From the NCBI RefSeq assembly GCF_029023725.1, contig NZ_CP119075.1:3901501-3965500 (forward strand): a stretch of DNA of 64,000 nt. The letters are read 5' to 3'. Source of the stretch: Synoicihabitans lomoniglobus. GTDB taxonomy: Bacteria; Verrucomicrobiota; Verrucomicrobiia; Opitutales; Opitutaceae. This document shows positions 1-64,000 of the stretch, one piece after another. Under the pieces are notes generated by a model. The model worked only from the letters and a program-made list of their open reading frames with translations. It searched no databases and had not been told where the DNA came from. Position 1 is the stretch's first letter. Every line of letters starts with the position of its first letter. Both the position numbers and the translations under genes were made by a program.

Positions 1-1
1 G

Positions 2-634
2 CTGCCTTCGCCGCCGCGCGTGCCATCCGACCTCCCGGCGGAGCTCCTCCAACGTCGCCCCGACATCGCCGCCGCCGAACAATCACTCGCCGCGTCGTCC
101 GCCCGCATCGGTGTCGCCAAGACAGCGTTCTTCCCGACCATTCGGCTCACGGGCAGCGCGGGATGGGAAAGCGCCGACTTCAATAACTTCTTCTCCGGCG
201 ACAACCGCGTGTGGAGTTTCGGACCAAGTCTCTACCTACCGTTGTTCCAAGGAGGCCGCAACCGCGCCAACCTCAATCGCGCGGAAGCCGCCTTCGCTGA
301 ACAATCCGCCCGTTATCGCGGGGCCGTGTTGCGCGCCTTCCAGGACGTCTCCGACGCGCTTGCCGCGAATCGTTTCCTCGCCGAGCAAACCGCAGCGACC
401 GAGCGCGCCGCGACTGCCGCCCGACGGGCCGCCAATCTCTCCCATGTCCGCTACGACGCGGGGGTGGTGAGTTACCTCGAAGTCGTCGACGCCGAACGCA
501 GCGCCCTCGACGCCGAACGCGCCACGGTGCGACTCCAAGGCCAACGTCTCGTCGCTGCGGCCAGTCTCATCCGCGCCCTCGGCGGTGGCTGGCAACGCGT
601 GGCTGAATCTTCCGTCCCGGAACCCGCCCTATGA
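2..634 (+). CDS. Efflux outer-membrane protein, NodT/TolC family (C-terminal part)
   Basis: Partial gene that enters from the left edge; the reading frame is open from base 2 and the true start is outside the window. The visible 210 residues carry the hallmark of NodT-type outer-membrane factors, a 'PSDLPAELLQRRPDI' stretch followed by alternating helices and strands and the 'GSAGW' and 'PLFQGGRN' repeats of the second OEP half. These proteins form the trimeric outer-membrane channel of RND or ABC tripartite efflux pumps; the partner pump genes would lie upstream. The stop codon overlaps the ATG of a tiny ORF (ATGA). Family assignment is secure, substrate unknown. Confidence 0.93.
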   Translation: MPSPPRVPSDLPAELLQRRPDIAAAEQSLAASSARIGVAKTAFFPTIRLTGSAGWESADFNNFFSGDNRVWSFGPSLYLPLFQGGRNRANLNRAEAAFAEQSARYRGAVLRAFQDVSDALAANRFLAEQTAATERAATAARRAANLSHVRYDAGVVSYLEVVDAERSALDAERATVRLQGQRLVAAASLIRALGGGWQRVAESSVPEPAL

Positions 635-705
635 TCACCGCGACTCTCATCCTCATCGCGCTCGCCTTACTGGTAGCCACCGACTCCGCCGAATCGGGCA
701 ACTGA
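631..705 (+). CDS. Possible 24-residue hydrophobic small protein
   Basis: The ATG at 631 overlaps the stop of the efflux gene (ATGA), the usual sign of translational coupling. The ORF encodes 24 residues: a run of Leu/Ile/Ala/Val long enough for one short membrane segment (about residues 5-16), then a polar tail with Asp and Glu. It could be a small pump-associated membrane peptide, the remnant of a decayed downstream gene, or chance. No homologue is recognised. Confidence 0.25.
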   Translation: MITATLILIALALLVATDSAESGN

Positions 706-769
706 CCCCGGGGCCGCGGCGCTCCCGGAATAGGGTTCTTGAGATCGAAGCAACACCGCTTAGGCCATC

Positions 770-1675
770 TTGGTGCCTTACGAGAACCGTATTCCTTGCC
801 ATCATTTGAAAGCCGCCGGCCTCCACGAATTGGGGGAAGGTCCCATGTGGGACGACCGCCGTAATGCGTTTCGGTGGGTGGACATCACCGCAGGGCTCAT
901 TCACGCGCTCGACGAAAAAAGCGACTGCCCTCGCTCCATCGCTACCGGGGGAACCTGCGGCTTCGTCGTCCCCACCGATGCGCCCGACACTCTGGTGGCG
1001 ACCCACGGGGCGGACTTGGTGTTGGTGGACGACGCGACCGGAGCGATCACACCATTCCAATCGGGAGACGCGACCGGAAAACTCCGTTGCAACGACGGCA
1101 AATGTGATCCGACCGGCCGGTTGTGGTGGGGCACCATGCCGTATGAATGGGGCGAGTTCACCGGGACGCTTTACTCGAAAGTCGGTGCGCTAGCTCCACA
1201 GTCCCGCATTGAACGCCTGGGCTGTTCCAACGGCTTGGCCTGGCACGTCGCAACCGGCAGTTTCTATTTCATCGATAGTTTGAAACGCCGCCTCGACCGC
1301 TTCGATTGGGATCCGACCTCGGGAGACATCGTGTTCGACCGCACCATCTTGTCGCTCGCGGAGGAACAAGGTCTGCCCGACGGCATGTGCATCGACGCGG
1401 AGGGAATGCTCTGGGTCGCATGCTGGGGGGGAGCCTGCGTGCGCCGCATCGACCCCTCCTCCGGCGCAGAGCTCGCACGCGTCGACCTCCCCGCCACCCA
1501 AGTCACATCGTGCGCATTTGGTGGTCCGGAACTGGATACGCTCTACATCACGACGGCATGGAGTGGCATGACCGACGAAGAGCGCGCCGCGCAACCCCTC
1601 GCCGGCGGCATCTTCTACGCCAAGCCCGGCGTGCGCGGCCTGCCCGTGGACCGATTCCGCCTGAACCAACCATAA
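770..1675 (+). CDS. SMP-30/gluconolactonase family protein
   Basis: A 301-residue six-bladed beta-propeller of the SMP-30/LRE family, which hydrolyses sugar lactones with a divalent metal. The expected metal ligands are visible: Glu23 in 'LGEGPMWD', Asn154 in 'CSNGLAW' and Asp204 in 'GLPDGM', and Asn108 in 'CNDGK' fits the substrate-binding site. The reading frame opens with TTG at 770; GTG at 773 is an equally good start. No signal peptide, so cytoplasmic. It stands alone, convergent with the AraC regulator, 55 bp apart. A lactonase would fit the oxidative sugar pathways further along the window, but no operon link exists. Confidence 0.88.
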   Translation: MVPYENRIPCHHLKAAGLHELGEGPMWDDRRNAFRWVDITAGLIHALDEKSDCPRSIATGGTCGFVVPTDAPDTLVATHGADLVLVDDATGAITPFQSGDATGKLRCNDGKCDPTGRLWWGTMPYEWGEFTGTLYSKVGALAPQSRIERLGCSNGLAWHVATGSFYFIDSLKRRLDRFDWDPTSGDIVFDRTILSLAEEQGLPDGMCIDAEGMLWVACWGGACVRRIDPSSGAELARVDLPATQVTSCAFGGPELDTLYITTAWSGMTDEERAAQPLAGGIFYAKPGVRGLPVDRFRLNQP

Positions 1676-1729
1676 GCCTCTCCCCCCGACGGTCAGCTCC
1701 AGCCCACATACGAAACGACTGGTCCGAGA

Positions 1730-2638
1730 TCAGTCAGTCTCCTGTGCTGTGCTATTCCGGCAGCATCCTCGATCGGCCCCGCGTCGCCATTGACCGGGGG
1801 TGACACCGAAAGCGCGGCGAAACTGGGTGCCGAAATGCTGCGAGGAGCTGAACCCAAAATGCTGCGCGGTATTGGTCACATCAAACGCGGGCTGGCGCAG
1901 TGCCAGTCGGGCGGCCTCCAACCGTGCCTGCAAGTGGTAGGCGGCCGGAGACACGCCCACCTCGCGTTGAAACTGCGCGCAAAAATGCGGCACGCTGCGC
2001 ACGGTCGCAACGGCGGCCAGATCGCGCAGCGGCACCCGCCGTTGCAGGTTGCGCGCGAGAAAAGCCAAGGCCTGGCGCACACCATATGAGTGGGGTAAAA
2101 CCGGCTCTTCTGCATTCGCCGCGCCGGCGTCCACCGTGTCCAACTTTTGCTCGACCAGCACCAAAAACGTCCTGAGCAACGAACGAATGGCTGCGGTGCG
2201 TCGCGGCTGCTTCGTCACGACTTGTCGCACCACCGCTCGCAACACCGGCTCGATGTTGTCACAGCCGCGCAAGATCCGGGGATGGTCCCGTCGCAGCCGC
2301 GCGGCCAAACGGCGGCCATCCGCCCCAAACGCGTCGAGATCGAGCCCCACCCAGAGTTGCTGGTTCTCGGTATTTCGCTTTGCCCCCGTGCCGTGCCGTT
2401 CCCGCGGATACGCCAGATAAAGCTCTCCCGGCTGTTGCACGAGTGTCTGTCCGCCCGCCCGCCAACGCGCCTGGCCCCGCGAGAGATACATGAATTCGAA
2501 CCCCGTGTGCTCGTGCGGTTTCATGTGGTGGCCCGTCCCACAGAGCGCTTCTCCACAATGCGTCAGCGCAGGGAGATCATCCGCCGGCTGCTCGTAAATG
2601 AAGCCACTGATCAATCGTGGGTCGCGTAAGACTCGCAT
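1730..2638 (-). CDS. AraC-family transcriptional regulator
   Basis: A 302-residue regulator. The N-terminal half is a cupin-like sensor ('KPHEHTGFEFMYLSRGQARW', then 'PGELYLAYPRERHG'), the C-terminal about 100 residues hold the two AraC helix-turn-helix motifs, with the typical 'FGFSSSQHFGTQFRRAFGV' and 'TPGQWRR' near the end. The ATG at 2638 is preceded by an AT-rich gap shared with the divergently transcribed PhyH gene, so regulation of the PhyH-ROK-SIS operon, probably in response to a sugar, is the natural inference. The effector cannot be read from the sequence. Confidence 0.9.
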   Translation of the reverse strand: MRVLRDPRLISGFIYEQPADDLPALTHCGEALCGTGHHMKPHEHTGFEFMYLSRGQARWRAGGQTLVQQPGELYLAYPRERHGTGAKRNTENQQLWVGLDLDAFGADGRRLAARLRRDHPRILRGCDNIEPVLRAVVRQVVTKQPRRTAAIRSLLRTFLVLVEQKLDTVDAGAANAEEPVLPHSYGVRQALAFLARNLQRRVPLRDLAAVATVRSVPHFCAQFQREVGVSPAAYHLQARLEAARLALRQPAFDVTNTAQHFGFSSSQHFGTQFRRAFGVTPGQWRRGADRGCCRNSTAQETD

Positions 2639-2782
2639 CGTTCACGCAACAGACAGCCATGTTCGCTATATTTTATCTAGCGTAATTATTTATACATTTT
2701 GCCGTAACAGGATGAACGCGTGTCCGCCCTATTTCGGCTAGAGTGGGTCTCCTCTCAATTCCCCCTTGTTTTAAGTCCCATC
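2639..2782. promoter_or_regulatory. Divergent promoter region, AraC regulator / PhyH operon
   Basis: This 144-bp gap contains a markedly AT-rich core (about 2660-2705) in an otherwise GC-rich neighbourhood, as expected for back-to-back promoters and AraC binding sites. I could not define individual -35/-10 boxes or operator half-sites with confidence. Confidence 0.5.
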
Positions 2783-3601
2783 ATGAATGAGCCCCGCTCC
2801 GCCCACCAGTTGTCCGACGAACAAAAAGCCTGCTACCAAGAAAACGGTTACCTCATCGGTCTGCCGCCCGTTTTCACGCCGGAGGAAATGCGCCGCATCA
2901 ATGCCGAGTTGCCGCACCTGCTGGCCCTGCTCAAACCCGGCGAAACCACCAAGGACATCCGCGAATGGCACGAGGCCAGCCAATATCTTTACGAGATCTG
3001 CCTGAACCCGCGGATTCTTGATTTGGTCGAAGGCGTGCTGGGGCCCGATTTCTACTGTTGGGCCAGCAACTTTTTCATCAAAGAGCCACGCAGCACGTCC
3101 ACCGTCGGCTGGCACCAGGATGCCTACTATTGGCCCATGGCCCCCCACAATTCCGTCACCGTGTGGGTCGCCTTCGACGATGTCGATGAAGGCAACGGCG
3201 GGATGAAAATCATTCCCGGTTCGCATCGCGGCGGCATCGTCAAACACCAGCGCGGGACGGATACCGATTCCGTGCTCACCCTGCAGCTCGAGGACGGTTC
3301 GGACTTTTCCTCCGAGGCCGCGGTGCAGTTTCGCATGAAAGCCGGTGAGTGCTCGCTCCATGATGACCGGGCGATTCACGGCTCCCAGGCCAACCCCTCG
3401 GATCGGCGACGCGCCGGACTCACCATCCGCTACTCCGGCACCAACGTGAAAAACGACCTCGCGGTAAACCCGAACTTCAAAACCTACCTTTGCCGCGGGA
3501 CCGACACCTTCCATCACAATCCCGTCGGAGTGCCGCCCACGACCCGCTTTGGCCGACCCAACTTCAAAGCCGTGAGCAAAGAAGAAGCGGGCCTGGGTTA
3601 A
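2783..3601 (+). CDS. Phytanoyl-CoA dioxygenase (PhyH) family protein
   Basis: A 272-residue Fe(II)/2-oxoglutarate oxygenase of the PhyH family. The iron-binding facial triad is visible: His111-x-Asp113 in 'GWHQDAYYWP' and His199 in 'DRAIHGS', with an Arg cluster at 208-210 suited to 2-oxoglutarate binding. ATG 2783 was chosen because the preceding in-frame stretch (from 2720) is not conserved-looking and lies in the promoter. First gene of an operon with a ROK kinase and a GmhA-like isomerase, divergent from an AraC regulator. Bacterial PhyH proteins hydroxylate small metabolites; a sugar-linked substrate is inferred from the neighbours only. Confidence 0.9.
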   Translation: MNEPRSAHQLSDEQKACYQENGYLIGLPPVFTPEEMRRINAELPHLLALLKPGETTKDIREWHEASQYLYEICLNPRILDLVEGVLGPDFYCWASNFFIKEPRSTSTVGWHQDAYYWPMAPHNSVTVWVAFDDVDEGNGGMKIIPGSHRGGIVKHQRGTDTDSVLTLQLEDGSDFSSEAAVQFRMKAGECSLHDDRAIHGSQANPSDRRRAGLTIRYSGTNVKNDLAVNPNFKTYLCRGTDTFHHNPVGVPPTTRFGRPNFKAVSKEEAGLG

Positions 3602-3675
3602 ATCCCCTCGCGCTTCGCGCCCGCACCTCAAGATTGCCTGAATCCAAGCCCCTCGAAACACGTCCACAACCTCCG

Positions 3676-4653
3676 ATGAGTGAACCCCAGATCATGGGCA
3701 TCGATATTGGCGGCACCAAATGCGCCGTCAGCCAGTTGGTCGATGGACGCGTCGTCGAATCCACCCGCATCGCCACGGCGGCGTTCGAACCCACTTTTGC
3801 GGCGCTATGCACCGGGGTGCGTGCGTTGCGCGACCCCGATCGTCCCCTCCGGATGGGCGTGTCCTGCGGTGGTCCGCTCGACGGTCGCCGCGGCACCATC
3901 ACCGCTCCACCGAACCTCCATGAGAGTTGGCATGGCATCGCCATCGTGGAGCGACTCACGACCGCTTTCGGCGGACAGGCCACGCTGATGAACGACGCCA
4001 ATGCCTGCGCGCTGGCGGAGTGGAAATTCGGGGCCGGCCAGGGCGTGGCGAACATGATTTTTCTCACCTCGGGCACGGGCTTCGGGGCCGGTCTGATTCT
4101 CGATGGCCGACTCTACGAAGGCACCACGGGAGACGCCGGCGAGGTGGGCCACGTCCGCCTCGCCCCGACCGGACCGGTCGGCTACGGCAAGGCCGGTTCC
4201 GTGGAAGGTTTTTGCAGTGGCGGAGGCATCGCTCGTCTCGCCCGCCTGCGGTTGGCTTCGAGTCCCGCCGCCGCCGCCGCGCCGTGGCGCGACGACAGCG
4301 TGGAGATCACCGGACAACGTCTCGCTCACGCGGCGGAAGCGGGGGACGCCTTCGCGCAGTCCATCATGGCGGAGGCCGGGCAAAAGCTCGGTGCGGCCGT
4401 TTCCCTGCTGATCGATCTGTTCAACCCGGAGCGTATCGTCATCGGGGGATTCTACCCCAAGTCCCGGCACCTGCTCGATCCCGCCATGTATCCGGTAATC
4501 GACGACGAAGCGCTGCCCAGCCCCCGCGCCGTTTGTCAAATCGTGCCCGCCGCACTCGGAGAAACCATCGGCAGTCACGGTGCCGTGGCCGCCGCGCTTT
4601 ATGTGTTGGAATCGACTCCGGTCACCCCATCGTCACCGCCATCTGCCACATGA
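3676..4653 (+). CDS. ROK-family sugar kinase-like protein
   Basis: A 325-residue ROK protein. The N-terminal phosphate loop 'DIGGTKCAVSQ' (residues 10-20), the Asn-Asp pair in 'LMNDANACALAEW' (the catalytic Asp), 'SGTGFGAGLI' and the ROK signature 'GDAGEVGHVRL' are all present, so it should be an ATP-dependent hexose or amino-sugar kinase. Oddly the usual zinc motif (C-x-C-G-x-x-G-C) is replaced by 'GPVGYGKAGSVEGF' without those cysteines. Start ATG 3676, 74 bp after PhyH; the stop overlaps the start of the SIS gene as ATGA, so the two are translationally coupled and the kinase product is likely the isomerase's substrate. Confidence 0.9.
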   Translation: MSEPQIMGIDIGGTKCAVSQLVDGRVVESTRIATAAFEPTFAALCTGVRALRDPDRPLRMGVSCGGPLDGRRGTITAPPNLHESWHGIAIVERLTTAFGGQATLMNDANACALAEWKFGAGQGVANMIFLTSGTGFGAGLILDGRLYEGTTGDAGEVGHVRLAPTGPVGYGKAGSVEGFCSGGGIARLARLRLASSPAAAAAPWRDDSVEITGQRLAHAAEAGDAFAQSIMAEAGQKLGAAVSLLIDLFNPERIVIGGFYPKSRHLLDPAMYPVIDDEALPSPRAVCQIVPAALGETIGSHGAVAAALYVLESTPVTPSSPPSAT

Positions 4654-5291
4654 ATTCCACCATCGTAAAACTGGGTCTCGACTACCCCGATCTGACCGGC
4701 GTGCTGCCGCAGGTGGAGGCCGCTTTTTCCCTGCTGCGCGACGCGTTCGCGACCGACCGCAAACTCCTCACCTGTGGCAATGGCGGCAGTGCCGCCGATG
4801 CGGACCACATTGTCGGTGAACTGGTCAAAGGATTCCTGCTGCGCCGGCCCCTGCCCGCCTCCGCTCAAGCCGCCTTGATCGACGCCCACGGCGAGAGCGG
4901 GCGCTACATGGCCGATCACCTGCAGGGCGGGCTGCCCGCGATTGCGCTCACCGCGCACACCGCGCTGGCCACGGCCTTTGCCAATGATGTCGCACCGGAT
5001 CTCGTGTTTGCGCAACAGGTCCAAGCTTACGGTCAACCCGGCGACGTGCTGCTCGCCCTCAGCACCTCGGGCAACTCGGCCAACGTGCTGCATGCCGTTC
5101 GCCTCGCGCACAGCCGCGGCGTGCGCACCATCGGACTCACCGGAGCGTCCGGCGGACAACTGGCGCCACTGTGCGATGTGGCCATCTGCGTGCCTTACAC
5201 CGAAACCCCGCGGATACAGGAACGTCACTTGCCCATCTACCACGCGCTCTGCATCGCCCTCGAAGCCCACTTCTTCGGCCCGACCCCCTGA
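4650..5291 (+). CDS. SIS-domain phosphosugar isomerase, GmhA-like
   Basis: A 213-residue SIS-domain protein resembling sedoheptulose-7-phosphate isomerase (GmhA). It has 'CGNGGSAADADHIVGEL' near residues 42-58, 'LSTSGNSANV' in the middle and 'ETPRIQERHLPIYHALC' near the end, the three blocks that form the phosphosugar site in GmhA. The start overlaps the kinase stop (ATGA). GmhA normally feeds LPS heptose synthesis, but pairing with a ROK kinase and a PhyH oxygenase under an AraC regulator suggests a dedicated pathway for another phosphosugar. The family call is sure, the substrate is not. Confidence 0.87.
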   Translation: MNSTIVKLGLDYPDLTGVLPQVEAAFSLLRDAFATDRKLLTCGNGGSAADADHIVGELVKGFLLRRPLPASAQAALIDAHGESGRYMADHLQGGLPAIALTAHTALATAFANDVAPDLVFAQQVQAYGQPGDVLLALSTSGNSANVLHAVRLAHSRGVRTIGLTGASGGQLAPLCDVAICVPYTETPRIQERHLPIYHALCIALEAHFFGPTP

Positions 5292-5384
5292 CGTTCAAAT
5301 CAGCGGCAGAATCCTGGCGAACGCGGTCAGGCCAAATTGGCATGCTTGAAGACGATGGGTATCCTGTGCATCAACATCACCCTT

Positions 5385-5684
5385 CTATGGCGTCTTTTTA
5401 AGCGCATTTGGAATCCAATCGGGATCTCGGCGACAGTCCAAGACGCGGAATACGACGGCTTCTCGCTCAATGACTCGATAGTAGACTGCAAAAGGAAATC
5501 GCTTTGCGAGCAAGCGATGGAATCCAAACTGAGTTCGATGGATTCCCGCGAATAGTGCCAAGGAATCTATCTCGGAAAACAGACTGTCGAAAAAGTAGCC
5601 TCCGATTCCTCCGACTCGCAGATCGTAAAACCGACGTCCGTTCGCCAGATCCACCAACGCCGAGCGAAGAACCCTGACTTTCAC
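5385..5684 (-). CDS. RelE/ParE-family toxin
   Basis: A 99-residue type II toxin. Typical ParE/RelE features are present: 'ALVDLANGRRFYDLRVGGIG' (helical hairpin), 'EIDSL..FAGIH', 'RLLAKRFPFAVYYRV' and the closing 'VLDCRRDPDWI'. Translation starts with GTG at 5684, overlapping the antitoxin's stop codon as GTGA; an upstream in-frame ATG also exists but would overlap the antitoxin by about 100 bases. Second gene of the antitoxin-toxin pair. Members act as gyrase poisons (ParE) or mRNA nucleases (RelE); the sequence does not decide which. Confidence 0.87.
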   Translation of the reverse strand: MKVRVLRSALVDLANGRRFYDLRVGGIGGYFFDSLFSEIDSLALFAGIHRTQFGFHRLLAKRFPFAVYYRVIEREAVVFRVLDCRRDPDWIPNALKKTP

Positions 5685-5908
5685 TCGAATTGGTTTCTCA
5701 TCTCCTTCTTCGCCGTTTCCCAATCGAGCACTTCGATTTTGCCGGCGGCAAATTCCTCCTCGGTGCGCGCCAACTCCGTTTGGTGCCACGATGGACTTTT
5801 AAAGGAATTCTCATCCGCAGCCAAATCCCCCCACAGGACCTCAAGGATCTTCAACTTCTCATCCGGGGGAAGTTTGCGGAGTTCGGCAATGCTCATGCCT
5901 CCAAACAT
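5681..5908 (-). CDS. Addiction-module antitoxin (TIGR02574-like)
   Basis: A 75-residue protein with the 'SIAELRKLPPDEKLKILEVL' N-terminus and acidic C-terminus of the family paired with ParE/RelE toxins. ATG 5908 was chosen because GGGAG lies 7 bases upstream; ATG 5896 would start right at the 'MSIAEL' block but its GGAGG is only 1 base away. It precedes and overlaps the toxin. Such antitoxins bind the toxin through the C-terminal region and usually repress their own operon. Confidence 0.87.
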   Translation of the reverse strand: MFGGMSIAELRKLPPDEKLKILEVLWGDLAADENSFKSPSWHQTELARTEEEFAAGKIEVLDWETAKKEMRNQFE

Positions 5909-6061
5909 GTCGTCACTCCCACGAATCGCAAGGCAGCGATGCATGGTCTTTTTACGAACGTCGCCTGCGTCCGGGCATGGCAGCCCGGGGATCAATGTTG
6001 GGCCTGACTGCGCTGCGATGCACGACAAGTGCCACCCTTCTCTGGTCCGATTTCGCGACCA

Positions 6062-6097
6062 CAAAAAAGCCGGATGGCTCGCGATGAGCCACCCGGC
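6062..6097 (-). terminator. Rho-independent terminator of the large TonB receptor
   Basis: On the minus strand a 12-bp stem (6097-6086 with 6080-6069, one G-T/A mismatch), a 5-base loop and a run of six T (6068-6063) follow the receptor's stop codon by about 35 bases. Confidence 0.9.
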
Positions 6098-6132
6098 GTT
6101 GCGGTTCCGGCGTGGGAACGGTCGGAACAGAA

Positions 6133-9100
6133 TCAGAACTCGAAGGTGTTCGAGAGCGTCCAACTGCGTTTGGGCGCGATGCGGAAGGCAGAGAAACTGC
6201 CGTCGGGCTGGGCCGTGATCGGAATCAGCTCGTTGTCGCCGTTGAAGGCGTTGTAGACATTGAGCTGCACGCGCCAGTTGATGCGATCGGTGAGCTTGCG
6301 GCGGTAGCCCAACCAAAGATCGACGTTGGTCTCGGCCGGACCGCTGATCGGCGCGGCGAGGTTGTATTCGACCGTGGTCGGATCATTGGGGTCACCCATC
6401 GGCGGATACGCGATGATCACGCTGCTTTGGTAGCGCAGTCCGCCACCGAGGTTGAAGCCCTTGAGCCGACCTTCCTCGAACGCGTAATTGGTGATGAGGT
6501 TGGTGCGCCACTCGCGCATTTCGGGCACGGTAGTGTTTTCGACCAACTGGGCGAGGCGCCACTCACTGCCGGGAGCACCGGCGAGACCTTCACCATCGAA
6601 CCAGTTTTTGCCGGCGGTCACCACGTCTTCGGTGCCCCAGAAGTGCTGCAGGCGGCCCACGCCGTCGCCTTCGGCGATGCGGAGGGAGTCGGCGACGAGG
6701 GTCATGAATTCGCGGATGTTGGCGTTACCCACGTTGGTGCGGCGGGCGTCGGTCTTGCTGGCGTTGAGGGCGATGCGCCAATTGGAGGTGGGCTGCGCGG
6801 CGAGTTCGATTTCCCATCCCTTGGACACGTTGTCCTCGATGATGGCAAAGCCGGTCGGCACGCTGTAGGTCACCTCGTGGGTGGAGGGGCCGAAGTCACC
6901 GAAGGTATCGATGCGCCACGCTTCCCAGAAGCGCGGGTCCACGGCGCGTTGGAAGGTGCGCACGGCATCGATGACGGTGCGTTCGAGCTCGGGAGAAACG
7001 ATCCAGTTGCCATCGCTCGAAACCACGTCGCCGGGGCGCAGAGGCTTGTTGTTGAACAGGTGGAAGTTGTAGCGCATAGGCTCCCAAATGCCGGAGGCGT
7101 CGTCGGCGATATCGGTGTCGTTGCCGGTCTGGCCGGCCACCGTCGCATCGTATCCCCAGGGGCGGATATTGTAGTCGAAGACGTTGGCGAAGTTCTGCGT
7201 GAGCTGCATCCAGCTGCCGATGGCGGCGGCGTTGATCTGCGTGCTGGTCGCGTTGGCGTTGGACGTCACATAGCGGTTGACGCGCAGGGAGTATTTGCCG
7301 TCGCGGGTCTCGACGCGGACGCCGCGCTCGATGGTTTTACCCGAGGGTGCCGGGTGGGACGCACCGTAGATGTCGACGCGGCTGGAATCGGGTTTGAAGT
7401 TGGTCGACTTGCTGTAGTAGAGGCTGATGTCGACCGGCAGGCGCTCCATCATGTTGTCCAGCACGGGCAGGTCGGAGAGGTGAGCCACGATGCTGTAGGA
7501 GCGGGACTGCACCTCGGCCTCGGCGCCAGTGGTCGGGAGCTTGTAATACGAGTCGCTGAGGTCGACGGCACCGCGGTCATCGGCCGGGGAGAAATCGTTG
7601 GGCGACATGTCGAACGCATATGATTTGGCGGTGTCCTTGCGCCAGCCGTAGGTGCCGATGAGCGCGTCGCTGAGCAGTTTGCCTTGCCAGACGAGAGCTT
7701 GCGACGACGTCACAGCCTTATCCAGAGTGGCGCGGGTGGTGAGGCGGTCACGGTTGGCGTCGGACGCTTCGGCATCGATGATGTTGAGGGGCGTGGTGGT
7801 CCAGCCGACGTAGTTGGCGGGATTTTCCGCCTGGGTGGAGGAACGCTCGGCGGAGCCGGGAGCGTAGAACCCGTTTTCCCACGGGTCGGCGGGGTTGACT
7901 GAGCTGTTCCAGGTCGAGTCGAAGTAGCTGATCGGACCGCTCGCCATGGTGACGTTGCCGGTGACCACGGGAATGTTCGCTTGATTGAGCGGGCTGCCGA
8001 GGAGCGAGTCGCCGAGGTAAACAATCTGGGTGGGCGTCAGCGAGCCGTTGAAGCGCTCGTCGGGGCGACCTTCGAGATTGTAGAAGGCATCGTCGAAGAT
8101 GCCGTAGCGCTGCCACTGGCGACCGTCGGACTTGGCGGTGTCTTCGCCGACCAGACCCGTGAGGGTGTGGGAGCCGAGCAGGCGCTTGAACCAGTTGTCG
8201 CTGCGGTCCTCGTTGAAGTCGTGTTTGATGAAGGCGGTGGCGCGCTTGGATTCGCGGTCGTTGTCGTAAGCACGATTGGACCAGGCGTTGTTGGTGGAGA
8301 CGAAGGCGCGACCGACGTTGGGGTTGGGCGTGCCGTCGGAGTAAGGTTCGCCGGCGGCGTTGGGCGTGCCGTCGCCGTAGACCGCCATGGGGTCGACCTG
8401 CAGCCGCACTTCGCCGGGCAGGAGTGCCTTCTGGCCGCTCTCGTAGTTCTCGCGGGAGTAGTCGAGCGAGATGCCGACCTTGTCGTGGAAGTAGGTCTGG
8501 GCGAGGCTCACGTTGAAGACATCGAAGTCCTGCCACTCGCGCTTGGTATCACCGTCAATGAGATGGTGATAAAAATCGAAGATCGCGGGATCGGTGATGA
8601 GGTTGTTCTTCCAGAGGCCGGCCTTGGAGTAGTCCGCCCCGGAGTTGATGGCCCATTGGGCGGTGCCCTGGAGCGAGAGCCAGCCGTTGTCGGGCATGGC
8701 CGCGATACCACCGTCGACGGCACCGTCGGCACCGAGACCACCACTCACGAAGGCACCGATGACATCGGTCACCTGCATGGTCTGTGAGCCGTTGTTGAAG
8801 AACACGGCCGGGCCGGAGCGCGGAGACGGAAAGCCGAACGTGCCGAGGTAGGGCTCGTAGGCGGGATTGGGCGCGCCGGTGGCGGCGAGGTTAACTCGGA
8901 ACTGCCCATGGTTGGGCCGACCGGACAAGTGGTCAAACGCCTGGAACTGGTTGTAGGTCGCTTGGTTCAGCTGGGTGAACCACGGGGTAATCGCGTCGGC
9001 GGGCGGCAGGAAGCGCGGGTTGTTGCTGTCCACTGCACCGGACTCGAAGTTGGCTTTGATGATCGTGCGCAGACCGTCGTGGTTGAGCATTTCGGGCTCG

Positions 9101-9867
9101 TAACGCAGTGCGCCGTAAAGCCGTTCGTCGCGGGAAAATGCTTCCTCTTGGCGGAAACCTTCGTCCTCCATCAAGCCGTTGATCCGCAGGGCGAGTTGTC
9201 CGGGGATGATCTCGCGATTGAGGTCGATGGAACCACGCACCGTCCCATAGCTGCCGACACGGAACTCGGCTTCACCGAAGTTGCGAAACTGGGCGCTTTT
9301 CAAGCCGGTGTTGATGATGCCGGCCGGGCTGCCCTGACCGAACAAAATGGAATTGGCCCCGCGTTGGAGGTCGACGCGATCGACATTGTAGGAGTCCCAC
9401 GGAATGTCGGAGCGGAAAAAGTCGCGGGTATTGTCGGCGGCGGCGAGACCGCGCACGCGATTGTTCTCACTGGGACGGATGGTGTCTTCATTGAGACTGG
9501 CGGCGTCGCCGACCCCGGCAAAGTTGCCCCGGTAACCACTCACCTCGGTGCCGGTGGTGTATTGCAGGAGCGACGCGTTGTCGGTGGCACCGACGTCTTG
9601 CAGGAACTCCTTCGTGACCACAGAAACCGCGCTGCCAATGTCACGCAGATCGGTGTTGAGGCGGTTGCCCGCCAGCGTCTGCGACGCGGTGTAGCCGACG
9701 TCGGAATCAGCGGTCACTTCAAAGGGCGACAGAACGACGATGGAGTCATCGTCGGAATTTTCGGGAGTCGAAGCCGATTGTGCCGTCAACGGCATGGGGG
9801 ACAGCACAGCCGCGAGGCCGGCGGTGCCACCGATAAACCGACGTAATAACGATCTTGGGGTCTTCAT
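6133..9867 (-). CDS. TonB-dependent receptor (large, 1244 aa)
   Basis: Outer-membrane active transporter. It has an N-terminal Sec signal peptide (to about residue 29, 'PLTAQS'), a candidate TonB box 'VVLSPFEVTAD', a plug domain with 'AVSVVTKEFLQD', 'VRGLAAADNTRDFF' and 'VDRVDLQRGANSILFGQGSPAGIINTG', and a long beta-barrel ending in 'WTLSNTFEF' with the terminal Phe required for barrel assembly. At 1244 residues it is longer than classic siderophore receptors and fits the glycan-type receptors of Opitutaceae. It lies downstream of the GH87-GH65-MFS-HAD operon, has its own promoter region carrying the shared TTTACGTAAA palindrome and its own terminator, so it is probably the outer-membrane porter for the same glucan fragments. 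Confidence 0.95.
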   Translation of the reverse strand: MKTPRSLLRRFIGGTAGLAAVLSPMPLTAQSASTPENSDDDSIVVLSPFEVTADSDVGYTASQTLAGNRLNTDLRDIGSAVSVVTKEFLQDVGATDNASLLQYTTGTEVSGYRGNFAGVGDAASLNEDTIRPSENNRVRGLAAADNTRDFFRSDIPWDSYNVDRVDLQRGANSILFGQGSPAGIINTGLKSAQFRNFGEAEFRVGSYGTVRGSIDLNREIIPGQLALRINGLMEDEGFRQEEAFSRDERLYGALRYEPEMLNHDGLRTIIKANFESGAVDSNNPRFLPPADAITPWFTQLNQATYNQFQAFDHLSGRPNHGQFRVNLAATGAPNPAYEPYLGTFGFPSPRSGPAVFFNNGSQTMQVTDVIGAFVSGGLGADGAVDGGIAAMPDNGWLSLQGTAQWAINSGADYSKAGLWKNNLITDPAIFDFYHHLIDGDTKREWQDFDVFNVSLAQTYFHDKVGISLDYSRENYESGQKALLPGEVRLQVDPMAVYGDGTPNAAGEPYSDGTPNPNVGRAFVSTNNAWSNRAYDNDRESKRATAFIKHDFNEDRSDNWFKRLLGSHTLTGLVGEDTAKSDGRQWQRYGIFDDAFYNLEGRPDERFNGSLTPTQIVYLGDSLLGSPLNQANIPVVTGNVTMASGPISYFDSTWNSSVNPADPWENGFYAPGSAERSSTQAENPANYVGWTTTPLNIIDAEASDANRDRLTTRATLDKAVTSSQALVWQGKLLSDALIGTYGWRKDTAKSYAFDMSPNDFSPADDRGAVDLSDSYYKLPTTGAEAEVQSRSYSIVAHLSDLPVLDNMMERLPVDISLYYSKSTNFKPDSSRVDIYGASHPAPSGKTIERGVRVETRDGKYSLRVNRYVTSNANATSTQINAAAIGSWMQLTQNFANVFDYNIRPWGYDATVAGQTGNDTDIADDASGIWEPMRYNFHLFNNKPLRPGDVVSSDGNWIVSPELERTVIDAVRTFQRAVDPRFWEAWRIDTFGDFGPSTHEVTYSVPTGFAIIEDNVSKGWEIELAAQPTSNWRIALNASKTDARRTNVGNANIREFMTLVADSLRIAEGDGVGRLQHFWGTEDVVTAGKNWFDGEGLAGAPGSEWRLAQLVENTTVPEMREWRTNLITNYAFEEGRLKGFNLGGGLRYQSSVIIAYPPMGDPNDPTTVEYNLAAPISGPAETNVDLWLGYRRKLTDRINWRVQLNVYNAFNGDNELIPITAQPDGSFSAFRIAPKRSWTLSNTFEF

Positions 9868-10302
9868 CTAGGGTGTTGTTTGGTGCGGGGGGAGGCACCG
9901 CGTCGCAATCTCGGAAACCAGTTCGGTCGATCGCAGGGGGAGCATTTCGGTCAGTCTAGGCGAATTCGGTCCTTTGTAGGGGACGGTTGAATACGATAAA
10001 CCGTGGAAGCGTGGTCCGGTTCCCCCCGCCGACGGTATGAGTCGGGGCGGCGGGATTTGCAAACGGCCGGGCAAGGGTTTGCCGCGGATGGATTGAATAG
10101 CAGTGTCTCGGGGTTTGGTTGATTTGGTGGGACCACACGCCGCCGGGATCGAAATCACCATGGCAAACGCACGGACCGAGGGTTAAGTTGGGGGCGAAAC
10201 GAGAGGGTTTATTTCTCACGGAAATACCGAATGAACTCCGGTAGGTTCTGCAGAATAAAGAGACTGTGAAACGACCTGCGTCCGGACTCAGCTCAATGTG
10301 AT

Positions 10303-10314
10303 GTTTACGTAAAC
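10303..10314. promoter_or_regulatory. Candidate LacI operator, GTTTACGTAAAC
   Basis: Perfect 12-bp palindrome with a central CG, the usual architecture of LacI-family operators. Its 10-bp core recurs in front of the LacI gene at 17013-17022. Confidence 0.7.
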
Positions 10315-10367
10315 TTGGAGTCAGGCGAGGCGTTCAACGCAGCCGAAAGCAAAGGGGGACGTAACGT

Positions 10368-10398
10368 CAGGCGTGCCTGCCCGATCGACCGATCGGGC
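10368..10398. repeat. Two adjacent hairpins after the GH87 gene
   Basis: CAGGC-GT-GCCTG (10368-10379) is directly followed by a 9-bp-arm palindrome (10379-10398, arms GCCCGATCG/CGATCGGGC). No T-run follows on either strand, so this is not a standard terminator; it could protect the 3' end of the GH87 operon mRNA or act as a bidirectional attenuator. Confidence 0.5.
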
Positions 10399-10477
10399 TG
10401 ACTGGCGTCGAGGCGGACATCACCGCCGCAGACTACGGGAAGGTAACGTCGGCTTCGCCGCAGCTCGCCTCACCCGC

Positions 10478-12226
10478 TCACCGCTGCTCGACCTTGAACC
10501 CGGAAGAGGCGTTGCGTTCGCTGGGAAGATCGCTGTCGACGAGAGTCAGCTCACCACGGGCATCTTCCCGCACGAACAGCGCGTGACTCTTTTCGGTGCC
10601 AAGGCCCACGCCATTCACGGTCAATTCGACGATGCGCGTATCGGACAAGGTGCCATAACCCTGCTCCGTGCCCGGTGCGACAATCGTGAGCCCATCGGAA
10701 AAACTGTCCTCGATGGTGGTGCGCTCGATGACCAATCCGGAAATGTTGCGATGGTGCAGGCAGAGCTGCATCGCGCCGCGCCAGGCCCAGCCGTGATCGT
10801 AACCGCCGCAACGCAGCAGCACGTTGTCGCGCACCAGCGTGGTGCCGCTGAAATTATTATTGATGCCGCGGTCTTCGTCGGTGGTCGGAAAAGTGGTGCT
10901 CAGCAAGATGCCGCAGCCGGTGCCGATGTCGGTGAACAAGCAGTTTTCGAGGCGGTTGTTGGCGCCGCCGTAAATGGCCGCGCCATTGGCCAGAAACGTG
11001 AGTTGGCCGGTGCAATGGCGAATGATGTTGTGGCCCGGCACGATGTGCTCGTCGACATAGCCTTGATCGGAAGGCGCGGGCCAGATGGCGAAACAATCGT
11101 CGCCCGTGCCGCGCGCCGTGCAGTTCTCGACCACCGAACCCGTGGTGGCGACGCAGAGGTTTACGCCGTCGGCCAGCATGTTGCGGAAACGGCAGCCGGT
11201 GATGATGAGGTCGGTGCCGTTGTAGATCCACGCCCCCACCTTGGTGTGCTCGATCCAAATGCGGGCGATGGTCGCGTTGCGACAGACCGAGCCGATGATC
11301 CCGTCGTTGGCCTCCTGGTCGTTGCGATAATTGAGCGCGCCAAAGATGGCGAAATCCGCCAGCGTCATGTCGTCGCCCTGGAGCTTGAATCGCACGCGGC
11401 GGTCGGCCTGCGGATAGAGCTCCGGGTCGCCGACGAACGTCGTGTGCCACATGCCCGCACCTTGAATCGTGACGCCGGACGGCACGATCAGATCGCCCGT
11501 GATCAAATACGAACCCGGTGGCACCCAGAGCGGCTGCCCCGTCGACTGGGCTTTGGCGATGCCTCGTCGCATCGCCGCGGTATCGTCGGACTCGCCGTCG
11601 CCCCGGGCACCGACCGTACGCACGTCGAGGGCGTGATCGGGCGCACTGAGCGGAGCCGCCACGGTTTCCAGATCAACGAAGTCGAGTGTGCACGACAGGC
11701 CGTCGTCGGTGCTTTTGGCCAAGCGCACGGTGTCGCCTGCGGCAATTGACAGATCACGAATTTGCACTTCGTCGTAGAAATTGCGCGGCTTGCCTTGGGC
11801 CGGGTCGTTGGAGAACGGATACACGCCATACAGCCAGGCATTACGCGAGCTGAGTTCGATCGTGCGGACGGTTGCGCCGTTCACGCTGAGACGCAGCGTC
11901 GAAGTGGTGCCGCCGCCAGCGGGCGCATCCGGCAGGCTGTAGCGCACAATCATCGCGTTGCCGACGACCTCCGCCGAAAACTCGACGTAGTCCCCTGCCC
12001 CATTTAGCCGCACCGCACCTTGGTAGGAGGATTCGGTTTCGATCGTGTGCGGCGCGTAACCCAGTCCGATCAGGCTGCCGTTGGTCTGCATATCCTCGGC
12101 CTCGTGGCTGGTCCACGGGATGTCGGCGCCGACACCGGCGGGCAAGGGTCGGGCCGACATCGATGCTCCGCTGCACAAGAGCGAAAAGGAAAGGGCTAAA
12201 CGAAGACGAGAAATGCGGGCAAACAT
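10478..12226 (-). CDS. Secreted GH87-type alpha-1,3-glucanase (mycodextranase-like)
   Basis: A 582-residue secreted protein: Sec signal (to about residue 25), a carbohydrate-binding beta-sandwich (about 35-185, 'EAEDMQTNGSLIG' to 'CTLDFVDLE') and a right-handed beta-helix beginning 'GARGDGESDDTAAMRRGIAKA'. Family GH87 uses three aspartates, one followed 23 residues later by an Asp-Asp pair; here Asp353 ('LADGVNL') and Asp376-Asp377 ('GTGDDCFAIW') match that spacing exactly. The enzyme would cut alpha-1,3-glucan or nigeran outside the cell. Start: ATG 12226 puts the signal peptide at the N-terminus; a TTG at 12238 overlapping the GH65 stop is the alternative. Last gene of the HAD-MFS-GH65-GH87 operon. 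A pectate-lyase-like function is the main competing reading. Confidence 0.8.
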   Translation of the reverse strand: MFARISRLRLALSFSLLCSGASMSARPLPAGVGADIPWTSHEAEDMQTNGSLIGLGYAPHTIETESSYQGAVRLNGAGDYVEFSAEVVGNAMIVRYSLPDAPAGGGTTSTLRLSVNGATVRTIELSSRNAWLYGVYPFSNDPAQGKPRNFYDEVQIRDLSIAAGDTVRLAKSTDDGLSCTLDFVDLETVAAPLSAPDHALDVRTVGARGDGESDDTAAMRRGIAKAQSTGQPLWVPPGSYLITGDLIVPSGVTIQGAGMWHTTFVGDPELYPQADRRVRFKLQGDDMTLADFAIFGALNYRNDQEANDGIIGSVCRNATIARIWIEHTKVGAWIYNGTDLIITGCRFRNMLADGVNLCVATTGSVVENCTARGTGDDCFAIWPAPSDQGYVDEHIVPGHNIIRHCTGQLTFLANGAAIYGGANNRLENCLFTDIGTGCGILLSTTFPTTDEDRGINNNFSGTTLVRDNVLLRCGGYDHGWAWRGAMQLCLHHRNISGLVIERTTIEDSFSDGLTIVAPGTEQGYGTLSDTRIVELTVNGVGLGTEKSHALFVREDARGELTLVDSDLPSERNASSGFKVEQR

Positions 12227-12234
12227 GGGGGCAA

Positions 12235-14544
12235 TCAAAGGGGTTGAGGCTCAGGCAGAGGGACCGTCACGGTGGTTCCGGGCGGGCAAGTGCGGACTTG
12301 TCCTGCGATGTCCACCTCATGGAAGCGAGCATTGTCCGAGTCGGCGGTGATCGACACGAGGGTGGGCGTGATTTCGACCGCGAAGCGATCGCCGCGATAA
12401 CACAACGAAAAGGCCAACCGCTGCCACTCCCGGTAGAGCCGCGGGCGAATGTGCAGGCCCTCACCATCGGTGCGCACGCCACCAAAGCCGAATACGGCTG
12501 TCATCCAGGCACCGCCGTTGGCCGCCGGGTGGGACCCTCCGATAAAGACGGTGCCGGCGTAAACTTTGTAGGCTCCGTCGAGATCGATCTTGGCTGTCTT
12601 GAGGAAGTAGCGGTAGGCGTAGTCGAGGTTGCCAAATTCGGCCGCGACCATCGCGTAGGCACAGGCGCTCAGGCTGGAACCGTGCTCGGTGCGCGGTTCG
12701 TAAAACTCCCAATTGGCTCGCCGCACCCGGTCGTCGTAGCGATCCTTGAAGAGGTTCAACATCATGACGACATCGGCCTGTTTGATGATCTGAGTCGGCA
12801 CCGCCAGCCCCTGCCCCGCTCCAAGGTATTCGTTGGGGTGCACGCGGCGCTCCTTCAAGGCGTCGATCGAGGTCTCATCAAGTTTGAAGTAGCCTTCGAA
12901 CTGCTCGATCACTCCGGTCTCCGGGTGCGGTTCCGGCACAAACAAATTGCGGGCGAGCTCGGCCAGGCCTTGCAGTTCGCCAGCGATGTCGAGCTTGGCG
13001 AGGAGCGCCTCCAGCGCCGCCGGATGCGTCTCGCTCAAGTGTTCCACGGTCGCGAGCGCGATCAAGATCGTCTCGCGGGCAACTTGGCTGGTGAAGGCGT
13101 TGTTATTGACGCGCTCATGATACTCGTCGGGCCCGATGACATCGAGAATTTCGAAGCGGTTTTTGTCGCGTTTGAAATAGGCGTAGGAGTCGTAAAAACG
13201 CGCACACTCGAGGATGACTTCGGCCCCGCCTTCGAGCAGCAGCGAATCGTCACCGGTGTGGCGAAAATGTGCCCAGATCGCAATCGCGACATCGCCGCTG
13301 ATGTGCACCTGCTTGTCGCGAAAATGCGTGCGCAAATCGCGGCCCGTCGTCGGATCACCGACGTTGAAATAACTGCACGCGTCGTCGCCCGTTTCCTGAC
13401 TCTCCCAGGCGTAAAACGCCCCGCGATAGCCGGGGCCTTCCGTGCGGGCCTTGCGTCGCGCGCCGTCGAGGGTGCGCACGCGGTAGCGCAGAAGCTCCGT
13501 CGCGGCCTCCGGGTGCGTGTGCAGGAAGAACGGAAACATGAACATCTCCGTGTCCCAAAACACCGCCCCCTTGTAGACTTGGCCCGAGAGCGCTCGCGCG
13601 GGAATCGACAATCCGCTGCCCGGCCACGGGGCGGCCATGAGCAATTGAAAGATGCTGTAACGCAGCGCGCGCTGCGCCTCGTCGTCGCCTTCGATCACGA
13701 CGTCGGAACGCATCCATTTTTGCGTCCACGCGGCAACATGGCGTTCGCGGCAGGCGTCGTAGCCGTCGCGGTGCGCCTGTTCCACCACCGCCAGCGCATG
13801 CCCGATCACGTCGTCGGCCGACGCGTCGTTTTCGGTGACGACGGCAAAATACTTGGTGAATGTGACGGTCTCGCCCGCCGCCATCGGCAGCGACACGACG
13901 CGTAGTGCGCTCGGAGCCTCAGTCTCGATTTTGACATCGGTAAACGGCGCCTCCACGCACTCTACCACGGCGACCCGTTTCTGGTTTTCTTGCGTGCATC
14001 CATGCACGAGCAACGCTCCGTCGCGCGTCTCCGCGGTGAGCTGCGGCAGGTGCGGTCCATTGATATCCCAGATGCGACCGTCGATGCCGGTGCACACTTG
14101 CAGCGTGGTATCGGCATCGCTCGTGATACTCACTCGGACCACGCCGAGGTGACGCTCGTCCGCGCTCAGGAAACGCGAGGTGTGCAACACGATCGTGTGA
14201 CCACCCACCACGAAACGCGTTCTCCGTTCAAACACGGCTTCGGCCATGTTCACGGATTGCTCGTGTGCGACCGCGTTGGCCTCGTCGAGGGTTGTCAGAT
14301 CCACGCCGTCGACGGACAGCGCGGTGTAGCCACCGTTGGGTGCATTGACCGGTTCTCGCCACGCCGAACCTACGCGATCGTAGAGCCCGGCGAGCGTGAT
14401 ACCCACGCATTGCGCCGTGCCATACTCGTCCAGCGTGCCCCGGTAACCCATGTAGCCATTGGCGAGCTGGTAGATATTGCCGCGACGCATGATGCTTTCG
14501 TCATCAACGTCCCGTGTGGTTGTTCTGATTACCCAAGAATCCAT
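12235..14544 (-). CDS. GH65 family disaccharide phosphorylase
   Basis: A 769-residue cytoplasmic GH65 enzyme with N-terminal beta-sandwich, (alpha/alpha)6 barrel ('GAVFWDTEMFMFPFF', 'KGAVFWD') and small C-terminal sheet. The general acid is Glu474 in 'GPDEYHERVNNNAFT'. GH65 phosphorylases split maltose, trehalose, kojibiose or nigerose into glucose and beta-glucose 1-phosphate. The neighbouring GH87 gene argues for nigerose, and the beta-phosphoglucomutase-like gene two places upstream would convert the product to glucose 6-phosphate. Specificity cannot be proven from motifs alone. It starts 12 bases after the MFS stop. Confidence 0.93.
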   Translation of the reverse strand: MDSWVIRTTTRDVDDESIMRRGNIYQLANGYMGYRGTLDEYGTAQCVGITLAGLYDRVGSAWREPVNAPNGGYTALSVDGVDLTTLDEANAVAHEQSVNMAEAVFERRTRFVVGGHTIVLHTSRFLSADERHLGVVRVSITSDADTTLQVCTGIDGRIWDINGPHLPQLTAETRDGALLVHGCTQENQKRVAVVECVEAPFTDVKIETEAPSALRVVSLPMAAGETVTFTKYFAVVTENDASADDVIGHALAVVEQAHRDGYDACRERHVAAWTQKWMRSDVVIEGDDEAQRALRYSIFQLLMAAPWPGSGLSIPARALSGQVYKGAVFWDTEMFMFPFFLHTHPEAATELLRYRVRTLDGARRKARTEGPGYRGAFYAWESQETGDDACSYFNVGDPTTGRDLRTHFRDKQVHISGDVAIAIWAHFRHTGDDSLLLEGGAEVILECARFYDSYAYFKRDKNRFEILDVIGPDEYHERVNNNAFTSQVARETILIALATVEHLSETHPAALEALLAKLDIAGELQGLAELARNLFVPEPHPETGVIEQFEGYFKLDETSIDALKERRVHPNEYLGAGQGLAVPTQIIKQADVVMMLNLFKDRYDDRVRRANWEFYEPRTEHGSSLSACAYAMVAAEFGNLDYAYRYFLKTAKIDLDGAYKVYAGTVFIGGSHPAANGGAWMTAVFGFGGVRTDGEGLHIRPRLYREWQRLAFSLCYRGDRFAVEITPTLVSITADSDNARFHEVDIAGQVRTCPPGTTVTVPLPEPQPL

Positions 14545-14556
14545 GCAAAGTTTCCG

Positions 14557-16062
14557 TCAGGTGCCGTGATGCTCGTCCTTCACGCGAAGCATCAAAACAG
14601 CGGCGACCACCATCGAGGCCCCGCCCAGCACGAGCGCCAGAATAGCCTGGCCGTTGAACACCGTGCGCACCAGCAGACCCAGCACGGCGGCGGCCAAGAT
14701 CTGCGGGATGACGATGAAGAAATTAAACATCCCCATGTAGACGCCCATCTTCCGATAGGGCACGACGCTGCTGAGGATCGCGTAGGGCAGCGTCAGCAAA
14801 CTCGACCACGCAATGCCGAGACCGATCATCGAGATGATCAGGAAGTGCGGGTTGCGGAACACATACATCGAAGCGAGGCCGAAACCACCGATGATCAGGC
14901 AGGCCATGTGGGTCGACACCCGACTGGTGCGCTTGGCCAGGATCGGCAGAAGAAACGCCACCAAAGCCGCCACGCCGTTGTAAACCGACATGAGCACGCC
15001 GACCCAGTTGGCGCCCTCGTTGTAGGCCACCGACTGCGGATCGCTGCTGCCGAAGTGATGACTCGTCACCGCGCCGGTGGCGTAGATGAAAAATGCGAAC
15101 AGCGCGAACCACGTGAACACCTGCGCGAGGGCCAGCTGGCGCATGGCCGTCGGCATGTTGCCCAGATCATGAATAATCTCGACCAAGCCGCTGCGGCTGC
15201 CCGCCCGGTAACGCCAGGCCGCGATCAGTTGCAGGACGCCATAGGCCCCCGCGCCGCATGACAAAATATAGAGTCCCTTGTCCCAACCGAGCGACTGTAT
15301 CAATGCGGTAAATACGACGCCACCCACCACCAGCAGCGAACCGCCCATCGCGTAACGCTGGTGGTTCAACTCAAAGTCAGCACCGCCCGCGGCGTCACCC
15401 TGGCCGGGATCTTCGCCATGAAAGGCCTGCTGCTCCTCGGGCGAATACTCCTTCACCCGGAAGACGGTCCACATGACGGTGATGAAGTAGACGCCGCCCC
15501 CGAGAATGAACGACCACTTCACCGAATCGGGCACCACGCCTTCGGGCGCGGTGTTGGCGACTTGAAACACGTTGCTCAGCAACCACGGCATCAGCGATCC
15601 GACCACCGAACTGGCGCCGATGAAGAACGTCTGCATCGCGAAGCCGGACGTGCGTTGTTCGTCCGGCAACATGTCGCCGACGAAGGCGCGCATCGGCTCC
15701 ATCGTGATGTTAATCGACGCATCGAGGATCCACAGCATCCCGGCCGCAAACCACAGCGCGGGAGAGTTGGGCATCACGAACAAAGCGAGCGAGGCGAGGA
15801 TCGCCCCCACGAGAAAAAACGGCTTGCGCCGACCGAGCCGGTTCCACGTGCGATCGCTCATGTAGCCGACGATGGGCTGCACGATCAGGCCGGTCACGGG
15901 ACCGGCGATCCAGAGGATCGGAATCTCGTCGATCGAAGCACCGAGCGTTTCGAAGATGCGGCTGACGTTGGCGTTTTGCAGCGCGAAGCCGAATTGAATG
16001 CCGACGTAGCCAAAGCTCATGTTCCAGAGCTGCCAAAAGTCCAAGCGGGGTTTTGCTTTCAT
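14557..16062 (-). CDS. MFS sugar transporter (GPH/SLC45-like)
   Basis: A 501-residue inner-membrane protein with 12 predicted helices. 'GYMSDRTWNRLGRRKPFFLVGA' between helices 2 and 3 is the MFS signature in the form seen in maltose/sucrose-type symporters (SLC45-like and GPH families). ATG 16062 was chosen over a longer frame because the transporter homology begins at 'KPRLDFWQLWNMSFGY' and the ATG follows the HAD gene's stop by 17 bases. It would import the disaccharide cleaved by GH65. Confidence 0.9.
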   Translation of the reverse strand: MKAKPRLDFWQLWNMSFGYVGIQFGFALQNANVSRIFETLGASIDEIPILWIAGPVTGLIVQPIVGYMSDRTWNRLGRRKPFFLVGAILASLALFVMPNSPALWFAAGMLWILDASINITMEPMRAFVGDMLPDEQRTSGFAMQTFFIGASSVVGSLMPWLLSNVFQVANTAPEGVVPDSVKWSFILGGGVYFITVMWTVFRVKEYSPEEQQAFHGEDPGQGDAAGGADFELNHQRYAMGGSLLVVGGVVFTALIQSLGWDKGLYILSCGAGAYGVLQLIAAWRYRAGSRSGLVEIIHDLGNMPTAMRQLALAQVFTWFALFAFFIYATGAVTSHHFGSSDPQSVAYNEGANWVGVLMSVYNGVAALVAFLLPILAKRTSRVSTHMACLIIGGFGLASMYVFRNPHFLIISMIGLGIAWSSLLTLPYAILSSVVPYRKMGVYMGMFNFFIVIPQILAAAVLGLLVRTVFNGQAILALVLGGASMVVAAVLMLRVKDEHHGT

Positions 16063-16079
16063 GGGTCTTATCAGAGGGG

Positions 16080-16904
16080 TCAGGGTTGGAGTTCGCGACG
16101 AGCGAGAACCAGCCCATACAGGTCCCGCAACTTGAATCCCTCCAAGTCGTCCAATACCAGATCCGCGCCGTGCTTCCGCAACGCCGCCGCATTGTTCTTC
16201 CGCGCCAGCCCGAGGGTGAACGCAAACCCTCCGCGCCGACCGGCCTGCACGCCCGTGACCGCGTCCTCCACCACCACGGTGCGAGCGGGGGTGGACCCGA
16301 GTTGCGCACACGCCGTCGTGAAGATATCCGGCTCGGGTTTTCCCTTCAAACCCAGCCGGGCGGACACCAAACCGTCGACCACGGTTTCGAACAATTCCGC
16401 CGTGCCGGAGCTGGCGAGCACTCGGGCGGAGTTGCGGCTGGAGGTCGCGAGACCGATGCGAATGCCCTCGGCCTTGAGCGCCGCAATAAATGCCAAGGTG
16501 GATTCGAATACGCCCACGCCCTCCGCATCGACGATTTCGTTGAACAACGTATTCTTCCGGTTGCCGAGCGCAGCCACACTGACATCGCCCGGCGCATCAT
16601 CGGGCGTCCCCGGTGGCAGGCTGATATTGCGCGACGCCAGGAACGCGGCGACACCTTCGTAACGCGGACGGCCGTCAATGAACGCCAAATAGTCCGCAGG
16701 ATATTCAAACGGCCGCAGCGCTTCGCCCGACTCCTCCGCCCGCCGTGCCAGAAACGCATCAAACATCCGCCGCCATGCCAACGCGTGCACTTCGGCCGTG
16801 CGCGTCACCACACCATCCATGTCAAACACGACCGCGTCGAAGGCGCGGGCTGGTGCTTCGGCGGTCGAACACTTCGACGCGGAAGAATCGTGGCGGGAAA
16901 ACAT
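16080..16904 (-). CDS. HAD-superfamily hydrolase, beta-phosphoglucomutase-like
   Basis: A 274-residue HAD enzyme. Motif I is 'VVFDMDGVVT' (nucleophile Asp28, acid/base Asp30), motif II 'GLATSSRN', motif III Lys in 'GLKGKPEPDIF', motif IV 'VVVEDAVTGVQAG'. The large helical cap with 'FIDGRPRYEGVAAFL' is typical of the beta-phosphoglucomutases that sit beside GH65 phosphorylases. It would turn beta-glucose 1-phosphate into glucose 6-phosphate. First gene of the operon, divergent from LacI across a 132-bp promoter region with a TTTACGTAAA palindrome. ATG 16904 is the first start outside that promoter. Confidence 0.88.
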   Translation of the reverse strand: MFSRHDSSASKCSTAEAPARAFDAVVFDMDGVVTRTAEVHALAWRRMFDAFLARRAEESGEALRPFEYPADYLAFIDGRPRYEGVAAFLASRNISLPPGTPDDAPGDVSVAALGNRKNTLFNEIVDAEGVGVFESTLAFIAALKAEGIRIGLATSSRNSARVLASSGTAELFETVVDGLVSARLGLKGKPEPDIFTTACAQLGSTPARTVVVEDAVTGVQAGRRGGFAFTLGLARKNNAAALRKHGADLVLDDLEGFKLRDLYGLVLARRELQP

Positions 16905-17012
16905 GGGCAATGACGGGTTTACTGGCGACGACGGACCGGCGCCCGGGGAACGGCCGCGATCCGACTTTCGCAGCTTCGGCGAATGCGGACTCGACGCACA
17001 TCTGACCTTCAA

Positions 17013-17022
17013 TTTACGTAAA
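17013..17022. promoter_or_regulatory. Candidate LacI operator, TTTACGTAAA
   Basis: 10-bp palindrome between the HAD operon (minus) and the LacI gene (plus), only 15 bases before the LacI start codon, so positioned for autoregulation as well as operon control. The same core occurs at 10304-10313 before the TonB receptor. Confidence 0.72.
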
Positions 17023-17036
17023 CCTGAAACCGCCCC

Positions 17037-18125
17037 GTGAGTAAGCACGCCCCCAGCCTCCAATCCATCGCCGACGCCCTCGGTGTATCCAAAATGTCGG
17101 TATCGCTCGCCCTGCGCGATCACCCTCGCATCCCCGCCGCGACGCGCACGCGCATCAAAAGCGAGGCCACCAAACAGGGCTACAAACCCAACCCCGACGT
17201 CTCCCGCTTCCTCTCCGCCATCCGCAAGGCCAAACCCGGTGACAACGGCCTGCCCCTCGCCTGTATCACCACCGGCGACGCACCTGAGCTGTGGCGCCAG
17301 CAATCACCCACGGAAAACGCCTACTGGATCGGCGCGAGCGAACGCGCCAAACTCTACGGCTACTACGTTGAGGAATTCTGGCTCGAAGAACCGCGCATGA
17401 GCGCTCGCCGGCTCAGTGACATCCTGTGGAACCGCGGCATCAACGGCGTGATCATTCCGCCGGTGTTGCGCGTGTTTTCCGAAGCCAACCGCGAGGTGAG
17501 TCTGGAGTTGAAATGGGAACGGTTCTGCGCCGTCACCATCGGCGACCCCCTCACCTCCCCCGAGCTCAACCGCGTCGTCCACGACCACTACACCTCGATC
17601 GTCACCGCGATGGATCGCCTCATGCAGCTCGGCTACCGCCGCATCGGCCTGTGCCTGCCCGAGCACATGGACCTCACCGTCAACCAACGCTGGCAAGCTG
17701 GCTACCGCGTGTTCCGCGCCAACCATCCGTTGGAGCGCGTCGAACCACTCATCCGCCCCACGCTCGTGGCCGAGGACGTGCGCGCTTGGATCAAGGACAA
17801 CCGCATCGACGCCGTGCTGGCGGCCGGACACCACATGCCGCGCTTCTTCCGTGAATCCGGCATCAACATCGGGGTCGATGTCGGATACGCCGACCTCGAC
17901 GTTTACCCCAAGTCGCCCGAATACCGTGGCGTCAGCGGCATCATGCAGAATTCGGAGATGCTCGGCATGGCCGCGGTCGACATGATTGTCGGCGGCCTGC
18001 AACGCAACCAACTCGGCATCCCCGACGTGCCCTTCGTGACGCAGGTCCGCGGCAGTTGGGTCGACGGCAAGACCACGCCCCCGATTGATTTGCTCGATCG
18101 CAAACCCCCGCGCCGGTCGCGCTGA
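17037..18125 (+). CDS. LacI-family transcriptional regulator
   Basis: A 362-residue regulator with an N-terminal LacI helix-turn-helix (about residues 7-50, 'SLQSIADALGVSKMSVSLALRDHPRIP', then hinge 'YKPN') and a periplasmic-binding-protein-like sensor domain ending near 'FVTQVRGSW'. Start codon is GTG. It is divergent from the HAD-MFS-GH65-GH87 operon and has a matching operator in the shared promoter; the repeat of that operator before the distant TonB receptor supports local control of the whole glucan locus. Likely effector is a glucose disaccharide or its phosphate (inference). Confidence 0.93.
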   Translation: MSKHAPSLQSIADALGVSKMSVSLALRDHPRIPAATRTRIKSEATKQGYKPNPDVSRFLSAIRKAKPGDNGLPLACITTGDAPELWRQQSPTENAYWIGASERAKLYGYYVEEFWLEEPRMSARRLSDILWNRGINGVIIPPVLRVFSEANREVSLELKWERFCAVTIGDPLTSPELNRVVHDHYTSIVTAMDRLMQLGYRRIGLCLPEHMDLTVNQRWQAGYRVFRANHPLERVEPLIRPTLVAEDVRAWIKDNRIDAVLAAGHHMPRFFRESGINIGVDVGYADLDVYPKSPEYRGVSGIMQNSEMLGMAAVDMIVGGLQRNQLGIPDVPFVTQVRGSWVDGKTTPPIDLLDRKPPRRSR

Positions 18126-18223
18126 GTCAGCACTAATACATCGCCCCCGAGGGCGTTAATCCTATGGTGGCGAGCAATTCGCGCGGCCCCCGCACCGCAT
18201 CGTTCAACCGCTTTGCCCCTCTC

Positions 18224-20722
18224 ATGCGCCCCACGATCCTGATTGTCAGCCTGTTAGGAATCGGCCTCGTCGGCACCGCCGGTTTTTACCTCGGCCGCAC
18301 GACCGCCCCGCCCCCTTCGACCCCTGCTGCCCCACCCGCCTTGTTTGCCGATCTAGCCGCGCTGCCGCCGCTCGATGCGACCGACCCCACCGCGCACGTG
18401 CGACCCGACCTCGCGGGACTGAAACCTCCGTTCGACGAGGTGCAACGAGAACTTTCGGCGGCGCTCCAATCCCGTTTCTGGCGCATGAACAAACGCTGGG
18501 AAATCATGCTCAACACCCTCGAACCCGGGGAGATCACAACGTTGCTCGGCACGCTGAAGTCGGCCCCGGAATCGGCCGCCCGATCGATGTTCACCCATGC
18601 CCTGTATTCTCGCTGGGCCGAAATGGAACCTCTGGTCGCCCTGGGCCACGCCAGTGGCGTAGATCCCAGTGACCGTCGCGATCGCGCCATTCGCAGCGTG
18701 TTTTCGGGCTGGGCCTATGCCGATGTCGATGCCCTCCACGCCTGGGCCGAAAATCTTGCGCCCGGCGAGGAGCGGGACCTGGCCATGGATGCCGCTTCGC
18801 TCCACCTGGGCGTCTCTGATCCGGCCGCCGCCTTTGCCCGCGCCCGGGAGACCGGTGCGCTCCAACGCAACCATGGTGTTTCGGGCCAAATTTACGCCGC
18901 CTGGGCCGCGAGCGACCCGTCCGGTGCCGTCGCCGAAATCAGCCGAACCCTCTCCGGCAACGAACGCCGCAGCGCCCTGATGAACATTGTCCATCATTGG
19001 TCGCGGGAAGATCCCACTTCGGCCCTGCAGTGGGCCCATTCGCTTCCGTCACATGAAGCGACTGGTTTTATCACATCAATACTCCACGGCTGGGCCCGGA
19101 CCGACCCGGTCGCTGCGGCCGCAGAGGCTTTAAATCTCTCTGACTTCCAGGCTCGCAACAACGCGGTCGCCAACGTCGCCTCCTCGTGGGCCGAATCCGA
19201 TTTGCCGGCTGCTCTGGCATGGGCCCGCGCCTTGCCCGACGGACAACTTCGCACCAATGCGCTGAACCACCTCGGTTCGGCGCTGGCCAACGAATCCCCC
19301 GAAATCGCCCTCGAAATTCTCGGCGACTTCGACCTGGGGCAACAGCCTCACATGCTTTTCTCGGTCATCAACTCGCTCATGCGCTCGGCCCCGGATCAAG
19401 CGATGGAGTATGTGAAGAACCTGCCGCCAGGTCAGACCCGCAATCAGGCGCTGAACAATGCGATTTCAAACTTGGCCAATAACGACCCCGACGCGGCCCT
19501 GCGCTACCTCGATCAGCTGGAGCCCGGACCAAATCGCGATCAAGTCGAGGCCAACACCATCGGCACCCTTGCATTGCAAGATCCCGAAGCCGCGATCGCC
19601 TATGTGCAGCAGATGCCGTCCGAGGCGGCCCGGCAACGCACGCTCAGCCAGATTGCCTCGCGTCTCGCCCACCAAGATCCGGAACTCGCCGCGATATTCG
19701 CCTCGGCGCTCCCCCCCGGTAACTATCTCGTCAACACCACCCAACAGATCGCCAACGCCTACGCCCAACGCGATCCCGCCGGTGCCATTGCTTGGCTCGC
19801 GACGCTGCCGGACGGCAGTGTTCGCGGCAATGCCACCCAGACCGTGGTCAATCAACTCGCGCGCACGGATCCGCGCGGCGCCCAAGCGCTGGCTGACTCG
19901 CTCCCGGCGGGCAACTTACGCAACAACGCCTACGGCAATATCGTAAACGCCCTCGCCCAATCGAGCCTGCCCGCCGCCATCGATTGGATGAAGCAACTTC
20001 CGCCTGGCGGCGAACGCACCCAAGTCGTCAATAATCTGCTCGGCACATGGGCGCAGTCCGACCCCTTCGGCGCGATCGACTATCTCGTGCAAAACCTGGA
20101 TACCACCGAGCAAACCGCGACCATCGCTCGTATGAGTTACGCCTTTGGACAACTTGGCGTTTCCACGGCTCAGGATCTCATGCAGAAGATTCCGCCGGGG
20201 CCGGCCCGAAATCAGTTCGAAATCAGCCTGGTGCAAAGCATGGCCAATCACTCGCCGCAGTCGGCCGCTGGACTGGCTGCCAACATCAACGATTCCCAAG
20301 CACAGCAACAAGCCATCAACCAGGTCGTGGGCCAATGGGCCAACCATGATCCCCGCGCCGCCGCAACCTGGCTGGGGCAACTCGATTCCGACACCGACAA
20401 CCGCAATGCCTACGGGAATCTTGCGCGCAGCTGGGCCAACGTGGACCCCCAAGGTGCCCAGGATTGGGTATTAACCCTGTCTGACGGTCCCACCCGCGAG
20501 AGCGCGCTCCAAAGCATGTCCAACAGCGCCATGCACCAGAATCCCGCCCAAGCCGCCATTTGGGCCGAACAACTGGCCGATCCAGGTTCCCGGGAATCCA
20601 TGCTCACGAACATTGCCCGATATTGGCTGCAACTCGATACCCAGGCCGCCCGCGCCTGGATCGCCACCAGCGACCTGCCTCCGGACCAAAAGCAACAACT
20701 CTTGACCCCACCTGGCGGCTGA
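18224..20722 (+). CDS. Membrane-anchored tandem-repeat protein (about twenty 32-residue repeats)
   Basis: From ATG 18224 the protein has 832 residues; an upstream ATG at 18164 with a GAGGG 10 bases before it would add 20. One N-terminal membrane helix ('ILIVSLLGIGLVGTAGFYLG') is followed by a Pro/Ala linker and then helical repeats to the end. The repeat unit is close to 32 residues with the pattern A-x-x-D-P-x-x-A-x-x-[WY]-hydrophobic-x-x-L-P-x-G-x-x-R, then a second helix ending in an aliphatic or Trp; for example 'AQRDPAGAIAWLATLPDGS' and 'ARTDPRGAQALADSLPAG'. This predicts an alpha-solenoid exposed to the periplasm. Such repeat proteins are frequent in Verrucomicrobiota, but I know no established function. 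It stands alone between LacI and the GntR gene. Confidence 0.82.
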   Translation: MRPTILIVSLLGIGLVGTAGFYLGRTTAPPPSTPAAPPALFADLAALPPLDATDPTAHVRPDLAGLKPPFDEVQRELSAALQSRFWRMNKRWEIMLNTLEPGEITTLLGTLKSAPESAARSMFTHALYSRWAEMEPLVALGHASGVDPSDRRDRAIRSVFSGWAYADVDALHAWAENLAPGEERDLAMDAASLHLGVSDPAAAFARARETGALQRNHGVSGQIYAAWAASDPSGAVAEISRTLSGNERRSALMNIVHHWSREDPTSALQWAHSLPSHEATGFITSILHGWARTDPVAAAAEALNLSDFQARNNAVANVASSWAESDLPAALAWARALPDGQLRTNALNHLGSALANESPEIALEILGDFDLGQQPHMLFSVINSLMRSAPDQAMEYVKNLPPGQTRNQALNNAISNLANNDPDAALRYLDQLEPGPNRDQVEANTIGTLALQDPEAAIAYVQQMPSEAARQRTLSQIASRLAHQDPELAAIFASALPPGNYLVNTTQQIANAYAQRDPAGAIAWLATLPDGSVRGNATQTVVNQLARTDPRGAQALADSLPAGNLRNNAYGNIVNALAQSSLPAAIDWMKQLPPGGERTQVVNNLLGTWAQSDPFGAIDYLVQNLDTTEQTATIARMSYAFGQLGVSTAQDLMQKIPPGPARNQFEISLVQSMANHSPQSAAGLAANINDSQAQQQAINQVVGQWANHDPRAAATWLGQLDSDTDNRNAYGNLARSWANVDPQGAQDWVLTLSDGPTRESALQSMSNSAMHQNPAQAAIWAEQLADPGSRESMLTNIARYWLQLDTQAARAWIATSDLPPDQKQQLLTPPGG

Positions 20723-20825
20723 CCATGTCACGGGAGATCTCACCGGACCCCGTCGCTGAATTCGGGCAGCAGCACGTCAAACACCTCGGGAGTGAAGTAT
20801 TGACCACTCCCTCTATCTCCGATCC

Positions 20826-20840
20826 AGTGGTCTGACCTCT
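20826..20840. promoter_or_regulatory. Candidate FCD/GntR operator before the glc operon
   Basis: Near-perfect 15-bp inverted repeat AGTGGTC-T-GACCTCT (6 of 7 arm positions pair), matching the TGGT-N3-ACC style of FadR/LldR-type operators. It lies 8 bases before the GntR start codon. Confidence 0.6.
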
Positions 20841-20848
20841 TACCACTT

Positions 20849-21541
20849 GTGACCAAACCTCTGCAACGCACGCCTCTGCCCGAAGCCATCGCCCGGCATC
20901 TGCTCGACGAGTTCGGCACCGCCGAATGGCTGCCGCCCGAACGCCAACTCGCCGCCGATCTCGGCGTGAGTCGCGCCGCCTTGCGCGAAGCCATCAAACG
21001 GCTCGAAAACCAGGGTCTGCTCGAATCACGCCATGGCGTCGGCGTGCGCGTCACCCGCAATTTCAACGCGCCGTTGGGTCAGCTGCTGACCCACGCCGTG
21101 CCTTCCCCCAGCGCCCGCATTCGTCAGTTCGCCGCGGTGCGTGTGCTGGTCGAGCCCGAGATCGCCCGACTCGCCGCCTTGCGAGCCAAACCCGCCGATC
21201 TGGCCCGGCTCCGCCAGAGCCAGGAGCAACTCAAACACGCGGCCGACCTCAACGCCGCCGTCGCCGCCGACCTCGAATTTCACCGCCACCTCGCCACCAT
21301 CGGCGGCAACCAGGTCCTCGCGCTCATGCTCGCATCCATTGCCGATCTCGAGGAGCAGGCCCGCCTCGTATCACTCCGCCGCGTCGGTTTGCCCGACGCC
21401 CACGCCCAACATCAACAGGTGCTCGACGCTGTCGCCGTCGGCGACGCCGAGGCCGCCCGTGACGCCATGCTCCGCCACGTGTCGGCCGCGCAAAACACCC
21501 CACCTCGACGCGCGTCCACCGCGCGCCGCTCCCGCTCATGA
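20849..21541 (+). CDS. GntR-family regulator, FadR/FCD subgroup
   Basis: A 230-residue regulator with winged helix at residues 8-70 ('LPPERQLAADLGVSRAALREAIKRLENQGLLESR') and an all-helical FCD sensor with the metal-site segments 'DLEFHRHLATIGGN' and 'HQQVLDAVAVGDAEAARDAMLRHV'. Start GTG 20849. The stop overlaps the GlcD start (ATGA), so it is the first gene of the operon; LldR/GlcC-type regulators of lactate or glycolate oxidation belong to the same subgroup. Probably self-regulated through the palindrome at 20826-20840. Confidence 0.9.
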   Translation: MTKPLQRTPLPEAIARHLLDEFGTAEWLPPERQLAADLGVSRAALREAIKRLENQGLLESRHGVGVRVTRNFNAPLGQLLTHAVPSPSARIRQFAAVRVLVEPEIARLAALRAKPADLARLRQSQEQLKHAADLNAAVAADLEFHRHLATIGGNQVLALMLASIADLEEQARLVSLRRVGLPDAHAQHQQVLDAVAVGDAEAARDAMLRHVSAAQNTPPRRASTARRSRS

Positions 21542-22926
21542 CTGCTCCTGATGTGCGCCACGCGCTCGGCTCCACGCTGGCCGACGCCGATATTCTCACG
21601 GAAATCGAAGACCTCATTCCCTACGGTTTCGACGGCACGGCGACGCTCAAAGAACGGCCCCTGGCCGTGGTCTTCCCGCGCTCCACCAAGCAGGTCTCCG
21701 CCGTCGTCAAGTGGGCCCGCGAAGCTCGGGTTCCCGTCGTGTCCCGCGGCAACGGCACCGGCCTGTCCGGAGGCAGCGTGCCCGTCGCCGGCGGTCTCGT
21801 GCTGTGCCTCAACCACCTCGACCGCATCGTCGAACTCGATCGCGCGAACCTAACGATACGGGCTCAAGCCGGCGTCGTGACGCAGGACATCTTCGCCGCC
21901 GCCGATGCCGCCGGTTTGTTTTATCCGCCCGATCCTGGCTCGATGAAGATCAGCACCATCGGGGGCAACGTGGCGGAAAATTCCGGGGGTCTGCGCGGAC
22001 TCAAATACGGCGTGACCCGCGACTACGTGCTCGGCATGGAGGTCGTGCTCGCGGACGGATCGATCTGCCGCCTCGGCACCGCCTGCGTCAAAGATGTAGC
22101 GGGATACTCCCTCCGCGACCTCTTCATCGGCAGCGAAGGCACGCTCGGCATCGTGACCGAGGTGCTACTCAAACTCCTGCCTCGACCCACCGCCCGGCGC
22201 ACGCTGCTGGCCACCTTTGCCGCCATGGACGAGGCTGCCGCCACCGTGTCCGCCATCATCGCCGCCGGCATCGTGCCGTGCACGTTGGAGTTTCTCGACC
22301 GCCGCACCATCCAATGCGTTGAGGATTTTGCGCACGTCGGACTGCCCACCGATGCCGAGGCGGTTCTGCTCATCGAGGCCGACGGACACCCGGCCGCTGT
22401 CGACGACGAAGTCGCTCACATTGAAAAACTCTGCCGCGAACACGCCGCCACCACCGTGCGCGTCGCCGCCGATGCCGCGGAGGCCACCCGTCTCGCCACC
22501 GCGCGGCGCAGTGCGTTCAGCGCGCTGGCACGACTGCGTCCGACCACCATTTTGGAAGATGTCACCGTGCCGCGCAGCGAGCTGGCCGCCATGATCCGCG
22601 ACGTCGAAGCGATCGCCTTAAAACACGATGTGCAGATCGCCACCTTCGGCCATTTCGGCGACGGCAACTTGCACCCGACCATTCTCACCGACGAACGTGA
22701 CACCGCCGAAATGCACCGCGTCGAAGCCGCCATCACCGCCATCGTCGAGGCCGCTCTCGCGCGCGGTGGCACCATCACCGGCGAACACGGCGTCGGCCTG
22801 GCGAAAAAACCATTCCTCCGACGTCAACTCGGCGACGCGTCCTACTCCCTTTTGCAGTTGGTCAAACGCAGTTTCGATCCGGATGGCCTGCTCAATCCCG
22901 GCAAGATTTTCGACCTGCCCGCCTAA
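21538..22926 (+). CDS. glcD: FAD-linked 2-hydroxyacid dehydrogenase, GlcD-like
   Basis: A 462-residue flavoprotein. The PCMH FAD-binding fold shows 'VSRGNGTGLSGGSVPVAGG', 'DPGSMKISTIGGNVAENSGG' and 'GSEGTLGIVTEVLLKLLP'; the C-terminal catalytic part has 'FGHFGDGNLHPT' and 'GTITGEHGVGLAKK'. This is the glycolate oxidase GlcD / D-lactate dehydrogenase family, which oxidises a 2-hydroxy acid to the 2-oxo acid and passes electrons to the iron-sulfur partner encoded next. The GlcE subunit found in the three-subunit glycolate oxidase is not present here, so substrate (glycolate or D-lactate) is open. Confidence 0.92.
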   Translation: MTAPDVRHALGSTLADADILTEIEDLIPYGFDGTATLKERPLAVVFPRSTKQVSAVVKWAREARVPVVSRGNGTGLSGGSVPVAGGLVLCLNHLDRIVELDRANLTIRAQAGVVTQDIFAAADAAGLFYPPDPGSMKISTIGGNVAENSGGLRGLKYGVTRDYVLGMEVVLADGSICRLGTACVKDVAGYSLRDLFIGSEGTLGIVTEVLLKLLPRPTARRTLLATFAAMDEAAATVSAIIAAGIVPCTLEFLDRRTIQCVEDFAHVGLPTDAEAVLLIEADGHPAAVDDEVAHIEKLCREHAATTVRVAADAAEATRLATARRSAFSALARLRPTTILEDVTVPRSELAAMIRDVEAIALKHDVQIATFGHFGDGNLHPTILTDERDTAEMHRVEAAITAIVEAALARGGTITGEHGVGLAKKPFLRRQLGDASYSLLQLVKRSFDPDGLLNPGKIFDLPA

Positions 22927-22935
22927 GCTCGCGCC

Positions 22936-24294
22936 ATGTCTCCCACCAGCGCCACACCTTCCGCTCCGTCACCCGCCGTCGATCACGGCCCCACCCGCCA
23001 TTTGGGCGCCATGGATTACTCCGTGCTGCAGCAATGCATGCACTGTGGCATGTGCCTGCCCACCTGCCCCACCTACGTCGAAACCAAGAAGGAACGTCAC
23101 TCTCCCCGCGGACGTATCGCTCTCATGCGAGCCGTCGCCGACGGCGAACTCGCCGTGAGCAAAGCGTTCGGCGAAGAGATGTATTATTGCCTCGGTTGTC
23201 TGGCCTGCACCACCGCCTGCCCGGCCGGGGTCGACTATCCGACATTGTTCGAAGCTGCTCGCGCCGAAGTCGAAGACGCCAAGGTGCTGGATTCCCCGAA
23301 GCGTAACGCCATCCGTGCCACCGTGCTGCGCGGATTGTTCACCCGACCGCGTCTGCTGCGCCTCGTGGGTCGACTGCTGTGGATCTGGCAGGCCAGCGGC
23401 GGCCAAACCCTGTTCCGCCGACTGCGGCTAACCCGCCTGCTGCCGCCGAATCTGCGCCGCCTCGAGCCACAAACCCCGACCATTCGCGCCCGGTTTTCCC
23501 ACCAGCTCATCCAACCCGTCGAATCGTCCGCGAACCCGAAACCCTTGCGCCGCGTCGCCGTGCTCACGGGCTGCGTGCAGGATCTCGCGTTCAGTGAAAT
23601 CAATCGCGCCACGGTCGACGTCCTGCGCGCGAACGGCTGCGAAGTGCACACCCCGCCGGTGCAGCCCTGCTGCGGTTCGCTGCACGGACACAACGGCGAT
23701 CTCGCCACCGCTCGTGATCTCGCCCGCCGCCAGATCGACCTCATCGACCCCGACCGCTTCGACGCCATTATTTCCAACGCCGGCGGCTGCGGTTCCCACC
23801 TGCGCAATTACGATCACCTGCTCGCCGCCGACGACGCCTACGCCGCCAAAGCCGCGACCTGGTCGCGCAAGCTCCGCGACATCCACGAATACCTGGTCGA
23901 AATCAATTTTCGCGCGCCGCTCGCCCCGCCGTCCCCCCAGACCATCACCTACCACGAATCCTGTCACCTCTGCCACGGCCAGAAAGTCAGCGTGCAACCC
24001 CGCGACATTCTGCGCGCCATTCCCGGGGTCGAACTGCGCGAATGCGGCGAGTCGAGTTGGTGCTGTGGCAGCGCGGGCATCTACAACATCACCCAGCCGA
24101 AAACCTCGGGGTGGTTGCAGGATCGCAAGCTCGATCTCCTCACCGCCACCGGCGCGGATATCGTCGCGACCGCCAACCCGGGTTGCCATCTCCAGATCGC
24201 CAACGGCCTGCAAGCCCAAGGCGACGACCACACCACCGTCGAACACCCCATCGTCCTCCTCGCCCGCGCCTACGCCGCGGAAGCAAACGATTGA
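22936..24294 (+). CDS. glcF: Iron-sulfur (Fe-S)/cysteine-rich subunit, GlcF-like
   Basis: A 452-residue electron-transfer partner of the preceding flavoprotein. Two 4Fe-4S motifs, 'CMHCGMCLPTCP' and 'CLGCLACTTACP', are followed by a linker and two CCG domains with 'QPCCGSLHGHNG' and 'SSWCCGSAGIYN'. It starts 10 bases after GlcD and completes a GlcD-GlcF pair. Membrane association through the Fe-S/CCG subunit and electron delivery to quinones are known for the family. Confidence 0.93.
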   Translation: MSPTSATPSAPSPAVDHGPTRHLGAMDYSVLQQCMHCGMCLPTCPTYVETKKERHSPRGRIALMRAVADGELAVSKAFGEEMYYCLGCLACTTACPAGVDYPTLFEAARAEVEDAKVLDSPKRNAIRATVLRGLFTRPRLLRLVGRLLWIWQASGGQTLFRRLRLTRLLPPNLRRLEPQTPTIRARFSHQLIQPVESSANPKPLRRVAVLTGCVQDLAFSEINRATVDVLRANGCEVHTPPVQPCCGSLHGHNGDLATARDLARRQIDLIDPDRFDAIISNAGGCGSHLRNYDHLLAADDAYAAKAATWSRKLRDIHEYLVEINFRAPLAPPSPQTITYHESCHLCHGQKVSVQPRDILRAIPGVELRECGESSWCCGSAGIYNITQPKTSGWLQDRKLDLLTATGADIVATANPGCHLQIANGLQAQGDDHTTVEHPIVLLARAYAAEAND

Positions 24295-24302
24295 AACAAA
24301 TC

Positions 24303-24320
24303 CGCAGTCTTACGACTGCG
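24303..24320 (-). terminator. Weak hairpin between the convergent GlcF and symporter genes
   Basis: 7-bp perfect stem (CGCAGTC/GACTGCG) with a 4-base loop that overlaps the symporter's stop codon; on the minus strand an interrupted T-rich tail follows. It may serve as a terminator, probably a leaky one. Confidence 0.4.
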
Positions 24321-25767
24321 CCGGACGGGACGCGGCGGGCAACACCGCGGTGAGCAACTTCGCCACGACAATCGTCACCACGGCGGACACCCCAGAAACC
24401 CATAGATTGGCCACATCGGAATATGCCACGGCAAAGCCCGCGCCACTACCGACGAACAACCCGGTGATCAGCGCCCCACTACGCACTGCCAGCGGTGCCA
24501 CCGCGCAGACGATGCACCCGAGCAAGGGTCCGAGGAAGATGCCGTAAAACGCATTCATGATGTCGAACAGCGTGCCCATGTCCTCAATCATTCCCGCCAC
24601 GACCGTGGCCAGCACGCCGATCACCGCGCTGGTCAATCGCGCATACCGCAACAACGACCGCGGCGCTACCTTCCCGGAAAACGGATAGAAATCACTCAAC
24701 AACGATCCTGACAGCGCATTGATCCCACTGGTGATGCTGCTCATCGTAGCCGCCAGAATGGCCGCAATCACCACGCCCATGAATCCCGTCGGCAACTGCG
24801 TCGCCACGAAGTAGGGGAAAATCTTGTCGGCGTCCTGTGGCACCGCCGGGTCCGGATGCAGGCTATACCACGTCCCCACCGTCAGGCCCACTGCGGCCAG
24901 CATCGTCAGCACCAGAATCATCGAGAGCATGCTGGTGCCAAACGCCCGCGAGGCCGGCTTTACCCCACCCGCCGCCAAGTAACGTTGCAGCGACATTTGG
25001 TCCGCGGTGAACGTGCTCATGTTCTGTAGGGTCGCCCCGATGGCCATACCCCACACCGTGATCGTCGCGGTGGGGTTCAGCGACCAGTTCAGTTCCAACA
25101 AATCCGTTTCGTTCGTCAGGTAGTTGCCCACTTCTCCCAGCGTCAGCGGCACTTTGAACAACACGTAAAGGATTGTGCTCAGCAGCACCGCAATGATCAG
25201 CAAAAACTGAATCGCATCGGTAATGATCACGCCCCGGATTCCTCCCACTACGGTGTAGGCCGTGCTCACGAGACCGATCACCAGGACCAGAGGCCAAAAC
25301 CACTGATCGCCCAGCTGACAACTCGCCATGACCACGATCACCGGCGCGTAAATCAGCGCCGACATCCAGCACAACCGCAGCAAGACAAACAAGCCCGATG
25401 CCACCAGCCGCGTGGGCACGCCGAAACGGCGTTCAATAATCTCGTAGGGCGTGCCCGGCGACTGCGCCAGATAGCGCGGCAGGAACCAGTAGCGCAGCAC
25501 CACATAGGCCACCGGAAATCCCAACATCGAGGTCAATACCGTCGCTCCGTAGGTGATGACAATGCTCGGATAAGCCACAAAACTCAGGGCGCTGAACACG
25601 GTGGCTCCCAGGCTCAACCCCACCATCAGCGTGCCCAGACTGCCGCCAAAGCCACTCTGGGCCGTGAAGTAGTCATTGATGTCGTTCTGACGCCCGCGGT
25701 AACGCACCCCCACGGCCACGATGACGGCCAAATAAACCAATACGATGATGCTGTCGGTGAAACTCAT
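24310..25767 (-). CDS. Sodium:solute symporter (SSS family)
   Basis: A 485-residue inner-membrane protein with about 13 helices. SSS hallmarks are the N-terminal 'IIVLVYLAVIVAVGVRYRGR', 'DYFTAQSGFGG', 'GGIRGVIITDAIQFLLI' and 'AAILAATMSSITSGINALSGS', the last including the Ser/Thr sodium site. ATG 25767 is chosen because helix 1 starts right after it. Divergent from the first Gfo/Idh/MocA gene. Apart from the MFS protein of the glucan locus it is the only inner-membrane transporter in the window, so it probably imports the sugar or sugar acid used by the 26-56 kb region. Confidence 0.92.
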   Translation of the reverse strand: MSFTDSIIVLVYLAVIVAVGVRYRGRQNDINDYFTAQSGFGGSLGTLMVGLSLGATVFSALSFVAYPSIVITYGATVLTSMLGFPVAYVVLRYWFLPRYLAQSPGTPYEIIERRFGVPTRLVASGLFVLLRLCWMSALIYAPVIVVMASCQLGDQWFWPLVLVIGLVSTAYTVVGGIRGVIITDAIQFLLIIAVLLSTILYVLFKVPLTLGEVGNYLTNETDLLELNWSLNPTATITVWGMAIGATLQNMSTFTADQMSLQRYLAAGGVKPASRAFGTSMLSMILVLTMLAAVGLTVGTWYSLHPDPAVPQDADKIFPYFVATQLPTGFMGVVIAAILAATMSSITSGINALSGSLLSDFYPFSGKVAPRSLLRYARLTSAVIGVLATVVAGMIEDMGTLFDIMNAFYGIFLGPLLGCIVCAVAPLAVRSGALITGLFVGSGAGFAVAYSDVANLWVSGVSAVVTIVVAKLLTAVLPAASRPAQS

Positions 25768-25908
25768 GGGACACAGAAAGGCCGACTCTCGACCCGATCC
25801 CTTGATTCCGCACACCACGACTTCCAATGCAAACCGGGGAAAGTGGTCATTGCTTTTGTCCACCCGGGAAATATCGCTCCCGCCCCCGCTCTCCCGCAGG
25901 TTCGCGAC

Positions 25909-26910
25909 GTGTCTTCCTCATCACCGCAAGTGCTCATCATCGGATGTGGATCGATCGGCACCCGCCACGCGCGCACGTTTCTCGCGACCGGCCGGTTCGA
26001 CGTGTTCGTGTGCGACACCGATCCGGAGCGGGCGGCCGCCGTGGCCAGTTCGTTGGGTGTTGCCGCCGTGCCGGACTGGCAAGCCGCCCTGACCGAATCA
26101 TCAGCGATCACTCACGTGCTCATCGCCACCCCGGCTCCTCTACACGTCGCCATGGCCCGGACTTGTCTGGCGGCGGGCAAACACGTGCTGATCGAAAAAC
26201 CGCTGGCTCTGACCATGGCCGGAATCGACGACCTCATTCGCGTTCGCGATGCCGCCGATCGTTTCGCCGGAGTCGCCTACGTGCAGCATTTCGCGCCCGC
26301 GCTGCAGGCCGCCCGAACCTTTCTCGCAGCGCGGACCTTCGGTCCCATCCGCCACGTGACCGTCAACGCTGGTCAGCATTTTCCCACCTTTCGCCCGGCG
26401 TATCGTGAGATCTACTACAATGACCACGCGCAGGGCGGCGGTGCGATCCAGGACGCCCTCACCCACGTGGCCAACGCCGTCGAATGGATCGTCGGTCCCA
26501 CCACCCGCCTATTCTGCGACGCCAGCCACCAGGTGCTGGAGGGCGTGACGGTCGAGGACACGGTCAACCTCGTCGCCCAAAACGGACCGACCCGCGTCAG
26601 CTACGCGCTCAATCAGTTTCAGGCCCCCAACGAACTGCGATGCGATTTTCACGCCGCGGGTGGTTCCGTTCGCATCGAATTGCACCGCCAGCACTGGGGC
26701 GTGCTGCCCTTGGGCGCCACCGCATGGCAGTGGCATGCGGCGCCGCTGGAGGATCGCGACCAGCAATTCACGGCCCAGGCCCACGCCTTCCTCGATGCCA
26801 CCGAGGGACGCGATCACCCGATCTGCACCCTGGAGGAGGGCGCGCAAAGCATTCGCTTCAATCTCGCCGCCCTGCAATCGGCCCGGGAGCTGCGCCTCGT
26901 CGAACCATGA
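25909..26910 (+). CDS. Gfo/Idh/MocA-family oxidoreductase (paralogue pair A, copy 1)
   Basis: A 333-residue NAD(P)-dependent dehydrogenase. The Rossmann motif is 'VLIIGCGSIGTRHA', the catalytic Lys lies in 'HVLIEKPLAL', and the C-terminal sheet domain contains 'GGGAIQDALTHVANAVEWI'. GTG 25909 places the nucleotide fold at the N-terminus; an earlier GTG at 25843 is possible. It is closely similar to the protein at 50686-51693: both share 'VAYVQH', 'VTVEDTVNL' and 'LNQFQAPNE'. Its stop overlaps the aldo/keto reductase start (ATGA). These enzymes oxidise or reduce sugars, inositols or amino sugars; substrate not assignable. Confidence 0.9.
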   Translation: MSSSSPQVLIIGCGSIGTRHARTFLATGRFDVFVCDTDPERAAAVASSLGVAAVPDWQAALTESSAITHVLIATPAPLHVAMARTCLAAGKHVLIEKPLALTMAGIDDLIRVRDAADRFAGVAYVQHFAPALQAARTFLAARTFGPIRHVTVNAGQHFPTFRPAYREIYYNDHAQGGGAIQDALTHVANAVEWIVGPTTRLFCDASHQVLEGVTVEDTVNLVAQNGPTRVSYALNQFQAPNELRCDFHAAGGSVRIELHRQHWGVLPLGATAWQWHAAPLEDRDQQFTAQAHAFLDATEGRDHPICTLEEGAQSIRFNLAALQSARELRLVEP

Positions 26911-27785
26911 CGCTGAACCTCGGTCCCATTTGCCTCGGCACCTCGACGTTCGGTCGCGAAATCGACGCCCGCGCCGCGTGCGGCCTGATGGACCACGCCT
27001 CCGCCTGCGGTATCACTTTGTTTGATACCGCGGCCACCTACTCGGAGGGGGCCGCGGAGGAGATCGTGGGCCGCTGGCTCCGCCATCACCGCAACGATGC
27101 GCGCCGGCCGATGATCGCCACCAAAATCTACCCGCCCTACACTCCCGCAGCGATGTCCGCCGCGGTGGCCGCCAGCGCCCATCGACTTGGTGTCGAGACC
27201 ATCGATTTGCTCTACCTGCACAAGTGGGATCCCACGATCGACCACCCCGATGCCCTCACCGCCCTTGACCAGCTGATCCGGAGCAACCGGGTGCGGCACC
27301 TCGGTCTGAGCAACTTTTCGGCCGACCAACTCGTCACCACCCTGCGGCGACAGGCCGCCCAGGGACTCACTCCCGCCGCCGCCCTGCAAAACAATCACAA
27401 TCTGGCCGTGCGGGAGATGACGGCGGAACATCACGAATTGTGCCGCAATCACCAGATCACCCCGGTAACCTACAGTCCGCTCGGTGCCGGCTACCTCACC
27501 GGCAAGCACCGCACCGGAGTCGCGGCGGGATCACGCTTCGACATCTCGCCCGGACATCGCGAGGTGTATTTCACCCCCGCGGCCGCCCGGCGCCTGGCGG
27601 GATTGGAGGCCATTGCCGCCCGCTCGGGTTACACCATGACTCACCTCGCGTTGGCGTGGGCCTTGCATCAACCCGGCAACACGTCGGTGCTGATCGGCGG
27701 GCGTCACGCGGACCACATCGATCAGGCGTTTCGCGCCCTGGCGTTCCATGATGCCGACCTCTTTGCAGAGCTGGACGCCCTCTGA
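26907..27785 (+). CDS. Aldo/keto reductase
   Basis: A 292-residue (beta/alpha)8 NAD(P)H oxidoreductase. The catalytic tetrad is complete: Asp40 and Tyr45 in 'LFDTAATYSEG', Lys73 in 'IATKIYPP' and His105 in 'LLYLHKWD'. Late motif 'GLSNFSADQL' and 'VLIGGRHADHI' fit the family. Translationally coupled to the preceding Gfo protein and 12 bases ahead of the next one, so three dehydrogenases are made together. Confidence 0.92.
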   Translation: MTLNLGPICLGTSTFGREIDARAACGLMDHASACGITLFDTAATYSEGAAEEIVGRWLRHHRNDARRPMIATKIYPPYTPAAMSAAVAASAHRLGVETIDLLYLHKWDPTIDHPDALTALDQLIRSNRVRHLGLSNFSADQLVTTLRRQAAQGLTPAAALQNNHNLAVREMTAEHHELCRNHQITPVTYSPLGAGYLTGKHRTGVAAGSRFDISPGHREVYFTPAAARRLAGLEAIAARSGYTMTHLALAWALHQPGNTSVLIGGRHADHIDQAFRALAFHDADLFAELDAL

Positions 27786-27797
27786 TTTGCACTTCCC

Positions 27798-28892
27798 GTG
27801 AAAGTCGCGCTACTCGGCCTGCACCACCCCCATTCCGTCATTCTGTGGCGGACGCTCGACGCTTTGCCGGAGGTAACCCGCATCGCCCTGTGGAATGACA
27901 ACCCCGCAGCCGACGACGCTATGTTGCCCGACGGCCCTTCCCGCGCCAAAACGTCGCCTCCCACCTGCGACCTGAGCACGGTCTTGGCCGACCCCGCGCT
28001 ATCGTTTGTGGTTCTGTGCGTGCGACACGACATCGTGGCGGATATCGCCCAACAAGTGGTGGCCGCCGGCAAACACCTCCTCGTGGAAAAGCCCGCCGGA
28101 CTGACCTCACATGAAATCCGCGCGCTCCAGGACGGAGCCGATTGCGCGCGGGTAACAGCCTCGGTGCTTTATGTTCGCCGCCATCATCCCTGCGTCGTCG
28201 CCGCTCGCAAATTGGTGCAAGCTGGAACGCTGGGCGTGCCCCTCTCCGTCGAGTCCCGTTTTCTCACCACCCAGGTGCAGTTTCGCGATCCCTCCTCGTG
28301 GTTGTTTCAACGTGCCCGGTCGGGCGGCGGGGTGTTGCTCTGGCTCGGATGTCACTGCCTCGACCTGATGCAATATGTGGCAGGGGACGACATCACGGCA
28401 GTGGGTGCGATGATGGCCACGCGTTCGGGAGAGCCCATCGATGTTGAAGACATCGCCGCGTTGACCCTGCGATTCCGTTCCGGCGCGGTGGGCACCTTTC
28501 ATGCGGGCTACACCCTCGCGTTCAGCGGCGCGGGTTATGTCAATCTCACGGGCTATGACGCATACTTCGGTTACAACGCCCGGCAGGGTCGACTGATCTG
28601 GCCCGATCTCGAATCCCGCCTGATCGTTGAAAAGTTGCGCCCGTCCGGCGAGTCACCGCGCCAGGAGGAGCGGTTTGATCAGCCGTCGTCGAATCTTTAC
28701 GGAGGACAGGCCGGCGTTCAGTTCTTCCGCCAGTTCATCGCCGCCATCGCCGGTGAGGTGCCTCCCCCGGCGCCGCTCAGCGCGGCCCTGCGCACGGCCT
28801 TGATCGTGGAGGCCGCCGAAACGGCCTCGCGCGAAGGTCGGGTGGTGGCGGTCGCCGCGGAGCCGATCACTCCGCAGCCATCATCGGACTGA
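27798..28892 (+). CDS. Gfo/Idh/MocA-family oxidoreductase (paralogue pair B, copy 1)
   Basis: A 364-residue dehydrogenase with an unusual N-terminal motif 'ALLGLHHPHS' in place of the classic GxGxxG, and 'HLLVEKPAGLT' with the catalytic Lys. Its paralogue at 47328-48419 matches along the full length, sharing 'RRHHPC', 'ESRF-TTQV-FRDP-SWLF' and 'QYVAG'. Third gene of the Gfo-AKR-Gfo operon. The last 26 bases overlap, tail to tail, the end of the minus-strand Gfo gene. Confidence 0.9.
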   Translation: MKVALLGLHHPHSVILWRTLDALPEVTRIALWNDNPAADDAMLPDGPSRAKTSPPTCDLSTVLADPALSFVVLCVRHDIVADIAQQVVAAGKHLLVEKPAGLTSHEIRALQDGADCARVTASVLYVRRHHPCVVAARKLVQAGTLGVPLSVESRFLTTQVQFRDPSSWLFQRARSGGGVLLWLGCHCLDLMQYVAGDDITAVGAMMATRSGEPIDVEDIAALTLRFRSGAVGTFHAGYTLAFSGAGYVNLTGYDAYFGYNARQGRLIWPDLESRLIVEKLRPSGESPRQEERFDQPSSNLYGGQAGVQFFRQFIAAIAGEVPPPAPLSAALRTALIVEAAETASREGRVVAVAAEPITPQPSSD

Positions 28893-29922
28893 CCCATCGG
28901 CGTTGGTCCGAAGATTCGAGCATCGCCACACACGCCGCGACACCGGCGCGTCCATCAGCCCACCGCCCCACTTCCGACGGAATGCCGCGCACGGCATCGA
29001 TGAACGCACTGATCTGATCCCGGTAGGCCTGCATGCGCACATCGCCAAACGCGGTGTCCGCGCCTTCATGGTTGATGCGGGCCTGCGTGGCAATCGTGCG
29101 CCATCCCGCAGCGTCCGAGGCCAGCAGTTGGTGGGTCGGATCGAGATCGAGCAGCCCGCTTTCCCCCATGAGCCGAAACCGAAAATCCTCGCCCGGAAAC
29201 GAGGGAGCCGGAAGCGCGCGGCTGGAAAACAACGACCCCATCGTTCCGCCCGACATTTCAAACATGGTCAATGTCGTGTCCTCAACCGGGACGTCCGGCA
29301 ACAACGTGCGGCAGAAGGCTGACACCGTGGCCACCTCGGTGCCCGTGAACCATCGCAACAGATCGATGGCGTGGGGCACACTGTTGAACAGATGGCCCAC
29401 GCTTTTGGGATCATTCCACCAGGCCCAATCTCCGCCAAAGCCTCCGGTTTGAATCTTGGAGGCAAACATCGGCATGGAAACCTGGGCCACGGTGAGTTTC
29501 CCCATGCGCCCATTCCGGATCCAATCACAGGCCATGCGGTTATTGTAACGAAACCGTTGATGATAGCCGACCGCCAACACCCGGTCGTGGGCCGTCGCCG
29601 CTTCCGCCAACCGATCACAATCGACCAGCGTGGTAGCCAGGGGTTTCTCTATCAACACGTGCTTGCCCGCCTGCATCGCCGCCACCCCGGCGTCGGCATG
29701 CAAATGATGAGGCGTCGAAATGATCACCGCATCCACATCGGGTCGCCGCAGCAGCGCCGCCGCATCGGCTTCCCACGCCACGTCATAGCGTTTCGCCAAA
29801 CCCTCCGCTCGGGATCCCTGCGCCACCGCCACCAGTTCGGCATCGTCGGCCCGCCGCACCGCTTCGGCATGCGTGCGGCCCATGAATCCTGATCCCAACA
29901 GGCCAAATCGTATTGGTTTCAT
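28867..29922 (-). CDS. Gfo/Idh/MocA-family oxidoreductase (copy C)
   Basis: A 351-residue member of the family, less similar to the other four in the window. Rossmann motif 'GLLGSGFMGRTHA', catalytic Lys in 'HVLIEKPLAT', and 'GHLFNSVPHAIDLLRWF' with the His expected in the active site. ATG 29922 follows the stop of the Ldh2-type gene by 4 bases, so the two form a minus-strand operon facing the Gfo-AKR-Gfo operon. Sugar dehydrogenase by family; substrate unknown. Confidence 0.9.
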   Translation of the reverse strand: MKPIRFGLLGSGFMGRTHAEAVRRADDAELVAVAQGSRAEGLAKRYDVAWEADAAALLRRPDVDAVIISTPHHLHADAGVAAMQAGKHVLIEKPLATTLVDCDRLAEAATAHDRVLAVGYHQRFRYNNRMACDWIRNGRMGKLTVAQVSMPMFASKIQTGGFGGDWAWWNDPKSVGHLFNSVPHAIDLLRWFTGTEVATVSAFCRTLLPDVPVEDTTLTMFEMSGGTMGSLFSSRALPAPSFPGEDFRFRLMGESGLLDLDPTHQLLASDAAGWRTIATQARINHEGADTAFGDVRMQAYRDQISAFIDAVRGIPSEVGRWADGRAGVAACVAMLESSDQRRWVSPMMAAE

Positions 29923-29926
29923 AATA

Positions 29927-31009
29927 TCAACGCGGTGGGGTCTCGACCCCCAGTTCATTCGCCACGGCCTGAAACCGCCGCCACAGTTCCGCCGGCACGG
30001 GAATGCCCGCCGTCACCCGCTCTGCGCGACACCTCCATTCCGGTTCCCCGGCCAGCAGCACTTCCTCATGCGGCGGCCGGGGGGCCGCCGCCTTCACCAT
30101 CGCGCCCAGACGATCAACGCGCGACTCAAACTCCCCTTCCCCCAGGAATCGCCGGGGGTCGACCGCGATGAAAGTATGACTGATGCCCAGAGGGTCCCCG
30201 CCAGTGCGATACACGGGTAACTCCGTCGCCATCGAGCCCCCACTCAGACCGGCGGTAAGCAATTCCACCATAATGGCCAGACCCGTGCCTTTGTATCCAC
30301 CGATTGGGGTCGGCGATCCTCGCTGGGCCGCATGGGGGTCCGTGGTGGGCCGACCCTGTTCATCCCAAAATCCCCACGACGCCGGGATCGATGATTCGCC
30401 GCGGTGCAGCGCATCAGAGACCTTGCCCAGCGCCACAGTGGTGGTCGCCATATCGAGCAACCAGCGCGCCCCGGTCACCTCACCTGGCATGGCGACGCAA
30501 AGCGGATTCGTGCCCAAAGTCGGCGTGAGCCCCTGCCACGGCGCGACCGCCGGACACGCGTTGCTCATCACGATGCCAATGTATCCGGCCCGGGCCAGTT
30601 TCTCCGCCCACCACGCTCCGGTGCCGAAATGGTTGGACCGACGTGCCACCACCATCGCCAGGCCGTGTTCCGTCACCTTCTGCCGCACCAACTCGACACA
30701 GCGGTCGGCCACCACCTGACCCAGTCCATTACCGCCATCATAACGCAGACAGACCCCGTCACTCCGTTCCACGCCACCGGACGCCCGCGGGTTGATCCCG
30801 CCCGCTCGGAGCTGTTGGAGGTAAACCAGCAACATCTGCATCCCGTGGGAATCCACCCCCCGTAAATTCGCTTCCACCAGCGAGGTGACGACAATCGCGG
30901 CGTGGCGGGACGGCACGCCGACTTTCACCAGCAGTTTTTGCCCGAAATCACCCCACCAGGCCGGCGAGACGCGGCCGATGGGGTTACGGGCAGAGAATAA
31001 AGTATTCAT
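29927..31009 (-). CDS. Ldh2-family (malate/L-lactate-type) dehydrogenase
   Basis: A 360-residue NAD(P)-dependent oxidoreductase of the family containing YlbC, AllD and DpkA, unrelated in fold to classical lactate dehydrogenase. Family signs are 'ANLRGVDSHGMQML' (Arg50, His55), 'VVARRSNHFGTGAWW' (catalytic His127), 'LGTNPLCVAMPG' and 'GYKGTGLAIMVELL'. It could reduce or form a 2-oxo acid such as the product of the HpcH-type aldolase encoded divergently 191 bp away. First gene of the minus-strand pair with Gfo copy C. Confidence 0.9.
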   Translation of the reverse strand: MNTLFSARNPIGRVSPAWWGDFGQKLLVKVGVPSRHAAIVVTSLVEANLRGVDSHGMQMLLVYLQQLRAGGINPRASGGVERSDGVCLRYDGGNGLGQVVADRCVELVRQKVTEHGLAMVVARRSNHFGTGAWWAEKLARAGYIGIVMSNACPAVAPWQGLTPTLGTNPLCVAMPGEVTGARWLLDMATTTVALGKVSDALHRGESSIPASWGFWDEQGRPTTDPHAAQRGSPTPIGGYKGTGLAIMVELLTAGLSGGSMATELPVYRTGGDPLGISHTFIAVDPRRFLGEGEFESRVDRLGAMVKAAAPRPPHEEVLLAGEPEWRCRAERVTAGIPVPAELWRRFQAVANELGVETPPR

Positions 31010-31081
31010 GCGGCAGGACCACGGCAGCGATCCCTCCTCACAGTTCCCCCCGGTTCACCCGTCCGCTCAAGCCGCCCTCAC

Positions 31082-31090
31082 TGGTCAAAT
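31082..31090 (+). promoter_or_regulatory. TGGTCAAAT motif in the Ldh2/aldolase divergent promoter
   Basis: Exact 9-base match, inverted, to 50566-50574 before another dehydrogenase gene; close variants occur before three further genes of the region (39991, 44048, 45114). Candidate regulator half-site. Confidence 0.4.
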
Positions 31091-31200
31091 TTAGTTACCG
31101 GATTCCCCTGCTCGTTCCACCGGGGCATTCGCCCAACATGTCAGCCGTCGAGTCAACATTACGGCTCGGTTTTCTTTCCCCACTTCAGCCCTTCGCCGCC

Positions 31201-31980
31201 ATGCGCCAATCCCTCGTTCGTTCCCGACTTACTCGTCAGCAGCCCGCGCGAATCGTGTGCATGTATTACCCCACCGCCATGCTGCCCGCCCACGCGGCCC
31301 GCTGTGGCTTCGACGCCGTCTGGCTCGACACCGAGCACAACACCTGGGACCGCCGGGAGCTGCAGCGCATAATCGCCCTGCACCATCTGGCCAACATCGA
31401 TTGCATTATCCGCACCGGATCACGCCACCCGACCGAACTCTACCACTTGCTCGAAGACGGTGCCACCGGTCTGATGATCCCATTGGTCAAAACCCCTGAG
31501 GAAGCGCGCGCCCTAGTCGATGCGGTCAAATTCCCTCCGCTCGGCCAACGCGGCCTCGATGGCGCGAGTCTCGACAACAACTTCTATCTCGACGGAACCG
31601 AATCGTATCCGGAATCCGCCAACACCGAAACCTTGCTCATCGTCCAAATCGAGTCGCCCGAAGCGCTCGGCAACCTGGACGCCATCGCGAGCACGCCCGG
31701 GGTCGACGGACTGTTCATCGGTCCCGGCGATTTGGCCCTGCGACTGGGTTGCCCCATCGATTGGAATGATCCCGCCATGATCGCAGCCGAAGATGCCGTC
31801 GCCGCCGCCGCCGCCAAACATGGTATCGCCTGGGGTCGGCCCGCCGGCACTCCAGAGCAGATCACACGCGTGGCCGCCAAGGGTGGACGACTCATCGCCC
31901 ACGGCAGTGATTTCGGATCCGTCATTACGGGCCTGCAACAATGCGCCGCTCATCTCTCCACCGCCCTGTCCGCGTCATGA
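31201..31980 (+). CDS. HpcH/HpaI-family aldolase (pair copy 1)
   Basis: A 259-residue class II pyruvate aldolase. Metal ligands Glu151 ('VQIESPEA') and Asp177 ('IGPGDLAL'), the pyruvate-binding Arg71 ('IRTGSR') and the catalytic His46 ('DTEHNTWD') are visible. ATG 31201 chosen because homology starts there; a longer frame starts at 31138. Members cleave 2-keto-3-deoxy sugar acids or 4-hydroxy-2-oxo acids to pyruvate and an aldehyde. Paralogue at 54021-54842. Its stop overlaps the SGNH gene (ATGA). Confidence 0.9.
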   Translation: MRQSLVRSRLTRQQPARIVCMYYPTAMLPAHAARCGFDAVWLDTEHNTWDRRELQRIIALHHLANIDCIIRTGSRHPTELYHLLEDGATGLMIPLVKTPEEARALVDAVKFPPLGQRGLDGASLDNNFYLDGTESYPESANTETLLIVQIESPEALGNLDAIASTPGVDGLFIGPGDLALRLGCPIDWNDPAMIAAEDAVAAAAAKHGIAWGRPAGTPEQITRVAAKGGRLIAHGSDFGSVITGLQQCAAHLSTALSAS

Positions 31981-32717
31981 TCCGCTTGGCCCGGCGCGGC
32001 AGTGTCGTGTTCATCGCGTGGCTAAGCCTGACCGCTTCATTCATGTCCGCCGCCGACACCTCCCCCGACCTCGCCCTCATTCGTGCCCGTCTGACGGATA
32101 CACAGCGTCCGCTCACCTGGGTGATGACCGGCGACTCCATCACGCAGGGCGCCAAGTGGCTCGGGTCGACGCGTTCCTACCCGGAACAGTTCGAAGAGGT
32201 GGTGCGCTGGCACCTCCAACGGCGTCGGGATTTTTTCATCAACACCGCGATTTCAGGCGAGCGGACCGACGGACTGCTGGCCGATTTCTCCTGGCGAGTC
32301 AGCCGATTCCAGCCCGATGTCGTTTCGCTGATGATCGGGATGAACGACGCTGTCGCCGGCCCGGACGGCCGGGCGGCCTACGAAGCCAACCTGCGCACTT
32401 TGATCGCATCCATCCGTGCCCTCGGTGCCATACCCGTGCTGCATCGCACCAACCCCATCGATACCGCTGCCGAGGGGGCGCGCTCCCGGGCCGATTTACC
32501 CGCTTACAACGCCATCATCGCCACCGTCGCGACCGACACCGGCACCGTGTTGATCGACCATTGGAACACTTGGCAGGCGCATCACCCGACCCTCGATGCC
32601 CGCCGCCAGTGGCTGGCCGACCCCATCCACCCCAACACCGTCGGCCACACCGCGTTCACTGCTGCGCTGTTGGAGGTATTGGGAATTGATGCGCCAACCC
32701 CTTCGGACCCGAACTAA
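31977..32717 (+). CDS. Secreted SGNH/GDSL hydrolase
   Basis: A 246-residue exported esterase. The signal peptide runs to about residue 25 ('FMSAADT'). Block I 'MTGDSITQG' carries the nucleophile Ser54; block II Gly in 'AISGERTD', block III Asn in 'IGMNDAV', and block V 'DPIHPNTVGH' supplies Asp and His. Such enzymes remove acetyl or other ester groups from glycans. It is translationally coupled to the aldolase gene and ends 4 bases inside the convergent sulfatase gene, which supports a role on a decorated, possibly acylated and sulfated glycan. Confidence 0.88.
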   Translation: MIRLARRGSVVFIAWLSLTASFMSAADTSPDLALIRARLTDTQRPLTWVMTGDSITQGAKWLGSTRSYPEQFEEVVRWHLQRRRDFFINTAISGERTDGLLADFSWRVSRFQPDVVSLMIGMNDAVAGPDGRAAYEANLRTLIASIRALGAIPVLHRTNPIDTAAEGARSRADLPAYNAIIATVATDTGTVLIDHWNTWQAHHPTLDARRQWLADPIHPNTVGHTAFTAALLEVLGIDAPTPSDPN

Positions 32718-34294
32718 GGACGGGGGGCGTCGACTTGCTCCGCCCACGCCTGCCACACGGCCGCCAGACGTTGCAGCTGCGCGGGCTCGCTCGCCGCCAA
32801 ATCCCGGGTTTCGGATCGATCCGTCTCCAAATCATAGAGTTCCCAGCGCGCCGCACTCACGCTCCAGACCAATTTCCACCGTCCGTCACGCACCGCCCGG
32901 TTCCCGAACAACTCCCAGCACAACGGTTCGGACCGCACATCCGACTGTTCCCCCCGCCAGACCGGCAGCAGATTGCGGCCCTCCAGCGAGAGGGCTTCAT
33001 TCTCCTCCCGAAGCTCTGCTCCGGCCAACGCCAGCAACGTCGGCATCAAGTCGACCACGTGGCCGATCTCTCGTCGAATTTCCCCGGCCGCCAATGCTCC
33101 CGGCCAGCGCACGATCATCGGCGTGCATATGCCCCCCTCGTAGTTCCACACCTTATGGCGGCGAAACGGGGCGTTCTGCGCCCAACCCCAGCCCGGCCCG
33201 ACAAACTCATAGCTGTCGACCGCTCCCAGTGTGGAAGCGGACGCGTTGTAGGCCATATACTGATCCATCCGACTGGCTTCCGGCATACTCGCACAGCCGC
33301 CGTTGTCGGAGAAAAACATCACGATGGTATTCTCCCGCTGCCCGGTGGCATTGAGCGCCGCCATCACCTCTCCGATGCCCCGATCCATCCGCACCACCAT
33401 CGCGGCGTAGATTTCCATACGGCGCTCTTCCCATGCGCGGGCCTCGGGCGCAAGGACCTCCCAAGGCGTGACGTCGTAGTCGTAGCGAAAATCACTCGTC
33501 GAGGGATCCTTCGGCGAAAGCGACGCGGTATCCGCATCAATAATACCGATTTCAAGCAACCGCGCGTAGCGGCGCTCTCGCAACACATCGTAGCCTTCCG
33601 CGTAGCGCCCTTTTTGGCGGGCGATTTCGTCGGCCGGCGCCTGCAGGGGAAAATGCGGCGCGGTGTAACACAGGTTGACAAAAAACGGGCGACCCGCCGC
33701 CGCCGCCGACTCGATGCGGTCCACCGCCTCGGTCGAAAACGCATCGGTAGTGTAGTAGTCCGGAGGAAACGAAGTCACCGGCTCACCATTCCGCACAAAG
33801 GGCCGGTGATGCCCGGGATTGCCGGCATAAAACTCCGGGTCGGGTTCGTTGGGATCGAAGAAATTGCACGCCCCGCTCAACACGCCGTAGGTCGAGGCAA
33901 ATCCCCGGTCGATTGGGCGACGGGGCGCGGCGTCGCCCAGATGCCATTTGCCGATCAGGCTGGTCGCATAACCGGCCTCCTGCAGCGCCTCGGCCAACGT
34001 GATAGACTCCTCATCCAATAGCGGCCCCTGTCCCTGCCGGGGATACCGTCCGGTGTAGAGTGAAGCCCGGGTGACAACACAGACCGCGTTGTTGTAGAAT
34101 TGGGTAAACCGAGCGCCTTCCGCCGCCAGTCGATCCAGATTCGGGGTATCGATCTCACCTCCGTAGGCTCCGAGGTCGGAGAAGCCGAGGTCATCGGCCA
34201 CGATCATAACAATGTTGGGCTTATCCGCCATCGCGGCCAAGCCGCCGAACACTCCCAGGAACCAGACAAAAGCGGAGGAGCGAACAACATTCAT
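32714..34294 (-). CDS. Secreted S1-type sulfatase with atypical maturation motif
   Basis: A 526-residue exported sulfatase: signal peptide to about residue 23, metal-binding Asp34-Asp35 in 'IVADDLGFSD', 'LIGKWHLG' and 'FFSDNGGC'. The residue to be converted to formylglycine is Cys72, but the motif reads C-V-V-T-R, with Val where Pro or Ala is normal (C-x-[PA]-x-R). The following 'ASLYTGRYP' is standard. Last gene of the minus-strand operon with two propeller proteins. It would remove sulfate esters from a glycan or sugar, provided maturation works on this motif. Confidence 0.9.
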   Translation of the reverse strand: MNVVRSSAFVWFLGVFGGLAAMADKPNIVMIVADDLGFSDLGAYGGEIDTPNLDRLAAEGARFTQFYNNAVCVVTRASLYTGRYPRQGQGPLLDEESITLAEALQEAGYATSLIGKWHLGDAAPRRPIDRGFASTYGVLSGACNFFDPNEPDPEFYAGNPGHHRPFVRNGEPVTSFPPDYYTTDAFSTEAVDRIESAAAAGRPFFVNLCYTAPHFPLQAPADEIARQKGRYAEGYDVLRERRYARLLEIGIIDADTASLSPKDPSTSDFRYDYDVTPWEVLAPEARAWEERRMEIYAAMVVRMDRGIGEVMAALNATGQRENTIVMFFSDNGGCASMPEASRMDQYMAYNASASTLGAVDSYEFVGPGWGWAQNAPFRRHKVWNYEGGICTPMIVRWPGALAAGEIRREIGHVVDLMPTLLALAGAELREENEALSLEGRNLLPVWRGEQSDVRSEPLCWELFGNRAVRDGRWKLVWSVSAARWELYDLETDRSETRDLAASEPAQLQRLAAVWQAWAEQVDAPRP

Positions 34295-34318
34295 GGCGAA
34301 AAGCGGAGAGTTACAAAA

Positions 34319-35911
34319 TCAAGGCCGGAACTGATAGGAGAAGAGGTCGCCATCGCTGACCTCAAACACGAGTTGGATATCTCGGTCCGCGAGCGCCGAA
34401 ACATCGGTGGAGCCCTGCCAGCGCACCACCCGGTCAAGGGTATCGCCAAAGAGGGGATCGCAGTCTTCCAGCGCAAATCCCGGCAGCGCCTTGCCGGCCG
34501 CATCCCGAATCTCGACCCGCACCGTTCCCGCCGCGGAGGTGGCGTAATTTAAAGTCAGTTCGTTGCCGGAAAACCGAATCGGTTGGGTCACCAATTGCCC
34601 ACCGGCCTGGGGAGCGTGCACTGAAACAAATCCGTCCAGTCGCAACGTGTAGCGACGCAGCTCACTGGAGTTATCCGTCCAATAACTCTCCACCGCATAC
34701 ATCGACAGTTCAGGCGGCGCACCCTCGAGCGGAGAGGCGGTCTCCACCAGATGCCAGGCGAGGTATTGCTGGCCATAGTGCCACGTGCCTGGCCGTTCGA
34801 TGCCGGGCCGCAAAAAGGCCTCGTCCCAACGTTTGAATGTCACGCCGTCGCGACTGGCCATCAGCAGACTGTCGGTCAGCGCGGAACCGTATCGCTCCGA
34901 CGCCATCGACCGCATCACCCGATGCTCGGCCTCCGGCAGCTCGTGGAGCGCGGCGGACCAGCGGGAAATGCGTTCCGCGTTATCCAATTCACCGGCGTCC
35001 CCGTATCCACGATCAACATACCGAGCGGGAAACCCCAGCAACAGATGCGGCGCCCGGTGGTAGGGTTTGATCTGATTGGTGTAGAGGTGGGTGGGCGGCG
35101 CGCCGGGATATTGCAGGTCCGCCTGATTCTCCCAGTGCAGGAAATCCGTGGAAGTGGCGGTGCGGATGCCCCGCACGCCGTTGTAGCGACTGTCCTCCGT
35201 TTCCTCGTCAAAATAGCGCCAGTAGGCCCGATACTCGCCACGAGCTCCGTCCCAAAAAGCGAGGTTCTGGGAATCGAACGCCCCATCGGTGATGACCGGA
35301 TCGAGGCTCATCGGCGACCAGTGCAAACCGTCGGGCGATTGGTAGGCGAGCAGACCGTGCTCTCCCTTCGAGCGAAACAAGGCCTTGTAGCGACTCTCCG
35401 CCGGAGCGGCCGGGTTGGTGTCCTTGAACAACGCCGGATGACCGGCATCCAACTCCACCCCATCTTGAGGGCCGCTGACCATCATGATGGCGTTGTCGCG
35501 AGAGCCGTTGAACTCGTGCAAACCCAGCATGGGTTTGCGCCAGTGAATCCCGTCGTCGCTCTCGGCGTAACCGGTGAACAACGGGTTCCGGGGCAAGTCG
35601 CGGTTGGCTTCCCCCAGCGGGTTGATCTGCCACGATTTGTAATACATGCGGTAGCGGTCGCCGTCCTGAAAAACGCTGTGGTAGCCCGTGCCACTGCCTT
35701 CCCACGGGGCATCGTGCACCAGCACGATCTCGCGCGGCTGCGGGTGATGCAGGCGCAAGGTCGCGGCTCCCTCGATTGCGGCGATCAGGTGATCATCCAC
35801 AAACAATTCCCGCCGCCCACCGATTTCTTCACCGGTTTCTGCGCCCAACCATGCGGGAGCTATCAGTGATGCGCCCAGCAGCGCGCGGCGAAGTGATAGG
35901 AATAAAATCAT
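34319..35911 (-). CDS. Secreted beta-propeller glycosidase-like protein (set 1, second)
   Basis: A 530-residue exported protein: signal peptide to about residue 24, then repeated propeller blades of GH32/GH43 superfamily style ('GYHSVFQDGDRYRMYYKSW', 'YAESDDGIHWRKP', 'SPDGLHWSPM', 'ITDGAFDSQNLAFWDG'), then a C-terminal beta-sandwich of about 80 residues ('TLNYATSAAGTVRVEI' to 'DLFSYQFRP'). It has clear paralogues at 35908-37479, 59500-61014 and 61030-62691. ATGA overlap with the preceding propeller gene. I read it as a glycoside hydrolase or lyase of unknown specificity; catalytic residues cannot be assigned. Confidence 0.75.
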   Translation of the reverse strand: MILFLSLRRALLGASLIAPAWLGAETGEEIGGRRELFVDDHLIAAIEGAATLRLHHPQPREIVLVHDAPWEGSGTGYHSVFQDGDRYRMYYKSWQINPLGEANRDLPRNPLFTGYAESDDGIHWRKPMLGLHEFNGSRDNAIMMVSGPQDGVELDAGHPALFKDTNPAAPAESRYKALFRSKGEHGLLAYQSPDGLHWSPMSLDPVITDGAFDSQNLAFWDGARGEYRAYWRYFDEETEDSRYNGVRGIRTATSTDFLHWENQADLQYPGAPPTHLYTNQIKPYHRAPHLLLGFPARYVDRGYGDAGELDNAERISRWSAALHELPEAEHRVMRSMASERYGSALTDSLLMASRDGVTFKRWDEAFLRPGIERPGTWHYGQQYLAWHLVETASPLEGAPPELSMYAVESYWTDNSSELRRYTLRLDGFVSVHAPQAGGQLVTQPIRFSGNELTLNYATSAAGTVRVEIRDAAGKALPGFALEDCDPLFGDTLDRVVRWQGSTDVSALADRDIQLVFEVSDGDLFSYQFRP

Positions 35912-37479
35912 GGCGTGAATTGGTAGGAGTAAAGGTCCGCATCCTCGACCACGAAACGCAGCCGAACCGATTGCCCGGCCAGCGCCGCGAGATCCGCCTC
36001 GTCACCCCACCGCACGACCCGATCAAGCGTGTCGCCAAACAAGGGCTGGCACTCCGCCAACGTGAACCCGGGGATGGGTTCGCCGGATTCGTCCTGAATC
36101 TCCACCCAGACCGTGCCCGCGGCGGAGGTCGAGTAGTTCAGTGACAACTGCGAACCGGTGAACGCGATGGGTTTGGTGACGAGCTCACCGCCGGCACCGG
36201 AAGCATGCAGCGAAACAAAGCCGTCCAGCCGCAACGTGTAACGCCGGATCGCACTGCCCTTGGTGCCGGTCCAATAGGACTCTGTGACATAAAAGGAAAG
36301 TTCGTTGGGAGCGCCCTCCACGGTGGAACGCGTCTCCACCACGTGCCAGGCAGCTTCCTGCTGGCCGTAGCTCCAGGTGCCGGTGCGCTCGATCCCCGGC
36401 CGCAGGAAGGCTTCGTTCCACCGTTTGAAGGTCACGCCGTCGCGGCTGGCCATGAACATCCCGTCCGTCAACGCGGTGCCAAGTCGCGTCGAGCGCGACG
36501 CGCGCCACTCCCGGTGCTCCGGGTCGGGCAGTTCCCGCATGTTGTCCGACCAGCCCCGGTCGACGTAACGCAGGGGAAATCCCAACAGCAGGTGCGGCGC
36601 GCGGTGGTAGGGTTTGATGGCGTTGGTGTAGAGCGCTTCCTCGGGTGAATCGACATAGACCAAGTCCTCCTGTTGTTCCCAGTGTATATAATCCTTGGAT
36701 ACGGCGGTGCGAATGGCCCGCACCCCCGTCGGGTTCATGTCTTTGTGCACGTAGGGGTCGCCCCGGTGAAAGAAACGCCAATAGGCGCGATACTGTTGGC
36801 GGGCACCGTCCCAAAAAGCCAGATTCTGGGAATCAAAGGCTCCGTCGGTGATCACGGGATGATCCGTCATCGGCTCCCAGTGAATGGCATCGGCTGACTT
36901 GAACGCCAGCAACCCGCGAGGATTCCGGGAGCGCAGGATGGCCTTGTAGCGCGCATCAGGCGCGGCGTTGGGATTCTCGTCCTTAAAAAAGGCGGGGTGC
37001 CCGGCATCGGCATCGACCGCGCCGACTTTCCCGCTCACCAGCACGATGTTGTTGGCGGTGGTGCCGGCGATCTCGTGCAGTCCCAGGGACGGCTTGCGCC
37101 AGTGAATGCCGTCATCGCTTTCGGCGTAGGCAGTGAGCAGCGGATTGCTGTCGGTATTGGGCGAGTCGGGTCCTATCCAACGCTGCCAGGCCTTGTAATA
37201 CATGCGGTAGAGATCGCCGTCCTGAAAGACACTGTGATAGCCGCTGCCGGCGCCTTCCCACGGGGTATCGTGCACGATCGCAATCTCCTGCGGTTGGGGT
37301 TGATGCAAACGGAGCTCCGCAGCCCCAGAAACAGACTCGACCAGGGAAGTCTCCACGAAGAGTTCGCGTTGCGAACCAATGTCGGTGGGGGCGGCCGCGG
37401 CCAGTCCCGCGCCGGAGACCTGCACCAGTAAAACCGACAGGATGGCGGGGCGGGAAAATGAGGAAAGAAAGGAGGTCAT
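35908..37479 (-). CDS. Secreted beta-propeller glycosidase-like protein (set 1, first)
   Basis: A 523-residue exported paralogue of the next gene, sharing most blade motifs almost word for word ('GYHSVFQDGDLYRMYYKAW', 'ITDGAFDSQNLAFWDGA', 'IKPYHRAPHLLLGFP', 'SRDGVTFKRWNEAFLRPGIER'). Signal peptide to about residue 30. The C-terminal sandwich domain ends 'DADLYSYQFTP'. It follows the set-1 TonB receptor after a hairpin, and a GGAGG lies just before its ATG. Two nearly equal copies in tandem suggest related but split specificity. Confidence 0.75.
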   Translation of the reverse strand: MTSFLSSFSRPAILSVLLVQVSGAGLAAAAPTDIGSQRELFVETSLVESVSGAAELRLHQPQPQEIAIVHDTPWEGAGSGYHSVFQDGDLYRMYYKAWQRWIGPDSPNTDSNPLLTAYAESDDGIHWRKPSLGLHEIAGTTANNIVLVSGKVGAVDADAGHPAFFKDENPNAAPDARYKAILRSRNPRGLLAFKSADAIHWEPMTDHPVITDGAFDSQNLAFWDGARQQYRAYWRFFHRGDPYVHKDMNPTGVRAIRTAVSKDYIHWEQQEDLVYVDSPEEALYTNAIKPYHRAPHLLLGFPLRYVDRGWSDNMRELPDPEHREWRASRSTRLGTALTDGMFMASRDGVTFKRWNEAFLRPGIERTGTWSYGQQEAAWHVVETRSTVEGAPNELSFYVTESYWTGTKGSAIRRYTLRLDGFVSLHASGAGGELVTKPIAFTGSQLSLNYSTSAAGTVWVEIQDESGEPIPGFTLAECQPLFGDTLDRVVRWGDEADLAALAGQSVRLRFVVEDADLYSYQFTP

Positions 37480-37542
37480 TAAATTAAACAGGGAAACGTC
37501 AAAAGCTGCGGCCCGGGTCGATCCGCGACCACGGGGCCGGCA

Positions 37543-37598
37543 GTAAAATGTAAAACAAATAATGGGAGACGAACAGACCCACTCCGCCCGTCTCCCAT
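37543..37598 (-). terminator. Hairpin terminator/attenuator after the set-1 TonB receptor
   Basis: 10-bp perfect stem (37589-37598 with 37562-37571, arms ATGGGAGACG/CGTCTCCCAT) with a 17-base loop, followed on the minus strand by an interrupted T-rich stretch. It sits 18 bases past the receptor's stop and before the propeller genes, so it may set receptor expression above that of the downstream enzymes. Confidence 0.7.
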
Positions 37599-37615
37599 AT
37601 TCAACTACACCACGT

Positions 37616-39874
37616 CTACCAACGGTAGGACACCGTCAACTTGGCGCGGAAAGTATCGGAAGCCTGCACGAGACCATTGGCGGCGGTCTGGAGGATGTAA
37701 CGCTCGTCCGTCAGGTTGTTCAGATTGAGCTGGGCATCCCAGTTTTCCGTGAACTCGTAACCCACAAAACCGTCGGCCAGCAGCGGGCGATCGAGGAAGT
37801 AGGCACCGTAGCGTTTGCTCGATTCTTCCTCGATGCCAAAGCCGGCGCGCAGCCCTTTGAGCGGGCCACCCGTCCAGGAATATTTGGCCAAAACACTGAA
37901 CTTCTCCGGCACGAAGGCGTTGGTCTGGCGAACGTAGGCCTTGCCCTCGTCGTCCGCGACCGCGGAGTCGCCGTTGAAGTAGGTCAGGATGATGTCGGCC
38001 CGGCCGCCATCAGTCTTGAACTGGAAGCCCAGGTCGGTCTCCCAGCCGTCGGCCGAGTCCTTGGCCGACTGGATCAAGCCCATGTTGCCGGAGTCCGGCA
38101 GGATGCCGAAGGTGCGGATGTTGGTCTGCTCCATTTCGAAGGCCACGACCGAACCGTAGACACTCAGGTTGTCGGACACCTGATGGTTGAACTTGACGCC
38201 AATCTCCCGGAGCTTGCCCAAGGAATCCTTGTAGGGTTCGCCCAAGCCATCGGATTGGATGTAGCGGTCGGTGTTGCCGGCGGCGGCCGGGAATACGTTC
38301 TGCGCATCCGTGGCATAGATCGAAAGGCCGGGCAGGATTTTGTAGACGACACCGTATTTGTGCACCCGGAATTTGGTGGGATCCGAGTGCGTGGTTTCAC
38401 CGGTGACAAAGTTGTCGGTGTAACCGTCGGTCTCGAACCAGCGCAGGCCTCCCACCAAAATCAAACGGTCCTGCAAAAAGGAGACGTTCTCCTGGAAGTA
38501 ATAGGACAGGTTGGTGGTGTGGGACTTGCGGCGCGTGGGCGACCCGGTCACGCCCGCCGGCAGCTCGACGAAATAGGCGTCATCGTTGGGGAACTGCGCG
38601 AACCAAGCCGCGTCGGCCGTGTAGTCCGGGTTGCGGGTGTCGAGCGTCGGCATGGACAGCACGTTCTGGTAGAACAGGCCGTCGTCGACACTGCCGTCGA
38701 CACCGAGGGTGGAGTCGATCTTCACCCAATCCGCTTCGAACTGGTGCAGGTAGTCGATCTGGTAGCTGTGGCTGTTACTCGTGTTGTTGTTGCGCACATC
38801 CTGGCGGTTCAGGGTGTAGTTGTCCGCCTGCACCGTGATGCCCCGGTTGTTCTCCCGGCGATCGTCGTGGTGAGCGTAATAATAGGCGGCGCGTAGGTCG
38901 CTGTTCTCGGTCAGCTTCGTCAGGTAGGTGACGTCGATGGTGGAGCTTTTGATCGGCCAAAACGCATCCTCGGTGCGCCCCGGCGCGAAGTCCGGCGTCG
39001 AGTATTGGTTGAACACGGCGGGAATCAGGCCGGTGACCGGATCCGCCGGCACGGTGATATCGAGGAAGTCGAGCAGGTAGAGGTAGTCGTTGTTCTCCCA
39101 GTAATAGCCGTTGATGGTGAGGCTGCTGCCATTCTTGGCATAGAAGGCCAGCGCACCGCCGTAGAACTTCTGATCCTCCCACTCCATGGCCTTGCCGCGG
39201 GGCTCGTCGGAATCGAGCAGACCCAACGTCACCCGGTAGTTCACGTCGAGATCATCGGACGAGTAAAGCGGGCCCGTGACATTGCTCTCCACGCGCACGG
39301 CCCCTTGGTCACTCAAGGAAAGCTGCACCTCGCCCGCCCGGGTAGCGGTGGGCTTGCGGGTCACGTAGTTGACACTGCCGCCGATGCCGCCGTTGGAGCC
39401 GTTGAGCATGGCTCCCGGGCCCTTAAGCACCTCCACGCGCTCAATGTCGAACAGGGGAGCGCCTTTGTTGGTGGCGTTACGGGTCGCCCCATTCCGCAGC
39501 GGCGTGCCGGCGCGAAATCCCCGGATGTTGACGTCGTCGTTGAAGGATTGGTTTTGGGTGACACCGCTCACGCCGTAACGCAGGACATCGTGGACGGAGG
39601 TCGCGCCCAAGTCGTCGATTTGTTGCAGGTTGATGATGCTCACACTCGCTGGTAGATCGACCAGGTTCTTGGCCGAGCGACTGCCGACCACGGTCTGTTG
39701 GGCTTGATAGCCCTCGTCATCTCCACTGGAGGTAACGAATGGAGACATTTGAATGACATCACCGGAAACCTTGTCGTCGGACGAGGCCGAGGTTTCGGTG
39801 ATGGTTTGGGCCAGGCTGAAGTGGCCCCCGATGAGAGCCATAGAAAGCACCCCCAGCTTGATTCGATTTTTCAT
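37616..39874 (-). CDS. TonB-dependent receptor (set 1, 752 aa)
   Basis: Outer-membrane transporter with signal peptide to residue 22 ('FSLAQT'), candidate TonB box 'VIQMSPFVTS', plug domain ('LPASVSIINLQQIDDLG', 'VNIRGFRAG', 'IERVEVLKGPGAMLNGSNGGIGGSVNYVTRKPT') and a barrel ending in 'LTVSYRW' with terminal Trp. It is clearly related to the set-2 receptor at 57056-59224 (shared 'YTLNRQD', 'DTRNPD' and 'IERVEVLKGP'). Followed by a hairpin and the propeller/propeller/sulfatase genes, so it probably imports their products or the intact substrate. Confidence 0.93.
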   Translation of the reverse strand: MKNRIKLGVLSMALIGGHFSLAQTITETSASSDDKVSGDVIQMSPFVTSSGDDEGYQAQQTVVGSRSAKNLVDLPASVSIINLQQIDDLGATSVHDVLRYGVSGVTQNQSFNDDVNIRGFRAGTPLRNGATRNATNKGAPLFDIERVEVLKGPGAMLNGSNGGIGGSVNYVTRKPTATRAGEVQLSLSDQGAVRVESNVTGPLYSSDDLDVNYRVTLGLLDSDEPRGKAMEWEDQKFYGGALAFYAKNGSSLTINGYYWENNDYLYLLDFLDITVPADPVTGLIPAVFNQYSTPDFAPGRTEDAFWPIKSSTIDVTYLTKLTENSDLRAAYYYAHHDDRRENNRGITVQADNYTLNRQDVRNNNTSNSHSYQIDYLHQFEADWVKIDSTLGVDGSVDDGLFYQNVLSMPTLDTRNPDYTADAAWFAQFPNDDAYFVELPAGVTGSPTRRKSHTTNLSYYFQENVSFLQDRLILVGGLRWFETDGYTDNFVTGETTHSDPTKFRVHKYGVVYKILPGLSIYATDAQNVFPAAAGNTDRYIQSDGLGEPYKDSLGKLREIGVKFNHQVSDNLSVYGSVVAFEMEQTNIRTFGILPDSGNMGLIQSAKDSADGWETDLGFQFKTDGGRADIILTYFNGDSAVADDEGKAYVRQTNAFVPEKFSVLAKYSWTGGPLKGLRAGFGIEEESSKRYGAYFLDRPLLADGFVGYEFTENWDAQLNLNNLTDERYILQTAANGLVQASDTFRAKLTVSYRW

Positions 39875-40022
39875 AGTGAAGAACTACTGATGAGTTTTCG
39901 TTGTAGTAGATAGGCACCGACGGAGGGGTTACTGCGCCGTCGATGGGCGGAGCACAGAAGGGAGCGACGCTCCGGTCAAAGGTCACTGTCTGGTAACATT
40001 CCTTGCCCATCGGCGAACATGC

Positions 40023-41081
40023 TCAGATCGAGCGGGACACCCGCCCGGCATACTCGCTCCAGCTTTCCACCATCGGAGTCCCGGCGGATCCGGTCATCGC
40101 CACCAGGGAACGTTCGTCCTTGAAACCGGACCCCGTTACGAGACAAACCACGGGGCGACTTGTATCCAATTCACGATTACGAACAGCCGTAGTCAACCCG
40201 GCCAGAGCCACCGCTCCGGCGGGCTCACAAAACACCCCTTCGTCCCGGGCAAGGCGCGACTGGACGGCCCAAACCTCCTCGTCCGAAATCGTCTGCCCAC
40301 TGCCACCGGAGGCGCGGCAGGCCTTTACCACGTCGTGTCCATCGAGGATGGCCCCGACCTGCAAGCCGCTGATGGCCGTGGTGGACGCCATGGGGGTGGC
40401 CTGAGAGTCCCCGCGACGCAGCGCCCCGGCAATCGTGTCATTGCCCTCAGGTTGCACACAATGCACCCGCGCCTCCGCTCGTGACTGCGACAACCCGCGC
40501 GCAACGGCGAGGGTCAATCCGCCACCACCGGCAGGACAAAAGACATCAAAGGCGCGACCGTCGAAGGTCGCCGCCAGCTCCCGTCCCAACGATTCCACCC
40601 CGGCCATGCCGCGGGGAGAAATGGCGTAGGCACTGACTTCCACTCCCCCGTCCAACTGCCGAGCCAAAGCGCCGAGACCGGTCATGACTTCCAGCGTGAC
40701 ATCCGGGGAAGCCCCAAATCCGCGTATACGCAGCAAATGGGCGCCGTAAGCCCGCATTTGTCTGAGCTTACCCTCGGGCGCGCCCTCCACGATCGCCAGG
40801 TGGCAGGGCAAACCGGCCCGCGCACAGTAAGCCGCCAGCGCCGCACCGGTGTTACCACTCGATGTGCCCAAACACAGTCGCTTGCCCTCTCGGGCTAGGT
40901 GCGTGACGGCTGCCACCGCGAACCTATCCTTATAGGAACCCGTGGGATTGGCACCTTCGTATTTGAACCAAAGCTCGTTTAAACCCAATTCAGGTCCAAT
41001 ACGGCGGGAACGAATCAACGGAGTGTTGCCCTCTCCCATCGTGAGGGCATCCGAAACGGGGGATGAATTATGCGTCGGCAT
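40023..41081 (-). CDS. PLP-dependent lyase, threonine-synthase-like
   Basis: A 352-residue fold-type II PLP enzyme. The PLP lysine is Lys51 in 'NPTGSYKDRF', the phosphate loop 'TSSGNTGAALAAY', the Gly-rich loop 'PAGGGGLTLAVARGL', and the end 'VCLVTGSGFKDE' resembles threonine synthase. It overlaps the preceding epimerase-like gene by one base (TGATG). With no threonine-biosynthesis neighbours and many sugar dehydrogenases around, a beta-eliminating or ammonia-lyase role on an amino acid or amino-sugar acid is an attractive alternative to threonine synthesis; that is inference. Confidence 0.85.
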   Translation of the reverse strand: MPTHNSSPVSDALTMGEGNTPLIRSRRIGPELGLNELWFKYEGANPTGSYKDRFAVAAVTHLAREGKRLCLGTSSGNTGAALAAYCARAGLPCHLAIVEGAPEGKLRQMRAYGAHLLRIRGFGASPDVTLEVMTGLGALARQLDGGVEVSAYAISPRGMAGVESLGRELAATFDGRAFDVFCPAGGGGLTLAVARGLSQSRAEARVHCVQPEGNDTIAGALRRGDSQATPMASTTAISGLQVGAILDGHDVVKACRASGGSGQTISDEEVWAVQSRLARDEGVFCEPAGAVALAGLTTAVRNRELDTSRPVVCLVTGSGFKDERSLVAMTGSAGTPMVESWSEYAGRVSRSI

Positions 41082-42205
41082 CAGGTGGAAGAATATTGGG
41101 AAATGCGGGGTTCCGATTCACGCGTCACGAATCCGGAGACCATTTGCGTGGACACGGTCTCCCCGGCCGGCACCTCCAGCACGTCTCCGGCCTGCACCAA
41201 TGCTTCGAACCGCCCCACCGGTGAGGTGCTCGGCTGGAGCGTAATGATATGCCCTTCACCCCACAAAGGATAGTGCGCGATACCACCGGCGGAGTTCCAC
41301 GACCACGCGTAGGGAAAACGCGTGCAGTCCCACTCCAATGCAAATCCGAGGTTGCGGCCTTCGTTCCAAACACAGCCCCACCCTTCCCGCAGGTCGGTGA
41401 CTTGCACCGAGTGGTCCCGACCACTGCCCAACGGAGGCACCACTCGGCAGTCGCGCATCACACCGCTTTCCCGTTCCCGCACCCAGGGCCATTCACCGTG
41501 GTATCCAGATTGCAATTGCAGGCTCGCCGGATCATCCGCCACGCCCACTCGCACTGTGCGGGCCGGCACCAGCAAGCGGGCCCCTGCCAGCAGGGGTCCA
41601 CCAAATGTCGGATGCTGCAACCATGCCACGGGAAGCGTGAGCTGCGAACGATTCTCCACGGCCTCGCGCCAATATAGTTTGGGGTCGTCCCGCCGGAGCG
41701 TCAGGGTCCGATGGTAAAGCAAGGGCGTCCGCACCGATCGCCCCGTGAGCGAAACCCGCAGTTCCTCCGCGTCCGCTTCGATGGCGGTCACGTCCCACGG
41801 CAGACTGCGCAACTCGCCGTGAGTGCCCAGGGGCGCTCCCAGGTAGGAACCGGCAAAAAATCCGTTGGGCAGCGACACATACCAACTGCCGTCCATCACA
41901 TCATAGAGATCACTCCCGCCGACCATCGGTTGATCCAACGGTCGCAACCGGGGCGGCTGACCGTAGGGGTTGCGCCAAATCACATCCACCGCGCTCGCCC
42001 GGTCGACATAGCGGGTGATGGCGCCCCCTTTGTCCGGCCAGATTTCAACTTGAAAGGCCGTATTTTCCAGCACCAGCCGATCGCTGTCGGCGACGCGATG
42101 CCAGCGGGCGACTGGTCCGGGTGGATGCCCAGTTACCCTGCATTGTGGTTGTTGGTTCTTCCCGGTGTCCTCGGGTTCAAACCCATTCGATAGATTTTTT
42201 GTCAT
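41081..42205 (-). CDS. Aldose-1-epimerase-like sugar-binding protein
   Basis: A 374-residue protein with the galactose-mutarotase-like beta-sandwich pattern: 'LENTAFQVEIWPDKGGAITRYVDR', 'PLYHRTLTLRRDDPKLYW' style strands, 'WLQHPTFGGPLL' with a His in the active-site position, and 'AWSWNSAGGIAHYPLWGEGHIITLQP'. No signal peptide, so cytoplasmic. Its ATG (42203-42205) overlaps the ATG of the divergent M14 gene. Likely interconverts sugar anomers or is a related enzyme of unknown activity; forms an operon with the PLP lyase. Confidence 0.72.
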   Translation of the reverse strand: MTKNLSNGFEPEDTGKNQQPQCRVTGHPPGPVARWHRVADSDRLVLENTAFQVEIWPDKGGAITRYVDRASAVDVIWRNPYGQPPRLRPLDQPMVGGSDLYDVMDGSWYVSLPNGFFAGSYLGAPLGTHGELRSLPWDVTAIEADAEELRVSLTGRSVRTPLLYHRTLTLRRDDPKLYWREAVENRSQLTLPVAWLQHPTFGGPLLAGARLLVPARTVRVGVADDPASLQLQSGYHGEWPWVRERESGVMRDCRVVPPLGSGRDHSVQVTDLREGWGCVWNEGRNLGFALEWDCTRFPYAWSWNSAGGIAHYPLWGEGHIITLQPSTSPVGRFEALVQAGDVLEVPAGETVSTQMVSGFVTRESEPRISQYSST

Positions 42206-43172
42206 GTCCGTTGCTGCTTCAAAATTCCAGCTCTCCCTCGCCACCCTGCCCACCGGTTTTCACCACCATCGCTTCGAAGCCAACGGGGTCGGATTCAATG
42301 CCTGGATCTGGCGCGGTGGCACCGGCCCCGTGCTGCTGCTCAATGGCGGCACCCACGGCGATGAATACGAAGGTCCGACGTTGCTGCGCCAATGGATCGA
42401 CAACTGGCGCCCCACCCAGCTGCGCGGCACCATCGTCATGATTCCCGTGCTCAACGAAGGCGCGTTTTTCGCCGGGGCACGCTGCCATCCGTTCGACAGC
42501 GGGAATCTCGCCCGCGCGTTCCCCGGTGTCCGCGACGGCACGGAAACCTCGCGGCTGGCCCATCTTTTTGAAACCGAGGTGCTCATGCAGGCGACGCACT
42601 ACGTCGATCTGCACAGCGGCGGCAACGCCTATGAACTGCATCCGTGGGTCGGATACATGACCGGCGGTGGCCGGGTGGAACGGGAGCAACGCACGCTGGC
42701 GGCCTGCTTTGATCGTTTTTGGTGCTGGGCCGGTCCCTTCCTGCCGGGTCGCACCCTCAGCTCGGCCCACAAGCGACGCATTCCCGCCATCTACGTCGAG
42801 TGCCGGGGAGCCGGCGGCGTGCGTCCGGCCGATCTCGCCGTCCTCGATCGAGGGTTGCACAACCTTCTGCGTCAACTGAACTGCCTCGACGGACCCGTGG
42901 GGCCTTTGGAGAAACAACGGTTTCGCAGTTCGCGCGACGCCGAGGAAGCGCACCTTCAGGTCCATCACCCGGCGCCTCACGATGGATTGTTCGCGTGCAA
43001 CATTCTGCTGGGAGACGCCGTGCGCCAGGGACAGCCGCTCGGGTTGGTCTGGCCCCTCACGCCGGGCGAGCCAGCGGTGATACGAGCGGAACGTCAGGGC
43101 ACGGTGGTGGCCTGCCGACGGCAACGCTCGGTGCGGCGCGGCGACGCCTTGTTTACCTTGGCTCCGATCTAA
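42204..43172 (+). CDS. M14-family deacylase (succinylglutamate desuccinylase/aspartoacylase type)
   Basis: A 322-residue zinc hydrolase. Zinc ligands His51 and Glu54 in 'NGGTHGDEYEG' and His137 in 'VDLHSGG' are present, with the 'NLARAFPG' loop and a Glu in 'AIYVECRGAGG' as the likely catalytic base; the C-terminal beta-domain ends 'RRGDALFTLAPI'. The family removes acyl groups from amino acids or amines. An in-frame GTG at 42165 is an alternative start. Situated among the PLP lyase and sugar genes, it may deacylate an N-acylated substrate. Confidence 0.87.
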   Translation: MSVAASKFQLSLATLPTGFHHHRFEANGVGFNAWIWRGGTGPVLLLNGGTHGDEYEGPTLLRQWIDNWRPTQLRGTIVMIPVLNEGAFFAGARCHPFDSGNLARAFPGVRDGTETSRLAHLFETEVLMQATHYVDLHSGGNAYELHPWVGYMTGGGRVEREQRTLAACFDRFWCWAGPFLPGRTLSSAHKRRIPAIYVECRGAGGVRPADLAVLDRGLHNLLRQLNCLDGPVGPLEKQRFRSSRDAEEAHLQVHHPAPHDGLFACNILLGDAVRQGQPLGLVWPLTPGEPAVIRAERQGTVVACRRQRSVRRGDALFTLAPI

Positions 43173-43185
43173 GTGCATCGCGGCT

Positions 43186-43926
43186 TCAACCCATCAAACC
43201 GCCATCGACCACCCAGGTCGTGGCGGTGACAAACTTGGCCCGACGCGAACAAAGATAGACGACCACTTCACCAATATCATTGGGTTCCCCCGGCCCCAAC
43301 GGCGTCTGGCCCACGACGTCGTGAGAGGCGGTTGGGGCGGCCATCGCGTTGCTATCGGCCGTCCGGATATCACCGGGAGCCACCGCCACAACTCGAATGC
43401 CGGCGGGGGCCAGCTCCTTGCCCATCGATTGGGCGAGCGAGGAAACCCCCGCTTTGGTGGCGGCGTAAAGCATGGCACCGTGCTGCGGTCGCAACGCGTT
43501 GATTGAGGAAATGTGCACAATTACGCCTCCGCCGCTCGCGCTCAGGTGGGGCACCGCCGCCTGGGAACAAAACACCGCGCCGCCGACGTTGACTCGCATC
43601 ATGCGATCGAAAATCTCGGGCGTGACCTCGGGCAGTCGACTCATCGAGGAAGGGCCGGTGATGGCGGCATTGTTGACCAAGGCATCGATCCCGCCCAGCG
43701 CGGCAGCCGCTTCGTCAAGGAAGCGGCGGCACTGCCCGGCATCCCCGACATCCACCGGCAACACCACCACCCGCTCACCGTATCGTGCGATCAGCGGGGC
43801 CGCCACCTGGGGATCGGGTTGCCCCACCGCCACCCGAGCCCCGGCCGCGAGAAACGCTTCGGTAATCGCCCGCCCGATGTTGGTGGCTCCGCCGGTGACG
43901 ACAACGCGCTGAGTCTTCGTATTCAT
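43186..43926 (-). CDS. Short-chain dehydrogenase/reductase (classical SDR)
   Basis: A 246-residue SDR with 'VVTGGATNIGRAI' (cofactor site), 'NNAAITG', catalytic Ser in 'HISSINALRPQHG', Tyr and Lys in 'YAATKAG', and the C-terminal 'WVVDGGLMG'. It differs from the other two SDRs in the window, which lack the NNAG-type motif. Convergent with the M14 gene and downstream of the DapA-like gene with a 237-bp gap. Probably a sugar or polyol dehydrogenase. Confidence 0.92.
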   Translation of the reverse strand: MNTKTQRVVVTGGATNIGRAITEAFLAAGARVAVGQPDPQVAAPLIARYGERVVVLPVDVGDAGQCRRFLDEAAAALGGIDALVNNAAITGPSSMSRLPEVTPEIFDRMMRVNVGGAVFCSQAAVPHLSASGGGVIVHISSINALRPQHGAMLYAATKAGVSSLAQSMGKELAPAGIRVVAVAPGDIRTADSNAMAAPTASHDVVGQTPLGPGEPNDIGEVVVYLCSRRAKFVTATTWVVDGGLMG

Positions 43927-44163
43927 AAAGTGGTTCGTATTACCGCCGGCGACGGCGGCAGGTCGGATTTCGCCGCCAACGTCAGGGCATCCGCCGCCGA
44001 CCTCTACATGAGGCCGCCGGCCTCACCGATGGACAAAACCGGAAAACTGGTCACATATTTTTCCCAGTTCACCATGGTTCCATTTCTTCCCCGCCTGAAC
44101 CACTGCTTGTGTCCGGCTTTTCTGACCATGATTAACCGGGACTCACTCCATCGCTCGACCGAA

Positions 44164-45066
44164 TCACTCCGTCGACTTCACCAGCGTCTCGATGTAGTCA
44201 CGGCACTCCGCGGTCAGGGGAAAGTCCAGAAACGACGTGCTCGAAACAAAAAGTCCGCGACGCACCAGATAGTGCTTGAGACCGGTCAACCAACAGGTGA
44301 TCGCCGCCCCGCCATAGATGCCCCACAGCCGTTCCCGCATGGCCGCATCCGCCTCGCGAGCGTCGTCCCCGCGTCCCGCCTGCATCAGCTCGGCGATTCG
44401 CTGCATTTGCGGGGCAATCGCGATCGCACCGCCAAACATCATGCCCGGATATCCCACCTCCAAGTATTCCAAGCAACGGAACTCATCACCATTAAAGAGC
44501 ATCAATTCCGGACGCTCCCGCCGCACCGCCAGCGCGACATCCCGACGGGCGGACTCCCCCGAACTGTCCTTCACCAGGCACACGGTGGGCAGGCGGTAGA
44601 CTTCGGCCAATCGTTCGACCGGGATGGAGAACGGACGCAACAACCCCAAATCATAGATCCCCACCGGCAGTTCGCTGGTTTGCGCGGCCTCAACAAAAAA
44701 CTCGACGACGCGATCCGGCGTCGCGTTGAGGAAAGTGGCGGGCGACGCCACAATCGCGATGTCCGCTCCGGCGGCGGCCATGCGCCGGACATTGTCGCGC
44801 ACGCGCGGCACGGAGTTGTCCGAAACCTGGGCCGCCAATTTCAAGCGTCCCTGCGCCGCGGCGGCTGCCGCTTCCACCAAACGGGCTCGCTCACCATCGG
44901 TCAACCAAGGGCCTTCGCCACAGGTGCCACCGAGGAAAACCCCGGTTACACCACTCTCAATCGTGGCGCGAATCAAGCGACCGACCGACTCCACATCGAC
45001 GGTCCGCTCCGGCGTGAGCGGCGTCGGCAAGGCCGACCAAAGCAACAGGGTTTGTCCAAGGTCCAT
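44164..45066 (-). CDS. DapA-like class I aldolase/lyase (copy 1)
   Basis: A 300-residue (beta/alpha)8 protein of the dihydrodipicolinate synthase / N-acetylneuraminate lyase family. The Schiff-base Lys166 ('CLVKDSSG'), Tyr138 ('VGIYDLG') and the pyruvate-carboxylate loop 'GGTCGEGPWLT' (Thr48) are visible. In sugar-acid loci such proteins are 2-keto-3-deoxy-gluconate aldolases or 2-keto-3-deoxy dehydratases. Divergent from the GntR/LacI-type regulator, 59 bp apart, so it is a probable direct target. Confidence 0.9.
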   Translation of the reverse strand: MDLGQTLLLWSALPTPLTPERTVDVESVGRLIRATIESGVTGVFLGGTCGEGPWLTDGERARLVEAAAAAAQGRLKLAAQVSDNSVPRVRDNVRRMAAAGADIAIVASPATFLNATPDRVVEFFVEAAQTSELPVGIYDLGLLRPFSIPVERLAEVYRLPTVCLVKDSSGESARRDVALAVRRERPELMLFNGDEFRCLEYLEVGYPGMMFGGAIAIAPQMQRIAELMQAGRGDDAREADAAMRERLWGIYGGAAITCWLTGLKHYLVRRGLFVSSTSFLDFPLTAECRDYIETLVKSTE

Positions 45067-45105
45067 GTAAGCTCAATCAATCCGATTTTCGGTCTCAAAC
45101 TAGCT

Positions 45106-45121
45106 GTAAACACTGGTAAAC
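45106..45121. promoter_or_regulatory. Direct repeat GTAAAC-N4-GTAAAC before the GntR/LacI-type gene
   Basis: Two GTAAAC hexamers start exactly 10 bases apart, one helical turn, in the 59-bp divergent promoter and 4 bases before the regulator's ATG. Candidate autoregulatory site. Confidence 0.5.
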
Positions 45122-45125
45122 TAAT

Positions 45126-46232
45126 ATGATAAGCTCCCCCCGCATTCCCATTGAGATCCCGACGCGTCGCTCCCTTTCCTCCCAAGCCGCCGCCGCCATT
45201 CGCAAATCAATCGAGGAGGGCACCTGGGAGGAATTCCTGCCCAGCGAACGTCGACTGTGCACGCTCTTTCAGGTGAGCCGCCCCACCATCCGCACCGCGC
45301 TGCACTTGCTGGCCAAGGAGGGCCTCATCGACATTCGCCAAGGACGCCGCAATCGCCTGCTCTCCCGACCCACGTCTTCGGATCGGCCTCGCAATCAATT
45401 GGTCGGCCTCATCACGCATACCCCACTTTCCCACATGGGATTGGCCGCGCAACTCAGTATCGGCACCCTGCGGGCCCACCTCGCGGAACAGGGCTTTCTC
45501 ACCGAAGTGCTGGTCTGTCCCGCCGGCAGCGGACGCGTGCAACAGCGCAAGCTGGAAAGCTTCGTCCACCAAAACCGGGTGTTTTGCTGCGTGGTCATGT
45601 CCGTCAGTCGCGACCTGCAGGAATGGCTGGCACGGCACAACATTCCCACCCTCCTGCTCGGGTCCTGTCATCCCGATGTCAGCCTGCCCTCGCTCGACTT
45701 CGACTACCGCTCCGTCTGCCGACACGCCGCGGGCGTTTTTCTCAGCAAAGGGCATCGCCGCCTGGCGCTGATCGTCCCCCACACCGGAGTGGCCGGGGAC
45801 TTGGCCAGCGAAGCCGGCTTTCTTGAGGCGGTCGAGCAGCGGCCCGGCTCCGAGGATATCACCACCCGGGTGGTGCGACACAACGGCTCCACCAAGAATA
45901 TCATCACCAAGCTCGACAGTTTGTTCAACGCGAAGGAACCGCCCACCGCCCTGCTGGTGGCCAAACCGCAATACGTCTGGGTGGTCATCATCTATCTACT
46001 GAAACGGGGTCTCGCCGTGCCTCACGATGTGTCCCTCATGGCCCGCGACTACGACCGCATTTTCGAAACGGTCAGTCCCCCCATCACGCATTATGGGTTC
46101 AGCGAGGCCACCTACGCCGAACGCCTTTCCCGACTTATGTTGCAAATGGTAACCCAGGGCTACCTCTCCTCCGAACCCATCCTCATTTTCCCCAAATTTT
46201 TCCCCGGCAACACCGTGCGAAAACTACCTTGA
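45126..46232 (+). CDS. GntR-type winged-helix regulator with LacI-like sensor domain
   Basis: A 368-residue regulator with AraR-like architecture: GntR DNA-binding domain at about residues 15-80 ('LPSERRLCTLFQVSRPTIRTALHLLAKEGLIDIRQG'), then a periplasmic-binding-protein fold ('VGLITHTPLSHMGL', 'ALIVPHTGVAGDLAS', 'PHDVSLMARDYDRIFE'). The sensor type implies a sugar effector. It is divergent from the DapA-like gene and upstream of the SDR-Gfo-DapA genes, so it likely controls the surrounding catabolic genes. Confidence 0.9.
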   Translation: MISSPRIPIEIPTRRSLSSQAAAAIRKSIEEGTWEEFLPSERRLCTLFQVSRPTIRTALHLLAKEGLIDIRQGRRNRLLSRPTSSDRPRNQLVGLITHTPLSHMGLAAQLSIGTLRAHLAEQGFLTEVLVCPAGSGRVQQRKLESFVHQNRVFCCVVMSVSRDLQEWLARHNIPTLLLGSCHPDVSLPSLDFDYRSVCRHAAGVFLSKGHRRLALIVPHTGVAGDLASEAGFLEAVEQRPGSEDITTRVVRHNGSTKNIITKLDSLFNAKEPPTALLVAKPQYVWVVIIYLLKRGLAVPHDVSLMARDYDRIFETVSPPITHYGFSEATYAERLSRLMLQMVTQGYLSSEPILIFPKFFPGNTVRKLP

Positions 46233-46424
46233 ACCGCCGCGGCCAAGTGTCCTCACGCGCACATCGCACTTCCCTCCCGGCGATCTGGCGGTTTCGCGTG
46301 GTCAGGGAAGGTTACCGGCGGATCGGGTTCGGCCCAGACCGCAAATGATCGGGTGATTGCCCGGACGAAAACCTGACGTTTCTCCCCCGCCCTTTCTGCT
46401 CGTTCTCCTGACTGTCTTTCTCCT

Positions 46425-47207
46425 ATGCCTAATTTTCCCATTTCGCTCGCTGGTAAACTCATCGTCCAATTCGGCGGCAGTGGCTTGCTCGGACGAGCCA
46501 TGGCTCTCGATCTGGGTCGGGCCGATGCTCGCGTGGTGGTCGCTTCACGCGATCCGAGCAAGCTCTCATCGCTGGTTGATATCGCTCGTGACGAAAATCT
46601 GAAGTTGGAAGCCGAGTCCGTCGACATCACCAGCGAAGCCTCGCTCTGTGCGCTGCGCGACCTGCTGCTTGAGCAGCACGGCCACATCGACGGGATCGTG
46701 TTCAACGCCGTCAGCCGTCCCATGGCCAGACTCAGTGATCCGGTGACAGCGTGGGAATCATCCCTGAGCACGAACGCCACCGGCTTGTTTCTCACCACGC
46801 GCACATTCGGCGACGCGATGGCGCAGGCTGGCTCCGGCAGCATGGTCAACATTGCCTCGATCCAAGGGATGGTGGGACCCAACCAATACCTCTATGAAGG
46901 AACCGAAATGATTTCGCCTCCCGACTACTTTTTCCACAAGGGAGGCATGATAAATATGTCCCGCTACCTCGCCGCCCAATACGGTCCTCGCGGCGTGCGC
47001 GTCAATGTAGTAAGCCCAGGCGGAATATTTGATCCCGACTCCCCGCAACCGGACGCCTTCCTGCATCGCTACAATCCCATGACCATGCTCGGTCGCATGG
47101 CGCACGCTCGCGAAATCAGCGGCGCCGTGGCTTACCTCCTCAGCGATGCCTCCACGTATGTCACGGGCATCACCATACCGGTCGATGGCGGCTACACCGC
47201 GAAATGA
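46425..47207 (+). CDS. SDR oxidoreductase (variant, pair copy 1)
   Basis: A 260-residue SDR with a modified cofactor motif 'IVQFGGSGLLGRAMA', as in the mannonate/gluconate dehydrogenase branch, 'FNAVSRPM' where NNAG is usual, Ser in 'NIASIQG', and Tyr/Lys in 'DYFFHKGGM' (YxxxK). The closing block 'LLSDASTYVTGITIPVDGGYTAK' is almost identical to that of its paralogue at 54835-55620. Stands before the Gfo and DapA-like genes in the same orientation. Confidence 0.9.
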   Translation: MPNFPISLAGKLIVQFGGSGLLGRAMALDLGRADARVVVASRDPSKLSSLVDIARDENLKLEAESVDITSEASLCALRDLLLEQHGHIDGIVFNAVSRPMARLSDPVTAWESSLSTNATGLFLTTRTFGDAMAQAGSGSMVNIASIQGMVGPNQYLYEGTEMISPPDYFFHKGGMINMSRYLAAQYGPRGVRVNVVSPGGIFDPDSPQPDAFLHRYNPMTMLGRMAHAREISGAVAYLLSDASTYVTGITIPVDGGYTAK

Positions 47208-47327
47208 GGACGTCGATTCCCGCCGCAGCATCGATGTCAACCTCGACCATCGCTCGGGTTCGGCGTTCGTTTTTAACCGGCGTTTGATCTGGCGTTCCAA
47301 CTCCCCAACGCTACCGCTGCCCACTCC

Positions 47328-48419
47328 ATGAACGTCGCGCTACTCGGCCTCCAACATCCTCATTCCGCGCTGTTGCTGGCCACGTTTCAGGAATTGCCGG
47401 AGATCTCCCGCATCGATCTGTGGGACTCCGACCCGAGCGTCGTGGCCAACCCGCCGTTGCCTCGTTGCGCCAAAGCCACCGCCCCCACCTCGGCGCTCGA
47501 CGCAGTGCTGGCCCAACCCGATCTCACTTTCGTGATGGTGTGCGTGCGGCACGATCAATCCGCCGCGATCGCGTTGCAGGTGATCGCCGCCGGCAAGCAT
47601 CTCTTGATTGAAAAACCCGTGGGCCTCAACGCGGTCGAAGTCCAGCGCGTGCAAGCGGCGGCCGATCGAGCGGGGGTCGTGGCGGCCGTGCTCTATCTCC
47701 GGCGTCACCATCCGTGCATCGTCGCAGCCCGCGAGTTGGTGAACTCCGGTGCACTGGGCGCGCCGCTGAGCATCGAATCCCGCTTCATCACCACGCAGGT
47801 GAAGTTCCGCGATCCGGCATCCTGGCTCTTTAATCGCGCGCAGGCCGGCGGGGGCATTCTCCTGTGGCTCGGGTGCCACAACCTCGACATGATGCAATAT
47901 GTCGCCGGCGAGGAAATCGTCGAAGTCAGCGCGATGATGGCCACGCGTTCCGGTGAAGCGATCGACGTCGAGGATACCGTTTCCCTGAGTTTCAAGTTTC
48001 GCTCCGGTGCCATCGGCACATTCAATGCCGGCTACGCCCTCGCCTACAGCGGCTCGGGTTACGACAACGTGGCCGGCTACGACTGCTACTTTGCCTACTA
48101 CGCGCGCCACGGCAAAATCGTTTGGCCGGACTTGGTTCCTCGTCTGCTCATCGAACGCCCTCCGCGCGATGGCGAATCCCCCGCGCGCGAGGAAACCTTC
48201 ACCATGCCGCCGTCCCAAATATATGGCGCCCGTGCTGGAGAAACGTTCTTCGCGCAGTTCTTCGCCGCGATGCAAGGTCGAGCCGATTCGCCCGCTCCGC
48301 TGAGCGCCGCCCTGCAAACCGCCCGCATCGTGGAAGCCGCCGCAGAATCCTCCCGGCAAGGTCGTTTCATGCCCGTGGCGTCACCGGTCGAAATCGGCGG
48401 ATCCGCGACGACCTATTGA
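47328..48419 (+). CDS. Gfo/Idh/MocA-family oxidoreductase (paralogue pair B, copy 2)
   Basis: A 363-residue paralogue of the gene at 27798-28892. Same unusual N-terminal motif 'ALLGLQHPHS' and catalytic 'HLLIEKPVGL'; the pair also shares the 'MMATRSGE-IDVED' and 'FRSGA-GTF-AGY' blocks. The ATG at 47328 follows the SDR stop by 120 bases and the DapA-like gene follows after 47 bases. Sugar dehydrogenase by family. Confidence 0.91.
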   Translation: MNVALLGLQHPHSALLLATFQELPEISRIDLWDSDPSVVANPPLPRCAKATAPTSALDAVLAQPDLTFVMVCVRHDQSAAIALQVIAAGKHLLIEKPVGLNAVEVQRVQAAADRAGVVAAVLYLRRHHPCIVAARELVNSGALGAPLSIESRFITTQVKFRDPASWLFNRAQAGGGILLWLGCHNLDMMQYVAGEEIVEVSAMMATRSGEAIDVEDTVSLSFKFRSGAIGTFNAGYALAYSGSGYDNVAGYDCYFAYYARHGKIVWPDLVPRLLIERPPRDGESPAREETFTMPPSQIYGARAGETFFAQFFAAMQGRADSPAPLSAALQTARIVEAAAESSRQGRFMPVASPVEIGGSATTY

Positions 48420-48466
48420 TAAAATATTCTGACCCAACAATCGATCCACTCTGTTTCCGCCTTTCG

Positions 48467-49360
48467 ATGAACCCACCTCCTCCTCCCTCCATTCTCGCCA
48501 CGGCGGTGATTCCCTGGACCGCCGATTTCACTTTTGATGAAGCAACCTTCCGCCGCGAGGTCCACGCCATCGCGGAGGAAATCACGCGCACGATCTACAT
48601 CTTCGGCACCGCCGGGGAAGGCTACGCCGTCACCGATCAACAATTCGCCACCATTGCCCGCGTGTTTCATGCGGTCGCCCAAGAGTGCGACGTCACCCCC
48701 ATCCTCGGGATCATATCACTTTCCCTCCCCGCCATCATCGCGCGCATCCAAGTCGGCCACGCCATCGGTTTTCGTGAATTTCAAATCTCCCTGCCGGGCT
48801 GGGGAGCGCTGAACGACACCGAGCTCGATACGTTTTTCGCGCACACGTGCGGCGCGTTTCCCGACTGCCGGTTTCACCACTACAATCTCGCCCGGACCAA
48901 ACGTATTCTCACCGGTCGCGACTATTTGCGGCTGGCGGCGGCGCACCCCAACCTCGTGGCGGTTAAGGCCAGCACCGACGACGAAGCCGTGGTCGCCGAT
49001 TTGCTGACCGTTTCGCCGCGGCTGCGTTTCTATTTCACTGAGTTCGGTTACGAGATCGCTCGACGCACTCATGAGGTGGGCCTCCTGCTGGCGCTTTCCT
49101 CGGTCAATTACGCACGCGCACATGCCTTCGTAAACGGCGACAATGCTCAGCGAGCGGCCGACATTCTTTGCCTGCGACAATTGCTCCAATCTTTGATCGA
49201 ACTGAGCGGAGGTCGCTTCCACATCGATGGCGCATTCGACAAGATGCTCTACCGGATCAACGATCCGACATTTCCGCTCCGTCTGCTCCCGCCTTACGCC
49301 ACCGCCACCAACGCAGACTTTGAAAAGTTTCGCGGTCTCGCGGCCGAAGCGTGGTCCTGA
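48467..49360 (+). CDS. DapA-like class I aldolase/lyase (copy 2)
   Basis: A 297-residue member of the same superfamily as 44164-45066 but only distantly similar. Loop 'FGTAGEGYAVT' (Thr48), Tyr139 in 'HHYNLART' and Schiff-base Lys167 in 'VAVKAST' are in the right order and spacing. ATG 48467 was chosen as the first start after the Gfo stop. Likely cleaves or dehydrates a 2-keto-3-deoxy sugar acid made by the neighbouring dehydrogenases. Confidence 0.87.
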   Translation: MNPPPPPSILATAVIPWTADFTFDEATFRREVHAIAEEITRTIYIFGTAGEGYAVTDQQFATIARVFHAVAQECDVTPILGIISLSLPAIIARIQVGHAIGFREFQISLPGWGALNDTELDTFFAHTCGAFPDCRFHHYNLARTKRILTGRDYLRLAAAHPNLVAVKASTDDEAVVADLLTVSPRLRFYFTEFGYEIARRTHEVGLLLALSSVNYARAHAFVNGDNAQRAADILCLRQLLQSLIELSGGRFHIDGAFDKMLYRINDPTFPLRLLPPYATATNADFEKFRGLAAEAWS

Positions 49361-49403
49361 ACCCATACCGCCGGCCAACAACCCTACGACCTTCATTGCT
49401 CCC

Positions 49404-50315
49404 ATGCGTTACCTCTGCTTCCTGACTTGCCTCGCCCTGTTCACCACCGCCTGTCAGCATGCGCCGTCTTCCCCCCCTATCGCTGACACCGCTGCTGACC
49501 TGACGCAGGCGGCCTTCGCAACGCTGACCGAAGTGCTGGAATCGGAGACCTCGACCAAACAGATCCACGCCGCCGAAGTGCTGATCGCCCATGGCCGATC
49601 GGACGAAGTTTACGCTTGGCTCAGTCGAGCTCCGGCGCAGGTCGACCACACGCCCATTCACCGCGTTGTCGTATGGCGGGCCCTCGCTCGCTCCGCGCCC
49701 TCCGCCGCGGAACGCACGATGTGGCAGAACAAGATTTTGACCATCGCCGGCACCCCGGATTTGCCCGACCGCGTGCACGCCATCGAAAGCGTGGCAAAAC
49801 TGGGCGTGGAGCCTCCTGCCGAATGGGTGCCGATCCTAAAGCGCTGGGCCCTGGTCGCCCCGGAACGTGAACAGGTCTTTATTCGCTGGGCGCTCTGGCA
49901 GGTCGCACCACCGGACAACCCTGGTCAATTACTCGCCGCCTGGATGAATTCGGCCGATGAGATCACGCGGCTCCGCGCGGCTTACATCACCCGTTGGTTG
50001 GGCGCGCCCGAGCCGGCGGCCACCACACTCGTCGACCTCGCAAACCGCACCACCGCCTCCGACCAGATTGCGGCCATCGTGCTCGCTTCGGCTTATCTTC
50101 AGGATCCCGCCGCCCCCAACGCGCTCCGGTGGCGCACCCAACTCGAAGCGATGGTAGTGGGGGCCGATCCCGCCGCGACGTATCATGCGTTGCAGGGACT
50201 CATGCCCAGCTACACCCCGCAGGATCTGGCTCCAGTCATCCCGCTCTTGCAGCATGCCGACGCCGATGTGCGGGTCGCAGCCGCGTGGACGATTCTGCAC
50301 ATTACGCAGCGGTAA
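49404..50315 (+). CDS. Lipoprotein with HEAT-like helical repeats
   Basis: A 303-residue protein with a short signal ending in 'ALFTTAC', a lipobox-like sequence with Cys17 as the probable lipid anchor. The rest is alpha-helical with repeat-like segments ('AAEVLIAHGRSDEVYAWL', 'LRAAYITRWLGAPEPAATTLVDLA', 'PVIPLLQHADADVRVAAAWTIL'); the last is a clear HEAT motif. It lies 43 bases after the DapA-like gene. No function is recognised; its place in a catabolic operon could mean a scaffold or regulator at the membrane, or a chance neighbour. Confidence 0.7.
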   Translation: MRYLCFLTCLALFTTACQHAPSSPPIADTAADLTQAAFATLTEVLESETSTKQIHAAEVLIAHGRSDEVYAWLSRAPAQVDHTPIHRVVVWRALARSAPSAAERTMWQNKILTIAGTPDLPDRVHAIESVAKLGVEPPAEWVPILKRWALVAPEREQVFIRWALWQVAPPDNPGQLLAAWMNSADEITRLRAAYITRWLGAPEPAATTLVDLANRTTASDQIAAIVLASAYLQDPAAPNALRWRTQLEAMVVGADPAATYHALQGLMPSYTPQDLAPVIPLLQHADADVRVAAAWTILHITQR

Positions 50316-50685
50316 TCGTCATCCCATCACCGGGCGAACCGGTTGGCGAAGTCAGCGCTGGTTCGGCGACAATCTGTAATTCCGGAGCATCACGTTTCCC
50401 GAAATCCACCATCGATCGCCGCCGCAGCCGATCTCCCGCTTCGCCCGTCCCTCGAACCCCGCACGCGGGAACATTCGTCACTTCCGCTGACCCGATAAAT
50501 CGATCGGCGCTGCCATCGCCGAGTAGCCGTCAGCAACACCCGACGCCGACATGGAAATGATTTTCATTTGACCAAGAATACAATTGCATACATTGAAACA
50601 CACTCACCGTTTTCGTTTCTTGTCCGTCACTGGAACTCGAAAACGAGTGCCTTTTTCCCATTCACGTCAGATTCTTTAAACGACT
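50316..50685. promoter_or_regulatory. 370-bp non-coding region before a Gfo gene
   Basis: No convincing ORF. The last 130 bases turn AT-rich and hold TGGTCAAAT in inverted orientation (50566-50574) followed by 'GAATACAATTGCATACATTG', so the promoter of the downstream dehydrogenase operon is probably here. The first half has no recognisable element. Confidence 0.55.
50566..50574 (-). promoter_or_regulatory. TGGTCAAAT motif before the Gfo copy A2 operon
   Basis: Read on the minus strand it is identical to 31082-31090. It lies 111 bases before the dehydrogenase start. Confidence 0.4.
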
Positions 50686-51693
50686 ATGCATTCGGTTCTT
50701 ATTGTCGGTTGCGGTAGCATCGGAGAGCGCCACTTACGTTGTTTCCAAGCATCAGGTCGCGCTCGGGTAACAGCCTGCGATGCCCACCCCGCCCTGTTGG
50801 AAAAGATGAGCGATCTCTACGCGGCGGCGACCACGACCGACTTTACCGCCGCGCTGGCTGGCAACGTCGACGCTGTCGTAATTTGCACGCCCGCCCATCT
50901 GCACGTTCCCATGGCGCTCGCAGCCCTACGCGCTGGAAAACATGTGCTGATCGAGAAACCCTTGGCGGCATCGTTGGAGAACGTGGATGACTTGCTCACT
51001 GCCCACGCCGAATCGGATCGCATGGTCTCCGTCGCCTATGTGCAGCACGTGTTCCCGTTTCTAGTGAAAGCGCGCGATTTTCTGCGCAGTGGAGAACTCG
51101 GTCCGATCAAGCACGTGACCCTCACCTGCGGTCAGCATTTCCCTTCCGGTCGACCGGCTCATGCCGCGCCCTACGCCCAGACCTACTACCGGGATCGCAA
51201 GACCGGCGGCGGCGCGATCCAGGACGCGCTCACGCACATGGCCAACTGGATTGAAAGCGTGCTCGGTCCCACCGACAGCGTCTTCTGCGATTGCGCGCAT
51301 CAGGCGCTCCCCGACGTTACGGTCGAAGACACGGTGAATCTTTCCGCCCGCCACGGCGACACCCTCGTCAACTACACGCTCAACCAATTCCAGGCCCCCA
51401 ACGAAACGGCGGCTCAGTTCAATACCGCCACCGGAAGCGTGAAGGTTGAATACCACCGCCAACGTTGGGGCACGTTTCGCCTCGGTGACTCCGACTGGAC
51501 GTGGCACGCCGACGACAGCGCCGAGCGCGATGGCCATTTCACCGCGCAAGCCAATGCGTTTCTCGATCAGATTGAAGGTCAACCGTCGCGCCTGTGCTCA
51601 CTCGAAGCCGCTGCCGAAACCCTGCGCTTTAATCTCGCCGCTCTGGCCTCGGCCGAAACCGACCAACGAGTGACTTGCGCCGAAGTTCGCTGA
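50686..51693 (+). CDS. Gfo/Idh/MocA-family oxidoreductase (paralogue pair A, copy 2)
   Basis: A 335-residue paralogue of the gene at 25909-26910. Rossmann motif 'VLIVGCGSIGERHL', 'HVLIEKPLAA' with the catalytic Lys, 'TCGQHFPSGRP' and 'GGGAIQDALTHMANWIESVLGP'. ATG start clear. First gene of a plus-strand series that continues with the ferritin-like protein, another Gfo protein, an aldolase and an SDR. Confidence 0.92.
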   Translation: MHSVLIVGCGSIGERHLRCFQASGRARVTACDAHPALLEKMSDLYAAATTTDFTAALAGNVDAVVICTPAHLHVPMALAALRAGKHVLIEKPLAASLENVDDLLTAHAESDRMVSVAYVQHVFPFLVKARDFLRSGELGPIKHVTLTCGQHFPSGRPAHAAPYAQTYYRDRKTGGGAIQDALTHMANWIESVLGPTDSVFCDCAHQALPDVTVEDTVNLSARHGDTLVNYTLNQFQAPNETAAQFNTATGSVKVEYHRQRWGTFRLGDSDWTWHADDSAERDGHFTAQANAFLDQIEGQPSRLCSLEAAAETLRFNLAALASAETDQRVTCAEVR

Positions 51694-51757
51694 TCCCGCT
51701 CCTCGACTCGCTCCATCCATTCCTGCCTCTTTCAACTCTCTGCCCCTATCCTGTTTT

Positions 51758-52963
51758 ATGTCTGCCACCATCGACATTGATGCCAATCGGACCCTGCTGA
51801 ATCGCTATCGCTTCGTGCTCCACGGAACGATGCACACCCTCGCGGGTTGGCTACCTCAATCCGCCACCTTCGAACTTAAGTGTGAACTCGGACGCGCCAT
51901 CTGGGAGTGTGCCCAACACGTCAACGCGCTCTACCTGCGGTTGCGCGAAATCCAATCCCCCGCGTTCCAACCCCCGCCCGATGAAGCGCTCGTTCACCTC
52001 ATGGCGGAACTGCCCCACGCCCCCGACGAGTTCGGCATCGCCTTGGCGTGGCAGGACGTGATCGTCCCGGATCTCATTCGCGCCCTGGAGCATCACGAAA
52101 ACGCCACGTTCCCCAACAGCGACCAGCCGAGCGTCTACGCGGCCCACCACATTCTACTCGATCTCCGAGACCAACAAAAGCGGCTGCACCTCGTGATCGA
52201 AACGGCGCGAGCCGAGGGCCGCATCAAAGCCGATGCGGAAACCTGGCGCGACTACGTGCAAGTCCTGCTCGACGCCGCGGGGGGCGTGAGCGGCAACGGC
52301 TCGCGCGCCGTGACGCCAACAAGCGCCCCGGCTTGCCGCCATGCGTTTGAAACGCCTCGCGAGGCCCGCCGCGACGAACGATTCACCCGGCCCGGCGCCG
52401 ACGAGGAATTGATGCCCGACGAAGCCGATTACGACCGACACACCGTGGAGGAGTTCGAGCGCTACTCCACCGAGATGCTGGCAGCTGAAACGGTCGCCGT
52501 CGTGATGCATTCCTTCCCCCGGATGCCATGGGGGTTTCAATTCGATTCCGCCCGGCATCTCTACGACGAAGTGCGACATTGTCTGATGGGTTTCGAGTGG
52601 ATGCGCCAACGGGGATTCGATCCCTTTAACTCGCCGCAATACCTGCACATCTTCACCTGGCGCACGCAGTTCCCACCCGTCATGCAATATTGCCTGCTCA
52701 CCATGGGTAACGAGGTGCACGCCTTTCCCTACCGGCACCGTCGCGTCGAAGAACATAAGAAAACCGGCGACGCCTTGAGCGAACAGTTCGTGCGCTACGA
52801 CATCGCCGACGAAACCCAACACGTGCGCTTCGGCAAACGCTGGTTGCCCGAAATGTTGAAGCATGTCGGCGAACCCAAATCGACCGACGACTATGTCGCC
52901 GCCACCATCAGTGTATGGGAAAATGAATACAAAACGGGTAAGCTCTCACTCAATGTCGAGTAG
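51758..52963 (+). CDS. Ferritin-like diiron-carboxylate protein of unknown function
   Basis: A 401-residue protein whose C-terminal half has a complete four-helix diiron ligand set: Glu244 ('LAAETVAV'), Glu271-x-x-His274 ('YDEVRHCLMG'), Glu319 ('MGNEVHAF') and Glu352-x-x-His355 ('ADETQHVRFG'). The N-terminal half is also helical ('CELGRAIWECAQHVNALYLRLREI') and may be a degenerate copy. Diiron proteins of this style are oxygenases, oxidases or aldehyde-deformylating enzymes. It lies 64 bases after a Gfo gene and 43 bases before another, within a sugar-oxidation series, which is an unexpected place. No specific function is recognised. Confidence 0.8.
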   Translation: MSATIDIDANRTLLNRYRFVLHGTMHTLAGWLPQSATFELKCELGRAIWECAQHVNALYLRLREIQSPAFQPPPDEALVHLMAELPHAPDEFGIALAWQDVIVPDLIRALEHHENATFPNSDQPSVYAAHHILLDLRDQQKRLHLVIETARAEGRIKADAETWRDYVQVLLDAAGGVSGNGSRAVTPTSAPACRHAFETPREARRDERFTRPGADEELMPDEADYDRHTVEEFERYSTEMLAAETVAVVMHSFPRMPWGFQFDSARHLYDEVRHCLMGFEWMRQRGFDPFNSPQYLHIFTWRTQFPPVMQYCLLTMGNEVHAFPYRHRRVEEHKKTGDALSEQFVRYDIADETQHVRFGKRWLPEMLKHVGEPKSTDDYVAATISVWENEYKTGKLSLNVE

Positions 52964-53006
52964 CCATCCGCCACGCTCCTCTTTGCCCTCGCCCCGTCTC
53001 CGCTGC

Positions 53007-53975
53007 ATGGTTCCCGTCAAGCAACCCGATCAAATCCGACTCGCCATCCTCGGGTGCTCACCGGGCAACGGCCACCCGTATTCCTGGAGCGCCATTTTCA
53101 ACGGCTATGATCGCGATCTCATGACGGCTGAATGCCCCTACCCGGGCATCCCCGCCTACTTGAACCAAGAGCCGAGCGCGACCCTCACCATTCCCGGGGC
53201 TCGGGTCACCCATATCTGCTGCACCGGGGCCGGCGACTTTTCCGCCGAGCATGTGGCCCGCTGCGCGCACATCCCCCACGTGGTTGAAAAACCCACCGAT
53301 GTGATCGGCCATGTCGATGCCGTGATCATTGCCACCGACATCGGCGGCGACCACGTGGAACGCGCGCGCCCCTTCGTCGAAGCCGGTCTGCCCGTCTTTG
53401 TCGATAAGCCCCTCGCCGATAACCTGCCGGATCTGCAAACGTTCCACAACTGGGTCGAAGCCGGGCACGCCATCATGTCGTCGAGCTGCATGCGCTACGC
53501 CCGTGAGTTCCTGCCCTACCGGCAGTCCACCCAAACCCTCGGCGCGCTGCGCTTTGTCAGTATCACCACCGCAAAACGTTGGGAGACCTACGGCATCCAC
53601 GCCCTCGAAGGGATCTATCCAATCGTCGGTCCGGGCTTTGAAACCGTGCGCAACACCGGCACACCCGAACGCAACATCGTGCATCTCACCCATCGCGACA
53701 GGATCGACATTGTCGCGGTTGCCACCGCCGATCTCTACGGTGCCTTCGGCTGCCTGCAACTCGGCGGCACCACCGGCCACGCCGAAGCCGCTTTTGGCGA
53801 CACCCTGCACGCGTTCAAAGCGCAACTCGCCGCCTTCATCGACTTCCTGCGCACCGGTGAACGGCCCTTCCCTTTCGCCGAAACCGTCGAGCTGATCAAA
53901 CTCGTCATCGCCGGAAAGCTCAGCCGCGACGAAGGCGGCCGTGAGGTGCGGCTCTCCGAACTCACGCTCACCTGA
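53007..53975 (+). CDS. Gfo/Idh/MocA-family oxidoreductase (copy D, divergent)
   Basis: A 322-residue member of the superfamily with weakly conserved N-terminus ('LAILGCSPGNGHPYSW') and 'VFVDKPLADN' in place of the usual EKP. 'IIATDIGGDHVERARPFVEAG' and 'RYAREFLPYR' fit the fold. ATG 53007 is adopted; ATG 52953, inside the end of the ferritin-like gene, is an alternative. The substrate is probably unlike that of the other four Gfo proteins. Confidence 0.8.
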   Translation: MVPVKQPDQIRLAILGCSPGNGHPYSWSAIFNGYDRDLMTAECPYPGIPAYLNQEPSATLTIPGARVTHICCTGAGDFSAEHVARCAHIPHVVEKPTDVIGHVDAVIIATDIGGDHVERARPFVEAGLPVFVDKPLADNLPDLQTFHNWVEAGHAIMSSSCMRYAREFLPYRQSTQTLGALRFVSITTAKRWETYGIHALEGIYPIVGPGFETVRNTGTPERNIVHLTHRDRIDIVAVATADLYGAFGCLQLGGTTGHAEAAFGDTLHAFKAQLAAFIDFLRTGERPFPFAETVELIKLVIAGKLSRDEGGREVRLSELTLT

Positions 53976-54020
53976 TTCGCCCCCTATTTTCAATTCGGTC
54001 CAGACCACTCCTCTTCCAAC

Positions 54021-54842
54021 ATGAAACTCCGACCCAGCCGCGTGCTGAAACGTCTCGCCGACGGCCAACTGCCGACGTCCCTCAAAATCAATCTCGCCGA
54101 TCCGCGCGTCATCGAAATCGCCGGACTCTGCGACGTCGATGCCGTGTGGCTCTGCCAGGAACACGTGGCCAACGACTGGATCGCGCTGGAGAATCAAATT
54201 CGCGCTGCACGCGTGCATAACATCGACTCCCTGGTGCGCGTCTCCCGCGGGAGCTACAGCGACTACATTCGGCCGTTCGAATCGGACGCCACCGGCATCA
54301 TTGTGCCCCACGTTGCCAACGCCGACGAAGCGCGAGAAATCGTGCAATGGACCCGGTTCCGCCCCATCGGCAGACGGGCTTTGGACGGAGGAAACATCGA
54401 CGGGAAATTTTGCCTCACCCCGGTCGAAGACTATCTCGAACACGCCAACACCGAGCGCCTGGTCATCTTCCAAATCGAGTCCCCCGAAGCCCTCGAACAC
54501 GTCGAAGAAATTGCCGCCGTGCCCGGTTTCAACGGGATCCTGTTCGGCCCGGGAGACTTCAGTCATTTGATCGGAAAAGTCGGCCAACTCAATGCGCCGG
54601 AAGTCGTCGCCGCGCGTCAACGCGTGGGGGCGGCTTGTCGGGCCAACGGCAAATTTGCCATGACCGCCGGGGTATTCGCTCCGCTCGAGGATTTGGTCGC
54701 AGAAGGCTATCGGGTGATCAACATTGGGGCAGACGTTGTCGCCATGTCATCCTATATCCAACAACGCCTGCACACCGTGCAGGACACCATCAGCAAGCTG
54801 CCGACCACACTCAAACCGGCCGCTCAGTCTCCCTATGTCTGA
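54021..54842 (+). CDS. HpcH/HpaI-family aldolase (pair copy 2)
   Basis: A 273-residue class II pyruvate aldolase, paralogous to 31201-31980. His48 ('CQEHVANDW'), Arg73 ('LVRVSRGS'), Glu153 ('FQIESPEA') and Asp179 ('FGPGDFS') match the active site. Its last 8 bases overlap the start of the SDR gene. The strong 'RALDGGNIDGKFCL' segment parallels 'RGLDGASLDNNFYL' in copy 1, suggesting the two act on similar substrates. Confidence 0.91.
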   Translation: MKLRPSRVLKRLADGQLPTSLKINLADPRVIEIAGLCDVDAVWLCQEHVANDWIALENQIRAARVHNIDSLVRVSRGSYSDYIRPFESDATGIIVPHVANADEAREIVQWTRFRPIGRRALDGGNIDGKFCLTPVEDYLEHANTERLVIFQIESPEALEHVEEIAAVPGFNGILFGPGDFSHLIGKVGQLNAPEVVAARQRVGAACRANGKFAMTAGVFAPLEDLVAEGYRVINIGADVVAMSSYIQQRLHTVQDTISKLPTTLKPAAQSPYV

Positions 54843-55620
54843 CGTGCCCTCATTTTCCCTGGGCGGCAAAGTCGTCGTGCAATTCGGGGGCACCGGGGTG
54901 CTCGGCCGATCACTCGTCACCGCTCTTGCCGGAGCCGGGGCCACGCTGATCGTGGCCTCCCGCAATCGCGATTCACTCGCCAGCCTGGCGACCAAGGAAC
55001 ACGAGGCGGGCCGCACCGTGCATGTCGACGAAGTCGACATTGGCTCCGAGGCGTCACTCCAAGCTCTCCGTGATCGCATCCTCGCTACCCACGGCCGCAT
55101 CGACGGCATCGTATTCAACGCCGTCAGTCGGCCGATGAAATCCTACGACGACAACCTCGCCGCTTGGCAGGCCTCCATGGACGTCAACGCCACCGGCTTC
55201 TTCGCCACCGTGCGTGCGTTTGGCGACGCCATGGTCGGACAAAAATCCGGCAGCATCGTGAACATTGCTTCGCAAATGGGCTCGATCGGCATGAATCCGT
55301 GGCTCTACGAAGAGACTCCGATGCAGATCCCGCCCGACTATTTCTTTCACAAGGGCGGCATGATCAACCTCACGCGGTATCTGGCATCCCACTACGGCTC
55401 CCACAATGTGCGCGTCAACGTCGTCTCTCCCGGTGGAATCTATAATCCCGACCAACCGCAGGCCGAAGCTTTTGTGACTCGCTACGGTAAGATGACGATG
55501 CTGGGCCGCCTGGCCCAGGCTCGCGAAATTGGCGGCAGCGTCGTGTTCCTGCTCAGCGATGCCTCCACCTACGTCACTGGCACTAACATCGCCATCGACG
55601 GAGGCTACACCGCAAAATAA
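54835..55620 (+). CDS. SDR oxidoreductase (variant, pair copy 2)
   Basis: A 261-residue paralogue of 46425-47207 with the same peculiarities: 'VVQFGGTGVLGRSL', 'FNAVSRPMKSYDDN', 'NIASQMGS' and 'DYFFHKGGMINL' (YxxxK). It overlaps the aldolase stop and closes the operon; a terminator follows. One of the two SDRs may oxidise the sugar and the other a sugar acid, or the two copies may serve related sugars. Confidence 0.92.
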   Translation: MSDVPSFSLGGKVVVQFGGTGVLGRSLVTALAGAGATLIVASRNRDSLASLATKEHEAGRTVHVDEVDIGSEASLQALRDRILATHGRIDGIVFNAVSRPMKSYDDNLAAWQASMDVNATGFFATVRAFGDAMVGQKSGSIVNIASQMGSIGMNPWLYEETPMQIPPDYFFHKGGMINLTRYLASHYGSHNVRVNVVSPGGIYNPDQPQAEAFVTRYGKMTMLGRLAQAREIGGSVVFLLSDASTYVTGTNIAIDGGYTAK

Positions 55621-55949
55621 CGCGCATCGCACGGAGGTTCAAATCAGCTGGGCCGCGCTTTAACCGCCTCGGCCAGCTGCGCTTTTTTTCGCGCCCGCGA
55701 ACGTGCGATCACGTTGCATTGACCAGACATGCCTCTTCCTACGCGGTGCCGGACTCAGCGGACGAAGCTGCGTTTTTCACTGCTCATTTTTGCTCAAGTG
55801 GCGGGTTCTATTGGTTCCACCGGGAATCCCATCCGCTCTCAATCAACCCGATTAATCACACCTCGCTACGGAAGATCTCAGCGCGCTCCATCAAGACGAA
55901 TTCACTTGTGCGTTGAAATTCCTGTATTCGAGCGTATGCGAAGAATGAA
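55621..55949. other. 329-bp non-coding gap between SDR and FCD regulator
   Basis: Begins with the terminator at 55645-55689. The remaining bases become AT-richer towards the regulator start and presumably hold its promoter; I see no clear operator or additional gene. Confidence 0.5.
55645..55689 (+). terminator. Rho-independent terminator after the Gfo-ferritin-Gfo-aldolase-SDR series
   Basis: Stem CAGCTGG(g)CCG (55645-55655) with CGGCCAGCTG (55670-55679), one bulged G, then a run of seven T (55683-55689). Confidence 0.85.
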
Positions 55950-56696
55950 ATGAAAAGCGTCAATACCGATGTAGCCTACGACTACGTGCGCCGCCGAATC
56001 TTAAGCGGAGAATACCCCCCCGGACACGCGTTGATTACCGAAGGGTTGTCCACCGCCACTGGTGTGAGCCGCACCCCCGTGCGCGACGCCCTGCGAAAGC
56101 TGGAGGCAGACGGTTTGGTGACGATCCGCGCCCACGCCGGCGCCAGCGTCAAAATCATGGACTTGAAGGAATTCAAGGAGATGTGCGATTTGCGCCTCGC
56201 GCTTGAGAGCCATGCCGCCGGACTCGCCGCGCAATATCGCAATGAGCGCGACCTGGCGGAGATGCGTCACGCCAACTCCGAGATGAAACGGCTCACTGGT
56301 GCCATCCTCAAAAAGAAGTCCGAGGAGCCCCTCATCTCAGAACTGGTGCGGGAAGATGTTCGATTCCATATCGCCATTATGACCGCGGCCCGGAACGACC
56401 TCATCAAAAAGGAAATCCTTCGCCTGCACCTTATCAATCGAGTGGTATCGGGGCAAAACGGCACCGACCGCGCCACCCAGACCAAAGCACTTCGCGACGT
56501 GCATCGCCAGGAAGTGCTGGAGAGTCATAATCAAATCCTCACCGCGATCGAAGCCGGTGATGCTGCCGGGGCCAAACAAGCCATGGAGCATCATATACAG
56601 GATATCATCGACAACCGTTTGTCGGCGATGGTGGGAGCCGAAAGCGGGCTCATTACCCACGAATTAACCGACGAAGAGTTGGTGTATTCTCCGTAG
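55950..56696 (+). CDS. GntR-family regulator, FCD subgroup
   Basis: A 248-residue regulator: winged helix at about residues 5-65 ('LSTATGVSRTPVRDALRKLEADGLVTIRAHAGA') and FCD sensor with ligand segments 'DLRLALESHAAG', 'DVRFHIAIMTAARND' and 'HNQILTAIEAGDAAGAKQAMEHHI'. FCD regulators of this type often sense sugar acids or their aldol products. The gene lies between the catabolic series and the set-2 TonB receptor, whose promoter region holds a long palindrome with a GTATAC centre that would suit it. Confidence 0.9.
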   Translation: MKSVNTDVAYDYVRRRILSGEYPPGHALITEGLSTATGVSRTPVRDALRKLEADGLVTIRAHAGASVKIMDLKEFKEMCDLRLALESHAAGLAAQYRNERDLAEMRHANSEMKRLTGAILKKKSEEPLISELVREDVRFHIAIMTAARNDLIKKEILRLHLINRVVSGQNGTDRATQTKALRDVHRQEVLESHNQILTAIEAGDAAGAKQAMEHHIQDIIDNRLSAMVGAESGLITHELTDEELVYSP

Positions 56697-57055
56697 ATCG
56701 AGGGTCCGCAGGCTGCTCCGGTTCGGCCGAACTACGGCACCTACCGCCTCCCCGACTCCACAAAACCGTCTTCCGACACTTCGGGTTGCGGATCTCTGCA
56801 TCCGGCCGGGAAACTCGATCTTCAGCGCTGCGGTCAGACTCAATGGAATGTTCGCCAATGTCGCCTTAATCGCAGCACCGCTACGTTGGCAGAAATGCAG
56901 CACAGACAGTGCCCATTCCCCAATCGCTCCAGAGATTGGTTCAAAAATGTTTCACCGACCGTCAAATTCCATTGACCAGTCTCCGTCAGTGGCCAGATGT
57001 ATACACCTGTCCACTGACGAACCGCCGAATATCGGCGCAGGAACGAACTCATACT
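56697..57055 (+). promoter_or_regulatory. 359-bp regulatory region before the set-2 TonB receptor
   Basis: No convincing ORF. It ends in an elaborate inverted repeat (56984-57019). TGGTCAAT occurs inverted at 56971-56978. A ribosome-binding candidate GCAGGA lies about 15 bases before the receptor ATG. Confidence 0.55.
56984..57019. promoter_or_regulatory. 36-bp near-perfect palindrome, candidate GntR operator or leader hairpin
   Basis: Outer arms CGTCAGTGG/CCACTGACG are perfect, the inner core is TGTATACA with CAG/CTG flanks; 32 of 36 positions agree with the reverse complement. It lies 36 bases before the receptor start. GTATAC-centred palindromes are typical of FCD regulators of the UxuR/ExuR kind, and such a regulator is encoded next door. 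Confidence 0.7.
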
Positions 57056-59224
57056 ATGAAAAACCATATGCCTCTCGCCCGACCGGGGCGGCGACTACTC
57101 ACGTGTGCAGCCATGACGGCAGCCTCCCTTGGATTGTCCGCGCAATCCGAACCCGCGACCAAAAAATCCTCGGAGTCAGATGCGATCGTCATGTCGACCT
57201 TCGAGGTCAGCACCGAACGTGACGTCGGTTACTTCTCCGCCGAGACCACCGCTGGCACTCGCACCTCGAAGCCACTCGTCGAACTTCCCGGCACCGTGAG
57301 CATCATCAACGAAGCGATGATCAAGGATCTGAAGATCGATCGTCTCGCCGATGCGCTCAACTACGGCACGGCCGGAGTCACTTCGCTGGATATCATCCAG
57401 GACGACTTTTCGATTCGCGGCTACCGCGAGAGCAATCGCTTCCGTGATGGCGTCTCCCAGTCCGGTTTCTTCAACAACCAACTCTACGACATCGAGCGCA
57501 TCGAAGTGCTCAAGGGTCCCGTGGCGCTGAGCTTCGGCTCCGGCACGATTCTCGGCGGCGCGGTCAACATGATCGCCAAAGCCCCTTCGGCCACGCCCGT
57601 GCGTGAGGTCGACGTGAGCATCGGCGGCAACAGCTTCGTCCGCGGCACGGTCAACGTGTCCGACGCACTGACGGATGATAAGAACGTCCGCTACCGCGTC
57701 ACCGCCGGCGCGCAGAACGACGACCGTTGGAAGGAGATGGAACGCGATAACAACATCTTCTTCGGCAGCGGCGTTGATTTCGATTTCGGCAACTCGACCG
57801 TGTCCCTCTACGGCTACCACTACGAGACCGACAGCTACATCTACTTCAACGATTTCCTCACCAGCCAGACGCCTGCCGCCGGTATCTTGGAGTTCAACGA
57901 CAACTCCACCGAAAGCTTCTCCACCGCTCGCGGGAAGGACGTCTACTACGATAGCACCGACGACTACTTCAAAGCGTCGATGGCCACGCAGTTGAACGAC
58001 GATCTCTCCTTCAAGGTGCTCTACCGTTATCAGGGCCTGAAGGATCGCCGCCGCATCATTCGTGGCATCTCGTTGGACGCCGATGGTTACACCCTCAATC
58101 GTCAGGACATCCCTTTCGCCATCGACGGCGATACGTCCACCGTCCAGGCCGATTTGAACTACTTGCTCAACTTCGCCGGTATGACCCACGACATCACCGT
58201 GGGTGTCGACTACACGCACTCGTTCAGCCGCCAAGGTCTGGTCGTTCTGCCCGTCGATCCGATCGACACGCGCAATCCTGACTTCTCCAGCGACGACAAT
58301 CTGCCCATGGGCGACGCCATCCCGGCTTTCACCTCGGACAACGCCAACTACTCCGACGTCACGTCCTACTACGTCAGCGACTACCTTTCCTTCTTTGAGG
58401 ACAAGTTGACTTTAGTCGGTGGCATTCGCTGGGTCGATGTCATCACCAGCCGCAAGAATCGTATCAACGGTGATATCACCCGCGAAGAGACCCCCACCCA
58501 AAGCGCTCCCCGCTATGGCGCGGTCTATCAACCCACCAAAAACACGTCCGTCTACTTGGTTCACTCCGAAACGGTTGCGTCTTCCAATGGTCTGAACCAA
58601 CGCGGCGAGCTCCTGCCCGACTCCGTCGGCGAGATGGATGAAATCGGCATCAAGGCCTTCGACATCAAGTTGCTGGGCGGCCAGCTCTTCTCCTCGGTCG
58701 CCTACTTCGACATGGCGAAAACCAATGTCCGCGTGATCCTGCCGGACATCGATCCGCAAACCGGATTCAGCATCATCACCACCACGACGGGTGACACCTC
58801 CAAGGGCTTTGAATTCGAATTGGGCTACCGCGCCGAAGTCGGCCCCGGTCAAGTCGATCTGATCGCCACCCACTACAATGCCGAGACCCGCAATGCCGAC
58901 GGCCTCCGCGTGCCGTTTGCTCCGGACGATGTATCGAGCCTGTTGCTCAAGTATAGCTGGAGCGAGGGCGCTCTCGACGGTCTCGCCATTGGTCTCGGTG
59001 GCTACTTCGAAAGCACCAAGCTCGCCTCCACCTCCCAGACGCTGATTCTGGACTACGGCAATACCTACGACGCGTTCGTCAACTACAGCTGGAATGACTG
59101 GCGCTTCAGCCTGAACCTGAACAACATGTCGGACAACCGCTACGTGGCTCGCTACGCCGCCCCTGGTTTGATCCAAGGCAGCGAACCCCGCACCGTCCGC
59201 TTGAACGTCGGCTACAGCTGGTAG
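57056..59224 (+). CDS. TonB-dependent receptor (set 2, 722 aa)
   Basis: Outer-membrane transporter with a signal peptide ending near 'GLSAQS' (residue 31), candidate TonB box 'IVMSTFEVST', plug ('LPGTVSIINEAMIKDL', 'FSIRGYRES', 'IERIEVLKGPVALSFGSGTILGGAVNM') and barrel ending 'VRLNVGYSW'. ATG 57056 is chosen because it starts the signal peptide. Paralogous to 37616-39874. Followed by a strong terminator and then two propeller genes, as in set 1. Confidence 0.94.
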   Translation: MKNHMPLARPGRRLLTCAAMTAASLGLSAQSEPATKKSSESDAIVMSTFEVSTERDVGYFSAETTAGTRTSKPLVELPGTVSIINEAMIKDLKIDRLADALNYGTAGVTSLDIIQDDFSIRGYRESNRFRDGVSQSGFFNNQLYDIERIEVLKGPVALSFGSGTILGGAVNMIAKAPSATPVREVDVSIGGNSFVRGTVNVSDALTDDKNVRYRVTAGAQNDDRWKEMERDNNIFFGSGVDFDFGNSTVSLYGYHYETDSYIYFNDFLTSQTPAAGILEFNDNSTESFSTARGKDVYYDSTDDYFKASMATQLNDDLSFKVLYRYQGLKDRRRIIRGISLDADGYTLNRQDIPFAIDGDTSTVQADLNYLLNFAGMTHDITVGVDYTHSFSRQGLVVLPVDPIDTRNPDFSSDDNLPMGDAIPAFTSDNANYSDVTSYYVSDYLSFFEDKLTLVGGIRWVDVITSRKNRINGDITREETPTQSAPRYGAVYQPTKNTSVYLVHSETVASSNGLNQRGELLPDSVGEMDEIGIKAFDIKLLGGQLFSSVAYFDMAKTNVRVILPDIDPQTGFSIITTTTGDTSKGFEFELGYRAEVGPGQVDLIATHYNAETRNADGLRVPFAPDDVSSLLLKYSWSEGALDGLAIGLGGYFESTKLASTSQTLILDYGNTYDAFVNYSWNDWRFSLNLNNMSDNRYVARYAAPGLIQGSEPRTVRLNVGYSW

Positions 59225-59257
59225 CCCACCGCGCGCTCCGCGCTTAATAAAATTCCA

Positions 59258-59310
59258 GGGCCTCGATCGTATTTCCCAGCTCCATTGGCTGAACGATCGA
59301 GGCCCTTTTT
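59258..59310 (+). terminator. Strong terminator after the set-2 TonB receptor
   Basis: 12-bp perfect stem GGGCCTCGATCG (59258-59269) with CGATCGAGGCCC (59294-59305), 24-base loop with a possible inner stem, then five T. It separates receptor and propeller genes exactly as the hairpin at 37562-37598 does in set 1. Confidence 0.93.
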
Positions 59311-59499
59311 CATGTCCCTCGTCTGCTTTTCCCCGCCCCCCGTTCTTTGTTCCGAATCCATCGCTCACTGGCTCCTTCACGCCACCACCAAGCGTAACAA
59401 CCACAGAACGGAAAAACTCCCTCTCGCCCCCTCCCCTTTTTCGACGGCGTGCCGCCGTCGCGATCTCTCCCTTTAATCTCTTCACCAAATATACGTCCT

Positions 59500-61014
59500 A
59501 TGAAGAAGCTCCTCGCGTTCCTGCTACTACTCAATTCAGCACTCCTTGCTCAACCCCTCGAACTGGGGTCCCGACTCGAAATGTTCGTCGACCACTTTCT
59601 CATCGACGAGATGGATGGCGTCAGCCTCGAGATGCAGAAACCGCACAATGCCGGTCACGCGTTGGACTTCAATGACCCGTGGGACCGTGACGCGTCCGGC
59701 TACGCCACCGTCATCGAAGACGACGGCCTCTACCGGATGTATTATCGCGGTGGCCCGGCCGATGACTCCGCCGGAAAAGATGAAGGCTCCACCTCCTTTT
59801 TTTGCTACGCCGAAAGCCGCGACGGTATCAACTGGGTGAAACCCGAGCTCGGCCTGGTCGAGTTCGAGGGTTCGACCGCGAATAACATCCTGCTTTCCCC
59901 GTCCCCGAAGGACGACCCTTACACGCAAAGCCTCGCGCCATTCATCGATCGACGCCCCGGCGTGCCTGCCGATGAACGCTATAAAGCCATCGGCGGACAA
60001 TGGCCCCAAGGTCTCTACGTTTCAGTCTCCCCCGACGGGATACACTGGCGCAAGTGGCGCGACGAACCCGTGTTCTCCAATGGTGCTTTCGACTCACAGA
60101 ACGTCGCCTTCTGGTCCGAAAGCGAAGAATGCTACGTGCTCTATTTCCGCGTCTTCAGCGGTTGGACCAACTACGCCTCCGATCAAAAATGGAAGACCAC
60201 CGGGTTCCGCACCATCTCCCGCACCACCTCCCCCGATCTGATCAATTGGAGCGAACCGGAACGCATGAGCTTCGGTGCCACGCCACTGGAGCAACTCTAC
60301 ACCAATCACACCCACCCCTACTTCCGGGCCCCCCATCTCTATATCGCCACGCCCATGCGGTTCGTGCCCGGTCGTCGCTTTCTGAACGATGAGGAGCTCG
60401 CCGCCCAAGGCGTGGGCAAGAACTTCCTCGGGATCGTCCGTGGCACCCACAACATTCCCAATGAACTCTCCGACACCGTGCTGATGACCAGTCGGGGTGG
60501 TGCGCGCTACGATCGCTCCTTCATGGAATCCTTTGTGCGCCCCGGTCTCGACCGCGGAAATTGGGTTTCCCGCAACAGCATTCCCGCCACCGGTATCGTG
60601 CAAACCGGTCCGGCCGAAATGTCGATCTACGTCGGCCAAAACTACGTGCAACCCACCGCCCACCTCGCCCGCTACACCTTGCGGCTCGATGGCCTCGGCG
60701 CCGTCAGCGCGCCCTACGCCGGCGGTGAAATGATCACCAAACCACTGACCTTCACCGGCAATCAACTCGTGCTCAACGCCGCCACTTCGGCCGCCGGTAG
60801 CATCCGCGTCGAAATCCAAACCGCCGAGGGTAACCCCATCCCGGGATTCACCCTCGAGGAGTGCCCCATTTTTGTCGGCGACAGCTTGGAAAAGGTCGTC
60901 ACCTGGGACAACGGCGGCGACCTCAGCAAACTCGAAGGCCAGGCCGTGCGCTTACGTTTCGTGATGATGGATGCCGATCTGTTCGCCCTGCAGTTCAATC
61001 CCACCAAATCGTGA
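59500..61014 (+). CDS. Secreted beta-propeller glycosidase-like protein (set 2, first)
   Basis: A 504-residue exported protein: short signal peptide to about residue 18, then propeller blades ('GYATVIEDDGLYRMYYRGG', 'YAESRDGINWVKPELGLVEF', 'SPDGIHWRKW', 'FSNGAFDSQNVAFWSES') and the C-terminal beta-sandwich ('LVLNAATSAAGSIRVEIQ' to 'DADLFALQFNP'). 'GAFDSQN-AFW' is shared with both set-1 propellers and may be part of the active site. ATG 59500 chosen as the start of the signal peptide. Glycoside hydrolase-like; specificity unknown. Confidence 0.77.
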   Translation: MKKLLAFLLLLNSALLAQPLELGSRLEMFVDHFLIDEMDGVSLEMQKPHNAGHALDFNDPWDRDASGYATVIEDDGLYRMYYRGGPADDSAGKDEGSTSFFCYAESRDGINWVKPELGLVEFEGSTANNILLSPSPKDDPYTQSLAPFIDRRPGVPADERYKAIGGQWPQGLYVSVSPDGIHWRKWRDEPVFSNGAFDSQNVAFWSESEECYVLYFRVFSGWTNYASDQKWKTTGFRTISRTTSPDLINWSEPERMSFGATPLEQLYTNHTHPYFRAPHLYIATPMRFVPGRRFLNDEELAAQGVGKNFLGIVRGTHNIPNELSDTVLMTSRGGARYDRSFMESFVRPGLDRGNWVSRNSIPATGIVQTGPAEMSIYVGQNYVQPTAHLARYTLRLDGLGAVSAPYAGGEMITKPLTFTGNQLVLNAATSAAGSIRVEIQTAEGNPIPGFTLEECPIFVGDSLEKVVTWDNGGDLSKLEGQAVRLRFVMMDADLFALQFNPTKS

Positions 61015-61029
61015 CCTGACTTCCCCGTC

Positions 61030-62691
61030 ATGGCGACCTCTTCTCCCTACCCCACTCGCCGCCACCATTTGCTCCCCGTCGTCCGACCTCTCCTGTTCGG
61101 ACTCGGGGCCGCCCTCTCGACGGCGGCTGCACCGTTCCAACTGCCCGATACCGGCGCCCCGGCCAGCACTACCGTCGTCCTGCTGGCCATCGATGACCAT
61201 GCGTTTCCGCTGCGCGACAACCTCGCGCTGTATCTGACCACTCCCACGGTGAGAGCCGAACCCGTGCTCCAACCCTCGGTCGATCCGAACGCTCCCGACA
61301 ACGCCGCCACTCATTTTTACGGCTCCGTCATCCGGGAGGAAAATCGGTTTCGCATGTGGTATTACGCGGTGCACACCGTGTCGACCGAGGGTGCCATCGG
61401 CGTGAGTCCAGTGTGCTACGCGGAAAGCATCGACGGTGAAATCTGGACCCGCCCCCACCTCGGCCAAGTGGACTGGAAGGGCAACCGCGACAACAACCTC
61501 GTCGCGCTCGGACCCGATCCGACGGAAGCCTGCTCCGGCGTCTCGGTCATCCGCGACGACACCGATCCGGATCCTGCTCGTCGCTACAAGATGGTGTTCG
61601 GTAAACAAATCGAAACTGCGGCCCAACAGCGTCTCGGCGTATCCCGGCGCTGGGTGGTGCGCACCGCCGTAAGTCCGGATGGCCTCACCTGGACGCAACT
61701 GCCGCAGGTCGTTTCCGGCGATCAGTTCGCCGAACTCTCGTCCCTCTACCACCACAACGGCCTCTACGTGGTAAACTCCCACATCCGCAGCCACGGCGAG
61801 GGCGACCGCCAGGAAGGCCGCCAAGGCTACGCCTGGGTCTCGCCCGACTTTACCCATTGGTTGCCGCAATCCGCGCCATCCTTTAAAACCGCCGAACCTC
61901 TGGACGGCGCCGGCTGGGGCACCCACGGCAACTCCGGAGACGACTACACCCAAGTCCATCTCGGCGTCGGAGCCACCTCCCTCGGCAACGTCGCCATCGG
62001 CCTCTACGGCATGTGGCATCAACGCCAGCCCAACTGGGGCGAGGGCGGCATCACTTGCGACCTCGGTCTCCTCCTCAGTCAGGACGGTCTTCACTTCAAT
62101 GAAGTCGTCAAAGGCCAGCCCTACCTGCGCAGCGAACAATCCCCCGCCAAACCAGTGGCGGGCAAAGCCTACCCGACCATTCTCTGCCAGACCAACAGCA
62201 TCCTCAACGTCGGCGACGAAACCTGGATCTACCACGGTCGCTGGCGCAATGTGGACTTCCAGCAACTCGGCTCGCCCACCAACGACGGCACCAACGTTGC
62301 CCAAAACTATTGGGGCGGCGTGGCACTCGCCAAACTCCCGCGGGATCGTTGGGGCGCCCTCGCCTTGTGGGCCGAATCCGATCAGGGCAGCCTGTGGACC
62401 ACACCCATCACCTTGCCCGCCGCCGCCGCACTCACCGCCAATGCCGCCGGACTGAGTGGACTCACCTTCCTCGTCGCCGACGAACGCTTCAACCCGATCG
62501 AAGGATTCGCGGCAGGTCGCGCCCCCGCCACCGACGACAACGATCAATTCGATGCCGCCGTCATCTGGGCGGGCCACGACCTCGCGGAACTCGCCGGTCA
62601 AACCGTTCGACTCCGGGTGTCCTTTGACCGCGGCACGGCGCCCAATCCACAACTTTTCGCGCTCAACCTCACCCCATCGTCCGACGAGTAG
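61030..62691 (+). CDS. Secreted beta-propeller glycosidase-like protein (set 2, second, divergent)
   Basis: A 553-residue exported protein with a longer N-terminus (basic, then hydrophobic to about residue 34). Blade motifs are 'YGSVIREENRFRMWYYAVH', 'VCYAESIDGEIWTRPHLG', 'SPDGLTWTQL' and 'SQDGLHFNEV'. It lacks the 'GAFDSQN' block found in the other three but keeps the C-terminal sandwich ('LTFLVADERFNPIEGF' to 'PQLFALNLTP'). It starts 15 bases after its partner. Probably a related enzyme with different specificity. Confidence 0.72.
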   Translation: MATSSPYPTRRHHLLPVVRPLLFGLGAALSTAAAPFQLPDTGAPASTTVVLLAIDDHAFPLRDNLALYLTTPTVRAEPVLQPSVDPNAPDNAATHFYGSVIREENRFRMWYYAVHTVSTEGAIGVSPVCYAESIDGEIWTRPHLGQVDWKGNRDNNLVALGPDPTEACSGVSVIRDDTDPDPARRYKMVFGKQIETAAQQRLGVSRRWVVRTAVSPDGLTWTQLPQVVSGDQFAELSSLYHHNGLYVVNSHIRSHGEGDRQEGRQGYAWVSPDFTHWLPQSAPSFKTAEPLDGAGWGTHGNSGDDYTQVHLGVGATSLGNVAIGLYGMWHQRQPNWGEGGITCDLGLLLSQDGLHFNEVVKGQPYLRSEQSPAKPVAGKAYPTILCQTNSILNVGDETWIYHGRWRNVDFQQLGSPTNDGTNVAQNYWGGVALAKLPRDRWGALALWAESDQGSLWTTPITLPAAAALTANAAGLSGLTFLVADERFNPIEGFAAGRAPATDDNDQFDAAVIWAGHDLAELAGQTVRLRVSFDRGTAPNPQLFALNLTPSSDE

Positions 62692-62732
62692 CTCCGGGTG
62701 AAGTCATTCACCGCCGGGCCTTCCTTCCCGCC

Positions 62733-63578
62733 ATGTCCTTTCTCGCTCCATCCACCCTCACCGGAGCCTTGATGCTCGGCGCCTGCCTGTCATCGCTGCC
62801 GGCCGCCCCACCGAACCCGGCGTCACCACCGATCAAATACGACGAAACCACCACCGGCGTGCGCTTCGGCACCTGGGGCGAAACCACGGCCACTCCCGCG
62901 CCCGTCTTCTTCATCCTTGCGAGCACCATCGAAGAGACACTGGGCACGGCCTACTTTCGGCAGGCGGGCAATGCCTTGGCGGAGCGAGGATTCATTTGCG
63001 TTTCCGTCGATCTGCCGTGCCACGGGGCGCAACTTCGCGCCAGCGAACGCCCCGGACTCGACGGTTGGCGTGATCGAGCAGACCAGCATGAAAACTTCGT
63101 CACCACATCGAACCAGCGACTGCGCGAGGTGCTCGATCATCTCATCGCCGACGGCACCGCCGATCCGGAGCGCATCACCGCGGGCGGCACGTCCCGCGGG
63201 GGCTTTTTGGCCCTGCAGTTTGCCGCCGCCGATCCGCGCGTGAGCAGCGTGGTCGCATTTGCGCCCGTCACCGATCTCACCGCTCTGCGCGAGTTTCACG
63301 GCACCGAGGACAACCCGTTCGTGCAATCACTTTCGATCATCCATCAAAGCCCCGCCTTCGACGCCCGCCCCGTTTGGGTGGTGATAGGAGACCGCGATGA
63401 ACGCGTCAGCACGGCCGCCGCCATCTCGTTCGTGCGCGCCATTACCGCGTCCGCCCTCGACCGCGGCCTCAACCCGCAAGCCGAGCTTCACGTGCTGCCC
63501 GAACCCAAGGGTCACACCACCCCGGCGGGCGCTCCCGAGCAAGCCGCCGCGTGGATTTTATCCCACCTGCAACCCTGA
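62733..63578 (+). CDS. Exported alpha/beta hydrolase
   Basis: A 281-residue protein with an N-terminal export signal that may end in a lipobox ('MLGAC', Cys18). The nucleophile elbow is 'GGTSRGG' with Ser154; the acid is in 'IGDRDERV' (Asp220 or Asp222) and the base is His261 in 'PKGHTTP'. 'VSVDLPCHG' fits the family. A dienelactone-hydrolase- or esterase-like enzyme, perhaps removing an acyl group from the glycan. A small hairpin (62697-62712) lies in the 41-bp gap before it. Confidence 0.83.
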   Translation: MSFLAPSTLTGALMLGACLSSLPAAPPNPASPPIKYDETTTGVRFGTWGETTATPAPVFFILASTIEETLGTAYFRQAGNALAERGFICVSVDLPCHGAQLRASERPGLDGWRDRADQHENFVTTSNQRLREVLDHLIADGTADPERITAGGTSRGGFLALQFAAADPRVSSVVAFAPVTDLTALREFHGTEDNPFVQSLSIIHQSPAFDARPVWVVIGDRDERVSTAAAISFVRAITASALDRGLNPQAELHVLPEPKGHTTPAGAPEQAAAWILSHLQP

Positions 63579-63591
63579 CTTCACTCCGCTC

Positions 63592-64000
63592 ATGCCCCTC
63601 CACCCGGACTCTACCTCCCTACCTCGTCGCAATTTTCTCAAGACCGTCTTCGCCGGTGGTCTCGCCCTGCCTCTCGGTGGCTTCGCCGCCGAAAAGGGAA
63701 CCACCGCATCTGCTTCGCCCGCTGGTGCATCGGATGCTTTGAACGGCCTGCTGCCCGATTTCGGGCGCATGGCGCCGGCCGAGAAAATCCGTCGCATCGA
63801 GGCCCTGGTGTCGGCTGGTCGCCGTCATCCCAGCGGGATCATGGTGTGCATGCCCTACGTCGCGCCCGATGGGCTGCGTCAGGTTCGCACGTCGGACTTC
63901 GCGGGCCAGGACCAGTTCTCCGTGAACTTCGGCCACAAGTTCAAAGCCATCACCGATTTCTTCGACAACGAGAACTCCATCACCACGTCCGGGAGTCATC
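63592..64000 (+). CDS. Twin-arginine exported protein, N-terminal part (runs off the window)
   Basis: Open frame from ATG 63592 to the window end, 136 codons seen. It starts with a Tat signal, 'PRRNFLKTVFAGGLALPLGG', followed by an Ala/Ser linker and 'GRMAPAEKIRRIEALVSAGRRHPSGIMVCMPY'. A Tat signal implies a folded or cofactor-bearing protein in the periplasm. The visible part is not enough to recognise a family. It begins 13 bases after the alpha/beta hydrolase and so belongs to the set-2 operon. Confidence 0.8.
   Translation, partial: MPLHPDSTSLPRRNFLKTVFAGGLALPLGGFAAEKGTTASASPAGASDALNGLLPDFGRMAPAEKIRRIEALVSAGRRHPSGIMVCMPYVAPDGLRQVRTSDFAGQDQFSVNFGHKFKAITDFFDNENSITTSGSH

Follow-up and report, generated by a model that had tools for sequence, protein, structure and literature searches.

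A DUF455-like ferritin-superfamily protein in a Gfo/Idh/MocA-aldolase-SDR operon of the Opitutaceae, a candidate oxygen-dependent dimetal enzyme

What might a ferritin-like protein contribute to a catabolic operon of the carbohydrate type? The question is raised by a stretch of 64,000 nucleotides, hereafter the window, that spans positions 3901501-3965500 of the single-contig, 5.93-Mb genome of Synoicihabitans lomoniglobus (Verrucomicrobiota, Opitutaceae). One strand of the window carries an operon in the order GfoA-FER-GfoB-HpcH/HpaI aldolase-SDR, where FER encodes the ferritin-like protein and is separated from GfoA by 64 bases (Table 1). A first-pass annotation of this DNA had described the FER reading frame with two Gfo dehydrogenases, an aldolase and an SDR as its neighbours, and both the reading frame and the Pfam matches agree with that description. 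The open frame of GfoB begins at 52863, and a codon model places its likely start near 53007; the protein has no match in the PDB at 1e-5. The top PDB chains for the aldolase are 2-dehydro-3-deoxyglucarate aldolases, with YfaU also listed. Relatives of the GntR/FCD regulator adjoin the operon in several other loci. Additionally, a 505-aa protein encoded at 59500-61014 of the window has no Pfam match at 1e-5, and its NCBIfam match to beta-1,2-mannobiose phosphorylase is weak and falls short of the cut-off. Its relatives adjoin many core operons, and it possibly represents an undescribed glycan-active family.

Table 1. Operon genes, helical bundles and proposed metal-site residues of FER, in window coordinates.
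Feature	Position	Strand	Basis or remark
GfoA, Gfo/Idh/MocA oxidoreductase	50686..51693	+	PF01408 86.1 bits, PF22725 53.4 bits; 5' of FER in conserved operon
FER, DUF455-like ferritin-superfamily protein, candidate dimetal oxygenase/oxidase	51758..52963	+	ORF, 401 aa, ATG start
N-terminal helical bundle of FER, residues 7-173, without ligand set	51776..52276	+	AlphaFold2, VIA-align
C-terminal predicted four-helix bundle of FER, residues 225-369, with ligand set	52430..52864	+	Low-confidence helices, DUF455 match, weak profile matches
Glu239, preferred helix-A ligand	52472..52474	+	E in 59/59 readable rows
Glu244, helix-A ligand of the first-pass annotation	52487..52489	+	Varies among paralog rows
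Glu271-xx-His274, in DEVRH motif	52568..52579	+	Invariant, 59/59 readable rows
Glu319	52712..52714	+	58/59 readable rows; Gly in L007 (G115, ortholog)
Glu352-xx-His355, in DETQH motif	52811..52822	+	Invariant, 59/59 readable rows
GfoB, divergent Gfo/Idh/MocA oxidoreductase	53007..53975	+	PF01408 31.0 bits
HpcH/HpaI-type aldolase	54021..54842	+	PF03328 90.6 bits
SDR dehydrogenase	54835..55620	+	PF13561 155.7 bits; 3' of aldolase in conserved operon
GntR/FCD regulator adjoining operon	55950..56696	+	PF07729 68.8 bits, PF00392 59.0 bits

By its profile matches, FER is a divergent DUF455-like ferritin-superfamily protein and not a member of DUF455 proper. DUF455 (PF04305) is its sole Pfam match, aligning residues 239-372 with profile positions 74-209 at 30.5 bits; the cut-off of 34.3 bits was also missed in the genome search (31.1) and with the C-terminal part (33.0). 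Two FER paralogs of the same genome pass the cut-off (49.2 and 48.6 bits), and 35 of 37 aligned homologs match DUF455 at E 0.01 or better. While FER resembles DUF455 over the matched residues, it possesses an extra N-terminal bundle outside the match. No match was found in NCBIfam, and a single-sequence search of the PDB gave none up to E 10. Likewise, no relative is encoded in any of 20 stretches of viral contigs, and plasmids gave no match at 1e-5.

The AlphaFold2 model, built with three sequences, is an all-helical structure of two bundles (mean pLDDT 66, pTM 0.69), of which the N-terminal one is better predicted, with blocks mostly at pLDDT 70-90. The C-terminal helices are predicted with low confidence at residues 225-252, 258-283, 307-336 and 339-369, in an order that fits a four-helix arrangement. 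Folded alone, the C-terminal half reached pLDDT 54 and a best Foldseek E of 0.67, and was set aside as evidence. Foldseek found nothing at E 0.001 or better for the full model (best 0.04). VIA-align gave the N-terminal bundle a Z of about 16 to ferritin-like proteins, including the beta subunit of toluene 4-monooxygenase (T4MO; Z 16.0, rmsd 2.8, 179 aligned), a modest score given that mostly helical models obtain Z 14 without a clear relative; these rows span mainly residues 1-183 and hence are silent on the metal half. A profile of the N-terminal half also matched the T4MO beta subunit (E 0.005). Because the two halves match one another in a profile comparison (probability 67, E 5e-5), an internal duplication that left the ligands in the second copy only is suggested.

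The best matches of the C-terminal profile are mostly diiron-type proteins, all of them weak. They include a VlmB homolog (E 0.014 over the whole chain but 0.38 for its single stretch, neither being significant), an aldehyde decarbonylase (0.065) and bacterioferritins (E 0.026-0.12), in whose alignments the middle Glu and both ExxH motifs coincide with those of FER. FER differs from the bacterioferritins in having two bundles per chain and in its catabolic operon. Among 34 FER members, 13 weakly touch the Pfam family EncFtn-like (best E 0.0013) and one touches AurF (E 0.011).

Conservation of the putative metal site was read from an alignment of 61 rows, comprising 25 ortholog rows and 36 paralog rows from the family and the phylum. 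In each site column 23 of the 25 ortholog rows are readable, as one broken copy sits in three pieces, and one paralog gene was entered twice (L068 = L083). FER carries the E / ExxH / E / ExxH set by which diiron carboxylate (ferritin-like) proteins are recognized, with Glu239 as the likelier first Glu. In combination with DExRH, this set is a usual feature of diiron carboxylate proteins that react with O2. Thirteen columns never vary, and since these include five of the six proposed ligands, counting Glu239, the ligands are conserved beyond chance. Invariant as well are Asp270, Arg273, Asp348, Asp351, Arg266 and Gly278, and, in the rows readable there, Arg61 and Glu64 of the N-terminal half. 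The Arg of the DExRH-type motif is invariant in the first motif (DEVRH) only.

The first-pass annotation had named Glu244 as the helix-A ligand, together with Glu271, His274, Glu319, Glu352 and His355. The latter five are near-invariant and stand, while Glu239 is the more likely first ligand, because it is invariant whereas Glu244 varies in the paralogs, and because the spacing from Glu239 to Glu271 (32 residues) mirrors that from Glu319 to Glu352 (33). Glu239 lies five residues before Glu244 on the same predicted helix. Glu244 is Glu in all 23 readable ortholog rows and may, with less probability, be the ligand within the orthologs; its column holds E 21, D 11, A 3 and K 1 in the 36 paralog rows and ranks 44th of 390 in conservation. 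The profile alignments point both ways: the VlmB homolog places its Glu opposite Glu239, and a gapped bacterioferritin alignment, the sole one reaching helix A, places Glu18, a metal ligand of bacterioferritin, opposite Glu244 and not Glu239. Glu244 is possibly a second-sphere residue or an extra carboxylate.

A FER homolog of some kind occurs in 112 of the 200 family genomes searched. Orthologs, defined by an identity of 60% or more, were found at 24 loci in 23 of these genomes. In a draw of 387 genomes from the phylum, 30 had a homolog at 1e-15, all distant except that of G071 and the window's own copy. A conserved association with the Gfo genes, which the reading of the first-pass annotation requires, is borne out by the orthologs: at 19 of the 24 loci FER stands directly before GfoB (identity 64% or more) on the same strand, and the core operon lies within about 9 kb at 22. 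In G107 FER is found 3' of the SDRs of a core operon, and in G065 and G154 such an operon lies on the same strand at a distance of 4-6 kb; the core operons of all three genomes carry a second type of GfoB (48-50%). No core gene was seen in the 19.5 kb fetched around FER in G162, or on the opposite side of FER in G115, where the contig stops inside the gene. GfoB is apparently split over two frames in G090, and stop codons interrupt two ortholog copies (G022:C47 and G194:C154), both from draft assemblies.

The same type of operon also occurs without FER. Among 32 loci with a GfoB of the same type (64% or more), 13 lack FER, and the FER profile found no match in any of these 13 stretches. FER is therefore optional, and the pathway does not depend on it. 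GfoA directly abuts GfoB at six of the FER-less loci (L089, L092, L093, L096, L097, L100) and lies 3' of the SDR at five (L090, L091, L094, L095, L099), while in L098 and L101 GfoA was not seen. Of the genomes with these loci, G028 alone has an ortholog at another place; in the others a FER search finds at best paralogs, with E-values of 1e-30 or weaker. In a GfoB tree of 41 rows, FER-bearing and FER-less rows are mixed, with the window and L055, both FER-bearing, placed among FER-less rows with moderate support (86/92).

A gene of the M81/MlrC family was observed near the core operon at ten loci (L055, L089, L090, L091, L093, L094, L095, L097, L099, L106). Always together with a RidA-like gene, it occurs in 8 of 13 FER-less against 1 of 15 FER-bearing stretches (Fisher p 0.004), a lead rather than a test, as stretches of unequal length are compared and the FER-less loci are related to one another. 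A class-III aminotransferase accompanies most of the M81/RidA loci. The FER-less operons may thus serve a different, nitrogen-containing substrate, with the M81 module alternating with FER.

Other clades of FER are found in other settings. The genome of S. lomoniglobus itself has five copies at five places, namely that of the window and four paralogs. In one clade, FER is accompanied at 6 of 6 loci, in six genomes (L060, L067, L071, L073, L074, L076), by a PhyH-family gene, a Gfo gene and an AraC regulator, with identities to L060 of 74-77% for PhyH, 67-74% for Gfo and 41-46% for AraC. Gfo lies within a few genes of the rest, and in L060 a sodium:solute symporter comes between. As PhyH is of the Fe/2OG type, this unit brings two candidate O2-dependent enzymes together. 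One of the paralogs of the genome (L059:7611-12420; C1:5286673-5291398) adjoins a B12-binding (corrinoid) protein and two URO-D genes, a gene set that looks like a methyltransferase system. Another (L057:4758-10091) has a second sugar-type setting, accompanied by a PfkB kinase, a protein with weak resemblance to transaldolase, Gfo and an AraC regulator. At L102-L104 the core operon has the second GfoB type, and the gene 3' of its SDR belongs to a different FER clade, as if FER had been recruited to the same pathway a second time.

Genes of the URO-D family recur around the FER group. Two core operons that lack FER (L090, L091) contain them, and they also occur next to a FER paralog in L064 and in the vicinity of both orthologs that lie outside core operons, adjacent in L044 (G162) and at 2.3 kb in L056 (G115); the window has none. 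A URO-D gene other than HemE lies within 5, 10, 15 and 30 kb of 2, 7, 9 and 10 of 43 FER places, against 0.39, 0.76, 1.11 and 2.09 expected under uniform placement, a null that is too lenient given the clustering of URO-D genes and the location of both families in catabolic islands, and the result was given no weight. This count leaves out 9 of 52 FER rows, namely five second pieces of genes counted before, one 135-aa fragment and three long frames whose matches are weak and partial. From the 71 URO-D rows, 19 were removed as presumed HemE, each being the top match of its genome. An unusual expansion was seen in G015, where nine URO-D family matches fall within 17 kb (C4:88020-105256), with ten on the contig and 25 in the genome. 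Overall, the FER group is tied in a general way to oxidative and methyl-group catabolism. Methyl chemistry for FER is hinted at indirectly, by the URO-D genes near the two orthologs outside core operons and by the URO-D and corrinoid genes near other clades, with none near the FER of the window.

Oxygen is probably at hand for these organisms, since COX1 is present in all 35 genomes tested, and hence offers no contrast between those with and without FER. Cytochrome bd was found in 8 of the 35, with no clear difference between genomes with a FER ortholog (6/23) and those without (2/12). A scan for formaldehyde and electron-transfer genes covered 82 neighbouring proteins out of 124 in range and 109 selected. 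Neither a monooxygenase reductase nor a P450 occurs among the best 25 of 85 neighbour families, and the five operon genes include no P450. Gluconate_2-dh3 was matched by 3 of the 82 neighbours. Two clusters of proteins, c16 (about 230 aa; L038:4407-5114) and c32 (about 600 aa; L039:14640-17143), recur near the operon at several loci. A GMC-type sugar dehydrogenase was considered for them and rejected, as none of the three members searched, two of c16 and one of c32, has a Pfam match at 1e-5.

Based on these observations, it is about an even call that FER is an O2-activating dimetal enzyme that carries out an accessory oxidation feeding the Gfo/aldolase/SDR route. In such a scheme, the C-terminal bundle most likely houses a pair of metal ions, probably iron, with Glu239, Glu271, His274, Glu319, Glu352 and His355 as ligands; Asp270, Arg273, Asp348 and Asp351 would surround the site, as their conservation suggests. 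The N-terminal bundle, which has no ligand set, would probably serve as a scaffold or substrate cap. The reduced metal pair would activate O2 and oxidize a carbohydrate-type substrate by hydroxylation, O-dealkylation or oxidative cleavage, and the oxidized product would enter the GfoA/GfoB-aldolase-SDR pathway. FER would thus be an entry or tailoring step that widens the range of substrates, and an accessory role is favoured because some core operons of the same kind lack it. O-demethylation is one possible sub-case of this oxidation.

The bacterial multicomponent monooxygenases, which possess two DExRH motifs, provide a comparison. As in toluene 4-monooxygenase, the first motif of FER (DEVRH) fits DExRH and the N-terminal bundle resembles the beta subunit. 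In contrast, the second motif (DETQH) breaks the two-DExRH rule, and by their Pfam matches none of the five operon genes codes for a further subunit, an effector protein, a ferredoxin or a reductase. Without a dedicated reductase in the operon, FER would have to draw electrons from a general donor or prime itself.

The same lack of an electron-transfer protein in the five-gene operon would be expected of a dimetal hydrolase, lyase or isomerase that uses the ferritin-like scaffold on a sugar-acid intermediate without O2. Such an enzyme would likewise keep its metal residues conserved and stand in this operon, and optional presence suits a side branch equally well. It is nevertheless rather unlikely, as the ligand pattern is typical of O2-reactive diiron proteins, diiron proteins are what the profile weakly matches, and a related clade adjoins a PhyH-family gene. 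The bacterioferritins among the top profile matches and the weak EncFtn-like matches would also fit iron or peroxide handling, with FER acting as a ferroxidase or rubrerythrin-like peroxidase that merely shields the operon enzymes. However, FER tracks one catabolic operon, standing directly before GfoB at most ortholog loci, the remaining clades go with different catabolic loci, the five copies of the genome lie apart, and a two-bundle build of 401 aa is unlike that of storage ferritins, so a purely protective role appears unlikely.

The top profile match invites yet another assignment, that of an N-oxygenase of the AurF/VlmB type whose substrate would be an amino acid or amino sugar from the neighbouring pathway. 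These enzymes give FER its best profile match, with a Glu opposite Glu239, but neither the VlmB nor the AurF matches are significant, and the nitrogen-type neighbours (M81, RidA and class-III aminotransferase) are found mostly at loci that lack FER, which makes this role highly improbable. A broader proposal than accessory oxidation by an O2-activating dimetal enzyme would make the DUF455-like two-bundle proteins of the Verrucomicrobiota a new class of carbohydrate enzymes that depend on oxygen, within which the FER of the window demethylates or oxidizes an O-methyl sugar (or keto-sugar) for the GfoA/GfoB-aldolase-SDR route and sister clades pair with PhyH or adjoin corrinoid and URO-D genes. 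In this full form the proposal is doubtful.

In the portions of the literature searched, the O2-dependent demethylation of a carbohydrate that was found is the oxidative O-demethylation of 6-O-methyl-D-galactose by a cytochrome P450 (PMC10033563). This is the same kind of reaction that the first-pass annotation had proposed for FER, catalyzed by a P450 and not by a ferritin-like protein. In the same portions, no function is given for DUF455, and no paper that combines 'Opitutaceae' with 'Gfo Idh MocA' was found.

In conclusion, FER is a real, conserved and optional component of its operon, with a function that is undescribed in the portions of the literature searched. If it does use O2 on sugars, a function would be provided for a DUF455-like group that is common in the family, and a ferritin-type diiron catalyst would be added to carbohydrate catabolism. 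The natural contrast within one type of operon, with 19 loci that have FER and 13 that do not, makes this directly testable by growth on candidate sugars.
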